From contig JAMYGW020000005.1 in NCBI GenBank assembly GCA_025617375.2, positions 62,001-126,000 of the forward strand: DNA of 64,000 bases. Direction: 5' to 3'. Source of the DNA: Acarospora socialis. Taxonomy: Eukaryota; Ascomycota; Lecanoromycetes; Acarosporales; Acarosporaceae. The translations under genes were made by a program, and so were the position numbers. The notes beneath the pieces are model-generated. The model saw nothing but the letters and a program-made list of their open reading frames with translations. It had not been told where the DNA came from and ran no database searches. Below, piece after piece: positions 1-64,000 of this stretch; position 1 is the stretch's first letter; every line of letters begins with the position of its first letter.

Positions 1-127
1 CTACTTGAGAACTGTTCTTGTTCAGCATTGTTGTCGATATTGTTGTTTTCGTCCGAAAAGTTCACAAAGCTCGCAGCAGTTTGCTTGACTTAGGGGAAGA
101 AGCGAGGTCTGTTCAGCTGTCATCAAC

Positions 128-1525
128 ATGAGTGTAAGTAGCACTCGAATTCACTCCACACTTCCGTCTCATCGCAATCCGACTGTTTATTATTCACTCC
201 ACCACCATTGCAAGATACACCCGAGTGGGACGGTGAATACGTTCTCACTAACGATGCACAACCGACCAGTACGGAGGATACAACAGTCAGGGCGGCTACG
301 GCCAAGCCAACCCGTATGGACAGGCCAACCCGTACGAGACCCAAGGGGGTCAGCCGTATTCAAACCAGGGGGTTACTCAAGGTGGATACGGAGGGGCAAC
401 ACAGGGTGGATATGGAGGACAGATGCAGCAAGGTGGTTATGGGACTTCGCTTGATGAAGAACAAGGCCGGGTCAATGGAGGCTACGGTGAGTGTGCCGCT
501 CCGACGCAATTCACTATGAACTTTTCAGTTAATGTGTGGTTATGTAAAAGGTGGGAACGCTGTTGAAATGACGCCTTACAACGGTCAAGCTGGTGGTTAC
601 GGTCAGCAGACAGGGCGGGATCCCAACGCTATCCTCAACGAGTGTCGAGAGCTTGACCGCGGTATCGAGTCCATCCAGCGCAACATGGAGCGTGTGCGGT
701 CCCTTCAGCAACGGTCCCTCGTGGATACGGATGCAAGCGGAGACAGTCGGATCAGTCAAGAGCTTGACGCTCTGAGCTCGGAGACAATCAGTATGTACCG
801 CAGCTTCACCGCGCGTATGAAAGTGATCAAGCAGCAACGTGAATCTGGAGATCCGAGAAATGCGCCACAGGTGGGCAAGGTCGACCGGAAGTTGAAGAAT
901 GCCATAAACCAGTATCAGCAAATGGACAGTGACTTCCGGAAAAAACTGCAGGAGCAGACGGAGAGGCAGTACAGGATCACTAAACCAGAGGCGACGGAGG
1001 CCGAAGTCCAAGAAGCTTGCCGGGACGGCGGCAATCAGCAGATTTTCAGTCAAGCGGTAGAGTACCTTGTTTCGGCTGATTCTGTCGACATGGCTGATTT
1101 GGTCGCTAGCTCATGAACTCCGACCGCCGCGGTCAATCACAGTCCGTGCTCCGAGCTGTTCGAGGCAGACACGACGCTATCCAGAAGCTCGAGAGGGATC
1201 TGATCATCTTAGCCGAACTGTTCCAGGATCTAGAGGCAGCGGTCATCCAACAAGAGCCCGCTGTCACACAGATCGAGCAAAAGGGCGAAGAAGTCACGGA
1301 GAATACAGCGAAAGCAAACACCGAGATTGATGGAGCTATCGTCAAGGCACGGTCACGTAACAGGAAGAAGTGGTGGTGCTTGCTCATTTGCAGTACGTGC
1401 AACCCTCAACTCCTCTCCCTAACGTTACCGTTACTAAATGGGCTGTTCTAGTCATCATCCTCATCATCATCGCCGTCGTCATCGCTGTCGCCGTTGTGGT
1501 CACGAACAACAACAAGCCGAAATAG
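128..1525 (+). CDS. SSO1: Plasma-membrane t-SNARE, syntaxin of the Sso1/Sso2 family
   Basis: Exons 128..133, 270..486, 551..1056, 1110..1392 and 1452..1525 give 361 residues with all junctions in phase. The first exon is only ATG AGT, followed by a clean gtaagt donor. Residues 3-75 are a Gly/Tyr/Gln-rich low-complexity tail (YGGYNSQGGYGQ), common in filamentous-fungal Sso1. A syntaxin Habc region follows (DPNAILNECRELDRGIESIQRNM), then a SNARE motif (DLIILAELFQDLEAAVIQQEP) with the expected central glutamine, then a Lys/Arg/Trp-rich juxtamembrane stretch. The last exon encodes an Ile/Val membrane anchor with a short tail ending NNNKPK. Known family role: the Qa-SNARE that pairs with Sec9 and Snc for exocytosis at the plasma membrane and hyphal tip. 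It is convergent with eIF4E. Confidence 0.93.
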
Positions 1526-2456
1526 GGGCTTCGCATACTTTCGTCTGTAGATTTCACCCCTGCCTCGCCAAGTCTTCCCATGGAGGCCGACGATGTTAAA
1601 GGAGCTTCCATATCATCGCGGTCTTGTTTGTTCTTACTGTCGTATTCAGTCTATACTAAAATCCCCGCCGCGGCGTTTTCTCTTTTCTGTATACTTTCTC
1701 AACAACGGGATCAGTATACTCCGTTTTGACGGACGCTGGATACCAAGCCACAGCAGCATTTCCTTGGGCTGGGTGCTGTTGTAACTGATTAGCGGCTCTC
1801 GCCGCTCACATAGGAAGAAGGTCATTGATACCTCTGCAACGCATGTTTCCTTTTCCGAGTTACAGTATAGTTCATTCGTGGGTGCCGACTGTCCGCCGGT
1901 GTTTGTTACATACAAAACGTTTAATATCACATCTCGCCAGTTAGAAAGTACCACATTCATGAGCCAGCCCGAATTACACCATCACTCCGTTCCATTACAT
2001 ATGTACGGAGGGTGGTACAACCATACAGTTTCAGAAGATAACGATTTCCCTGCCTAACGGCATTGGGACGTAAAATATTATAAGTATCCTAGGATTCGGG
2101 ATCTGATCAGTAATATTAACAACTTTCTCTCTCTACCGGTGCGACTATCAAAAGCCGGATCAAGTCCTGCATCCGCCGGAACAGGCTACCTAATCTCGAC
2201 GATTAGTAATCGCTTCTGCTGTGGTTTGGAGTGGGACGAATAGGAATAGGGCTAGATTCTAGCACATCTGATGCGTTGTTGATAAGCGCAGCTATATGAG
2301 CACCTTAATGCACGAATTGTGCTAAGAGATCTGCATTTGCTCGTGCTAAAACGCTGACTGGGTGCATCAAGCCGTGCGTGCGTGAGCAAAATAACAAGCC
2401 AAATCAGCTCCTCGCCCCTGCACCGCCCGCACACCTCCCCAAACGAATACAATCGC
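1526..2456. other. Intergenic region between convergent SSO1 and eIF4E genes
   Basis: It holds the 3' ends of both genes. Short open frames on both strands show no recognisable protein family and no intron-linked extension. I see no RNA gene or repeat. Confidence 0.6.
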
Positions 2457-3436
2457 TCAGATCGTGAACTTCGCCTTGGCACGACTACTCCCGCTATGCG
2501 CGCTATCGGTATGGCCCGAGAACTCCACCACCTCGCCATCCCTGAGCCTCAGCACCTCCTTAAACTTCTTCCCGATGCCCATCAGCACGTCTTTGCCCTT
2601 CTCCGGCGTCCTGCCCTTCCCGCCCGCGACGTCGCCGTCGCCGCCGCCGGGCACGCTCTTCCCCACGGTGCGGGTCCACAGGCCGATACGGTAGAAGCCT
2701 TTGCGCACGTTCACAACGACACCCATGACTTCGCCGTCGTCGTCTTCCTCGAGCGTTTCGCCAATTGCGGCGAGCATCGTGTGCAGCCAGAGCTCGTCAA
2801 TGGGCACGGAACGCTTCTCTTTAAAGCCGTAGGCCCATTTGCCGCCGTGCTTGTTTTGCGGGTCTTCCCATTCGGGCCGCACGCCTTTCTTGAAGAGGTG
2901 GTAGTCGGATTTCAGTGCGAGTTCGGAGGTCGGAGTGATGTTGTTCTGTGGGTGGTGGGAGGCGGTTAGGGTTCTGGTTGAGGTGTGTCTGGAGGGTGGA
3001 GGAGAGACTTACGTAGACGCCCCAGAACTCCTCGACCGAGTCGAAGGTGACGACTTCTTTTAGTAGCTCGTTCCAATTGTCTCCCTGTACACGGTACTGT
3101 CTCAGTACCTCCATTGTCGTAATTGACCTTGAGTAAGCTTACCTTCCCACTCGGCGGCTTGGTGAACCACAACGTCCATTCGTGCATCAGAGGATGCTTG
3201 ACATTGAAGTTATCCGGATCGTGGAAGACCGTTATCTGGTCGTTCTCGACATGCTCCGTCTTCTTCCCACCACTAGGCCTCGTGTTCTCGTCGGTGGTGC
3301 TGTCGCCATTTGTGTTTGTGTCCTTGGGACCGTTGGCGCCGTCGGCGGGGGAGATGGGGATGGTGTCGAGAGGGACGGGTGAGGAGGGGTTGTTGGAGGT
3401 GCCGTTGGTCGCTGAAGGAGCTTCTAGAGTCGCCAT
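2457..3436 (-). CDS. Translation initiation factor eIF4E (mRNA cap-binding protein)
   Basis: Exons, read on the minus strand, are 3436..3143, 3084..3013 and 2945..2457 (284 residues). The first intron has a gtaagc donor and the second gtaagt; both are phase 0. Residues 1-60 are a disordered Ser/Thr/Asn-rich leader. The folded core starts at HPLMHEWTLWFTKPPSGK (about 81-98) and continues with DNWNELLKEVVTFDSVEEFWGVY, SDYHLFKKGVRPEWEDP, GGKWAYGF and DELWLHTMLAAIGE. These are the hallmark eIF4E segments, including the tryptophans that stack on the m7G cap. A Gly-rich insertion (VPGGGDGDVAGGKG) lies before the last strand, where many fungal eIF4Es have an insertion. It binds the mRNA cap and eIF4G in the cytoplasm. 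Confidence 0.95.
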
Positions 3437-4395
3437 GGTGATATGTAGGGAGGTGGGAGTGAGACAAGAATTAGATGAGAGTGGAGGGAGCAGGTGAAGA
3501 TAGCTTTTCTGTTGTGGTGCTAGGTTGCGCCAAACGCGATCGGAAGTATAGAAAGAACGTAAGGTGTGGAGTTGGAAAACGTTCGTAGAGATATGGGTGA
3601 ATATGGAAGGTTCAATTTCAGACTACAAGCTCTGTACCAGACAGGAAGCTGCGATAGTGAATGATGTTTTGCAATTACTTCTACTGAGACCATGTGCGGC
3701 GCAAATGTGATTTTCTGAGGCGAACGTTGATAGGCGCACGAGCCAACGCCAAGTCTTTCATCCCAAGTCAGATAACCAACAACATCCACATCACCGTACA
3801 CCCTCAATCCGCCGGACGCCGAAGACAAGAAAGAACCCTAGATGTGGCTGGTTGTTGGGCCAAAGCGGAAACATCCAGGCAATTACTCCATAGATGGCTA
3901 AGGAGCATGGGAATAAAATTGAATGGGGGGAAGGTTTAGACTAATGTGAGAACGGTGACAGCTGTAGCTGCCAGTACAACACCCAAGTCAATCAGATGCA
4001 TTTCAGTGCTATACAACTTTTCTATCTCGCCCAAAAATACTACCACCCTAGGACGCGACTAGCTGCCGCGTTATCATCGGGGCATGGTGAGGGCCAGGGT
4101 GAGTAAGGGGAGCATATAGCGGTACCATTACTTTTCTTTCCTTTGCTTTCGTATATGAGACGAAGCACTGAATATAAATTGTCATCTTTATATTGTTTTG
4201 GCAATCTCGAAGCGGATCTTTGACCATCTATGGATAACTCAATCTATCCGGCTGTATCTCGTTCAGCCAACCACTACACCGGCGAGTGAGATTTCCAAGC
4301 GAAGATTAGACGTATCAAAGCCACGTCAATTCTTCTGCAGAAAGAAAGTTTTAGCAGAGTAATCTGAACGGAGGGAGTGCCAATTTTACCTCCGT
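3437..4395. other. Intergenic region, eIF4E promoter side
   Basis: This is the upstream region of eIF4E plus sequence of no evident coding content. Open frames here lack family similarity and adjoining splice signals. No repeats or RNA genes were seen. Confidence 0.5.
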
Positions 4396-4686
4396 TCATG
4401 CTCGTTCTGCTTCATTGCCCGGTGTCTCATCACTCGAGATACGACTTCCCGCATACCAGGGCTCCTCCCGGGGCTCTTGGGCTAGCCAGCGTTGCATCCC
4501 GTAACTCGAGACTGTTGTCTTGGGGGAATGATCTTCGGCTGATATGCCACGGCTTGAGGAGGAGAGGACAAGATGCGAGGGCTTAGAAACCTTTTCGGCT
4601 TTCGGTTGCGAGGTACTGTCGAGCTTGGCATGGTTGTAGCTTGATTGGGGCTGATCTCTCGAGGCTGGCGTATTGATGGCGGACAT
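4396..4686 (-). CDS. Possible small disordered protein, unrecognised
   Basis: This is an uninterrupted 96-codon frame from an ATG at 4686. The product is rich in Ser, Pro, Glu, Lys and Gln (starting MSAINTPASRDQPQSSYNHAK and ending PWYAGSRISSDETPGNEAERA). That composition resembles small disordered fungal proteins more than a chance frame. No domain, signal peptide or membrane segment is visible. It may be a real small gene, part of a longer spliced gene, or chance; I cannot choose. Confidence 0.3.
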   Translation of the reverse strand: MSAINTPASRDQPQSSYNHAKLDSTSQPKAEKVSKPSHLVLSSSSRGISAEDHSPKTTVSSYGMQRWLAQEPREEPWYAGSRISSDETPGNEAERA

Positions 4687-5639
4687 GTTGGCAACGCGGA
4701 TGTGAAGGTGCGACACGGATGACAATGCTCGATACGGTTGGATAGGAGAGAGGGTAGAGTCTGGATTCGAGGAGAGAAGAAAGACGAGCTCCGGGCAAGG
4801 AGGAGCTCTTTATGCTGCAGAGCATGACCAGCCTTAGTTCTATCACCTAATGGCTACTCTGCAGGCCACAGACATCTAGCCTATCATGCTCCGCGCAAGG
4901 AATATACGGACGTTAGACAAGGACACCTCGTTGGAATTGCATCAAGGCGTTCAACAACCCGGGTGAGACAGCAACATTCGCTGTAGTAGAAAGCCTGGTG
5001 TCAAGCCCGCTGTCGGATTCATGACCATATGTGAAATAAGACATTGGCTCCAGGAACTTTTGCTAAACAAAATGATTGGGTGCCCGACATCTCAACTTCG
5101 TTATGGACAAAGCTTGGGCTTAATAACGGGTAATACCTATACGCGAGCGCCAAGTGTAAAGATGCCTTCGGGCTAGCATTCCGCTACAATCTATCATGAA
5201 AGCAACACTGTGACGGATAGAACTTTTGTAAAGCGCAATACTATTTGCCAATGCGTACCTAAGAAACGATCACCGGCTACCCTGAACGCAGACTACGGCA
5301 AGGTTTCTCTGCGTCAAGCGTGGAGTGTTCCAATCAAACAAAAGTTCCTTCAGCCTCGTCAGGTCAGCCAGATAAGTGCCATGAAACATCTGCTGGTAAC
5401 AAATCAGACAAAAGTGCTGTTTGGCGTGCTGCCTTAATTACTTTGGACGAGGAGCCTTATTGATGCGACCCTTCGCCTTTTCCCTCGTCTTCCTCTTCCT
5501 TTCCTTATCTTCTTGAACACTCGCCGGTCTTGCTCGAAGTTCCCTTCTGGTAGGAGTGTATCTCCTATCTATAAGTTCGACCCATTGGTCTAGTCACTTC
5601 ATCGTTCAACCATCATTTAGCAACAACGTTTTGTTATAC
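4687..5639. other. Intergenic region upstream of the Clr5-domain gene
   Basis: No convincing coding frame is present. A CT-rich stretch at about 5,465-5,560 looks like a fungal promoter or 5' leader for the gene starting at 5640. Confidence 0.5.
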
Positions 5640-7747
5640 ATGTTTCCAATGGAGCAATCGTACACGGGCCGCAGGACACTTCTGCCGAAGCCTCAACCTC
5701 GTGAGCTAGGGAGTCAGCCCCTAAATGCTCAGCCATTGGGCGCATCCCTTTCTACCTCCACAATCCCGGCTCAACCAGCATCTCGTCAACCCAAAAGCAA
5801 ACCCAAGACGGATCAAGAGTGGGAGCATCAAAGACCGAACATCGAACAACTCTATGTGACAGACAATCTCTCCTTACCGGAGGTGATGAGAGAAATGGAG
5901 GGGAAGTACCGCTTCAAAGCTTCGTACGTGGTACCGCATATCCTCAGGTTTCTCGTACTAGAGAAGGACTGTGACTGACACTAGCGTAGGAGAAAGCAAT
6001 ACAACAACAAGATCTCACAATGGCGGATCGGCAAAAACGTCAAGGACAACGAGATGCGAGCGATTGTTCGCAAGGAGAGACAGCGCAAAATGGGGATACC
6101 ACCAAAAGAGTCGTTCTTCCGTGTCCGCAATCGCCTGGTTGATTCCGACAAGATTGAGCGGTTCAAAAAAGACAAGGGGTTTGGTGAAGATGTAGTGATG
6201 GCCGACGCAGGTAACTCAATGCACATGCCTTGTGGACTAGTATATCTCACTGATGTCCGTTTCTATTTAGCAACTCCATCAGATATCAGTTGCAACACTC
6301 CTCCCCTTAGAGACTCCAAAATAACGGAACAAAGCCCGGGTTCAGCCTTCATGAATTACCCACGGAATCCTCTCAGCGCAGTGGAACCAAGGGTGTTGCC
6401 AAGTTCCTATCAACAATCTTGTAGCTCAGATTTACCGGCTGAGTCTAGCATTCTTGATTTGTGTCAACTCAACGTCAACCGTTTATCACCGTCCAACAGT
6501 CTCGATCCCAGCCATCGATTGCCATCCAGTAGACCTCGCGTCAGCCGTTGCAGCCCAGTGTACTGGAGAAGGAGTATCAGTGACACTCTTCAGTCGCCCC
6601 TCAATGGTCCTCGACTAGGCAATCACAGCCCGGTATATTGGCGAACGTCCCCCAGTCCGTTTCTAGATTCGGCTAAGTCTTCTCGCTCTCTGACCCCATA
6701 CCCCGTCAATCAGGCTTTATGTAGCTTTGCCAGCTCATCCAAATATCCGATCGCTTCTGGACCTGCTCTCTCCGAGTTTGAATGGTTTGACGCATTCGTA
6801 AACTACTCCGATCGTTCAAGGTCATCATCCAGGACAACTTCTGGAAAAAACATTGCTGATGTGGTACATAACTTGATACGACAGATTGATACATACGAGG
6901 GTCAGAAACAACACGAAGAGTTAGAGGCCAATTGGTCTCTTATCCAAATCCATCTGAACGTCGATAACTCCATATTTAATGATGATTGTGATGTTTGCAA
7001 GGCGTGGCTCGCTATCATTCAGCTGGCCCTTGTCATTCATGCACGAGACACCCATCCTGACTCTCTTTGCCACATCTTAGACCAGAACTTTCCAATCTCA
7101 AAATGTCTTCTAGCATTACTATCTGGAATTGAGGCAAGTGAAATAGAAGGCTTGGAACTCGGTCGAGCAGCGGTATCACTCCTATTCAGCAGTGGACGAC
7201 ATCAAGATGGCGAAAGCGTAGCTCGAGCTATTATTCAAGAAATGGAACGCCGAACCAGTCTGGACATCGACATCAAAGGGTCCGTGACTCTGGTACTTGC
7301 TGAAATCATCACAAAGTATGGGAGACATGAAAAGGCAGAACAGCTCGTTCAAGATGTCCTTAAAGGTGATTTCGGCGCCACACCATATCGAGAATGGCAG
7401 CAGGTGCAAGTGTTTCGAATCTAGAAGTGGAGATAATTCTGGGGGAACTAGAAGGCATCAGTTGGGCTGACGGGGCAGAGCTAACAGAAGAAGAATTGGA
7501 AGACATCGAAGCAATGTTAGGCGAAGAGAGAAGATCAAGGATGCCTATTTACTTCAAAGCTCTATCGGTTCTGTCAAAGCTGAATGTACATCATGTAGAG
7601 GAGGTAGTAATGGATGAGGAGGAGGCGATGGATGAAGATGTGACGGATGAAACGGAGGTATTGTTGGAGGAGGTGACGGATGAAGAGGGGGTGATGGATG
7701 AAGATGAGGTGATGGATGAAGGGGAGGTGACGGTTGAGACTTTGTAA
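5640..7747 (+). CDS. Clr5-domain protein with acidic C-terminal repeats
   Basis: Exons 5640..5923, 5990..6210, 6271..7365 and 7425..7747 give 640 residues with all junctions in phase. The ATG at 5640 has a second in-frame ATG at 5649. The Clr5 domain spans the first intron: DQEWEHQRPNIEQLYVTDN and LSLPEVMREMEGKYRFKAS, then RKQYNNKISQWRIGKNVK. This roughly 55-residue domain, named after fission yeast Clr5, heads many filamentous-fungal proteins. It is thought to bind DNA or chromatin, but the biochemical role is unsettled. The middle is Ser/Pro-rich, then helical (about 330-530) and reminiscent of TPR-like helices. The C-terminus is a strongly acidic Asp/Glu/Met/Val repeat encoded by GATGAG/GATGAA-type repeats. 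The 59-base last intron (7366..7424) joins two frames that otherwise stop. Confidence 0.8.
7610..7740 (+). repeat. GAT/GAG/GTG coding microsatellite-like tract
   Basis: An imperfect tandem of hexamer-like units (gatgag, gatgaa, gaggtg, gtgatg) encodes repeated MDE, VTDE and EVMDE motifs at the end of the Clr5 protein. It reads through in frame, so it is probably polymorphic in length. Confidence 0.7.
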
Positions 7748-8297
7748 TTACGTTCCATAGATGTTGTCTCCATCAAAGCCCCTCCATTTACGGTATTGAC
7801 GGCGATTTGAACCTTATATTCTACCTTCAGTCCCATAAGAAAATAGACGATCTGGAGGTACTTGAAGGCCAATCATAGAGAAACATAAACATACGAAGAC
7901 CAAAGTGAGCAGAAATCCCCATCAGCAGATAAAGGCACCTGGTAATGCATCCATAAGGTCCCTAGAGAGGCCTTGATCACAATGAACAATCACTTGGCTG
8001 GTTCCCCTGACCGTTGTGAGTCTGCTTCGTTGCCCTCCCAGTTCGCTGGTGCCCTTTACGAGCCTTATGGTTCTACCTTCAACATCTGGGGTTTTTCTGA
8101 CTTGTTTTGCGGCCAATTCATGTATGTACGCCATGGATGTCAAGAACGCCGCGCTAGTGGTGTAATCTCTCAAAGCACGAGACAAGCTGGATCGTGAGAT
8201 CTAGACGATCGAAAACAACTTGACGTTACCCATTAACGTCCCTCATCATCCGGAGAGTCGATGTCCCTTCCTCCAAACCGCCATCCCCCTCTGCACC
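7748..8297. other. Intergenic region between convergent Clr5 and SYM1 genes
   Basis: It contains the 3' ends of both neighbours. Short frames at about 7,922-8,197 on both strands resemble no family. No repeat or RNA gene was seen. Confidence 0.5.
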
Positions 8298-9079
8298 TTA
8301 ACTTTTCTTACTGTTGACATAGCTCAAATAGCAGTTCCACCCTACACAAAACCCCGTCAGCGAAATGCCCACCCTCACTTACCCTCTCAACACAAACGAT
8401 CCCCCCACATACCTAACGACACCACATTGACGACCAAAACTCTGTGCTCCAGCGGCACCAACTTAAAGTTGATAGCCTGCACCCACGGCCAAATCATCCA
8501 GTTCTTCTGCAGTATGGTCGTATACGTGCTCGCCAACTTATCCTTCGGACTCGACCCCTCCATGATAGCCATGCTGCTCAGGAAAACGAAGAGGTTCGTC
8601 GACGCAAATACGACCTGATCGGTTAGAACGCGCGCCGCGATAGTGGTGTTGGGGTTCTTGAGCACGATCTTGTGCTGGAGGAACTTGAACCACGTTGTTG
8701 CGATGGGACCGAAGACGGCTGAGGGAAAGAGTTCGATGCGTTAGCTTATGAGCGTATTGTGTGAGGGGCACAGGGAGGGTACCGCCGCCGTAGAGAGCCA
8801 TTCGCCCTGTACGCGCGAAGTTGTGCCTCTTTGGTCCGACTCTCTCGACGGCTTGCTGCGCCATGACGTCGCCGGTTGCAAAGAGCACCTGCCAAGTGTT
8901 ATCAGTGTAATGAAAACACAAAGAAAGATTGTGGCTACTCACTGCCGTAGTCAAGCTCTGAGTCAACACCGGCCGTTGCGCGAGCTTCATTTGATACCTG
9001 GATGCAAGCGGTGAGTATGTCAGGCTCAACGTAAGTATGACGGAGATGGAGAACGGGGTGGAAACCACCATCGCAGCAT
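8298..9079 (-). CDS. SYM1: Mpv17/PMP22-family inner mitochondrial membrane protein, Sym1-like
   Basis: Five exons on the minus strand, 9079..9069, 8997..8943, 8888..8783, 8718..8413 and 8341..8298, give 173 residues, the usual Sym1 length. The 11-base first exon encodes MLR plus part of a Trp codon; splicing produces [20 protein letters not shown], the classic Sym1/Mpv17 start. Further landmarks are [11 protein letters not shown], the [13 protein letters not shown] loop and [21 protein letters not shown], then the terminal WNCYLSY. The family forms four-helix membrane proteins. Yeast Sym1 acts at the mitochondrial inner membrane in heat and ethanol stress, and human MPV17 loss causes mtDNA depletion. 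Transported substrate is not established. All four introns are 54-71 bases. Confidence 0.93.
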
Positions 9080-9489
9080 ATTGTCCGGATGACGCCAGCG
9101 GCGTCTTTTCTATTGTATTGCTGCTATCTCATCGATTGAGCATACGAAGCTGACGTGTGATGTTTACCATCTGCCTAATCGAGGAGGTTGACTAATATTC
9201 TGCCACGTCTGGTTGAGGCTCTGATAGCGGTGAATGCGCAATGGGAGTGGTCCGAGCGCTGCCCCTGAATCAAAACCTCTCTACAATTTATAAGGAAGCT
9301 TGATTCATTTTGGGTCAAGAGAAGCCGAATGTACAAGTAAAAGTCAGCTCTACTTCACGCATGGAGCCAGTAGCGACTATCAATTTTGAGACATCCCTGC
9401 AATCATACAGTTATTAAATACGTATACACTATATCAAACCAACCACAATAATATTCCACTGATACACCGGTCTTTTCTGCATCCCTAGA
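9080..9489. other. Intergenic region upstream of SYM1
   Basis: This is the promoter side of SYM1 and the 3' side of the NLR gene. I see no coding frame or repeat here. Confidence 0.5.
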
Positions 9490-12400
9490 TCAATCCTGCA
9501 TCAATTCTATGAACGTTTCCCAGTGATGACGTGCAACACCATGGACCCTCTCCGCCTCCTCAATCACATCCCTATCGATTCCGTCCAGGAAATCTTCTTG
9601 ACCCGTACTTTGATGAACGAGGCGCAAACGAACAAGGTTCCAGACAATCAGAAGAACAATGGACCTTTTAAAATCTGGCACATGCTCGTATACCCTATTA
9701 GGCGGCAAGATTGGGTGAAGCGCCTTACGTAGTATAGAGACTGCTTCATCACGGTTTCCGAGCCCTTCCGAACAGAGCGCCGATCTGCAGCGGGCGGTGG
9801 CAAGACGCTCGTCGGATTCTTCACACTCCTGTAGAAGGAGGTCTTGGGCACGGAATGCGTAGTCGAGAGCCGTTTGCCATTGCCGTAGCTCGCTGCAGGT
9901 TTCGGCCAGAAGAATCAAGGTGCGGTTTAACGGGGTATACTGGAGCCCGTACGTGCGTTCCTGACTGGCCAGCGCCTGCTTGTACCACTGTAACGCGACG
10001 TCGGATCGGCCGAGCTTGCGATAAAGGAAGCCGAGATGGGCGGCACAGACGGCGCCTTCGGTGGAGGTGTCGAGAGGCCCAAATTTGCAGCGGTAGAAGA
10101 GCAAGCGCTTGATGGCGACGTCGAGGGCGTCATAGAATGAGCCAATTTCGATATGGATGTTCACAAGGTAGCGTAGGGCGTCGAAGACGAGTTCGTGCTC
10201 TTGGCCAAGCAGGCCGCTATAGCCTTTCACAACTATCAAAAGCCACTTCTTCGCTTCGGCGAGGTCGCCCTCGCGGTGGGCGAGGTGGCCGAGCTTGAGG
10301 GCAGTTTCGAGGGCTCGACGCGCGGCCTGGCCGAATCGCTCGTAGTTGTGGATGGTGCGCGTGAAGGACGCGCCCCTCAGTTCGCGGTCGAAATCTTGTC
10401 GAGCCTCAAGGGCGATTTGGGCATCGGAAACGTGGTACTGCTGCCGCTGCCGGGCCCAGCAGCGCACGTAGCCCTTGAAAGCGGCGTCATACCAGTGTCG
10501 TGCGTCTTTCTCGATGCCGTCCGGGTTGCTCTGCCGCTGCATGTCGAGTGTTGAGGCGGCGATGTGCATCAGCTCCGGTCCTACAGTGGTGTCAAACATG
10601 AACTTCTCACAACGTTGGAGGACGGCAAACGCATGTGGCTGGTAGAGGGTGCATTTCTTGAAGACGGCGGAGCAGTGCGGGAGGCTGGGTACGGGGAAGG
10701 CGAGATATACCAGCGTCATGGCCAAGTGTGAAGTTGCTTGGTGTGTAGCTTCCGACTTGGATGAAAGCATCTCGATGTTAAGATCTCTGACAAGATCATG
10801 GATCCACACCGTTCGAGTGTTGTACACTCGTACAAGCCCGGCGTTCTGCAGGTCTAAGAGTGCGTGTTCAATGCGGTTGGTCTGCTCCAATACATTGCGC
10901 AGATGCCGCTGCTCGATGACGTGCCTCTGCAACGACAAATCGTATCCCGAGTCAGGCCGGCTATTCTCTTTGGGGAACCGCGGATACTGCAGCAAGGTGC
11001 GAACGTCGCGGAAACGCTTCCCAGGGTGACGGAGGGTATACCAGAAGAACTCCTTGTTATCGCCATTCACGAGCCGGAGCGTCCCATTCGCTCTGAGCTG
11101 CTCCTCCTTTGCTGACCGGATCGCCCCACGGTCATAGGCTGCGCCTCGGTCGAAATGTTGGGAGAGCCTGGAGCTGCCTTCCTCAAGCAACTCGATTGAT
11201 ATAGCAGAGGTATCAAGGAATATCATGACCTTGAACAAGGCAGCTGCCTCGGGATTCCTTGCTGTGAGCGACTCGGTAGCCAGTGTGAAGAGGGCTCCGG
11301 TAGATGAGTGAATCTCGTGGAGAGAAGACTGGTACCCTTGGTTCATTATCTCTTGTCTGCGGCTCCGCAGGTGCTGCACCATCGTCCCCAAGCTGTCACC
11401 GCGAAGACGCGCAAGAGTTACAGTCTGTTCGATCGCGATGGGTAAGCCATCGACTAGCTGATGAAGTTCTCGTGCCGAGTTTGCTGTATCCGTGTCCAAT
11501 GTGTCTTGCTGTAGTAGTTTTCCTACTAACTGCACAGCATGGTCGGGGCCTAGCGGCGTTACTTCGAAATCAGCTTCAGCGTCTGCGAGAGATCGTGCCG
11601 TGTCGCAGTCTCGGGTTGTAAAGAGGATATCACCCGTTCCTAGGACCGGGAGGACCTGGCGCAATGCTCTAAGATCACAGACATTGTCGAAGATCAACAA
11701 CCAGTGAGAGGAATTTGCGAGCCAGGTCTTTATAGCTTCGATGATAAAGCGCTCCTCTGCATCGCGATTTGTTGGAACCTGCTCTCGGTCGATCAGGGAG
11801 AGTATCTCCGCTATGGCACGCAAATCAATCAAGATCTGCGCTTTTGAGTCACCTCGGATGTAGAACACGTTTCTGTACTCTGATAGAGTATCTTGAGCGT
11901 ATCGGAAAGCGACCTGACTTTTGCCGACGCCAGGAAGACCCCATAGCGCTGCCCTTTTAGGGCGACTACGGCTGTCAGAGTCCACTAGGCAGCCATGCAA
12001 GCTAGAGAGTAAGATTTTCCTGCCTGTAAAGTGGCGGCTGAGAAGGTCGGGAACACTGAACGTCTTGGCTGATGGCGGGAGTGGTGACGGACCCGCAGGG
12101 TTGCCGCCATTGCCGGAGAGGAGTCGGTGTTGGCTACGGGCATTCGATTTCATGTGCTCTGCATTCGCGGCTTTATCGACTTCATCGGCATACCGCGTAA
12201 GCTTCTGAAGTAAAGACTCGAATGGACGCTTGAGGGAAGACCAAACAGCGGCGCTTACGGTCTCTGTCGTCCAGAATATAAGTCTCTGAGCTATTCCTTT
12301 CTTTTGGCGAACTCACTGGCCTTGCCCCGATTATAAGCTCTTGCAGCCTCAAGGCAGAAGATGATGATCTCTTTGTAGAAGAGAACCAATCTATTGCCGA

Positions 12401-12999
12401 GTAGCCCCTTCAAGTCAAAAACGTCGATGTAGATCGAGAAACGCTCAAGGCAAAAATTGATCTTCTCACTAAGCTCGATGAGTCGCTCAAAGGTGTCGAA
12501 AATGTCTCTGGCTATCTGGGCTTGCACATTAGCGTTGACGTCGTAATGAAGGACCATTTTACCTACAATCAACAGAAATCGCAAGCTGCCCCATACGAGC
12601 GCTGCTATCGTAGGATCTGAGAAATACTTAGCCACGAATATAAGGCTTGTTGCTTGCTACCATACTCGACTGGACCATAACGTCCAGGGCATTTTCGAAA
12701 CGTTGAAGAGTCTCTAAGGAGGCCTTAGACGCCTTGTTGAACATTCGCACTCCTGTATTGCTGGATCCATTATTCTGTACTTTTGCCTTCCTCACTTCCT
12801 CGAGGAGTGCTTCAATGTTACTCTGGGACGTGATGAGGCGCACTTGCTCATCCGTGATGTCGTTGGTCGACCTGTTCTGTAGGATTTGTTGGACGGCATC
12901 CTGATAAAGACGCTCGGGCTTTGATGGCGTCGAAGCCTGCGTGAGTTGCTGCGCTTGCAGCTGGTAGATTTGGGCATCTGGAGCTACTACTGAAGACAT
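9490..12999 (-). CDS. Fungal NOD-like receptor (NLR/STAND): DUF7708-like N-terminus, NB-ARC, TPR
   Basis: Exons on the minus strand, 12999..12666, 12616..12317 and 12263..9490, give 1,135 residues in phase. The N-terminal 230 residues resemble the DUF7708 helical domain of fungal STAND proteins (ALDVMVQS joined to PTIAALVWGSLRFLLIVGK, then EIIIFCLEAARAYNRGK). The NB-ARC NTPase core has a P-loop GLPGVGKS (about 320-327), Walker B LLIFDN (about 400-405), an ILFTTR sensor motif (about 424-429) and GLPIA (about 484-488). The last 300 or so residues are TPR-like helical repeats (GDLAEAKKWLLIVVKGYSGL; GRSDVALQWYKQALASQERT). Such proteins act as signal-sensing switches, some in heterokaryon incompatibility. 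The ligand and the effector output of the N-terminal domain are unknown. Three separate frames become one gene only after two 49-53 base introns. Confidence 0.88.
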
Positions 13000-13446
13000 C
13001 AAAAATCATCAATCATCCATCGACTCAATAGCAAGGAAAAGCGCAGTCAGAGTATAACCATACCTTATACCCCTTGGGTATGGACAGCCTGCTGTGCCGC
13101 CATCGAGTTAAAGGCAGACATGTATATTTTAAGGCTATGACAGGGAGCAAGACTGACACAGCCACCAGTTTGAAACCCTGCGACTACTCATAGGCTGCGA
13201 GTTCCCGGATCGATTGCCTGGCATTGAATTCGTATTGGGCGGTTAAAGAAAGAAGCAAACAACCGCCAGGGCAGCCTGCATCGTTCATGGGTGACTAAGC
13301 ATGCAGCAAAGCGGACAGGGGGTTGACTTCAACAAGAACAACTGCAATTGCCAGACAGGAGAACGAAATGCAAGCAGTATCCAAGAGTTTACTCATCCGC
13401 TTGTATTGAGACAGTAGCTTAGATTGGTAGTCTACATGACACAACC
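13000..13446. other. Intergenic region upstream of the NLR gene
   Basis: Promoter side of the NLR and 3' side of the acyl-CoA synthetase gene. No coding frame, RNA gene or repeat was seen. Confidence 0.5.
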
Positions 13447-15467
13447 CTAAGATGCAACAGGATCACCAAAAACCTCCTTCACTAAGCTCTTCTTGTTTAC
13501 TAGACGTACCAGTGTGAGTGAGTGTCCACAGAATAACTCGAACAAAAACTTACTCTTGCCCATTGCATTTCTTGGGAGTCCCTCCTCGAGTACTTTTAAC
13601 TCTTGCGGTATCTTATAGTTTGCCAAACGGTCCTTCAGGGCTCTCCGCATGTCCATGACACCCCATTTCTTCCCTCCTCTTCCACTGTTCGCATGTTGAG
13701 GGTCTAAAACTATAACAGCCGCAACTTTCTGTCCCCATTGATCAGAAGGAAGGCCTACAACCGCAGCTTCAGAGATCTGAGGTCTAGCATCTGTCAGCTA
13801 CACGTAGTTGCATTATGCAGGACTGTTGAACGCACAGAGACAACAACTCGCGCTCAACCTCTAGAGCGCTAACTTTCTCACCACCTGTTTTGATGATGTC
13901 GACACTCTTCCTACCCTTGATGAAATACAGCGGTCCTTTGGCCCAGTCTTGGTCACTCTGTCCAGCACCTTCGACGTTCCTGCGTGTTGCAATGTCACCA
14001 GTCTTGAACCATCTGCCTTTGCCGTCTTCCCCTTCCACAAACTCTTCAGACGTAGCTTTTGGATTTCTCCAATATTCTTTGAAAATTGTCGGACCGCGTA
14101 GCTGAATTTCGCCTTCGCGCTCCTTTCCGTCCTGACCAGTTTCCTTGCCTACCGGAATAACCTCTTTCGTCTCGGTCTCCATAAGGCGTACTTCGACACT
14201 GGGTAAAGGCCAGCCGACACTGCCGTCTACGCGGTCCTTGAAGTCCAGGCCGCAGCTCAACGCCATTCCAACCTCAGTCATCCCGTACCGCTCCAGTAAA
14301 ACGTTACCGCCACTGAGATCCGACCATGCGGCTTTGGTAGGTGTGGGCAGAGCAGCCGAACCTGAGATGTTCAGTCGTAAGTTTTTCGGTGTAATAGCCT
14401 TCCGTGATGCTTCCTGCACTGCCGAAGGGAGCTCAGGGTGTGACGAAAGTAAGCGGTTGTAGATCGTAGGCACCACCGTAAAGAAAGTGACTGTTTCTTT
14501 CGCCTTACCCTGTGGCTCAAGGAATGGTGCTGCCATTCTTTCCCAAACTGCAGTTGCATTGAAAGGGAACATGAATTCGATCGTCGAGCCAGCAAAAAGA
14601 GGGGTCAAAAGAGCATTGACGGTCCCATGAATATGATGAAGGGGTAATACATGCAGAAGATGATCGTCTGGTGTGTATTGCCACGCCTTTATGAGAGACT
14701 GAGCTTGCGCGGTAAGGACATGTTCTGGGAGGAGGACTCCTTTCTATTGCAAATATTAGTATAAGACAAACCGGTAGATCACAATTCATACAGGTTGATT
14801 TGTCGTTCCTGAGGTGTAAAGCATCATTCCACATTGATGGTCTCCCACGTCTTCAAGTGTAATAAGCTTGGCCGACGAACCGCCATCGTGTATTTTCTCT
14901 ATACTTCCGACTATTGGTTTTCTCTTCATATCTTGCTTCATAACCTCCTGAGCCTTGCTTTCAAACTTGACGGAAGACAAGAGCATGAAAGTCTCGCTAT
15001 TGTCAAGTATATATCGAAGCTCGCTAGCGGGGAAGCCGGACGAAAGAGGCACTGCAATAGATTTGGTACCCAGTATCGAAAGTAGGGTTACTAATGTTTT
15101 TCAGAGTGCTGCCCATAATTGCTCTTGGAGTGAGTACCGGCAGGCCCGCACCTACATAGTCGTATCCGTTCTCCGCCAGAAATGCTATCCTCTCCCCTTC
15201 AACACTTGTGCCTCCCGCCAATTGGTGCAGGCTGTTTCTGGCCTCCCAGACATCATTGAGCAGATCGCCATAGGTAAATCGACGGCCAGAAATGCTATGG
15301 ATTACAGCTGTGCTCTTCGGATCGTGGCTTGCAATTGCCTCGAATATAGGCAGTCTCGGCAATGTCGAAGCCATTCGGCTGAGAGTCGATATCACGGCGG
15401 TTGTTCTACTCTTCCGTGCGGCAATCGGCCTGGACGATATTGAGCGCACTGCACACCGCGCGAGCAT
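13447..15467 (-). CDS. AMP-forming acyl-CoA synthetase, ACSF3/malonyl-CoA synthetase-like
   Basis: Best model on the minus strand: exons 15467..15092, 15051..14792, 14743..13836, 13783..13554 and 13499..13447 (608 residues). The start MLARCAVRSISSRPIAARKS is Arg/Ser-rich without acids, like a mitochondrial presequence. ANL-superfamily motifs are the P-loop MLYTSGTTNQPKGV across intron 2, LLERYGMTEVGMA, the hinge YFIKGRKSVDIIKTGGEKVS and, across the last intron, a GKINKKSL end with the catalytic-type lysine. Overall pattern is closest to ACSF3, which activates malonate or methylmalonate in mitochondria; the substrate here is inferred. Intron 1 is uncertain: the 40-base intron used here keeps the expected helix, whereas a 106-base alternative (donor at 15151) deletes it. 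It shares a 240-base promoter with the divergent BolA gene. Confidence 0.85.
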
Positions 15468-15707
15468 GTTGTAAGGGGGAGAAGTGGATCTCCCATTAGA
15501 TCATTAGCAATATAGTAAGCAACCTAATGTCCGATGATGAGATACCCCGGAAGTTTATATTCGGAGTCCGGTTCAGGCTCGGCCAAATGCTTGGCCGGTG
15601 CGTCCTTCGCTGCGGGAGAAAGACCGATGCAGCCCAAAGCCTCAAGCTGAGTTTGACAAGAACCACCAATGCTTAGAAGACTGGTCGTACGGGCAAGGAG
15701 CCGGTCA
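15468..15707. promoter_or_regulatory. Shared divergent promoter region of the acyl-CoA synthetase and BolA genes
   Basis: The two start codons lie head to head 240 bases apart, so both transcription starts must fall in this interval. Both products may be mitochondrial, which would fit joint control, but that is inference. No specific factor site was identified. Confidence 0.45.
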
Positions 15708-16186
15708 ATGTCAACAACGACTACTCCAACTTCGACACCTGTCGAGGATGCAATGAAAGCTAAAGTACGCCCAGGTAGACTGGACTTCAATGATTGCCTG
15801 CTAAAGGACGATAGATCACAGAAGCATTGAAGCCGTCCACATTAGAGATCTATAACGATTCACACATGCATGCGCACCACAAAGCCATGCAAGGCAGCAC
15901 TTCGAGAGAAACACATTTCAGGTACTCTACTATCCCGGATTACGCCTCTACCAGTATTACACTAACTTGATGTCATTGTAGGGTTGTGATAACATCCGAT
16001 GCTTTCAAGTCCAAAATGCAGCCTGCACGGCACCGGATGGTTTACGCATTGTTGAAGGAGGAGATGGAGAGGGCTGGTGGCATACACGCCTTGCAGCTGC
16101 GGACGAGGACACCGGAGGAAGAGAGGCAATTGGCACGGGAGAGGGAAGAGCGAGGGCAGCCGATTGAGGAGATAGAGAAGCAGTGA
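15708..16186 (+). CDS. BolA-family protein (Fe-S cluster assembly/regulation)
   Basis: Three exons, 15708..15764, 15815..15921 and 15982..16186, give 122 residues in phase. The product begins MSTTTTPTSTPVEDAMKAK and continues ITEALKPSTLEIYNDSHMHA, HHKAMQGSTSRETHFRVVIT, SDAFKSKMQPARHRMVYALL. These are the diagnostic BolA segments, including the conserved His of the HFRVVI strand that can help bind a [2Fe-2S] cluster with a monothiol glutaredoxin. The C-terminus is a charged Glu/Arg helix. Only the last exon stands out as an open frame; exons 1 and 2 appear only through splice-aware reading (50 and 60 base introns). Yeast relatives act with Grx4/Grx5 in cytosol or mitochondria. No clear targeting signal is seen, so the compartment is undecided. 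Confidence 0.93.
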
Positions 16187-16904
16187 TCGGTCGAACTCGA
16201 CGCCCAAAGGAACGTGTCGCTGTAGTCGAGTTTACGGAAAGCTATTTCGTAAAGGGTTTATGGATCATGAGGGGTACCTGGCCATTGCCGTACAGCGAGC
16301 AGCTTCAACGTAACGACATCGAAGGGCGAACTTTCGATGAGCGTTCTTCGCTCAAAGGCAGCCAAGCAAGAGCATGACCTAGCTTGAGCAAGGGACTGTT
16401 GATTGAGCAGTGTCACAAGGGTGTAGCGACATCACCCGGGCAAATTTGGGCTGGTCAGGAGTAAGAAGCCGCCGCAGAAGGCTCCTAGTGGCGATCTAGT
16501 TGTTCTCGGGTTCGCGCCGGGTTTACTCGTCTGGGCAACGGACGGGCTATTCGCCAGAAGACATCTTCAGCCTTCTTCGTGCATTACTATGTCAAGGATA
16601 TTTTGACGTAGTTTTGTATTCGTTCTGCTCCATCATGTATCACTCAGCACGGCATACAGATTGGTCTGCTGTTTCCTTCATCTAAATGTCATATGTATGT
16701 TATTGAGATAGAGCACAAAGGGTTGAAGTCGTGATGCCTATCAGCAGTGACCAACCCTAAACTCGCTTAACCCTCACTAGCGTCAAACGGCACACACATC
16801 GCGAACCCCACCAAAACTCCTCCCACTCCAACAACGGAAACCCGAACTCCCCAGCCCAATCCAGCACTCCAAATTCTCCCAATTCACACAAACCCTTACT
16901 CACA
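16187..16904. other. Intergenic region upstream of RPS2
   Basis: Includes the 3' end of the BolA gene and the promoter of RPS2. A C-rich, A/C-rich stretch at about 16,785-16,900 precedes the start codon, as in many fungal ribosomal-protein genes. No other feature was seen. Confidence 0.5.
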
Positions 16905-17890
16905 ATGGCTGACGCACCACGCGGCGGCGCAGCAGGTGGAGCACGAGGTGGATTCGGATCGCGCGGCGATCGGGGCGGTGACCGCGGACGAGGACGCGGC
17001 CGTCGAGGACCCCGACGAGGCGCGAACAAGAACGAGGAGAAGGAATGGCAGCCAGTAACGAAGTTAGGACGGCTGGTGAAGGCGGGCAAGATCAAGAGCA
17101 TGGAGGAGATCTATCTGCATTCGTTGCCGATCAAGGAGTATCAGATTGTGGATTGGTTTTTGCCGAAGTTGAAGGATGAGGTGATGAAGGTATGTGCTGT
17201 GCTTTTTAGGGTGGAGAGATTGATAGAGGGGTGTGTGAGGGAGGGTGATGGAGGGGTTTGTTGGCTTGCTGTGTGGTGGACCTGAATTGACGGTTCTTCG
17301 TGCTTCAGATCAAACCCGTTCAGAAGCAGACTCGTGCCGGTCAACGTACTCGTTTCAAGGCTATCGTTGTTATCGGTGACTCGGAGGGTCACGTTGGTCT
17401 GGGGATTAAGACGTCAAAGGAAGTGGCCACTGCCATCCGGGCTGCCATCATCATCGCCAAGCTCAGCGTTTTGCCGATCCGGAGAGGTTACTGGGGTACA
17501 TCTCTCGGTGAGCCGCACTCTCTACCCACCAAGGAGAGCGGGAAATGTGGCAGCGTTACTGTTAGGGTAAGCTCACTCTCTCAATCGGCTGTCGACAGCT
17601 TGATTGGGCATATACTGATCCTGTCTATCCAGCTGATCCCCGCTCCCCGTGGTACCGGCCTCGTCGCTTCGCCTGCCGTCAAGCGTCTTCTCCAACTCGC
17701 CGGTGTGCAAGACATCTACACTTCCTCCTCCGGCTCAACGAAGACGCTGGAGAACACCCTGAAAGCCACCTTCGTCGCCGTAGGTAACACGTACGGCTTC
17801 CTGACGCCGAACCTGTGGAAGGAGACGAAGCTGCTGCGGAGTCCGCTGGAGGAGTACGGTGATGTGCTCCGGGAGGGCAAGAGATACTAA
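16905..17890 (+). CDS. RPS2: 40S ribosomal protein uS5 (Rps2)
   Basis: Exons 16905..17189, 17309..17566 and 17633..17890 give 266 residues, the family's usual size. Residues 5-45 are an Arg/Gly-rich tail ([20 protein letters not shown]), a typical site of arginine methylation in Rps2. The S5 core includes [59 protein letters not shown] and the C-terminal half [20 protein letters not shown]. Introns have gtatgt and gtaagc donors and are phase 0. The protein sits near the mRNA entry channel of the small subunit and helps decoding fidelity. Confidence 0.97.
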
Positions 17891-18412
17891 ACGATGGTGG
17901 TGGCTCTTTGCGTGAGACTGCTTCTGCTACGATTGCGCCCGCGGAATTGATGGAACTGAACTGGGCTTGATTCGACTGTTTTAGGCGCTACTTCTAGTTC
18001 GAATGACATATCGTAGCTACCAAGCCAGAACACTTTCCCGTCTTCTGTCATTTTCGGAAGATGTGAATGCCGGCCGTACATATATCGCGAGCAACTCTGC
18101 TACGAATGCGTCCTCAGCGTAGCTGCATCTGCCCCGGTTTGATTGGAAAAGAGGTGCCTGCACATGTGTTCAATGCCCTACCAGCAACGAAAGCCCCAAA
18201 TATATGTTTATTAAGTCAGTCCATCACAGCAACTTGACCCGTAAGTATGTTCAGCTACACACATGACGGCACATGCAAGGACTCCTCTTCCGACGTAGCA
18301 CATTATGTTTTCTATATACAAATCCCTCGCCTCTCCGTAACCGACACATACTTCATTACTACCTCACCCATCACCCAATGGCATATCCAATGCTATCCAC
18401 CCACTCCGCCAT
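17891..18412. other. Intergenic region between convergent RPS2 and hydrolase genes
   Basis: 3' untranslated sequence of both neighbours. Nothing else recognisable was seen. Confidence 0.5.
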
Positions 18413-19985
18413 CTAATTCGGCGCCAAGCCCTGCGCATTCAAGAACTGCTGGATAGCCTTATACGCTGCCGTCGAATTATAGTGGGCATTGATGGCGTGT
18501 CCGGTGTTCGGCTGGATGTACGCCTCGAAAGCGCGGGTGGCGGGGAAGAGTTTCTTGGCGGCGGCGGGGATGGAGGGGAGGGAGGGGTCGCCGGTCTGCA
18601 TGCAGTCGCCGCCGCAGAAGATGAGGTCTTCGTCTGTGCGGTGCGATGGGTGTTAGTTTGGAGACCTGGGAGAGGAGAGTGGGGAGATTGATGAAGGGAG
18701 GGAAAAGGGGAAAACGTACTTCCGGCAACGATCTGGACGGGGCCGGTGAACATGGGGGCAGCTGGTGGGACGCCGCCGATGGTGAGGAGCTCGCCGAGGG
18801 TGTATGGCATCTTGTGGGTTTCGGCGAAAGTGAGGATTTCCGGGTCGAAGTGGCCCGGGTAGAGGAATGAGTACTATGTCGTCCCATATCAGCTTGAGAC
18901 GTTTTTGGGTTCCTGGAAGATGCTGTTTGTTACCTGATTAGAACCAACGTCGGTCCATGTGAGGTAACCGGTCGGAAGGTCTTGCATATGTGGCCCATTG
19001 GTTGGGTCAATGCCGGCAATGAAATCGAGTAAGTCGGTTGTCCTGATTACCTGTTCAACTTCGGCAAGATCGATGTTGAATTTGGCCAGGTACTGGTTAA
19101 TCTCGGCCGTGGTGACGTTCCCGTACATGCTGAGGACCTGTTGGACGGCGGCGTAAGTCACGTTTCCGAAGCGCAATGGCTGGTTGAGGCGCGCTAGCTT
19201 GTTGTCCAAGCTGGCGATCCATAAGGGGAAGAAGGTGGTGTTGGCCGAGAAGCCCGTGAGGATGAGAGCGTCGGTTGCGGTAGGATCCATCGCGGCTAGA
19301 GCGTAGGACAGGCCTGAGCCAAACGAGTGCCCGACGCTGACGATCTTGGTGAAGGCGTGCGGGACACTGGGTAGAGTGCCCTTGCGAAGCATCATCGTGA
19401 CTTGTTGGAGGGCTGAAACTTCTGCTGGTGCCTGTATCACGTTGAGGGGATCTGCGATGGAGGAATTGCCAATACCGAGACGGTCAATTGACAGAGTACA
19501 GTAGCCGAATTGATCCACGGCGACATCGATGTAACTGTAGTTGAAGTTGTTGAATGGGATATCCCAGTACCTGAGAACCAATAGATCAGCTACCAGCAAG
19601 ACCACGAGGATGATTGACTACATGGCCTTGATTCCCATCATTAATCGGCAAAGGAATCTTACGTCTTGTCGAAGCCAATGCCGTGAGTCAAGACCTGCAC
19701 CGTGGGATTCATGCCCTGCTCATTGTCGGGCTTGCAGAACTTGGCGCTAATGCTGTAGCTGCCAGTCACTGTGGTATAGTCCAGCAGAGACGTCTGGGAG
19801 AAGTTGCCTCTAATACTGGTGAGATTCTGCGAGAACGTGGTCGCATCGAGGTTCGACTGCAGAGTAGGAACGTTGAAGACGCCATTCCGAGCTGATATCT
19901 GCACCGGGACAGTAATGTTGATACACTGCTTAGCAAGCGCACCGCCAGCGACAAAAGCCAAGGCAAGGACTGATGATGAAATCAT
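18413..19985 (-). CDS. Secreted alpha/beta-hydrolase
   Basis: Exons on the minus strand, 19985..19663, 19570..18934, 18873..18720 and 18633..18413, give 444 residues in phase. The protein starts with a signal peptide (MISSSVLALAFVAGGALAKQ). Several N-glycosylation sequons follow (NIT, NLT, NFS, NYS, NSS, NTT, NVT), fitting secretion. The alpha/beta-hydrolase fold shows a nucleophile elbow VGHSFGSG with Ser at about residue 190, an oxyanion-like LTHGIGFDKTYWD segment and a late catalytic-type His in NTGHAIN. A CGGDC pair may form a disulfide. The family is widespread in filamentous fungi without fixed substrate; ester or lipid hydrolysis is plausible. The start was chosen because the signal peptide follows it immediately. 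Confidence 0.88.
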
Positions 19986-20984
19986 TGTTGAGCTGGGAAT
20001 ATTTCTGCGAGAGCGCAATATCCAAGAACAGTTACAACACAAAAGCAAAGACGGTGGCCAACACAAGCTTCAAGTATGAGTACAAAACAACCTCCTCAAG
20101 CTCCAGCTACCACGTCAGGGAGCTTCCCGACCCGGAACATCAGGTCAACCCATCGTTGCAATGAGGTAAGGTACCCTAACAATCAAGGACCTTTGCCCGC
20201 GCCGACTGCCGGATGAGATCAGACATACCTAAGGTAGGGCCTGGATGCGATGAGCTACCGACATAGCGCTCACTCAGAAGGTTTCTGCCAAGCATGGCCC
20301 TGCGAGCAGGATACCCAGGTATGATCTCACGCTATCACTGTACGGTCTAGGTCAGATTTGTCAGTGTCCGCTCTTGATGTGGTAACCGTGTCTGATCTCC
20401 CGGGCCTTGTTCGGTCATCAAGTTGTCGTTTCTGGCAAGATCAGCAGGAATTGGAAGAGCGCACGGAAGCCATCGTCCCGCTTCTCCTCATTCCCATCAC
20501 AACCTTAAGTTAAGTTTTGATCAGTCCCTGCCCACTGGACGAAATTCAATCATATCCCAATTGCAAATATACATACAGAGTACACAATAAATGGCGACAT
20601 AAGAAACGAACATCGCTAAGGAGGAAGACAGTTTCTGAAGGAAAATGAGAGGTTCTTCGGAGCGTGGTCCTGGTGCTTCGACTGCACGACTCGCTCTGTG
20701 CCATGGCATTAGCAGTCACAACCCAATTTCACCATTCTGTCATCTTGCACCAGCGTTCTCGTAACGTTACAACCCATGGCGACGCCGCAATTACAGAGTC
20801 TTCCACTATTACTTGTAGCTACCTAGGGAGGTAGGTATGCACAGTCAATGCGTATGGTGAGATCGTCATTCATGCGGGGTTCCCGCGGGGTTAATATCTC
20901 GCTTGCCTTAGCGCCGACAGGGTTTTGAAAGACCCGGCATCATTGTTTACATCCGATACCGGGACGAGTGTCAACCACCAAGCA
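19986..20984. other. Intergenic region, divergent hydrolase and NEDD1-like promoters
   Basis: About 1 kb between two outward-facing genes. No coding frame with family signal, no RNA gene and no repeat was seen. Confidence 0.5.
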
Positions 20985-23737
20985 ATGGCGCCAATACCAC
21001 AGATAGATCCGGTATCTGCAGACGCTCAATCAAACCCAAATGCTTTACGTCCTCTCGAGACGCTCGAACTTGATGCGAGTAAATGCCCCAAAACACACCA
21101 ATTGATCATCACAACTACCAAAGGTGTTCATTCCTGGAGCAGGAATGGCATCACAGAGCTCTTCCGCTCCGGCTCTCAAGGCATTGTCGCGGGGAAAAGA
21201 GCGCCGGACGGCAGTGGGGTGCTGGCGGTGGCGGACAGGCAGGTCGTGCTTTTGCAGGATGTCAGGAAGAGGACGGAGAGGAGCTATAGGTTGATGGACT
21301 CAGATGTGTGGTAGATCGCAACCCGTCACAGCATGGCTCATGCTAACAGGAGCAGGGTCAAGTCCGTCTCCTGAAATATTCCACTTGTGCCACAAATCTA
21401 TTCTTCACGACCTCTCTCCAGAATTCGGTCCAGACATACTCCTCCAAGCAATATCGATTGCTCGATCCATTGCAGCCGCATCCTTCTCCGCCTACAGTCC
21501 TTGCATTGTCTTCTACCTCGCATCTTTTGCTTTCCGCGTCCGTGGAGCCGCCCACTACATACCTTACGAATATGACATTTCGTACACCACCAATCAGTCT
21601 ACGTCCTTCTTGCTCCTCCAGCGCAGTGGTAGGTGCAAGTTTTCACCCGGAACGCGCCAATGTGTTCTTGCTCGCTTTCGCCGATGGTGTCCTTGCGGTG
21701 TATGACGCGGTACATCTATTTCGGAATGGCGGTCAAGGCGAGAGAAAAGGAGGGCCTGCTGGAAGTGCCAAAGGTGGTGAACTTGGGCATATAAAAGGGT
21801 TACATGCTATTTGTGCAGCGTCGACAACCTCAGATCCGGATGCACCGTCAGAAGCGGCTACTTCGGGTGCCTACGACGAAAGGACTGAGACAGTGCCTGT
21901 TGCGTGTAGAAGCAGCGATATTACCGCCGTCTCATTTCTGCCCGGTTATACAGCTCGAGCGATCAGTGCGGGCGCTGACGGAAAGTGTCACCTGATCGAC
22001 TTCGAAGCGCCTGGTAGAAAAGAAAGCCGCATTGTCAAGTCTTGGCATATTCGAGGCCCTGTGACCAGTTTGTCGGCTGTAGCACTCCAACGGGGCGGAT
22101 CCACAACGCCAAAGGGACGGAAAACTTCGAAAAGAGAGGAAATCTCTGACACTGGAAGCCAGGGTAGCCTGATTGCTATTGGACGACTTGATGGGAAAGT
22201 GTGCCTGTTCAGTGATTCGGGCGCTTTGCGAGGGGAGATGACTGTTGATCCGGCTGGTGGACCAGTCCTTGATGTTGAATGGATGGAAGGATCGGGAGAC
22301 ACAGTCCCGAAATCGTCTGGCGGACCGCGAGCAGAATCTCAATCAAGAAGCTCGAAGCCGAAGCCATTGTCCCATGGTTCAAGAAGAATTAGCGCCGTTA
22401 AGGGAAAGCGGAATTCCATAGCTCTCTCAAAAAGGAGGAGCTTTGGTTCCTTACTGGCAGCTGGACGACAGATCAAGGAGGAGGTTCTAACACTAGAGGG
22501 CGAGGAACACACAGGTGCTGATTTTGCCTGGCAAGATGCCGCAGACGTCTACGCAGCCAAGTACATGGATATGTTCTCGCCCGTAAAGCAGCACAGCAAC
22601 AGCAGCAGCTCAGACGCTGATCAGTCAACAAAACTGGAGAGCAAACCGCCTGATCGTCTTCTCGAGCCACTAAGTACCGGGGAACTTCAATTTCCGCTCT
22701 TCGGCTCAGAAACAGCCAAACCCATCTCGAAAGCTCCTAGAAGAGTCACCCGTGCGTCACTCCAGCCGCGCCCAGCGCATAGTCGTGGAAGCCAAGCATC
22801 TATGCGCGGATCCTACGCCGCCTGGCGCGGTTGCCAATATGACGGAAAAGTGATTGCAGACATCCGTCAAGCCGCCGTACCGGGCAGACCTACCAAAGGC
22901 TTCGCGCTTTTTGCGCCTTACATGGATCGGAAGGTGATGGTGGACGGCTCTCAGTCTGTCAAGCTCGGCCGTTCGAACACCCAGGCCTCTACGGTGCCCC
23001 GAATCAAGACAAGCGATGAACCGCGGCAAGATGCTAGGAGTAAGGTTGTCAGTAGCCCACCGATACCTGCGTGCACGCATTCGCAGAAAGCATCTATGGA
23101 GAGGAGCAGAAAAAGTGGCAAGAATGTCTCATTCCAGCCTCCCTCGGTCATTGTTGATGAAGGCGAAACTATTGTACAAAGCCGGTCACAGTCCATAGCT
23201 TCCGTCTCTAAACCCTCGATCAGCCTCCCTCAAGCAAAAGATCGTGGTCACCATGCACAGGAAACAACAAGCTCCGAACATACAGTTGTCCATCGGTCCT
23301 CTAAGGGAGATTCGGCGCATGCATTCAAGATACATGAGGAGCCCTCCAACCCGTCCAGAACCAGCCACTCCCCCCAGCGGATACGAACGGCGACTGACGT
23401 GGAGAGCGTTACGCCCACACCTCTAGATGAGACCAGCCATAATGTAGGCACCATTAAATCGTCCGCTGATCCGTCGAAATTCGCGAGAAATGCCAAGGAG
23501 CGTACCATGTCGCAGAACGAGACCAATGCGTTCTTGAATGAGAAATTTCAAGAAGCTAAGGCGGCTCTTGCTAACGATATGCGAGACTTTCAGGCTAAGA
23601 TCCTGAGACAGTTTGAGGAACACAGGAAGCAGATAGAAGAGGCTTTGGTCCGGGAGTCCATTGCAAGGCAGAAGGTGGTCGAAGAGAACTGCTTGTTAAG
23701 GGAGGAGTTATCAGAAGTAAGGAGGCGTAGATCATGA
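20985..23737 (+). CDS. WD40 protein with C-terminal coiled coil, NEDD1/GCP-WD-like
   Basis: Exons 20985..21305 and 21356..23737 give 900 residues; splicing of the 50-base intron yields LMDSDGQVRLLKYS, a WD-repeat strand. The N-terminal 320 residues look like a degenerate WD40 propeller (TTTKGVHSWSRNG, LLLSASVEPPTTYL, GASFHPERANVFLLAFADG, VSFLPGYTARAISAGADGK, LIAIGRLDGKVCLFSDSG). A long basic Ser/Pro-rich disordered linker follows. The last 70 residues form a coiled coil (FLNEKFQEAKAALANDMRDF, AKILRQFEEHRKQIEEAL, EENCLLREELSEVRRR) that resembles the NEDD1 C-terminal helix that binds gamma-tubulin complexes. In animals and plants NEDD1 recruits the gamma-tubulin ring complex; the role here is inferred from architecture. 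It is convergent with the next gene. Confidence 0.72.
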
Positions 23738-23930
23738 CTATGGCTAAGTCATAACTGAGCTGTGTACACTGCATGGTGTTTTGGTGTGATACCCATACTA
23801 TGAGGCTTTCGTACCTGGCTTTTCGGTGGTTGCTAGAATAGGAAAGATGACGGAACGCAGGCTGGATTGCAGACCCCAACAAAGATAGGTTTGTATGTCC
23901 GTACTCTGGAGAAGTCCGTTCCGAAGAGTG

Positions 23931-25040
23931 TCACGAGGGTGGAGCGCTCTGTTGAAGAAATTGTGTGACCCCTTTCCTATTCTTCCCCGCCATATATGCG
24001 CAATACTCTTCTCGTTTACCATCGTGGCCCGAACACGGATACCATTTTCTAGCTATCTCTCGAAAGCAGCGCGCTCTCAAGCATTCAAAACTCTCCTCAA
24101 CGTCCGCCGTGTCGGTGATGAACCACACTTGAACCGTCTGACGGTGGCCAAGAATGTGTCGGTATAATTTCATGATGCGATCCTTTTGATCAAACGTTGC
24201 TTGAGTGCATTGGAACTGCTCGAAGCCATCGGCGCCACAGCTATGATATTTCCATGTCATGTAGTATAGATTTGGCGGCACCTCGTTGGGATCGTCGAGG
24301 CGATCAAGGATAGCAAGTGGTAGGAGCAGAGCGTCCACAACGCGTCCGAACTCGAGGCTTTCTGGCGCAATGTGGGTAGGTCTGAACACGACGCCCATTT
24401 CGAGGAACCCGAGATCGTCCACTTGGGCTCTTTCGGCGATTCCCTTCACGGGCTTTTTGACGAGAGAGCTCGATAACCAGAGGCTTGCGTTTTCCGCGTC
24501 GATATCCAGTTGTAATGCGGCGATGTGATCGACTGCAGTGCTGATCGTACCCGCTTCGCAGGCACCCATTGGTCCCGTAACCTTCACAAAGGCGCAAGAG
24601 CTTGCGATGTTGGCCTTCTTGAACGCCCTGTGCTTGACCGGGGGAACTTTGAGGTCTTCTCTCTTCGGAGTGAGATCGATGAGCATATCATTCGTTTGCT
24701 GCTGGATGAGTATCTTCGTTGGAGTGTCGTAGGTCTCCTTTTTCGACACGCCTTGCGGTTTGGTGTTCTCTTGGAGTACATTTACTTTCACCGGGGATTT
24801 CGCCTTCTGGTTCTTCGAGGTATCGGGCACTGTCGCCTTCGATTGTGGCGAGACACTCGTCTTCACCGAGCCGTTCTTCTCCTGAAGCTGACTCTGAAGC
24901 TTCGCGACCTGCAGCTCCAACTGCTCAACTTTCGCTTCAAGAGCAGCCATTCTCGTCACAACGACGTCAAGAATCTGTCCCTGCAAGGTTTGAGAGTTGC
25001 TTCCTTTGCTTTTCGGGCTTGGCATGGTGTTCGCGGGCAT
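23931..25040 (-). CDS. Unrecognised coiled-coil protein
   Basis: This is a single 369-codon frame starting at the ATG at 25040. Residues about 25-55 form a short heptad coiled coil (RMAALEAKVEQLELQVAKLQ). A Lys/Ser/Pro/Thr-rich linker follows (about 60-125). A compact globular region of about 230 residues has many aromatics and cysteines (ASLWLSSSLVKKPVKGIAER, NLYYMTWKYHSCGADGFEQF, LRARCFREIARKWYPCSGHD). I recognise no domain. The composition is that of a real soluble protein, not chance. No signal peptide or membrane segment is visible. Confidence 0.75.
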   Translation of the reverse strand: MPANTMPSPKSKGSNSQTLQGQILDVVVTRMAALEAKVEQLELQVAKLQSQLQEKNGSVKTSVSPQSKATVPDTSKNQKAKSPVKVNVLQENTKPQGVSKKETYDTPTKILIQQQTNDMLIDLTPKREDLKVPPVKHRAFKKANIASSCAFVKVTGPMGACEAGTISTAVDHIAALQLDIDAENASLWLSSSLVKKPVKGIAERAQVDDLGFLEMGVVFRPTHIAPESLEFGRVVDALLLPLAILDRLDDPNEVPPNLYYMTWKYHSCGADGFEQFQCTQATFDQKDRIMKLYRHILGHRQTVQVWFITDTADVEESFECLRARCFREIARKWYPCSGHDGKREEYCAYMAGKNRKGVTQFLQQSAPPS

Positions 25041-25379
25041 TCTCGTGATGATGCGCAACTGACCTAAGGAACTGGAGCAGAACGCTTTCTAGAAGTTTGA
25101 GGGTGTCAATTGAGAGGAGAAGGGGATTTAATGTAGAACAGTGGTACTGCTAAGGTCGAGTGGCTGTAGAAATGTGGAGAGCTCTTGAGTGAGGGGATAA
25201 GTTTAGTTGAGAATTGACGAAGCTTCGCTACTGCCCTATACGAGATGTAACTGAATTAAGCGTGACAATAAGGCAAATGGTACAATAGCGGGAACAATAG
25301 ATTCACAGACGAGGTACAAACCATTGACTGAGAAACGACCTATGTACATATTTTACAAAAGCTCAATCAGTGAGGTTGC
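25041..25379. other. Intergenic region between two minus-strand genes
   Basis: Upstream region of the coiled-coil gene and downstream region of ISM1. No other feature was seen. Confidence 0.5.
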
Positions 25380-28300
25380 CTACGCTGCTGCAGCTACAGT
25401 CGGGACACAAGGCTCCGCATCTGGAAGGGAGTGTGTGCTCCGCAGACTTCCAAGAACATCAACACATCTACCACACAATGCCTCCTCATCTTTTACGTCT
25501 GTTGGGGCGACATATCTCCAGCATCTGACACATTTCGCTTTCGCAGGCGCGTAAACATACGCTGTAGCTTGACAACCGTTCGGCATCGAGAACCTAGTCG
25601 CATGATGCCAAGCAGCTGTGGCAATTGATGAGGGAACATCCGCATCCATACTTATGTCGACGGACGACACGACGAAAAGGGATTCAAGCTCATCCTTGTA
25701 CTCGGTCAAGGAGTTCAAGACTGGGATGTGGTCGGCAGTTGTGGGAGCGTCAATGTGTAAACGTACAGAACATTGGAGAGAAGACCCCATCTGCTTCTCA
25801 CTTCGTGCCAGTTCTTGTGCGGCCTTGACAGCAGTATTTGCCGCCATCAGGTAAGGCAACGTGGCTGCAAGAGTAGGGTTGTCCCACTCAGGTGGGACTG
25901 TCGGGAATATTCGCTTCAGTGGATGGCCGTCATAGTTCTTTATAGCTTGCGGCGTGTAATTCCACGTCTCCTCTATTAACAATGGCGTTACCGGAGCCAG
26001 CATTGCTTGCAAGTAAAGGTAGGTGTGATGAAGAACAGTCTGTGCGGCCCGGCGACTGGTGCCTTCCGGGAAGTCGGCGTACAGGCGATCCTTGACAGTC
26101 TCGAAGTAGAACGCTGAGAAGTCATTGTTAACCCATTTGTTGATAGAATTCACCCCTTTGTAGAAGTCAAAACTATGATATGCCTCTAGCGTTGTTCTCG
26201 TAACACCGGAAAGCTGAAGTAAGGCTATCTTATCCAACTTTGTCATGGCATCGTACTCGAGGGCAGAGGCCGGGTCAAAATCTTCAAGAGCTCCAAGTAG
26301 AAGCTTCATAGTCACTCTAAGCTTCTGCAAGCTGGAATGGACAGCTTTGAGCACTGGCTGACCAATGACAACGTCCTTAGTATAGTCGCTGCCTGCAACC
26401 CAAAGCCTGAGAGCATCTGGGCCCATAGCATCGTATATCGGCTTGTCTCCTTGCACAACGCCATTTTTGCCTGTCTTTCTTTTCAGTGGAGCGAGGAGAG
26501 TACCATTCATGATCTCGTCCGGTGAGATGACGTTACCAAGAGACTTGCTCATCTTCCGCCCATCCTGATCCAGCGTGAAGCCGTGTGTAATAAGGGTTCT
26601 GAAGGGTGCACTTGAATGGGACGACTGATCTGGGTTTGCTGCCTGATGTGCAATATATGTCAACAGGCTCGACTGAAACCAACCACGATGCTGATCTGTA
26701 CCCTCAAGGTAGACGTCCGCAAGGTGATGCGACTTAGCCGGGCTGCGCTGCTTCATCTGCGTCCAACTAGTTCCACTATCAAACCACACGTCCATCGTGT
26801 CCTTTCCACGCCTATACATGGTCTTACCGGACTCCTCTAACAGGTTGGGAGGAGTCCAAGCTGGATCATGCTCATCGTCGGTCCACCATGCATCGATGCT
26901 GCGCCGACCGATAACCTGCATGACGTGGGACACGCTGTCCTTGGTCAGAACTGCCGCACCAGACTGACTATGGTACAAGGCGGGGATGGGCACACCCCAT
27001 GCACGTTGTCGTGAGATGCACCACTCGGTTCTACCCTTAACGAAGCTTCCGAGTCTAGTTCTCCCTCCGTCGGGGATAAAGATGACTTCGTTTAATGACG
27101 AGAGTGCAGTTTCGCGGATAGTCGCTACATCAGCAAACCATTGCTCCGTCGCTCGGATGATGACCGGGAGCTTCGAGCGCCAGTCGTACGGGTAGTTATG
27201 TTTGTAGACGTAGCTGGCAACAGCATGCCCAGATTTGGCCAAGTAGTTTAGCACCTCCTTGTTTCCTTCTTCCAGTACTCTCTTGCCGCGTAGAAATTCA
27301 GGTTGATCGGGTAATGCTTCCTTGGTGAAGCAGCCTTCATCGTCCACCGGTGCAATACCATCGATGCTGTGCTTCAGGCACAGCTCATAGTCTTCCATAC
27401 CATGACCTGGAGCGCAGTGAACCATGCCCGATCCAGTCTGAGCAGATACGAAGTCTGCATGTAATAACGGCTGGACCGATGCTTTTTCACCCTGAAGTGG
27501 GTTCCGATAGAGGGAGCCGACAAGGTCAGCTCCCTTTATGTTGTCTGCGAGTATCTCAAGGGGTTCTCCTAGAATCTCTCCCCACACTTGCGGCAACCTT
27601 GAAGTTGCTATGAGTAAATCACCATAGCTATCTGTTTTAACGATGGAGTAATCGAGCTCATCGTGCACAGCGATAGCTCTATTTGCGGGAAGAGTCCACG
27701 GTGTGGTAGTCCAGATGAGTGCACTCAATCTCGAGGGGTCCACTCCGGGCGTGGTCAGCAAAGATGGGGAGAGTTTCGTCATGGGGAACTTGATGTAAGC
27801 GGCCAGGGACTCGTGATCCTCCTTATATTCGAGCTCCGCCTCTGCTAGAGCAGTTTTGGAAGACGGTGACCAGTATACAGGTTTGTATCTCCGGTAGATC
27901 AACCCTTTGTCTACCATCTCCCTGAACACGCCTAACTGGCTCATCTCAAAACCCTTATCCATGGTCCACCAAGCGTTCTCCCAATCGGCCATGACCCCCC
28001 ATCCTTTGAACCCATTCTGTTGTTCTTCAACCGCTTTGCTTGCCAACTCTCGCGCAGCCTTCCTCACCTCCACCGCCCCTAGTTGTCTTTTCTCTCCAGT
28101 TTTCCCCAGCTGTCGCTGCAATTGAAGGGCCTTAATCTCAATGGGCAAGCCATGACAGTCCCACCCAGGCACGTAGTCTATCCGTTTGCCCTGGCCAAGT
28201 TGAAAACGGCAGACCATATCCTTTAGAATTTTGTTGAGAGCGTGACCAATATGTAGACTTCCATTTGCGTATGGAGGGCCATCATGCAGGACGAAAGTGC

Positions 28301-28463
28301 TTTCGACAGGCCTTTCTCGACGCTGCCATGCATAAAGGTTATCGGTACATGCTTCTAGGTATCTTGCATGTTCCGGTTGCGAGACACGCCCGGGGAAGCT
28401 TGACTTGGGAAGTCGGAGAGTGGATGACCATGACTTCGAGAAGATACGAGTCGGAGTAGGCAT
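25380..28463 (-). CDS. ISM1: Isoleucyl-tRNA synthetase, mitochondrial (Ism1-type)
   Basis: An intronless frame of 1,027 residues. The start (MPTPTRIFSKSWSSTLRLPK) is Ser/Arg-rich and non-acidic, like a mitochondrial presequence. Class I motifs are HIGH at 71-74 (GSLHIGHALNKILKD) and KMSKS at about 637-641 (DGRKMSKSLGN). The IleRS active-site and editing segments are present (WDCHGLPIE, WTTTPWTLPANRAI, GMVHCAPGHG, DVWFDSGTSW). The C-terminus carries a two-CxxC zinc-finger-like motif (CVRCWRYVAPTDVKDEEALCGRC), the bacterial/organellar IleRS type, not the cytosolic Ils1 type. It charges mitochondrial tRNA-Ile. The next upstream gene is on the same strand about 670 bases away. Confidence 0.96.
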   Translation of the reverse strand: MPTPTRIFSKSWSSTLRLPKSSFPGRVSQPEHARYLEACTDNLYAWQRRERPVESTFVLHDGPPYANGSLHIGHALNKILKDMVCRFQLGQGKRIDYVPGWDCHGLPIEIKALQLQRQLGKTGEKRQLGAVEVRKAARELASKAVEEQQNGFKGWGVMADWENAWWTMDKGFEMSQLGVFREMVDKGLIYRRYKPVYWSPSSKTALAEAELEYKEDHESLAAYIKFPMTKLSPSLLTTPGVDPSRLSALIWTTTPWTLPANRAIAVHDELDYSIVKTDSYGDLLIATSRLPQVWGEILGEPLEILADNIKGADLVGSLYRNPLQGEKASVQPLLHADFVSAQTGSGMVHCAPGHGMEDYELCLKHSIDGIAPVDDEGCFTKEALPDQPEFLRGKRVLEEGNKEVLNYLAKSGHAVASYVYKHNYPYDWRSKLPVIIRATEQWFADVATIRETALSSLNEVIFIPDGGRTRLGSFVKGRTEWCISRQRAWGVPIPALYHSQSGAAVLTKDSVSHVMQVIGRRSIDAWWTDDEHDPAWTPPNLLEESGKTMYRRGKDTMDVWFDSGTSWTQMKQRSPAKSHHLADVYLEGTDQHRGWFQSSLLTYIAHQAANPDQSSHSSAPFRTLITHGFTLDQDGRKMSKSLGNVISPDEIMNGTLLAPLKRKTGKNGVVQGDKPIYDAMGPDALRLWVAGSDYTKDVVIGQPVLKAVHSSLQKLRVTMKLLLGALEDFDPASALEYDAMTKLDKIALLQLSGVTRTTLEAYHSFDFYKGVNSINKWVNNDFSAFYFETVKDRLYADFPEGTSRRAAQTVLHHTYLYLQAMLAPVTPLLIEETWNYTPQAIKNYDGHPLKRIFPTVPPEWDNPTLAATLPYLMAANTAVKAAQELARSEKQMGSSLQCSVRLHIDAPTTADHIPVLNSLTEYKDELESLFVVSSVDISMDADVPSSIATAAWHHATRFSMPNGCQATAYVYAPAKAKCVRCWRYVAPTDVKDEEALCGRCVDVLGSLRSTHSLPDAEPCVPTVAAAA

Positions 28464-29133
28464 ACTACAGCTGAATCATAGTGAGGTGCCCTGGCACAAT
28501 GGATGCTCAGGAGTGCCTCAGCAGGCCAACTTAGAGTTATGAATGCTACTGTATGCTACAGCGATTGGGTAGTGGCAGAGAGAAGCGAGCATCCACTGCA
28601 CACTGTCCTGTTGACACTGAGATCGCGGAATAGCATCTATGATACAGATAATTAAAGCAACAAGAAACAACATATTTTCCCAGCACTTACTGCTATGCAT
28701 GATTAGGTCGTACATATAAATATCTAGGTACACTCTGGCACTGTAAAGCTTTGAGGGATAAAATTCATATAAACACCGAAAAGTATCCGAACCACCTCAT
28801 GTGTGGAGGAATCGATATCATACAATTCTCAAACCACTGGCGATACGGTTGGAGTGCTTCATTAGGATACATAATCTATCTTTACTCTCAACCACTAGAC
28901 TATGAGTAACCAACACTAAGCACTACCACTTCGTTATTGACTTGTGGTTGTGGCACGGAATCGAATCGCTACCGGGTATTTTCCTCGAGACGTGTAACCT
29001 ATCATCCCACTCCAAGTGTCTCTATGATGATAGTCCCAGAAGCCAAAACCAGAGTTGGCAAGGGAAACTCCAAGCTGATCATGCGTCCAACTCCGTACAG
29101 TCAAGCGCCCTTCACAAGAAAATATCAAAGGAT
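28464..29133. other. Intergenic region upstream of ISM1
   Basis: Moderately AT-rich promoter region of ISM1. A tRNA-like B-box resemblance near 28,960 on the minus strand does not fold as a tRNA. Nothing else is supported. Confidence 0.45.
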
Positions 29134-30770
29134 TCAATAAACCGTCAAGCAACTGATTGCATCGGACTTCAAAACCTCGAATATCAATCCAGGAAACCCG
29201 AACAATTCGGTATTGCCCAGTGCCTGCGAGCCGTTGGTGCCAGCGCCGGATGCCCCCTGTCTCTTGCCATCCGGTTGATCTTCCCATCCTCCAAGTAACT
29301 CACAACTGCTTCCAGGGCTGTCTCCCCAGCCACGGTTGAGCACCATGCCTCGTTGGAGGGAGTCTTCTTCGGCTTCGCTGCTGTATGTGTCTTTCCACAC
29401 ATCCTGCAGATGTTCGGAGATCTCTTTGAACGGCATTTCAGAGTTGAGCAGATCTGGTTCGACCGCGTCGCGCTCAAGTCTAATAGTCCAACGGCTACGT
29501 CGATGTCTATTGAATGGGTAAGAGCCCGGAATATTGCCGTGCAACAGCATCTTTGTAGCGACCAAATGCCCGGCCAACGGCGTAAAAGCTGTCTCGCCTT
29601 CAGATCTGTTTGACGTTGGGAAAGGAGTCGAAGAAGTTGTTGGTAAGGAAATGAGTACATCGAATCCATGACGGAAGTAGTTGTAAAAGCATTCAGCGAT
29701 TAAGGATTCCCGGGTCCCATTCGAGGATAATGCATCAGTCTCATCATCCGAGTCATCCGTGGTATTTTGGGCAGAAGACTGGTCAGTATCTGTGTGGGAA
29801 TCATATTTTCCTGGTGAAGCCCCGAACTGGATCTCCGTGCTGATACGGTCTGAGGCGCGTTTCTTGTGGATGGACAACCGACGATCATTCTTGCGGTATA
29901 TTGCATCTGGTGGACCTAGTTCAGCCACGAGGTCTTGAGGAGTGGTTTCGCTAAGCGTAATCCAAAACGGAGGATGGAACCTTCTCAAGATCTCAATCCG
30001 GCCATGCCCATGTACCTTCACGTGTTCAACTTCGTCGGGTCCACCGTCTTTGCCCTTGCCTGCGAGTGCGAGAGACCTTGGATATTGTGGAGGTCGAGTA
30101 TAAAGAGTCCCGCGTGTCTCTGCCCACGAGGAACCGTTGAATATAGCCATAGTTACAGCCGGCTCCGCCGCGGATGAGGAGAGTAAGGATACAAAATCAG
30201 CCTTGGGTGAGAGAGCTGAACATAGTACAGGGAAGCTGAAAGCTATGCCTGGGTATGACAGTATGTATAAGCCCTTTGCTGCGTCTTCTTCTGGTAATGG
30301 AGGGATGAATTCTCCCGCGAAAGCTGGCCCGATAAGACGGTTGTAGACATGTCGGAAAGTCGGCCCAGTGGATCCTTTAGATGCCGAGCCAACCGATGGA
30401 TTCGTGCCTGAAGACGCTTTAATCACATCAATATTCTTGTAGGCAAGCTGGATCTTCGTAAAATCCAGTACTTCGATGAGCCTTAGCCTTTGGTCGGCCC
30501 CGTCGAAGCGTAAGCGCAAGCCATTAACTGGTAATTGGAGAACAACAGGTGTCGAAGTTGGTCGGGATGACGAGTATGAAAGCTCAATAGACGGATAAGT
30601 TTGTGGTCGAGACTTCAGCCGAGTTAAGATATCGTGGAGGGAAGCGCCGAGAACTACAGGACAAGCGATTAGCAGGATGACCTTCATGGGATGTTGCGTA
30701 TGGTGTTCTTACTCAGAAAGCCTAGCCCTTTGCCCGGAAATATTGGAGTTGATGTGTTCAGGCCTGCCAT
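29134..30770 (-). CDS. PHAF1 (UPF0183/C16orf70) family protein
   Basis: Exons on the minus strand, 30770..30713 and 30653..29134, give 525 residues. Splicing the 59-base intron joins MAGLNTSTPIFPGKGLGFLI to LGASLHDILTRLKSRPQTYP, the family's characteristic start. Other conserved blocks are GLRLRFDGADQRLRLIEVLD, GLYILSYPGIAFSFPVLCSA, the repeated FH and GP segments (DLVAELGPPDAIYRKNDRRL), NYFRHGFDVLI and the end FGFPGLIFEVLKSDAISCLT. A Ser/Asp-rich loop (about 315-345) looks disordered. Human PHAF1 works with BCAS3 at autophagosome-formation sites and binds phosphoinositides through BCAS3; fungal function is not established. Confidence 0.9.
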
Positions 30771-31745
30771 TAATACAACGACGTTTGTTGAGTGGAGTAC
30801 ATGTAGCTTACTGTATAAAGTTGCGGCTCTGAAGAGGTGTAGACGATGACGCCTACTCACAAGGATCAGCTGGCGCCGACGCATGACAAGCCGCGCCGGC
30901 GCATGGTTCTAGGTATGTGCATCACACATGGTGTCACTGCATCTAATAGAAAGACACGACGTTACACTCCACACCGGATAAAGGGTTTACTATCTTCCTT
31001 TTACCGGTCGGAAATGGCTATAATGTTTTTCCATTCTCCTCAGGCGGATCCCTGATGACATGTGATAATCCCCAAGTCACTGATGATTTTGAGAGACTCG
31101 CCCTTCAAACAAGCTACAGTAACTTCGTGCAAAGCAAAGAGTTACCTACCATATGCGAATGCTCGCCAGCCTGTGTACGGTACTCCCTTCTAAACCTACC
31201 ATAATGACGTATATGTGTTCTAGCTACGAGTAGGAACAACATTTGTTTGTTTGGTTACTTAGGTTGATTGTTGCTCCTGGAGGGAAGGCGCCATCAAGGC
31301 TTCACGGAATATTGTCCAGATATGCAATGAGTACGTTGTAGACCGCACTGGATAGCAGTATCTAGGTAGTGAAGTCGCGCAACTCAGTGCCTTTATTCAG
31401 TCTATGCAGCAGCTCACGAGGATCAATGAATGTATGCGTACGGAGGTTTCAAGACATGCCGATAAGGCAGGGGCGTTTGAGGCTCTTTCGCTAATCACGG
31501 GCCAACCGTTCCTTCCATTAAGGTTCCGGAGGAAAGTAGATCCCGCTAGTCCTAAACCATCGTTGACTTGTTTATTTCTAGAAACTCTTACCACCTGCAC
31601 TCTCTTCCACTTCCTTACAACTCTTCACCAGTCACTTCACGCGTCTGCATACAAACCATTGTCTATTCTGATTAGATCAATCCACTCCCATTTCAATCCG
31701 CTAGACTTCACTTCAAAAGAATAAAATCGAGAACAACCCATTACC
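30771..31745. other. Intergenic region, divergent PHAF1 and kinesin-5 promoters
   Basis: About 975 bases. The last 180 bases before the kinesin start are CT-rich with A-rich sequence directly at the ATG, as in fungal promoters. An open frame at 31,404-31,724 shows no family signal. Confidence 0.5.
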
Positions 31746-34700
31746 ATGGCTGGGCTTCCACGCGCGGCCAAAGGCGCGCCGCCGCCCAGAAAGCAGTCAA
31801 TCCGACCAGCCGTTAGACCGCCACCGATCAGAATTCAATCCAGCACGCGCACGGTGTCAGGTAAATCCCAGACTGGAGAGATTTCGCCTACCGACTCCGT
31901 CATCTCGACCAAATCAAACAGCAACTCCACCAGCAAGTCGCGAGCAACAAGCAAATCGCGTTCGCAATCCCCACCGGCGCGAAAGGCTGGCGGCACGAAG
32001 CGTAAAGAACGTGACTTTGAAGACGAAGGGAACAGCGATACCAATATCCACGTCGTCGTTCGTTGTCGAGGACGCAATGACCGAGAAGTCAAAGAGAACA
32101 GTGGTGTCGTCGTGTCCGCAGACGGCGTGAAAGGCAAGAATGTTGAGCTGTCTATGGGACCCAGTGCATTGAGCAACAAGACGTATCACTTCGACAAAGT
32201 CTTTTCTCCTGCTGCCGATCAAATCATGATCTACGAAGATGTGGTTGCGCCCATCCTGAACGAGGTAAGTTATATAACGCGTTTCTCTGGGCTTCTTTGC
32301 TAACATCTTCTCTCCAGATGCTTCAAGGTTTCAACTGTACTATTTTTGCGTACGGTCAGACCGGCACGGGAAAGACTTACACTATGTCGGGTGACATGTC
32401 GGAGAACTTTGGAATGCTTTCTGACGCCGCCGGTATCATACCTAGAGTCCTACACTCTTTGTTCACTAAGCTCGAAGCCAATCAAGCCGAGAGCTCCGTC
32501 AAGTGTTCCTTCATCGAACTATACAACGAAGAGCTACGAGACTTGCTAGCGACTGAAGACAATACCAAGCTCAAGCTCTTCGAGGATGGCCAGAAGAAAG
32601 GTCATAGCGGCACGTTCGTACAGGGTATGGAAGAATCTCACATCGAGAACGCTACTGCTGGGATCAAACTTCTCCAAGAAGGAAGCATCAAGCGTCAAGT
32701 CGCTGCGACTAAGTGTAATGACCTCAGCTCCCGCAGTCACACTATCTTTACCGTCACTGTTTACACTAAACGCGTCTTGGAGAACGGAGAGGATTTCGTC
32801 AACGTCGGAAAACTCAATCTCGTCGATCTTGCCGGCAGCGAAAACATTCAGCGCAGCGGAGCGGAGAACAAACGAGCAGCAGAGGCGGGTTTAATTAACA
32901 AAAGCTTGTTGACCCTTGGAAGAGTGATCAATGCTCTCGTGGACAAGAATTCACACATCCCCTATCGGTAAGTTGAATCCAACGAACGGAGTCTGATGTG
33001 TCAAGACATTTCGACGCGTCAAACGCGTAAAATAAGCATCTGTACTGACAGTACCTTTTAGGGAATCTAAGCTCACGCGTCTACTACAAGATTCTCTTGG
33101 TGGACGGACGAAAACATGTATTATTGCCACGGTGTCTCCGGCCAAAAGCAACCTCGAAGAAACCATCTCGACATTAGACTATGCCTTCAGAGCGAAGAAC
33201 ATCCGAAACAAACCTCAAACCAACCAGCTAATCTCGAAATACACACTCCTGAGAGAATTCACAGCGGAGATCGAGAAGCTCAAGAGTGACCTCGTCGCTA
33301 CAAGACAGCGCAACGGAGTGTACCTTACCAACGATAACTATGAAGAAATCACGGTACAGAGTGAATCTCGACGTATCCTTAACGAAGAACAGAAGGCGAA
33401 GATCGAAACGATGGAAACCAATCTCCGAAACAAAGTCCAGGACCTCTTTTCACTGACCAATGCTTTCAACAACGTCAAGAAGGATAATGAAAGGGTCAAA
33501 ATGATCCTCGATGAAACAAAGGGAGTCCTCGAGAAGACCGAGTTCGTCCTCGCAAGCACTCGAATGAACCTTGCAGAAGAGACTATGCTACGCAAAGCGC
33601 ACCAGAACACCGAAAATCAACTCCTTACTATCGGTGATGATCTAATCACGACGTTGGGAAAGACTGTCACCGATGTTGGCGGACTTCGGTCGAAAATACA
33701 ACGGAAATCTGAACTCGAATCGGCCAACCGAACCAGCTGGGAATCCTCTCAAACCCAAGTAACTTCCATCACCCGCATAGTTGAGTCACGTGTACAAAAA
33801 TTCCAGACACAACAAGAACAACTTATCCAAGACTTATCGACAAGAATGCAAGGCTTTGTGCAGAGCGAACTGGATACTATCCTGAAGGAGCAAGACTTAC
33901 TACAAGAGAAACTAGAAGACTTTCAGACGTCGGAGAAGATAGCCTACGATCAAAGCGTAGTAGCCAAAGAAGACATGAACAAGGTGTTAGAAGAGATCAA
34001 GGTCTTACGCGAGGAAGTAAAACAGAAGGTTGGAGAAGGATTGAATGGCTTGTCGGCGGCAGCGGGACGTATTTCAGCGGAGGTCATCAGCGAGCTAGAA
34101 CGGTTTAATACTCAAGTAAGTAATCCTTTATCCTTCTCAGAGAAACACGTCTAACATCTCCGTAGCTTTACACATCCTATCACTCTCTCGGTCGAGATTT
34201 CAAAGGCACGTTCGAGGAGCTGGTCAGACACTTAAATACGCGAAAAGCCGAAGCGGACGACCTGAGGAAACAACTATCAGTAGCAAGCAACGCGGCAATG
34301 CAAGCAAACAAAGCAGCATCATCACAACTCGAAGCCTGCCTCATCGAGGAACGTCAACAGGCATCGGCAGACCGTCAGAACTTACTCTCTCAAATCACAT
34401 CCCTCATCAACGCGTCTGGAGAAGCTCAGGACACCCGCCTCACTACCAAGATCGACGCCATCCAACAAAACATCACCTCATCCACGTCACAGTTCGAGGC
34501 TGCAAACGCGAAGTACGCCGAGGGTATGGATACCTGGAACCAGAAGGAGAAATCCCTGGTCGACGAGGTGGTCACCTCTCGTGACCACCTCAAGGCCAAG
34601 ATGCAGCAAGACTGGACGGTAAGTGAAGCACTCCAATGTCATCAAGCAATGGACCATCAGCTGATCATCATCCTTTCAGGCCATAAACGAGCAAAGCGCC

Positions 34701-35525
34701 GCCATCCAGGCGGCAACGCAGGCCGTCCACTGCGAGACGGTGCGCATCGTGGATGCGCAGATGAAGGAGATGGCGGGGCAGATGCAGGCCCTGGACCAGT
34801 TCGTGTCGCGGGCGAGAGCCCAAAACGGGCGACACCACGACGCCCAGGTGCGGGTGATGACGCACCTGGGCGGCGTCGTCAAGGCGGGGGCCGCCGCCGG
34901 CGGGGCGAAGCTGGCCGCGGCCTACGACCGCACCCGCGGCCTCGGCGACGAGGTCGCCACTCAGACGTGGGAGTTGAGCACCTCCCTCCCCCCCCTCGAC
35001 GCCAGCGTGCGTCAACCCCTGGGGGAGCTTCGGATGGCCATATCCGAAGCTCCCATGGCACCTTACGTGCCGACCGGGGAGACCCCCCAACGGGTACTGT
35101 ACCAGTACCCGAGCGCCCTCCCCCGCACGGCGCCCCACGAGCAGCTGCTCGCGTCGAGACTCGCAAGAGTCTCCGCTGAGCCGCTCGTGGGGCCGCCGTC
35201 GCCGAGCAAGTCCCTGGTCTTCACGGACCAGGAGGACGAGGTCTTCCCGATGGAGGATCTCCGGCCGGCCGGTGGCTCCGGCGGCCTTCGGGAAGTGAGC
35301 GCCAACATGGCGCCTCACTGGACGGAGGCCGCTGGAGCTGCTGCCGCCGCTCTCCCTCGTGCCGTGCCGAGTCCGGCGCGGATGCTTCCGCCGCCGTCGA
35401 AACGGCGCGACACGAGGGAGGGCCGCCGTTTGCCTGGGGCGGGTGCGAAGGGGGGTTCGGGGAGGGGAGGAGGGGAGAATGTGGTGGGGGGGAGGAGGAG
35501 GCTGAGGAGTAGTCCGACTGCTTAG
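31746..35525 (+). CDS. Kinesin-5 (BimC/Cut7/Eg5) bipolar mitotic motor
   Basis: Five exons, 31746..32264, 32318..32967, 33062..34115, 34166..34618 and 34680..35525, give 1,173 residues in phase. A basic disordered leader precedes the motor domain, which starts at [20 protein letters not shown]. Motor motifs are P-loop GQTGTGKT (about 186-193), switch I NDLSSRSH and switch II DLAGSE. The neck follows ([15 protein letters not shown]) with a long coiled-coil stalk to about residue 900. The BimC box ([15 protein letters not shown]) has the Cdk-type Thr at about 1027. Family role: a plus-end-directed homotetramer that slides antiparallel spindle microtubules apart. The last exon is much more GC-rich than the others, and the tail beyond the BimC box is Gly/Arg/Pro-rich. 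Confidence 0.95.
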
Positions 35526-36519
35526 TCGGGCGGCTCCTCAGCCTGCCTCGAGGGGGAGGGGGTGGAGCTTGGTGTTTGGGCGGCGGGTTGGTGTGGCCAG
35601 GGGGCGGTCGTGGGGCATGTGTTTTTGTGTGTATTTTTAGCCTTGCCTGCCTCGGGTCGTCTCGTTTGGGCGGCGGCAGGGGTCATCAGTTGGGTTGTTT
35701 TCTGGGAGTCCTTTTGGCATTTTGTATATAACATCGTTACCAGTGCATTTAGCACTGCAGAAATACCATTGTTGCATATTACCCGGCTCTCTCCGTATAG
35801 AAACGTATACTGTCCTCTACACTAAACTTACGTGCGGCCCAGCATCTCGAAACCGCATTGCTAGCGTTGGTGAGGGCATCCTCTGCGTTGAGTCGTTCAG
35901 AGTGTTGCGACATTTCTTGGTTCTGGCGTTCTTTTCATACACACACACTCATCTTCAAGTCTCACCATTAAGCAAAACTCCCCCACGAAAGCCTCCCAGC
36001 CAATCTGTGGACTCTATCTTTGTGCTGCTCCCTCATGTCTCCTCCATTGGTACACACTTTGTATCGTCTCAGGGAAAGATCACTTAACTCAATCACATTA
36101 CCAAGTCAGCAAATATTGGCTGCTATGGTACGTTCCTTGACCGTATTTAGGTGAAAGCCATACCGATAAGGGATATCCTACATACATACAAAGCTGGCGC
36201 CAGTTTCAGGAAAAGAGTGGTAATGTCTCGTTCAACTTATCAGGGAATACGCTCGGGGGAGTTTATGCCGCGGTAGTGCCTGGGAGCAGAAGAAGAATAA
36301 CCCTTTGCGGGCATCGGGACTCTGGATGCATTCCTAGAAGTCCCAATGTGAGTACTTTTGCGTCCTCATTGCCGATGAGACAGATCTATATGCGGATCGT
36401 CACGGAGCTCCATAATCCATTCGACTCCAAACATGCATAAAAGCGCCCAGCGAATTCCCCTCCATAACGCCCGCCTTCCCTCCTCATACGCCAACGCCAC
36501 TCTTCATGCCAAAGAACCA
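35526..36519. other. Intergenic region between convergent kinesin-5 and unknown gene
   Basis: The first 170 bases continue the GC/G-rich character of the kinesin tail exon, then composition returns to normal. No coding frame, RNA gene or repeat was recognised. Confidence 0.5.
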
Positions 36520-37362
36520 TCACCTTGCCCCATCCCCATCAACTCCCCCACCCCCAGCCTCGACATCAATCAGCCTTCTCAACTCCGCCATCCTCTTCTC
36601 AAATAATCCCACCAGACCCTCCATATCCACCTCCCCTTCCCCTCCTCCCCTTTCCCCGTTCCCATCTACAGTCCCCAACTCTAAACCACCCTTCACACCC
36701 TCCGTCCCCTGAATCTTCAACATCAGCGGCCTATTCCTCTCCGCCCCGCCCGCACCCTGCGGATCTGGATCCGCATCCCACGTCGGAGCCCGCGAGACCT
36801 CGACGTTGAGGACCTGCCAGTCGGGCGTGAGGCTGTGTGCGTGTGCTGAGGGAACAGCGTTGCTGGACGGGGAGGGAGGGAGGGAGAGGTCGAGGAGGAT
36901 GTAGCGATCTGTGATGCCGGGGCGGGGTGGGGGGAGGAGAGGGAGGGGAGAGGGGTCGGTGGAGTCGTTGTCGGTGGTGGAATTTGTGTTGTTCTCGATT
37001 GCTCCGGAGTTATTATGTGAGTGGTGGTGGCTGGGCGTTATGGAAGAGGAGGGAGATGGTGGTTCGAGGGTTCGGAGGGCGGCTTCGGTGATGATGTCGG
37101 TGGAGTCGTCGGAGAAGATGTAGTGGACTGTTGGGTGGTGGTGTTGCGTTGTGTGGATGTCTTCGACGAGGGTGAAGAAGGGGGCGAATTGCGAGTTTGA
37201 GGTGGTGGAGCCGTCGGTGCGGTGTTTTGTCGGGGTCTTGGAGCTGGTGGAGTTGTCGTTGGGAGGTGCGGAGGGGAGAAGGTCTGGAGTTGGAATGTTT
37301 GAGCTATGTTTGGTGGGGATAACGGCAGGCTGATTAGAGACATTCTGTGGAGAGAGCGACAT
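36520..37362 (-). CDS. Unrecognised protein with conserved-looking core
   Basis: This is a single 280-codon frame. Residues 1-55 are Ser/Thr/Pro/Asn-rich. A core follows (FAPFFTLVEDIHTTQHHHPT, VHYIFSDDSTDIITEAALRT) and a second ordered block (RYILLDLSLPP, HAHSLTPDWQVLNVEVSRAP TWD), separated by a low-complexity Ser/His/Asn stretch. The end has a short predicted helix (MEGLVGLFEKRMAELRRLID) in Gly-rich sequence. The alternation of ordered hydrophobic strands with disordered linkers suggests a real gene. I recognise no named domain and propose no function. Confidence 0.7.
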   Translation of the reverse strand: MSLSPQNVSNQPAVIPTKHSSNIPTPDLLPSAPPNDNSTSSKTPTKHRTDGSTTSNSQFAPFFTLVEDIHTTQHHHPTVHYIFSDDSTDIITEAALRTLEPPSPSSSITPSHHHSHNNSGAIENNTNSTTDNDSTDPSPLPLLPPPRPGITDRYILLDLSLPPSPSSNAVPSAHAHSLTPDWQVLNVEVSRAPTWDADPDPQGAGGAERNRPLMLKIQGTEGVKGGLELGTVDGNGERGGGEGEVDMEGLVGLFEKRMAELRRLIDVEAGGGGVDGDGAR

Positions 37363-37758
37363 TTGGCTGGTGGAAGTGCAACATTGTTACGGTGAGGGCT
37401 GTTGATGACTCGAGGAGTCGAAGCTCTTATCGTTATCAGCACGTGATGTCGCCCTTACGATAAGATCATTGTCGAACGTCGCAGCAGAATCTGACTTGAC
37501 GACAATCAAATCATTCAGCCAGAATCCCAGTTTAGCTGAGACTCTGGTGCCTGGAACTTCACCTCTACGGAAGTCCCGATTTGGTGGTATACACCTTTGC
37601 CATATGCTTGCTAAGGCCTTAAGTTGGTGTCTTATATTTACAGAAGGAGCGTGTTGCAGAGGTTGACTTGCGCCCAGATTCATGATATTGCTAAATCTTC
37701 CGACATATTGTGTTGTACGTTTATACTCGTCCACGAACGAGCCAAGCAGTAGAAAATA
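37363..37758. other. Intergenic region upstream of the unknown gene
   Basis: Promoter side of the minus-strand unknown gene and 3' side of NBS1. No feature was recognised. Confidence 0.5.
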
Positions 37759-40456
37759 CTATCTTCTCTTCTTAAACCGAAACTTGAGTTCATCCTCACT
37801 GTCACTGTCCGACTCTGGCGCCGCAAAAGTCCTCTGCCTTTTGGCAGACGCACCCTTGACGAGCACGGCCGACGTCGGCTTCTTCCCACTTGCGACCTGT
37901 GACTGAGCCGTCGACTGCTGCGTGGCCGCCTGCTTCTCAGCCAACCTTGTAGTCCTGGGCGCGTCAATCATCTGAAGCATATCCGCGTCGTCTCCATCCT
38001 CTTCCACACCTTCACTCCTCGCAGTAGTGAAATGCAGACTTTGAGACTGACTGATCCCTTGACTGGTTCCTTGCTTCTCCCTTTCCTTCCGCTTCTTCTT
38101 GTGCTTGTCGCTTTCAAGCCAGTACTCGTCTCCAATGCCAAAATCCTTCTTCTTGACTTCTTCAAGCGGTACAATGACGGATTGCCCACGCCGAGGTTGA
38201 TTCGGCTCACCTCTCCGGCGAAACTTTTTGAAGTTCTTCCTCCCGTTCCAGCGCTCGTCCCATCGGTTGTCATTGCTGTGGTGCGCATCAGGACGTGTTG
38301 GCCTGTCTGTACGTCTGCGGACTTCCATCTCCTCAACAAGTGCCAAATTTTTCATTTGCTCAACATCCATCCCATCTAGCGTTTCTCGGAGTGATTCTTC
38401 GTCACGGCGTGCAGCTTCTTCTTCGGCTTCCCGTCGTTCGCGCACGACTTTCTGGATATTCACTTCTTTCTTCGGCTTCCGCTTTTTCTCGGTCGTTGAT
38501 TCTTTCGGGGACTGGCCGAAGAACGGTTCATTGGATATGCCTTGAGAAGCATTGTTCTTTTCTAATTCAATGCGCCGCCGCTTCATCGCAGCTGCCGCTG
38601 GCAATAAGCTCTCGACCATTGCATCATCGTCCCCTACCTCATCGAACGGCGAGGGACGTTTACGGGACGTCTTGGATTGAGTGCTGGTGAGGCGGATATC
38701 TTGAGAATCGACATCCATCCCAGACTCGGCGTGTAAGCCATTCTGCTACGCGTTTATTAGAGCCACGATAAAAAGCTTTTGGGTCGCCTACTCACGGATT
38801 CTCTTTGTGAAACGTCCTCCTCTGCTAAATCGTTCATTTGCGAAACAAATTCTACCTTCCTCGATGACTGAGGAAACTCGTCAGGATCAAAGCCATCATC
38901 AAAACCCTTGAATCGACTTGTTATGGCTCTGCGGGTTCTGCCACGCTTTGTCGGTGCTTGCGGCACTTCTGGCTGAGCTGATAAAGGGGCTTCGGCCGTT
39001 TGGGCGGCCTCCGGTTGAGCTACTGCTCGAGATTGCAATGAGGCTGTCAAGGCATGAGTTAGCCTTGCATCAACGAGTTAGACACAATACGTACAAGCTG
39101 TTGGCGGAGGTGCAGCGCTGTTGGATTCTTCCTCCTCAGGTAGCGGTTTTCTGAGGATACTTGCGTCATTCAACAAGATTGCATCAAGGAACTCGCTCTG
39201 TTCTATCAAGCGCTGATCAAGCTGAATTGCTACCATATCCCCAAGCTCAATCGCCCATCGTTCGAATTCCTTCTTTCCTCTAAATCTCACCACAACAACC
39301 CCCTTACCTTCACTACCATCTTCAAATTCCCCTAAACCCTTCTCACCTGCTACATTTTTGACGTACCGCACAACCTCGTCAGCAGTCGTTTTACCTAGCT
39401 GAAGCTCGTAATACAGGGCTTTTCCGCCACCATTTGCGATTGGCGCCTGAAGATTCTCAAATTGAGCAATGTCGCAGAATACAAACGTGTAACCATCGAA
39501 GACTTCCAAACGGTTAGGATCTGGAGCAAAGACTGCAGCTTCTCTGGGCTTAGGCTCCTTGCCGGGGGCTGGAAGGTGCTGGGTGGCATCTGGCCAGTTA
39601 GCATCGAAGTCTTCCTCCAGGGGTGATAGACTCTCGGGCTCATCCAAATCAGTGGGTGTTGCCGCATATACCAAGGCATCCACGAATGAGTCGGTCACGA
39701 TATATTTTCCGTTGATTAGTGCTTGAAGACCTTTGGCAGTATTGCGCTTGTTGGCCACAACATGGGTCGTTTTATCAATAACGTAGGTAGTAATAGCCTT
39801 GATGTCGAGGTCTTCAACACGAGCACGGACGGGAATGAGTGGATCCTTACTCTTCTGCTCTTTGGAGGAGAAAGAGAAGGTCAGAACCACGGGGTACCAT
39901 TTGATCCTAAGTAAACACTATCAGACACTGCACCTTAAAGACAAGGGATTTACCCACCTAAACAGCTGCTCGAAGCTACCCAGTTTGACGACATGCTCGT
40001 CGTTCTTGAGAACTTTTGACTGGCCTCTGATCTGCTCGCCGTCCAGCAACGTGCCCAGCTTGGAGTTCTCATCCTGTACAGAGAGCTCTGACCGTGTATG
40101 CACTTTAGACTGTATTCAGTTAGATATATATGCTCTTCCGACGAGTAGGTGACTAGGAATTTTACGCAGTCCCCAGGTTGAACTGTTGCCAGTGATATCG
40201 TGAGGTGTTTTCGAGAGATAGACTTCTCATCAATAAACACACCACCTTTATTGGGGATCAGCAAGTAAGTTGTTGGACTCAAGTCGTTTACACACCTCCT
40301 TTTGGTCTCGTCCTCCCGAACAAGTACTTCTTTCCAGGCCTCAACCACACTCTTTTATCTGGATTTGGTCGTATTAGTCATATGGGAGATGCTTTGGATA
40401 TCTATATTCGAACACATACTTTGTAGTATATCGCCATCACACTCAAGTAACCACAT
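37759..40456 (-). CDS. NBS1/Xrs2-type subunit of the Mre11-Rad50 complex (nibrin)
   Basis: Seven exons on the minus strand (40456..40420, 40358..40296, 40245..40166, 40109..39958, 39906..39095, 39043..38796, 38742..37759) give 791 residues with every junction in phase. The first three small exons encode the FHA start MWLLECDGDILQNKRVWLRP then GKKYLFGRT and ISRKHLTISL. The FHA domain ends at about 110. Tandem BRCT-like regions follow (DIKAITTYVIDKTTHVVANK; YTFVFCDIAQFENLQAPI). The middle is Ser/Gln-rich with basic stretches. NFKKFRRRG at about 635-642 matches the conserved Mre11-binding motif of nibrin. The complex senses double-strand breaks and recruits ATM/Tel1. In Aspergillus nidulans the corresponding gene is called scaA. 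The gene shares a 251-base promoter region with the RPEL gene. Confidence 0.92.
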
Positions 40457-40707
40457 GGCTTCAAGACGGTCTCGAACATACCTAGGTAGGTGCTGGCAAA
40501 GGCGTGACAGCTAACGGCGATTCAGGATAATGTGGGGAAAGCTTGGGACGCGACACGAGAACATGTGACCAACCTCGCCCAATCAAGCTGTTTTAGTTCT
40601 AGGCCCAAAGCGTTCATCGAGTGCACCTGACAACAACAATATTGAAGCCATAACTTCCGCTTGGTCCAGTCCCTAAAACTCCGTTAAGAATCAAAGCATT
40701 TATCAGT
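40457..40707. promoter_or_regulatory. Shared divergent promoter region of the NBS1 and RPEL genes
   Basis: The two start codons face away from each other 251 bases apart, so both promoters overlap here. No specific factor site was identified. Confidence 0.4.
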
Positions 40708-41241
40708 ATGGCAGAAAAAGACCCTAATCCCGGCGTTGATGAGACTTCCATCTCACCTGTAGAACGACGGAACTCACTTGAGAAACACCTCCAACATCGC
40801 CCAGAGCCGAAGGAGCTGAAAGATCGACACATCCTTCTAGACACCAATGCCGCTCCGTGAGTATATTATACGATACGGACGTCATGAAATCTAATTATCT
40901 GGTTCTAGCGCGCTGCAATCAGCAACCCAAGAGCTCGAACGGCAGCGGACAACGGACAGCCTCAGGAAACAGCTCGAGAAGCGTCCAGAGCGGGAAGAGC
41001 TGATTGAACGTACGTTTCTGCTATTCTGGCGGGGTGGTTGGCAGCTTACTGATAAAGTTGGACGATTGCAGGCAACATTCTTCCCGACTCCACCGCCGCC
41101 CCGGCCTTGCAGGGCCAACAGCGAGAGCTCCAGAAGCATATGCGTGCTAATAGCTTGGAGCAGAAGATTCAACATAGGCCCAAGCCGGAGGACCTTATCA
41201 AGGAGGGGATACTAGAACCTGATGAAAACCCCACAAAATAG
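40708..41241 (+). CDS. Small RPEL-repeat protein (predicted G-actin binder)
   Basis: Exons 40708..40856, 40909..41009 and 41072..41241 give 139 residues in phase. The protein is almost wholly three RPEL motifs: RRNSLEKHLQHRPEPKELKD, then TDSLRKQLEKRPEREELIER, then ANSLEQKIQHRPKPEDLIKE, each followed by an IL-containing turn. In animals RPEL motifs (MRTF, Phactr) bind monomeric actin. This short fungal form has no other domain, so actin binding is inferred from the motifs. A possible 54-base intron (donor at 41,241, acceptor ending 41,294) would split the stop codon, but TAG is produced whether or not it is spliced. Confidence 0.88.
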
Positions 41242-41412
41242 TATGAGCAGGGATCTTTTTGATTTATTACCGATCTGCGTATACCTTGTTGCAGGAGCAA
41301 ACGGCGTGCGATTGGATCTGAGGTAGTTGAAATAATCAGTCAAACAATCATGGTGATCAGACGGATTTAGTGGTGATAGCTATAGCCTGGTGCGGCTGCT
41401 AAGCTATTTGAT

Positions 41413-42346
41413 CTAATAGCTCTCGACCGGCTCTCTCGTTCCCCCTCCCCCATCTAGATCGGGCATCCATCCTTTCGGCCTTTCTCTACCTCTGATGATC
41501 ATGCCATACACAGCGTTCTCCACTTTCTCCACGCAAGTCTTCATAACCTCCATCTTCTTCTCCACATCCCTCCCCAGCGCCGCTCCGCTCGACGTGACGG
41601 ACGTTGTATCCAAGCCTTCGAAGGATGTCCGCAACGATCTGAGATCTGACAAGATATTCGACTCTGGGACTCCCGGGTTCGCTCCTTCCGCCTCTGTTGT
41701 AGAGCCTGGCAAATGTCCATTTGTCGCCATGGCCGTGATCGCGAATCTCATCAGCTCGCCCACCAAGTCGAAGATACCCAGGACGTAGTCGTCCTCTGTC
41801 AGATCGACGTCACCCGGTATCCTGCGCTTTGCATCTTCATATCTGATCAATGTTTGTGTTTCGAGATAATGCTGGAAGGAGACGGCTTCCATGAATTCCT
41901 GCACACCGCCCGATATCTGGCGTTGATATCGCCAGGCATTGATCCCTCGAACATCGTATGATATCGAGAGAAACAAGCCGTGGATTTCTGAGAGGCGGTT
42001 GGTGTTTTCTTTGGCAACGTTTGGCGGTATGCTGCTTTTGAGCTGGCGGACCCTATGAAGTAAGGTTCAAGCTTCCTGTCACTGACAATGTTTTGAAGTA
42101 ATTTTACCTTTGCAGTGAGAAGATCCTGAAGTTCGATAAGTATTTATCTCATCTACTAACCATGTACAGCGCTCACATCTTCTTGCTCAGAGCAGTGATG
42201 TCGCGCGATGCCTTGATGATGCGCTCTCCGCGGTCATGGTGCTCGTCCAGCTCATTACGAAACACCTCGAACATAGGCATGAAGGGCGATGCCACATGTG
42301 TGTCGCTATTGGGCTTGCCATCGTGAAATCGCTTTACACCTGCCAT
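41413..42346 (-). CDS. Translin-associated factor X (TRAX)
   Basis: Exons on the minus strand, 42346..42177, 42125..42108 and 42052..41413, give 275 residues in phase. The middle exon is only 18 bases. The protein reads MAGVKRFHDGKPNSDTHVAS, MFEVFRNELDEHHDRGERII, KASRDITALSKKM then the spliced IFSLQRVRQLK and FQHYLETQTLIRYEDAKRRI, LTEDDYVLGIFDLVGELMRF. These are standard translin-fold helices; the TRAX-type active-site acidic residues lie in the EDDYVLGIFDLVGE helix. TRAX with translin forms C3PO, an RNase/ssDNA- and RNA-binding complex. No translin gene lies in the window. It shares a 330-base divergent region with GPI14. Confidence 0.92.
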
Positions 42347-42676
42347 ATCTCTTCTGAGTATTGCTATATTTCAAGAGAAGATGATGTTGACCAAATGGAA
42401 GTCGATCGGCGGTGCTACCTAGGTACAGACGCCATCTTGCATTAGCGGCAGGAGCTTCTCTTGAAGCCCGAAGACGATTGCCTCTCCAGGGGAGCTTGAA
42501 CCAATCACTGATCCCTAGCTAAATAAAAAGCTACACATCGATATCAATGAGTACAAGCAGCATCTCCTCTTCCTCTTCGGTTTTCAATAATGTCTCTCGT
42601 TGCCTTGATTCCAATCAATCTTTCTCATCCATCTTAAAGCGATTCCCAGTCTAACCCGTTCCCCACCCCACCCACC
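42347..42676. promoter_or_regulatory. Shared divergent promoter region of the TRAX and GPI14 genes
   Basis: The start codons are 330 bases apart and outward-facing. The GPI14 side (about 42,560-42,670) is CT-rich, typical of a fungal promoter. Confidence 0.4.
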
Positions 42677-44300
42677 ATGGCCCCCCTATTCTCCTCCCCC
42701 GGCACCATCTTCACCCTTGCCATCCTCCTCCGCACAATCCTCCTATTCTACGGCCTCTTCCAAGACGCCAACTCGCCCATGAAATACACCGACATCGACT
42801 ACTTCGTCTTCACGGACGCCGCGCGCTTCGTATCCCGTGGCCGGTCCCCCTACGACCGAGACACCTACCGCTACACGCCTTTGCTCGCGTGGCTCCTACT
42901 GCCCACGACATGGGGTCACGGAACCGGCGCCAGTCTATGGTTTTCCTTCGGCAAGGTCGTCTTCGCGGCGGGGGACATCGTGGCGGGCTGGCTGATGGTG
43001 CTGGTGCTGCGCTCGACCATGGGGATGCAGACGGAACGGGCGCTGAAATTCGCAAGCATATGGCTGCTGAACCCGATGGTGGCAACGATCAGCACGCGGG
43101 GGAGCTCGGAGGGGTTGTTGGGCGTGATGGTCATGGCGTTGCTGTGGGCTGTGATGCGGCGGCGGATCAAGACGGCCGGAGTCTTGCTCGGACTTGCGGT
43201 GCACTTTAAGATCTATCCATTCATCTACGCGCTGTCGATTATTTGGTATCTCGACGACGCAGACGACTCTCCCGCCCCCAGCCATCAAAGGCCTGCGTCG
43301 CCATCGGCATTGTTATCGCGACTCTTTGCGCAATTTAGAACCTTCCTGACCCCCGCCCGCCTATCCCTAACGCTGACCAGCCTCCTAACATTCACCCTCC
43401 TAAACGCAAGCATGTACGCCCTTTACGGCCACCCCTTCCTCCAACACACCTATCTCCACCACCTCACGCGCATCGACCACCGGCACAATTTCTCGCCCTA
43501 CAACACCCTCCTCTACCTCTCTCACTCCCAGTCCTCTCCCCACTTCTACTCACCCACGACCACAACCTCAAGCCCGAGCGCAATCTCACAAGTACACCCG
43601 TTCGGTAGCAATCTACGCGTCGAATCCCTCGCCTTCATCCCCCAGCTCTTCCTCTCCGCGCTGCTGATCCCCCTCGCGCTCGCGAAGCGCGACCTGCCGA
43701 GCACGATGCTGGCGCAGACGTTTGCGTTCGTGGCGTTTAACAAGGTTTGTACGAGCCAGGTCAGTCTTGTCCGTTACTTTTCGTCCTCCTGTTGCTCGCT
43801 GGCGAGGTGACCTAGCGACGCAATGTTACTGGAGAGAGGAGGTGAGAAGACGAGGGCTAACAAAGTTACGGTGATGTAGTATTTTCTGTGGTACATGGTT
43901 TTCTTACCGTTCTACCTGCCGCGCTCGTCGTTGTTACGTAGACCGTATCTGGGGGTTGGGGCTGGGACGTTGTGGGTTGGGGCTCAGGTATGGGTTTTCA
44001 GTTCCGGTCCCACTCTTGGCCATGGCTATCCAATGCTTTCGAGATCGTTTGGCAAAGGTTACATGTTACTGACTCACGTTGTATATATAGGTTTTATGGC
44101 TTCAACAAGGATATCAGCTGGAATTCCTAGGGAAAAGCACTTTCGTGCCCGGTCTGTGGGTAAGCAGTCTGCTGTTCTTCTTTGTCAACGTATGGATATT
44201 AGGCATCATCATCTCGGACGTCGGTCGGCAGGACACCGTGTCAGACGTGATGAATTTAGATAGCAGGAAGAGCAAACACATAGTGGATAGTAGACAATAG
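42677..44300 (+). CDS. GPI14: GPI mannosyltransferase I (PIG-M/Gpi14)
   Basis: Exons 42677..43759, 43880..43987 and 44091..44300 give 466 residues in phase. The protein is a polytopic ER membrane protein. A hydrophobic start (IFTLAILLRTILLFYGLF) is followed by the lumenal DxD-type motif YTDIDYFVFTDAARF (Asp39 and Asp41). Further PIG-M blocks are SPYDRDTYRYTPLLAWLLLP, KFASIWLLNPMVATISTRGS and HFKIYPFIYALSIIWYLDD, then a Ser/His-rich loop. The last exon encodes a membrane segment (SLLFFFVNVWILGIIIS) and a charged tail. The enzyme adds the first alpha-1,4-mannose to GPI precursors from dolichol-phosphate-mannose. The Kozak context (caccATG) supports the start. Confidence 0.94.
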
Positions 44301-44570
44301 ATGAAGTGGATTCTCAACCTTGAGACCTTTCTATATTAATCGAACCCGATCATGACTGGGTTACATGATGAGGTACAGTACATAGCCCTTTCTTTCCCAC
44401 CAATATCATAGACGACAAACACAAGTGCGCCGAGATTGTCGAAGAAAGTCCCAGATGGTATGCCCGCCCACAGACACCTCGCTGAAGGGCAACATGACAG
44501 AGGAGAGGGTCGACGTAGAGATCTCATGAGGGCACCTTAAAATGATGACGAGTGCGGGGATCAAGGTTCG

Positions 44571-46389
44571 TCAGACGAACGCACCCACCAGAGAAGAGGG
44601 GTCCGCGATCGAAGCATAGCTGTCCGTCTTGATGCTCATGGGTCTCTGCTTTGGCCATGTGACGTCAAGCACTCTAAAGCCGTCCTTACTGATGCTGCCA
44701 ATCCCAAGGTCATCGCTCAGTTGCAAGTATTGCGCCCCTGGCCGAACATGAGGAAGAAGGGCGAGAATCTCTTCGTTCCAGATCCCGGTACATTGATTGC
44801 CACTGAGCTGGAAGTACGGGTTGAGCAGGGCACATGGTGAGTCCAGATCGATGAAGCGGATCCGGAGGTGTTTCAGTGCGGCCAGAGTCTCGAGCGACTG
44901 TACTCCTGCCACGACGATACTTTCAAACGCTTGGATGAAGGTCCAGTTGCAGATGCCCGTCCCGTCGTTCCAATTCAGCTTACGCCGGCAACAGTTTTTC
45001 ACCACTATGTCCAGCGATTTCAGCTTCGAACCACCTCTCAACTGCTCTGCGGCACGGCATGCCTGCGAAAAGAAGTTTCCGCAGAGGCGACCGGTATAGG
45101 CCAAGGCTTCGAGCTGCGGTGCAATCACAGCCAGATCGTGGCAGATGTGCCTTGCTGGATAGACTTTATTCCACATATGAGCGGATGAGGCGGCCTTGTC
45201 ATAGAAGCTCTCCAAGCAGATATTGACGTGAGTAAGAGTAGGCGGGATATGTTGGAGTACTTGAGAGATCATCATATAGCTCTTGCTCTTTGGCTTGGCA
45301 AACGTGCAATGCCATTCGCGGACATTCGGCACTGCGGCAGCGAGAATCTGAAAGTGCCTCTCTTCCCGGATGATGTTCCAAGCGCCCTTCATGACAAGCG
45401 TACGAATGTTGGAAAGGACTGGAAGTTTCTGAGAATCCAGCCCGCGAGGGTTCTTATTTCTGAAGAGCTGAATCATAGGTGGCTTTTTGCAATGGCCACC
45501 CTCTAGGGTGAGGATGCACGATTCTGGGAAGAGACACGTGACACACTCTAGGATCTCGTCCATGGTAGCATTGTGCGATGCCAATCGATATACCAAGCTG
45601 ATGTTATTGCTTTCCTCGAATGATGTCGTATTGGCGTTGACGATGGTTGTGACAATAGCTCGAGATTGGATTTGGCGTGGGTTGATCTGCGCAGGCGAGT
45701 AGGAAGGCGACGATCCGGACTTCTTTTCCCACACAGGTACCCACACTTCGATATGTTTCACGTATGATTGGAGATGCGGACGAAGCAAAAACCATTCTCC
45801 ACATTGATGTAGTCCGACCTTGGTACCCTTGATCTTGACTATCCCATGGCACATGATTAGAAGACGGGAAATTTGCGGGCAACCCAGGGAGTGACTCACT
45901 GTGACGATATAGCCGCTCTTGTACCAATCGGCGCCAGAGAGGAGACACAAGCGCCAAATTTGACAGCTGCTTCCGTCTCGGATGGCGCAGAACGTTACTC
46001 CAGCCCCGTGTTGCTTGGGATCCCTTGGCTGCAGATGACGAAGTGGAAGCACGAACGCCGAACAAGTGGTCCAGAATTGCTTCATGTATCTCAACAGGCA
46101 ACTCTCTGAGCTGCATTCTCTGCGGGCTATTCGGCGGTGGCTTTCCCTGCAAATGCTCAGAGCCTTGATTGACCATGTCCTTGTCCAACAGCCCGTGTGT
46201 TTCGAACGCATTCTGTAATGAAGTGATTGCCAACAAGGTATCTGCCGTCGCCAATTTTGGATCGGTTAAAGGAGGGTAAGATAAAGCGGTAGGGGTGGGC
46301 ACGGAAACTGGCATGTCGGCCAACATCTTAAACGTTGATGCGTTATGATATGATAGCCGGAGTGAAGGGGAAACGGGACTCGTGCACAT
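44571..46389 (-). CDS. F-box-like protein with C-terminal leucine-rich region
   Basis: Exons on the minus strand, 46389..45900 and 45838..44571, give 585 residues; the 61-base intron is phase 1. The start is uncertain: ATG at 46389 or at 46326 (MLADMPVSVP). An F-box-like segment occurs after a Ser/Pro-rich leader (QLRELPVEIHEAILDHLFGV, followed by LSNLALVSPLWRRLVQERLY). The rest contains loosely repeated LRR-like units (LKSLDIVVKNCCR, LETLAALKHLRIRFIDLDSP) and an EWHC-type segment as in many fungal F-box proteins of unknown target. It would be a Skp1-Cul1-F-box substrate adaptor by family. Convergent with GPI14. Confidence 0.72.
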
Positions 46390-48244
46390 GCGGCAACTGT
46401 GTTGAGAGAGGGTACCGATATAGATGACTGAAATGCAGGACAGAATAGGTCGCAGGAGATGATTAGATGTAATGTCGTAATTGTGGGGTCTCAACACGTT
46501 GAAGTAAAGCGGGGGGTGGTGGAGTAAGAATTATCCTGCACGTAAAGGTGTTGCTTCGCGTCACTGACTGTGCACATTCAAATAGCAGAGGGGCTGAGGT
46601 AATGAGTGAAGGAGGGAGGGAAGAGAATAAAGCTGAAAGGATTGACGTGAAGAGAAGATTGGTTTTGCAGTTGCGAAAGTGGAGCGAATTAACACGTCGA
46701 TATGGAAACGGTTGTGAGCAATCTGGAGGGAGGTTTTAGGGGCCGAGCATATGTGTAAGGTAAGGTCAGGTAAGGTATCTCACTTGTGCAAGCCTGCCTA
46801 AGCCGCGGGAGATAAGCCTTAGCCGAAAACCTTGTCTCAGCCCCCAGATCAATCAAATGCCAACTACTAGGTAAGCCACAATCATTTGCCACCTTATCTA
46901 GTCTAGTAACATTATCGTTGGCCCGATTTTCCTCCATGTGCCTTACAACGTAGCTACCTAGGCAGACTGACAACCTGACATCGTGTATACCCGATCGCTA
47001 AGGACGTTACGATAATCAAAAGGAAGTACATGCATTGGCAGCAACCTGAGGAGGATAGTTCCCTTTCTGATAGATGTAGAAAAGTAAACGAACAAGTGCT
47101 GACTATGAGGTAAGCTCTGGAGCGATATCTTATATACTTTAAGAGTGATCCGTCTGATGTTTAGAGCATGCGTATGATAGTCTGTAGAATCAAGCTGTCT
47201 CCAGTACAGGGGATGGATCGGATCCACACGGCACCTTCGATAGAATTGTCTGCACAGTAAGAGTGTTTGTGCTACGATGCTCTTTATTCTGTAATGTCGT
47301 GGCCGGGAAATCCTCCTCCGGTTTAGGCTGCCGCCGTTTCCGGTATGACGCCGTGCTTACCTAACCCGCCGCTTTTGATCTCGCTCTATAAGAACCCCCA
47401 CATCCCCTCCTCCTCGATCTGTCCATCTTTCCTTCCTTCCCTACTCCCATGTACAGTACTGCGCGTCACGCGACCTCTGTGCCGCCGGCCCCCTCCTTTC
47501 CGAGGCTGCCTCGCTCCTTCGCTGCTTCGCCCTCTTCGCTCCTCCGATCGCCGATCGCCGATCGCCTTGCGCCTTTCACTGCAGCTTGCACTCTATATCC
47601 CCTTCGCCATCGTGGAGCCCGAAAGGCGGCCGTTGGATGTTGCGGTGTGCAAGCGCCCCCGTCGCGAACCCCGGCCGACCAGATGCACCAACACATCTTC
47701 CGTCCCTGTCTCACCTGCTCCACCTGCTCCACAACATGCTGCGGTTGTCGTTTGTCTTTCACGCCCTCCTCCGAGGCAGCCCTGGATCTGAGCATGGGCT
47801 CTGATCTCAGGTGCAATTCCCTGATTTGGGTGCCGCCCCTCTCCGAAGTCTCCTGCCGATCTTGCTCTCCTCCTTCCAGCTCGGCATGCGTCACCACCTG
47901 ACGACTCAATTGCTTGATCGCTCAACCACTCAATGGCTGTGTTGCCAGGCCAGGGCAGGGATCTGACTTGGGGAGAAATGTTACAACACTGCACCTCACC
48001 TGTCAGCAGGGCCCTGGGGATCATTGTGATGTGACTGGACATCACTAACACTGCAGTGAGATGTGGCCCATTGCACATGCATTAGAATGAAGACTGTGCT
48101 GAATACCAATATCTTTTCTCCATGAATAGATATTTCAGTTCAGAAGAAAAAGACTGATTTAGTTCATTTAATGCACAGCAATGAATCCTGCATGAACTGC
48201 TGTCAGAGTGCTTCTCAACATGAACATTTGACATGATGCAGTCA
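46390..48244. other. Gene-free transition to the AT-rich block
   Basis: The first part is the F-box promoter side. A C/T-rich stretch from about 47,345 to 47,900 has open frames on several frames and a TATAAG box at about 47,387, so it may hold a promoter and truncated host gene, but no family is recognisable. From about 47,920 CG dinucleotides vanish while CC and GG persist, then CC/GG thin out from about 48,070. GC falls from about 55-60% to about 35%. Confidence 0.5.
47546..47566. repeat. Three-copy 7-base tandem repeat (gatcgcc)
   Basis: The unit gatcgcc occurs about three times in succession in the CT-rich stretch before the AT-rich block. Significance unknown. Confidence 0.6.
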
Positions 48245-48408
48245 TGTTACGGGGCATGGCCACTCCACATGAGGTCATGCTGACTAAGCATGCTTACTAA
48301 GCATTCCCGCCACATATATAGTGGTCACACCCCTTTACCCACTTAGACCCTCAATTATTACTTATATATTATATCTTGAATCACATAGCTTAGATTTACA
48401 CCCTAACA
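48245..48408. repeat. Left LTR (164 bases) of the miniature element, little mutated
   Basis: It begins TGTTACGGGG and ends CACCCTAACA. It still contains many CC, GG and two CG dinucleotides, unlike all sequence to its right. Confidence 0.9.
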
Positions 48409-49016
48409 ATTGATAGCACCAACTGCACAAATTCTTATGCTTGATTCTTTAATTAGATTGATCAAGTTTCTACATCTAGTTTTCATTTACTAGTAATTTC
48501 TCATACAAAAGATGACACTCAATATTCATCAAATCACTCAAGCAATAAATCTCATCACATGCAAAGAAGTGAAGATTATTACTAAGAAAGTCATCAAAGA
48601 AATAATCATGTAAGTTCTTCATCAATTAGATCTTATTTCTATTGAGATCTCTATCAAGACTTCTATCAAGTTCTTCACTGAGATCTCTATCAAGATCATT
48701 AATGAGTTTGTTGCTGAAATCTCTGTCATCAAATTCTTCAATGAAATCTTCAACAAGATTCTCATCAAGATTCTCATCAAGATCTTTATCAAATCTGTTG
48801 CTCAAAATCTAGCAACAATGTCATGCTTCATTATGACAACAACATCATGCTCAGACATGATCACAAAGAGTTTATTACAGACTAAACATCTAGTAAAAAC
48901 AACTTCTTTCTTCTGTCTGAGATTACACACTTATGCAGCTATCTTTGTGTTTGATTCAGATGACATAAACATCTTGATTTGAAATCAACATGTGGTGATA
49001 TCTTGTTTCTTTTGAT

Positions 49017-49427
49017 GTCAAAAACACATACAAATTGATGTCTTTTTGACACAGCTTGTTACTAGTCTTTATTTATTTGTTTCATTGATTTCAAACTCAT
49101 TTTCACACTCATTTTTGCACTCATTCCTACAGCTACAACATGTTTTGATTTATGTCAAAAATGCATACAAATTGACATCTTTTTGACATGACTTGTTACT
49201 AGTCTTTATTCATTTGTTTTGTCAATTTCAAACTCAATTTCACACTCATTTTCACACTCATTCCTACAGCTACAACACATTTCAATTTATGTCAAAAATG
49301 CATACAACTCAATGTCTTTTTGACACAGCTAATTACCAGTCTTTACTCTTTTGTTTCAACAATTTTGCACTCAATTTACACTTGTTTTTACAACTATGAC
49401 ATGTGTCAATTTACATTAAATTCACAT
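49017..49427. repeat. Three tandem copies of a 137-base unit inside the miniature element
   Basis: Units start at about 49,017, 49,154 and 49,291. Each has the order gtcaaaaa...cataca, tctttttgaca, agtctttat, cactcatt and a final acaacat/acat box. The third copy is the most divergent. Confidence 0.8.
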
Positions 49428-49604
49428 TCAAATTCAGTCTTTTCAAGCACACCACATTTTCACTCACATTCACAACAACAACAAGATCATGAAAATGAAT
49501 TATAATGAGTTATAGAACAGATGAGATGTTAAATGAATATAAAGCATAGTCATAGATAGTTGTCACAGTGAGAGCACTGTCTTTCAGTTTTGAAGAAAAA
49601 AACT

Positions 49605-49768
49605 TGTTATGAGACATGATCACTTCACATGAGGTCATGCTGACTAAGCATGCTTATTAAGCATTCTCACTGCATATATAGTGATCACATCTCTTTACTC
49701 ACTTAGACTCTCAATTATTACTTATATATTATATCTTGAATCACATAGCTTAAATTTACACTCTAACA
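49605..49768. repeat. Right LTR (164 bases) of the miniature element, strongly mutated
   Basis: Same length and order as the left LTR. Compared with it I count about 18 differences, 17 of them C-to-T or G-to-A in this copy. Confidence 0.9.
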
Positions 49769-50646
49769 AGTCAGACAGAAACAGTCTTGATGATGATGAG
49801 ACATTTTATTAGCTGTATATGTTGATGATGAACTGAATCTCTCACTAACATTTTGACAATGAATCAACTCACTCTAGACAGCTGTCACAATCATTGCACT
49901 AAACAGCAAGTATAATGAGTTTAAGATTCTGACAGACTGAAATGTGAAACTGTGCAGTCAAGAATTCAGATTATGCTGAAGAGTCTGCAAGAGTTGTGTT
50001 CTGAATAGATAAAGTCATACTTGTGCATCTCTGAATCTCTATTCTCAGTGTTTTCTATCATTATCTTCTTTCAAAGTAGCTCTCAAGTTACTTGTGTCTT
50101 TTCATCTCAACCTCACTCTACAATAAATTCTATTTGCTTCTATCAATTTTTCTAAACAATGATTGTCTTCAGCAATAAGACAACTTATTTTTCATTTATT
50201 CACAGTTAGAGTAACCACCAAGTCAAGTTAACTCTGATCAACTCAAATCAAGCTTTCAGATCAGATCAAGTCAGATTAAGTTTTTAAGTCTGAAGATTCA
50301 GATCAGATTTGATTTGAAAGTCTGATTCAGCTCAGACATTTAATTCAGATTTTAATGATTATGATTATGATTAAGTAGACTCTTGAATTAGAATTTAAGA
50401 GTTTGAGTTGAAAGAGTGTGATACATAAATATTATAAGTGAGCATTATATATTGAACAAAGATATTGCTTTCATTCTAAGATTGTTATCTATCACATCAA
50501 GAAGACAGTATTTCTGAAGTAACTCTAATCACTTTTACTTCAATTTATATCTTTTGATACAATATTTCAGTTATGCATGTATCTTTTAATAAGAATCATA
50601 TTCTTTTGCTGAATAATAATTCACTTTGTGTAAATCACAGCAAGAT
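49769..50646. other. AT-rich non-coding sequence between two LTR elements
   Basis: No open frame of note. It contains a stretch of repeated TCAGATC/AAGTCAGA-type words at about 50,230-50,340. It may be part of an older element into which the Ty3 element inserted, but no LTR pair or domain could be identified. Confidence 0.4.
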
Positions 50647-51007
50647 TATAACATTCTAATCTGAGCTTTCTTGAATATGTAAAGCTAAGAGTTTGTGCTT
50701 GTTGATATAACAGCTGGTCTGAAATGGTTCTGAACTTTAACTCTTAGATGGTTACTTAAGTTGAACACAATCATTTTCATAAGAAAAACAACTCTACTAT
50801 ATAGAATATGCTCAATGTTTCTGTGTTGAGCACTCTTGATGTCTTGATGTTTTAATGTTGAGAAGTTGAGCTTCTGACTTGTCTACTCACCATTAAGTTA
50901 TTGTGCTGTTACATGACTACTGTCTAGCAGTTTCTTCTGTATGTGCTTCAGATGAACTTTTGATCATAGACTTGCAAGTTTTTTCTTCTCTGAAAATGAT
51001 CATAACA
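50647..51007 (-). repeat. Left (3') LTR of the Ty3/gypsy element, 361 bases
   Basis: Matches 56,503..56,863 along its whole length with the same end boxes (start ...aacattctaatct, end ...atcataaca). Differences are mostly C/T or G/A. Confidence 0.9.
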
Positions 51008-51081
51008 TCATTCTTTCTCTTCAGGTGCTAGTTCTCTAGACTTTATTTAAGTGAAAGTATATAACAATCTCATCATCAGCA

Positions 51082-51475
51082 ATGATGCTTTCTAAAAATT
51101 TCAATTGTCTAAGAATTGCAAAGAAAATTCAACTCAGTGATAGTCTTGTCACATTTCTCTGTGAATTCTGTACTGCTTATGGTCTTGATTGCTTTGTCAT
51201 GACTGATGAAAGATCAAAATATGATAAGTATACTTGTCACAGTCATCTGTATGTTGCAGTTTCATGAAAGTCTCTCAACAGAACTCATCTTTCTCTTCAA
51301 AAGAAAATAAGTGATGCAAATGTGATTCTTGATGTTTTTGTCATCAAGATGATGCATTTTCAAAAGACTTTGAATCAAATGAATCATCATACTGCACAGA
51401 AAACTGATTGTCTTGCTGCTGAACTTAATAGTGATAATGATGAAACTGAGAATGAAGATTCTCAAACAATGTCAT
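51082..51475 (+). other. Antisense accessory open region inside the Ty3/gypsy element
   Basis: Between the chromodomain and the 3' LTR an open region runs on the + strand, opposite to gag-pol. It contains a cysteine-spaced segment after ARKI-like basic helix sequence and a helical acidic end. It resembles the small Cys-cluster proteins that accompany some fungal Ty3/gypsy elements as antisense ORFs; this comparison is from memory and needs a search. It is a decayed fossil. Confidence 0.5.
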
Positions 51476-54400
51476 AACTTGTTAACTTGATGTTGTCATT
51501 CTTCTGAACTAATATCAATTTTTTTTTTTAAAATGTTGAAGTATTCTCACACAGTTCTTGAGATTCTCTCTTGACTTTCAAGTGTTTTCTGAGATATTGT
51601 AATTCTTTCATTTGACAAGATAGTGAGTTTTCTCACTAATCATTCTCTTTTCTAGAATGTTCTCAACTTCATATTTTTCTTTGAGTTTGACAGATGTTTT
51701 GATAGTTTGAAGTGATATGAACTGATTGCAGTGCTGTAACATGAATGCATGAAATACTGAGTGTATTCTCATTTTCTTGAGTAAGTTCAACTCATAGCTT
51801 AATTTCTTGATGTTTCATATGATCTTAAATGATTCAATGCTCTTATTTTCTAGCTTTCTGCTTTCTTTCTTTGTTTATATGTTGTTTGTTCTTAGATATA
51901 TCTTCTTTTCTTCTTCAAATGATTTTGTCTCTGTTGTTTATCTCATCTGCTGTTTGATTCATTTTGTCAGATCTCAGTGCAGTTTTTTCATCTGTGTGAT
52001 ATTCAAAATTGCTTTTTGACTCTGTGATTCATGTTCTTTGAGATCTCATCATATCTCTGAGTTGTAATCATAGTTCACATAGAAAGATGTTTCTTTCATG
52101 ATCTTGTTTCTTGTGTTGTTGTACACAAACTGTGCTGTTGACAACAGTCATACTCAGTCATCTTAACTCTGATTGACATAGTGTCTCAAGTACATTTCTA
52201 TTGTTTAATTCATTCATTTACTCTGTTCATTTGTCTGTGAGTGATATGTTATCAACATCTTGTGTTTTATCTCAAGTTCTGCTGTGAGTGTTTTTCAAAA
52301 CTTGCTTGTAAACAGCTTGTCTCTGTTGATGATAAATTTCTTTAATAGTTTATGATTGTTAATTAATTCTCTTAGTATCATGTACATCAATACTGATGCT
52401 GTTGCAGTTTCTCTGAATGAAATGAACATCATGTACTTGATCAATCTGTTCACTATAATCAATATGTTATTAAATCTTATTTCTCATGCTGAATCTTTTG
52501 ACAGTGATAGCTTCATAATGAAGTTCATAGTAACTGACTTTCATGATGCACTTGATGCATCTAGCTGTGTTATTTCATCATATTGCTTATCTCAGTTGAT
52601 TTTGTTTCTTCAGCATGAATCACACACAGCAATCATTTTGGTGACTCAATTTCTAAAATTGTTAATGTTGTGTCTTCTTTGCACTAGATCTTTGATGCAT
52701 TTAACTTCTAGATATTCTTCAATTTTATTGTAGTGACACATTCTTATGAGTTCTTCATCTGTCAAGAGAGCTTGCTTCATCTTATACATTGCTGCTAAGT
52801 TCTTCATGAAAATTTCATTGTTGTCTTTGCTCAGAATTTCAACATGTACTGTTTGTACATCTTCATAATTAAGTCATCTACTTAAGACATCTGCTTCATC
52901 ATTCTCATTATTCTTCTTGTAATGAATCTGAAATTCATAGTCTGCTAACTGCTCTGTTCAATGAATCTGTTGTTGATTGAGTTGTTTTATCATTATAAAG
53001 TTTCTCAGATTCTTGTGATCTATGTAGATCTGAATTGACTTGTTTGTTTCTGCAAAATAAGATTTTCAATCTTGCAGTGCTTTCACTATTGCAAGAAGTT
53101 TCTTATCATGAATCTCATATCTTTTCTTGAGTTCTGATAACTTTTCAAATTAATATGCTATGAGTTTCTGCTGCTCATTCTTGATCTGATATAAATATGT
53201 GTTTACTGTGAAATCTGAAGTGTCAGTTTTCAGTGTCTTCTCACATGCTGAATTGAATATTCTCAGATGTGTTGTTCTGCTAAGACTTCTCTTTAATATG
53301 TGAAATGCATTTTTCTGTTCTTCATTTCAATGTTATTCTTCACTCTTGTGTATCAAATGCATTAATGATTCTGCAATTCTTGCATAGTTTGATATGAATT
53401 TTCAATAATAGTTCATCAATTCTAGAAAGACTTGTACTTTCTTGATTCTTTTCAATGTTAATCAGTCTCTGACTGCTTCTGTCTTCTTTGAATTCTTTTT
53501 GATTTGTTTAGATCAAATTACATAGTCTAGAAACTCAACTTTCTTGATCTCAAATCTGCTTTTTGACTTTTTTATATACAGAACTCTCTCATTAAGTCTT
53601 GCTAGTATCTTCTGCACATGTTTGCAGTACTTTTCAAGGTTTTCTGAATATATCAGAATATCATTGAGATATGTGATTACAAAATCATTGAGATATTCTC
53701 TCAACATGTCATTGATCAATCTCTGAAAGATGACTGAAGCATTTTTCAGTTCAAATGACATAATGATGTACTCATAATATTTATATCTTGTTTAAAATGC
53801 TGTTTTTCATTCTTCATCTTCTTTCATTCTGACTTGATAGTAGACATTCTTAAGATCTAAGCTCATGAATTACTTAATCTTTTCTAACTGATTCTGCAAC
53901 TCTTCTATCAATGATAGAGAATAATTATCTTGATGAGTTATCTTGTTGAGTTGTCTGTAATTGACACATAGTCATTTCTTGTCATTCTTTTTTGATATGA
54001 ACAGAATCAAATATTCTGTTGATGACTTCAATGATTTTATGAATTTCTTTTTAGATTCTTGTCAAGATAAGTTCTAACTTTCTTGAGTTGGTTCTCACTC
54101 ATTGAGTATAATGACATTCACTCAGATTGCTTCTCATTCAATAGTGATATTTTGTGATTTCATGACTTATACTCTGATAAGCTCATCTCTGATTGTTTGA
54201 GAATCTTATATGCATCTTTGACTGTGTATATCTCTTTTGTAATTCAGTCAATCTTTGAATTTCTTCTGTGCAATCAAGACATCTCTAGTACTGCATTGTA
54301 TCTGATTGATTTCATAATATCAAACATTATTTCTTGTGAATTTTCAAGAATTGAGACTTTCACACAGATTTTCTCATTGATTCTTTCAATGACTTCATTT

Positions 54401-56502
54401 GTCATTCATATGTTGAATGAACAGTACACTCACTGTGTCTCTAATTTCAACATGTTGACTACTCATTAACTCATAATGTTACTGTCTGCTTTGAAATTCA
54501 TCAATGTGTTGATCTGATGTCTGTCAATCATGATTTTGATTCATATTTGATGATTATTATCTCATTTTTGAGATGTCACTAGCTTCTTATTCTCTAGTCT
54601 TGTTGAGAAAGCTCTTTATTTTTTGACTTGTTTGATTCTTCAGCTCATCTTCAAAGTTCTTGAAATCATTTGAGTTTTCTTTTGATCATAAGATTTGTAT
54701 ACTTTAGACTATATTGCTCAATGCATCTTTCTGAGTGTAGTCAAGATTCATACTGATTGTACTTTATCTGCAACTGACTCTCAATGACTTTTACTCTTTG
54801 CAGAAATTCAGATGATATATATTCTTCACTGAAGATTTATCTGTCTTCATTCTGCATGATATATTCTTTGAGTAAGTGTATTTCAATCTTGTGACTCTTC
54901 ATTTTTCATACAAGAAATTCTGATAGTACTGCATCATTGCTGTTGAGACATTCATCTTTAACAGCTATCATCAGCTCTTCTAGCTGATTGTATGTCTTTC
55001 ATTCTTTTGCATTTTTGTGTTGTGCTTTTCATTTTCAAGCTTGTATCTCTTGTTCAAGCTTGTGCTTCTCAAATTGAAGCTTTTCTTCTCTCAACATTTA
55101 ATGTTGATTCTTGAGATGCTGATATGCTGTCTTCAGTCTCATGTTGACTTTTCATTTGTTGATCTCTTTCTGATTCACATTCAAATTCAGTGCTTGTCAG
55201 ATGTTATCACTGTAGTTTTTTTCTATCTGAATTTCTTGAGCATCAGTCTCTTCAATCTTGACATCAAGAACTTTTTTCTTGGTATCTTCTCTTGTAAGAG
55301 TAGCTAATTCTTTCTTGTAGTTTGATTGACTTGTTGCATCATATTGATTCTTTGCATTCTTGCACAATTTCTGAGAATATCATTTGACTCTGTCTTTTGC
55401 ATTCATGTGTACTCTGCACATGTTATTGTAACAGGCTGTTCAGCTGAGAGTGTTGTGCACTATGTGTGTATTCTTCTTGACTGTCACTGCAACATTTTTT
55501 CTTTTCATTCAAGATCTGTTGCATTCTCAGACAAGGTGTTCAGGTTTTTCACAGTTATAATATGTTCACATCTTGTTTCATGATGTCATCTAAGACTTAG
55601 TGAATCACTCTGACTGATATTCATACTCTGTTCATCTAGTCTTTCATGACTTCTGATAGCACTTCTCAATTATATTGAGATTCATAGAGTTTGTTTCTCT
55701 ATATCTTATCAATAAAACATATCACTTTGTTCATGATCAGAAGCTTTCTTCTTGATCTTCTATCATAAATGACATTCAATATTCTTTTTGTTTCATCTGT
55801 TGTTCTCACTGATAACTATTGATATTAATACTTAGATCAATCATTCTTTGAAGATTGTTTGGTCATTTTGCTTGAGCTATTTTGTCTTTGATGAACTTTC
55901 TCAACTCACAATAGTACTGGTAGATGAGTGCTTCATCATTTTATTTGGTAAGTGCTGCTAATTGTTAAAACTCTATGATGTATACTGCTGCTGATTCACT
56001 CTGTCACAAGATGTAAACTTGTTTCTCTGCTGCTCTTTCTTCATTAATTACTTTAAAGACTTTCTTGAGTTCTTTCTTGAACTTGCTGAAGTCATTGAAC
56101 ATGAACTTCATGTCAGTGTTGTGTTCATTGTAATTCTTTTCTAGAAATTCATGTAGCTTGAAGTTCACTCAATCAAAGACTGCATTCACTAGATAGATTG
56201 TTGCAAACAATGTCTTTTCTTGATCAGTTTGAAACTTCAGTTAATTGAATTTAATATACAGATTGAGCTTAGTCACAAAGACTCACAGCTTTTCTCATTC
56301 TTCATCAAAGATATTGAATACCTGAATCTTTGATGCATTCACAAGTAGTTATATTATCTGAGCTGACATCACTGATTGTGTTGTCATTCTATTTGAAGTA
56401 GATGATAAAGATGAGTTCACTTAAGCTTGTTTCAAAAACAAGATTGAGACATTCTTTTGTGTGTCAGACATCATACTTGTTATATCATAAGAGTGTTCAA
56501 AG

Positions 56503-56863
56503 TGTAACATTCTAATCTAAGCTTTCTCAAGTATGTAGAGCTAAGAGTTTGTACTTGTTAATATAATAACTGGTCTGAAATGATTCTGAACTCTAACTCT
56601 TAGATGATTACTTAAGTTGAACACAATCATTTTCATAAGAAAAATGATTCTACTATATAGAACATGCTTAATGTTTCTGTGTTGAGCACTCTTGATGTTT
56701 TGATGTCTCAATATCAAGAGATTGAGCTTCTGACTCATCTACTTGTCATTAAGTCATCACACTGTTACATAACTACTGTTTAGCAGTCTCTTCTGTACAT
56801 GCTCTGAGTGAACTTTTGATTATAGACTTGTGAGTTTCTTTCTCTCTGAAAATAATCATAACA
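56503..56863 (-). repeat. Right (5') LTR of the Ty3/gypsy element, 361 bases
   Basis: Begins TGTAACATTC and ends ATCATAACA on the + strand, with the AAGAT target duplication directly after it. Confidence 0.9.
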
Positions 56864-57125
56864 AAGATTAACATCTGAACAAGTTAGTTTATAGTTTCTT
56901 AACAGTGTGTTCAACATACTTTCAAAAAAAAACAACAACATATATTTTCACAGCTTCTTGCAGATTCTCTATGACTGAGACTTGAAATCAAAAGTTCTTG
57001 TTGTGATATCAAATCTTTATTAAATAGTTCTGAGTGATTTCTCAACACAGTCACTGAAAGAGAAGTTTTTTCATTAAGAAATCAGTTAATCTCTGATAGC
57101 AACATATTTCACAAAGAACAACAGC
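56864..57125. other. AT-rich sequence between the Ty3 element and the minisatellite
   Basis: Right flank of the Ty3 insertion. A short motif ctctgatagcaac (about 57,091-57,103) loosely resembles the reverse complement of a Met-tRNA primer-binding site, so an older LTR element could lie here, but this is weak. Confidence 0.35.
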
Positions 57126-57660
57126 TATAAAGTAGAATTGAGTGTTAAAATTGAGTAATAAAATTAAGCAATATCATAAACACTGTCATCAAGCATCAGA
57201 ACAAAGCATTAAGACAGAGTATCAAAATTGAGTATTGTTACAAAGCATCATCACAAAGCACTGTCACAAAGCATCAAAATGAAGCATCAAAACTGAGCAT
57301 CAAAACTGAGCATCAAAACTGAGCAATAAAATTGAGCAATAAAATTGATTGATATCATGAGCACTGTCATCAAGCATCAAAATAAAGCATCAAGACAGAG
57401 CATCAAAACTGAGCATCATTATAAAGCACTGAAACAAAGCATCAAAACTAAACATCAAAACTGAGCAATAAAACAAAGTATTGAAACTGAGCATCAAAAT
57501 AAAGCACTGAAACAAAGCATCAAAACTGAGCATCAAAATAAAGCATCAAAATAAAGCATCAAAATAAAGCATTAAAATGAGACATTAAAACAAGACATCA
57601 AACTGAGACATCAAAACAAGACATCAAAACTGAGCAATAAAATTGAACAATAAAATTAAA
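57126..57660. repeat. 13-base minisatellite array A (AGCATCAAAACTG-like unit)
   Basis: About 40 imperfect units of 13 bases, such as agcatcaaaactg, agcaataaaattg, aagcactgaaaca and aagcatcaaaata. Changes among units are mostly C/T and G/A. Confidence 0.85.
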
Positions 57661-58254
57661 CTTACTGTCTGACTTTCAGCAGTGAGCTGATCTAGATTTT
57701 GCAGTAACTGCTTGAGTTTCTTCATCTTTATTCATATTTGCAGCAATATTCATCTCAATCTTTACTCATATTTCATCAGTATTTTCTTTCATGTTTTCTT
57801 CACTCTTTTCTTTTTTCTTTTCTTCATCACAGATTTTTTTATTCTCATGCATCTTTTCAGCAGTCAATGTCTTTTCTCTGCTCAGTATCATCTTCATAAC
57901 ATCATATTTTGTTGATAATATCTTGCTATGTATCATGATGTAAAATAACAATTTAATAAAGTTTTAAGATTAAGTTAACAGAAGCATTATAAGAGATTAA
58001 TATAAAGATATCTTTGAGTGACTGTGAGTTTTAATATATGTGAAAGACTGAGTTGATGAGCAAATTGTAATTTAAAGTTTATTGTTGAGAGATGTTACTG
58101 AGATGTTAGAGAGATTGAGATGTTATGCTAGTAAATATCACATTTACTTATGATATGTGCATCAATGTTATGATGCTAGTAAACATCATATTTACTCATG
58201 ATATGTGCATCAATATTATGAGTAAATACATTAACACATTTATCTTTAACACTC
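57661..58254. other. Centre between the inverted minisatellite arrays
   Basis: On the minus strand about 57,766-57,951 an open stretch encodes a highly charged Lys/Glu-rich segment (EEKKKEKSEENMKENTDE). No family is recognised. At about 58,131-58,230 a roughly 51-base unit (gatgctagtaaa...gatatgtgcatcaat) is repeated twice. Confidence 0.4.
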
Positions 58255-58830
58255 AGTTCTTATCTTCACTTTTACTGCTTAGTCTCTATATTTAATTTCT
58301 ATACTCAGTCTCTACACTCAGTCTCTATACTCAGTTTTTACACTCAGTTTCTACACTTAGTCTCTATATTCAGTAAGTTTATTATTTTGCTTTAATACTT
58401 CATTCAGATGCTTCATTTTGATGCTTAGTCTTGATGCTTTGATTTGATGCTCAATTTATTGCTTAATTCTATCACTCAGTTTTGATGTTTTGTTCTAATA
58501 CTCAATTTTGATGCTTTATTCTGATGCTTTGTTTCAGTGCTCAATATATAGTTCATTTCTATCACTTAGTTTTGATGTTTCATCTCAGTGCTTTGTTTTG
58601 ATGTTTTGTTCTGATGCTCAATTTTGATGCTTTGTCTTAATGCTTTGTCTTGATGCTTCATGATGATGCTCAATTTTGATGCTTTGTCTTAATGCTTTGT
58701 GACAATGCTCAATTATGATGCTTTATCTTGATGCTTCATGACAGTGCTCAATTTTGATGTTTAATTTTGATGCTTTGATTCAGTGCTTTGTTTCAGTGCT
58801 CATTCTATCACTCAATAATAACACTTATTT
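58255..58830. repeat. 13-base minisatellite array B, inverted relative to array A
   Basis: Units such as tttgatgctcaat, tttgatgctttgt and tctctatactcag with a 13-base period. They are the reverse complement of array A units, so the two arrays face each other across about 600 bases. Confidence 0.85.
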
Positions 58831-58868
58831 TAGTGTTCAAAGCTAACTTTATATTCTAAACTCTCACA

Positions 58869-60030
58869 ATGACAGAATTTTTAAACACTAAGCTTTCACT
58901 TCTCTCTGTCAAACAACTTGTCTTTATTTTGTCAATGAGTTCAGAAAATATCTTAAATGTAAGTTCTGATCATTGTGATCATTCTTATAAGTTATTATAT
59001 GATTTAAAGAAGATGTTTAACAAATACTTAAATAACTTAAAGACTGCACAGACACAGAAGAAATGTCAGAAATTTATGAAGAATAAAGATATTAAATGAA
59101 TTAAACATATAAAGATGACAGATTACAGAGCTGTGAAACAGAAGAGAGACATTATAAAAAAGTTGAAAAAATATAAAACTGCAGATTCTGCTGTACAGAA
59201 AATCATGAAAGAGAAGATGAAGAAAGAAGTTTTGAAGAAACAATACAATTGTGAAATATCTGATAGATTTCAAGAATTATAACACTTTATTATAATGCTT
59301 TTAACTATCTGCAGCTGTCTACTATGAAGATGAGCTTAAAACTCATTTGATGAAGTAGAAGAATTAAGCTTAAATTGATGAGAAGACTGAGAAGAAAAGA
59401 TTGTTTACTAATGTTTTAACTTTAAAAGAGAAGTGTAAGTCTAAGAAATTACAGCAAGAGATATACTCTATATTAAAGTTTTATAGTTTCTCTGACTTTC
59501 TTCAGTTTATTAACAAAGATGTTATCATCAATGAAAAGCACAGCAATATCAATCAGCAAATTGACAAATGTCTTACTGTTGTAATGAAACATAAAAAAAA
59601 AATCATTAATCTCACAAAAAAACAGAAGCTACATAATGCTGAAAATTCTGATTCTGCAAAGACAATGCATTTTTTCTGTAGTGATGTTCTTAATTCTGAG
59701 CATATTGCTGATTATGATCATCTGTGAGTATTATATTACTCAGTTATAACACTTTGTACTTTTAACAGTGACTAAATAAATTCAAGAGTCTGCATTTGAT
59801 TAAGAAGAAGAGAAAGAAAAAAGTGTTATTGAGAATGTTGATAAAATTTATGTAATGAAGTCTGAAGATGAGAAGTTCTTAAATGATGATTCAATTAATA
59901 AATTTATTATTGATGCAGCAATTGCTGATGTAAAGAATGATGAGAAGAAGAAAGATGAAGCTGAAAATGATGAAAATAATGAGAGTATCATAAATAAGAA
60001 CAGTGATGAGAAGAGAAGTAAATAATAAAG
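58869..60030 (+). pseudogene. Unidentified Lys-rich coding fossil
   Basis: Consecutive open stretches on the + strand (about 58,869-59,097, 59,115-59,280, 59,401-59,727 and 59,830-60,020) share a Lys/Glu/Asn-rich composition, with an intron-like gtgagt...ttaacag segment at about 59,728-59,770. I recognise no domain; a transposon-encoded protein is likely from the setting. It is decayed like the rest of the block. Confidence 0.4.
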
Positions 60031-61540
60031 TAATACACAGTTTTGTGATGACTAGAGCTGTAAGATAGTAAAAGAATAATTAGAGATATTTGTCAAATTG
60101 TTTATTTTTATATTCTTGATGATCAATTATCTGATTATGAATATGAATTATTAATAATAAGTTATTTCTCTTTAAAATATTGTGTCTGATATTATCACAT
60201 GACATAGTATGAAGTTGTAGTATAGAATTTTACATTAAATTATTTATTTCAATAATTAATTATTGTTAACTCAATAACATGTTATGCAGAGTAGCTTTCT
60301 CATTGATTATATATGTATAAATCATAAGAATTTTGTCTTTTACTTGTGTAAAATTTGTGATCACATGATCACATTCTTATGAGAAAAAACTTACAAAGTT
60401 TCACAACACTCTTCATATCTTACTATTGTTATACTACAACAAAACATCATTTACTCAATCAGCTTACTCTGAGAAATCATCATTATATCTTTATACAGTT
60501 CTTTTTTCAGTCAGCTGACAAGTGACTTAGAAAGTTCTTTTATAAGTGCTTTCACTGATAAAATTTGATCATCTTAACAGATATAATCACTCTCTTCAAC
60601 TCTAACAAATGTGTTCAACTCAGAGTATGTTCTTTGAATTTCTGCAATGAAGCAAGAATTTTAAAAGTGATGAGAGACAACTATATGAAGTTAAGACACA
60701 GTTGCAAAAGTCAAAAAATATACTTCAATACTGTAAAACAGTTTAAGTCACTCAGCAGAAGTCTGAAAGTCTTTTATTAAAGTAGTCAGCAAATGTGATG
60801 AAAGACTCAGAATGATGTGTGTTAAGTGTTATAATATCATGAATCATTCAGCATCAAATGATGATGAAACAATAATCATAAAATGTCATCTGAAAAGCAA
60901 CAGTTGTCAGAATACAAGAAGATCATCAGCAAGACAGATTTCAATCTTTGCAGCACTGAATATCACTGTATATTATGTTTTTCAGTTATAATGCTTTATG
61001 TTGAGAAGTGTGATGTTCTAACTGCTTTTATAGTCTTAGTTGAAACTAACATCAAAAGTTACTCATTACTCATATAGTCTGCATGACAGAGTATATGAAT
61101 AAATAATCTTTACAACTCATGTTGATCACAGTTAAGTTGACAGTGTATATTTCATTAAATAGACAGTTAGTCAGCAGTATAGCATGAGTATTTTTTTATC
61201 TTTCAATAAATTCAATAAATTATGAGCCTGAGTTAGCAAGAAGCTTTCAGAGAAAATACATACTGTTTTAATATCTTGACAGCTTGATACAGAAGTTCAA
61301 AGATTGAGCAAAACAAACATTATCAATCATCAATATAAAGTTCTAAAATTGAGCAAAACAACACTTTCAGCAGCTTGATACAGAGCTCTAAGATTGAGCA
61401 AAATGAGACTTATTGACAACTTAATATGATACTCAACAATTAAGCAAATAAACACTCACACTTCTTCTTTCTCTTATTTACATTATCTTCTTCTGTACAT
61501 CTTAATACTTCATTTTATTCATTTTTTATACTATGTGTCA
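60031..61540. other. AT-rich sequence including the probable 5' LTR of a copia element
   Basis: Two short open stretches (about 60,565-60,780 and 60,883-61,077) match no family. At about 61,270-61,460 a 50-60 base unit (cagcttgatacagag...attgagcaaaa) recurs three or four times. The LTR of the downstream copia element should end near 61,540 but its start could not be placed. Confidence 0.4.
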
Positions 61541-64000
61541 ACTGTTATCAAAAGCTACATCATGAATTTTGATGACTCTTTCACAAAATAATGACTCATC
61601 TCAATTCTCAGTTGCAAGAACTGCAATCAATGATTTACTTTCATGAGAAAATGACTGATAGATGAAAATCTATAATATATTGTTAAGATCTCAGTGATCA
61701 ATACTTCTGTCAATGACTTCTTCTTTTTATTCAGCAATTTTGATTTTGAAAATCAGAAGTCTGACACAAAAACTCTGTACTAACTCATCATTTATATTAG
61801 TGCAGATGATCAGAAGTACATTGCAGACAAAATTAATGTAAAGAATGTTTGAAATATCTTGAAGTTCAAATACAAAAAGAAGCTGCAGATCACTGAAAAA
61901 CAATATTTAATGAAGTTTATTGAATACAGAACATCAACAAATATATTTATTAATGAAGTATAAACACATCTCAGCAAGCTGAACAGAAAAATTGCTGTAA
62001 CTCAGTCTGATATGACTGATCTATTTAAGTCTGAGCAACAATTTCAAACATTTCTTCAAGCATTATCTGAAAACTACACAGTGATCTGTGATGCAATCAA
62101 TACTCAAAACATCTTAAACATTAAGAAAAGTCTGCAGAAGCTTCAAGAGAAAAAAATACAATTAAAGACTGTTGAGACTGTTTTGTAAGCAGATTGATGC
62201 AAAGAGAAAGACTCAACACATTCATATTAACATGATGTGAAATATCATTATTGAAGATTGTCAAGCTTCAACAATGATTGTTCTTTTCAGTATAAATCAA
62301 TCAAATATTTTCTCTGCTGTAATTCTCATTATATTTAAGACTGTGAATATCTTTCTGCTGCTTGCAAGAACATTAAGTTAAGAAAGTTATCTGTTTTAAT
62401 TGCAGTTAAGTCAGTTAAAAAGTCAGACAAATTGTCTGCAAATAACTCACATCATAAAAATAAAATAAAGTTCAAGTACAGAAACAGAAAGTATAGAGTT
62501 TTTGATGCTGAAACTGAGAAAAATAATGACTCATTTTCATCTGAGTCTGATGCAGAAAAAGATGATGAGATTGTCACTCTGTTTAAGAAAACTGTCAGTA
62601 AGATATTTAGTTTTAAATGAGTTGCAGATTCTGAATATTTCACATACATAACTGATCAACATTAACTTTTCAGTGATTCTTTAATATGTATATGATGTTA
62701 AAGAATTAAAGTTGAGAGAGAATACTTATACTCTCACTACTGTGAAGTAACTGTAATGTAAGATGAATTCAGAAACTTTATAAATCTAAGTTCAACACTT
62801 TATGTGTCTGAACTAGAAGTTAATCTCTTATTGAGAAAGCAAATGTGCAAAATGAAATTGCAGAAAAGCTTTGATCAGCACAGTCTTTATATGTGAAATA
62901 AACATAACAATATCATGATAGAAGTGTCTGAATGAGACAGTGTTTATATAGTCAAACACATTGTAAAAGAACTGAATGAGTTCATTCTGTTATCTGTCAT
63001 ACACATGTTATTCAATTCAGAGATAACTCTTTCAGTCACAGTACTGAATATGAACTTTCAGATGCAGATTTATTCATTAAGCTCTGTTGACACTTTATTT
63101 TCTGTTGACACTTCATTTTTAAGTGAGAAGATTAAGATCTACAAACTGTGACATTAATGATTTGTTCATCTTGATTCTACAAAACTTCATGATCTTTACA
63201 AAGTTATAATTTTTAAGAAGTCAATTCTCATTACTGAAGACAAGAAGAATATCTGTGAAGTTTGTGTTCTCATTAAGTTTGTCAATCAGTGAAAACACAA
63301 TATGAACAAGAAAAAGATCAACATTCTTGTTCTAATTTTCATTGATATATATAATTTCTTATTTCTGTCATTTATCAAACATCAGTACTTTCTGAAGATT
63401 GTAAACAATTATTCTTGAAAGACATAAACAATATTGCTGAAGTAACACAATAATGTCTTACAGAAACTACAAAAGTAATGATTAAAGATTGAGCTTCAAA
63501 TTGAAGTGAAAATACTTGCTGTATAAAGTGACAATGTTACAGAGTTAAAATCAATTCTGAATAACTGATGCAGATTTTTTGACATTATACTGCAGTATAC
63601 TATGTTCTACATGTTTATTCAGAATAATGTTGTTAAAAGAGTCATTTATATCACTGAGAATTCAGTGCATGTCATGATCAAGAAGACAAAATTTTCAATA
63701 AAATTCTGAATAAAAACAGCACAAATAAATGTTTATTTTTGCAACTGAACAGTAACTGATCTCTTGATCAATAATAAACAAATAATTTTGAAGAAAATCT
63801 TCACTGATGTGCAGCTGTTCATTAATTACATTTGTGTCTGAAATTGCAAGTGCTACTTCTATGTTGATTTCAAATTGTTGTTAAAGAACAGACAGAACAA
63901 GTTTATGAATTGAGAATGAGTGAAAGTTTTCATAAATTATGCAAATAAAATCACAAAACAGTATCTGCTTTGAGTTTCAGATCTTAAGTAAATCATTAAG
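61541..64000 (+). mobile_element. Ty1/copia retrotransposon, cut by the window end (fossil)
   Basis: A primer-binding-site-like box (tgttatcaaaag, 61,543..61,554) resembles the Met-tRNA site TGGTATCAGAGC typical of copia elements. It is followed by a copia gag region (UBN2-like, about 61,850-62,190; TQSDMTDLFKSEQQFQTFLQ is readable), a zinc-knuckle region about 62,290-62,360, protease about 62,620-62,800, the pre-integrase domain about 62,900-63,200 and integrase from about 63,300 to the end. Reverse transcriptase and the 3' LTR lie beyond the window. It is broken by many mutations. Confidence 0.8.

Follow-up and report, generated by a model that had tools for sequence, protein, structure and literature searches.

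Probable RIP-like mutation of C before C or G in repeats of Acarospora socialis leaves the outer LTR of one element almost whole

Our results point to a RIP-like defence in the genome of Acarospora socialis that probably takes as its main target a C followed by C or G, reading that neighbour from the current sequence, leaves most CpA steps alone and evades the standard RIP indices, with a border that falls within one element and leaves its outer LTR almost whole. This LTR element, 1,524 bp long, occupies positions 48245-49768 of the window (the whole 64,000-bp stretch analysed, C5:62001-126000 in a genome of 31.1 Mb and 38 contigs) and lies between a GC-rich part and an AT-rich block. Positions 1-47000 are ordinary GC-rich DNA (GC 0.51), with CC, GG and CG at 0.93-0.94 of expectation; a 940-aa frame on the minus strand at 9490-12312 looks NB-ARC/TPR-like by eye. 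The features at the junction are:

47921-48244 (no strand): single-copy left flank without CpG; its final GG is at 48065, after which come five CC
48240-48244 (+): left target site duplication, AGTCA (5 bp), the same 5-bp sequence as at the right side of the element
48245-48408 (+): left LTR (164 bp), nearly intact, with 14 CC, 6 GG and 2 CG and its own mutation at 48312
48409-49604 (+): element interior, with 5 CC, 1 GG and 0 CG remaining in 1,196 bp
49004-49414 (+): tandem array of three 137-bp units within the interior
49605-49768 (+): right LTR (164 bp), saturated, with 0 CC, 0 CG and 1 GG
49769-49773 (+): right target site duplication, AGTCA
49769-64000 (no strand): AT-rich block of dispersed repeats, GC 0.297, with 0 CG, 6 CC and 16 GG in 14,232 bp

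The LTR ends (TGTTA...TAACA) and the 5-bp target site duplication are those of an LTR retrotransposon, which has TG...CA ends and such a duplication. Equal 5-bp flanks were found at other copies of the LTR family too. The longest stop-to-stop frames of the interior of this mutated copy encode only 122 and 100 aa, so we take the element to be non-autonomous; it is probably a small, non-autonomous LTR retrotransposon.

The original prediction held that the two 164-base LTRs stem from one insertion event, which the AGTCA on both sides supports, and that they differ at about 18 sites. The gap-free alignment of the pair shows exactly 18 differences, every one a transition. When polarised on other copies of the family, 17 of these differences were derived in the right LTR, where C had become T or G had become A, as predicted; 12 of the 17 lay at CpC, 3 at CpG and 2 at CpT, and the predicted figure of about 15 at CpC or CpG also held. 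The remaining difference, at 48312, is a CpG lost in the left LTR (CG to CA), while the right LTR lost the same CpG through the opposite strand. The left LTR is thus nearly intact, with one mutation of its own. One left-LTR change against 15-17 on the right indicates an unequal chance of mutation (two-sided binomial p 0.0005 to 0.0001), and there was no gradient of change inside the left LTR.

We aligned 48 LTR copies, taken from 50 places in the fetched loci after two were dropped because locus L014 lies inside L046. The alignment comprises BLAST pieces of at least 130 bases, and at least one further match (on C4) lies outside the set. Ten of the 48 copies, the window's left LTR included, were intact (at least 18 CpC/GpG/CpG steps kept), 5 were partial and 33 were mutated. 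The prediction would fall if the CC and CG sites of the left LTR were themselves derived; instead, with nine other copies keeping at least 18 steps, the comparison supported these sites as the ancestral state. For eight copies besides the right LTR, transitions were the sole differences from the left LTR.

Using the intact group minus the window's left LTR as reference, we found that the 33 mutated LTRs had changed at 456/625 CpC (0.73) and 100/196 CpG (0.51) sites, compared with 76/622 CpA (0.12) and 59/526 CpT (0.11) sites. The odds ratio for CpC and CpG versus CpA and CpT was 15.7; because the copies are related, these figures are rates and not counts of independent events. Transitions at A/T sites numbered 13 in 2867. 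The five partial LTRs (both of L022, one of L032, and L025 and L026) had changed at 34/95 CpC, 13/30 CpG, 2/95 CpA and 2/80 CpT sites. In a second comparison, of 11 copies with the longer, partly mutated L022, changes were found at 564/753 CpC, 57/106 CpG, 568/2409 CpA and 337/1744 CpT sites. CpA and CpT are not immune, as their rates of about 0.12 in the LTRs and 0.19-0.24 in the L022 comparison are well above those of transversions. Mutation thus falls chiefly on a C whose 3′ neighbour is C or G, and much less on CpA and CpT. L022 is a partly mutated element within saturated DNA; we had considered it as a mutated element within intact DNA and rejected this, since its surroundings are saturated. 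A longer, partly mutated member of the family lies inside saturated DNA at positions 3515-5662 of L055 (C12:1290115-1292262), and its LTRs keep 7 and 12 CpC/GpG/CpG steps.

Runs of C showed how the neighbour is read. The original prediction had cited CCC becoming CTC and CCCC becoming TCTC, as expected if a C is hit only while C or G follows it. In the LTR pair, CCC became CTC three times before A or T and once before G, and CCCC became TCTC once. Outcomes in the mutated copies upheld the logic: among 66 for CCC before A or T, 45 were CTC, 10 TTC and 11 other sequences. In the L022 comparison, the first C had changed in 71/179 CCC, versus 210/239 CCA and 278/324 CCT. A C often remains unchanged once its 3′ neighbour is T, which suggests that the rule is applied to the sequence as it currently stands and in more than one step; a C would then be mostly safe after its neighbour has become T, with the neighbour read afresh in each round. 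CCCC before T was CCTC in four of the five partial LTRs and CCCC in one. This would fit mutation that starts with the most 3′ of the eligible Cs, a pattern that is suggestive only, as two of these five LTRs come from one element. APOBEC3G-type deamination targets the 3′ C of CC. This kind of change (CC to CT) does not fit the data: at the three isolated CC pairs, TC was found in 32, 28 and 22 of the 33 mutated copies and CT in 0, 0 and 1.

The same depletion extends through AT-rich DNA elsewhere in the genome. Six stretches totalling 60,032 bp were pooled from three regions (the part of C5 that runs from the window to 156,000, C5:3001-10000 and C2:601-9400), and in them CG occurs 0 times, CC 49 times and GG 65 times. 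At 54000-57000, the window's block is a dispersed repeat with at least 67 genome matches including itself (40 scored of 684 candidate places), and among the matches listed, those over 900 bases have 79-86% identity. For another repeat, comparison of the window with its C2 copies gave 153 adjacent TG|CA double mismatches, where 26 are expected if neighbours are independent; this excess is the mark of CpG loss on either strand. The repeats sampled are saturated.

Despite this saturation, the pool scores as RIP-negative. Its TpA/ApT index was 0.65 and its (CpA+TpG)/(ApC+GpT) index 1.64, and its composite index of -0.98 was below the -0.47 of the GC side. Under the cut-offs of one source (product index above 1.15, substrate index at most 0.75; PMC7882544) and of another (0.89 and 1.03; PMC3828140), the product index was not raised and the substrate index not lowered. 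The window's block has CpA in excess (O/E 1.54) and little TpA (O/E 0.60); because CpA is kept and TpA is not raised, the standard indices come out negative.

Several other features were noted. Near the start of its contig, a saturated block contains a short CC- and GG-bearing stretch (L049, 2578-2937; C5:2578-2937), perhaps a recent insertion. The 3′ end of an SSU rRNA gene in the rDNA (L053, about 1520-1740) appears by eye to carry an insert of about 220 bp, which may be an intron. At the left edge of the C12 block (L055, 1956-2099; C12:1288556-1288699), only CC survives (14 to 0), and at its right edge (7041-7211; C12:1293641-1293811), GG mostly survives (15 to 3). Both outer edges look as if change extends further out on one strand; the C2 edge differs. 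A general strand polarity at block edges was dropped, since 13 edges across the fetched loci were of mixed sign, with the C2 edge opposite.

The change from intact to mutated sequence is bracketed by two positions: a CC is retained at 48419, as it is in 3 of 11 relatives, and mutation is first suggested at 48457, by comparison with a single relative, L022. The single sharp limit at 48,410-48,430 that had been proposed was not borne out, as the bracket is 48419-48457 and the flank beyond the left LTR is altered too. This flank is single-copy (a genome search returned one match, itself). No CpG occurs between 47919 and 48250, the last six positions being inside the LTR. These 331 bp between successive CpGs compare with at most 127 bp elsewhere in the GC-rich part of the window, and none of 4663 overlapping 270-bp windows of positions 1-46900 lacked CpG. 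At 48101-48244 there are 3 CpC/GpG/CpG steps, with as few in 0 of 80 overlapping GC-matched windows. Since the flank is CpG-free and GG-poor, the left LTR resembles a spared island, with altered flank on one side and saturated interior on the other, and the process would formerly have extended leftwards beyond it. Within the element, the border may therefore be an additional one, unless the left LTR was shielded or regained its sequence; it does not simply mark where a mutated domain ends. The missing CpG may have another cause, since intact LTRs L034 and L040 have flanks that are CpG-poor (0 or 1 CpG per 300 bp on at least one side) yet rich in CC and GG.

Other copies separate the roles of time and place. 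L024 is an intact LTR in depleted DNA (0 CpC/GpG/CpG steps in 200 bp to the left and 100 bp to the right), so some sparing is due to time rather than place. L025 and L026 are half-mutated LTRs in saturated DNA, and all three are probably young insertions, either unprocessed or partly processed. Five single LTRs (L035, L038, L039, L042 and L044) are intact and have CpG within 300 bp on both sides. As these are intact although the family has at least about 40 genome matches, an LTR alone seems not to trigger the process.

A model that accommodates these observations is that a small LTR element inserted at the edge of a pre-existing AT-rich repeat block, whose flank, in the simplest order of events, would have been altered earlier by spread from the older block. 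A RIP-like process acting on repeated DNA, mainly at C before C or G, would then have mutated the element's interior and right LTR from C to T on both strands, through a C5-methyltransferase pathway (RID-like, DIM-2 and/or Dnmt5). The left LTR, as the outermost 164 bp adjoining single-copy DNA, may have escaped because the process runs out close to where a long repeat stops and an LTR by itself may be too short to be recognised. Distance alone fails to explain the sparing unless the flank had changed before insertion. On balance, we find this account, with insertion at the block edge, a RIP-like CpC/CpG mutator and sparing by position, somewhat probable as a whole. For the sparing itself, the likeliest reason is an effect of the left LTR's position on the outer side of the repeat; as 0 of 11 other two-LTR elements in our set showed a like asymmetry, this effect is seen in one case.

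The main rival is that both LTRs were mutated and that the left one was restored in meiosis, by crossover or conversion with an unmutated element on the homologue. The abrupt change within 48419-48457 and the lack of a gradient inside the LTR fit such an exchange, as do the sublineage states that the left and right LTRs share in an allele-like manner (alignment columns 64, 81, 121 and 171), but an unmutated allele must have existed at the locus after its neighbours were saturated, and we regard this course of events as a real but minority possibility. The same four states bear on a further rival, in which another intact copy converted the left LTR ectopically. Intact copies exist, and the border is close to the end of the LTR, beyond which a single LTR offers no homology; this origin is weakened because the most similar intact copy, L024, differs at all four columns, and no intact copy among the 48 aligned has the states shared by left and right. 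Between the left LTR and each of the other eight intact copies there are gaps and 9-12 transversions. Although a donor could have been missed, since 40 of the 59 candidates were scored in the search of the genome and not all matches were fetched, we consider ectopic conversion quite improbable.

The two remaining alternatives concern how the mutations arose and whether the junction is real. CpG and CpC methylated in heterochromatin by DIM-2 or Dnmt5 could decay by spontaneous deamination, with no dedicated mutator. The genome has both DIM-2 and a Dnmt5 relative, and 5 of the 48 LTR copies are partly mutated, as passive decay would allow; against it, the targets are nearly saturated although the sublineage shows neither transversions nor gaps, which demands a very large rate ratio, and CpC changes at least as readily as CpG. 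This makes passive decay unlikely. LTRs are also classic points of misassembly, and the locus is judged from the assembly alone, so that the two ends could in principle be a chimera. As both ends are tied to one insertion by the sublineage states that they share and by the equal 5-bp duplications flanking them, for which the chance is about 1 in 1024, we think this very improbable. Our preferred reading is still a RIP-like process with sparing of the left LTR by position.

The genome contains candidates for the agent, as a profile search with PF00145 gave four matches in three places. L011 matched PDB 7r76 (E 2.5e-67), an entry listed as Rad8 that we take to be Cryptococcus Dnmt5, and its product would be a Dnmt5 relative. 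At L010, the PF00145 match is split over two frames, which cover profile positions 2-160 and 253-324 with a gap between, and L010 matched PDB entries weakly; its motifs presumably resemble those of RID, and by this resemblance and by exclusion of DIM-2 and Dnmt5 it appears to be RID-like. L009 matched PDB 9bap (E 1.3e-191), described as apo-DIM2 (PMC11315935), and is, by this match, DIM-2. The RID-like protein, DIM-2 and/or the Dnmt5 relative could thus act here.

We compared the process with known systems, using the excerpts available of the papers cited. As in RIP in Neurospora crassa and Leptosphaeria maculans, C changes to T on both strands of repeats, the genome encodes DIM-2 and an apparently RID-like protein, AT-rich blocks stand beside normal genes, and some unique flanking DNA is changed. 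Repeats are mutated and unique DNA is largely spared, as in RIP, with the unique left flank by the block as an exception. Unlike canonical RIP, the process shows no CpA preference (CpA 76/622 versus CpC 456/625), and the kingdom-wide 2025 screen of Badet and Croll describes this preference as shared by RIP-like defences (PMC12543289). Because we found neither the CpA preference nor positive standard indices, we place the process with the RIP kind by its working but not with canonical RIP. It also differs from MIP in Ascobolus, which methylates without mutation, as the window's element is mutated.

CpG to TpG change resembles the CpG-biased hypermutation of Microbotryum, Tuber and Rhizoctonia solani AG8. 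In the basidiomycete AG8, C/T changes occur every 214 bp at CpC and every 370 bp at CpG, uncorrected for pair frequency, and affect genes and repeats alike; the paper stresses CpG (PMC4014442). Within the excerpts, AG8 is the nearest precedent for CpC; unlike AG8, the change described here is at least as strong per site at CpC as at CpG, is near-saturated and affects the repeats of an ascomycete. Zymoseptoria tritici, whose Dim2-dependent mitotic mutator changes C to T in repeats, is likewise a fungus with DIM-2 and Dnmt5. Its methylation prefers CG, then CA, then CC, and its new Dim2-dependent mutations fall at CpA, not CpG (PMC8016269), whereas CpC and CpG are the main target here and CpA a minor one. 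RIPCAL lists CpC as one of four possible targets, and the same source reports that CpC and CpG are depleted too in Stagonospora, where CpA to TpA dominates, and that MATE of A. nidulans is changed at CpG and CpA (PMC2621366). Monilinia repeats are changed at CpA, plus double changes of CpC to TpT and CpG to TpA (PMC8959702), and in the rust Austropuccinia, CpG is depleted and CpC over-represented (PMC12774611). Amselem et al. give CpA, CpT and CpG signatures, and the excerpt names none for CpC (PMC4352252). In the literature searched, as far as its excerpts go, we found no CpC and CpG signature that largely spares CpA; an earlier mention is possible.

If our reading is correct, the CpA rule for detecting RIP is not universal, and fungi with a near-saturating mutator of repeats can score as RIP-negative. 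The element has a built-in control, as its LTRs are of the same sequence and the same age and lie 1,360 bp apart, and can probe the spatial limit of the process. Spared and half-mutated LTR copies give the order of mutation without an outgroup species. Which enzyme among RID, DIM-2 and Dnmt5 sets the target would then become testable.
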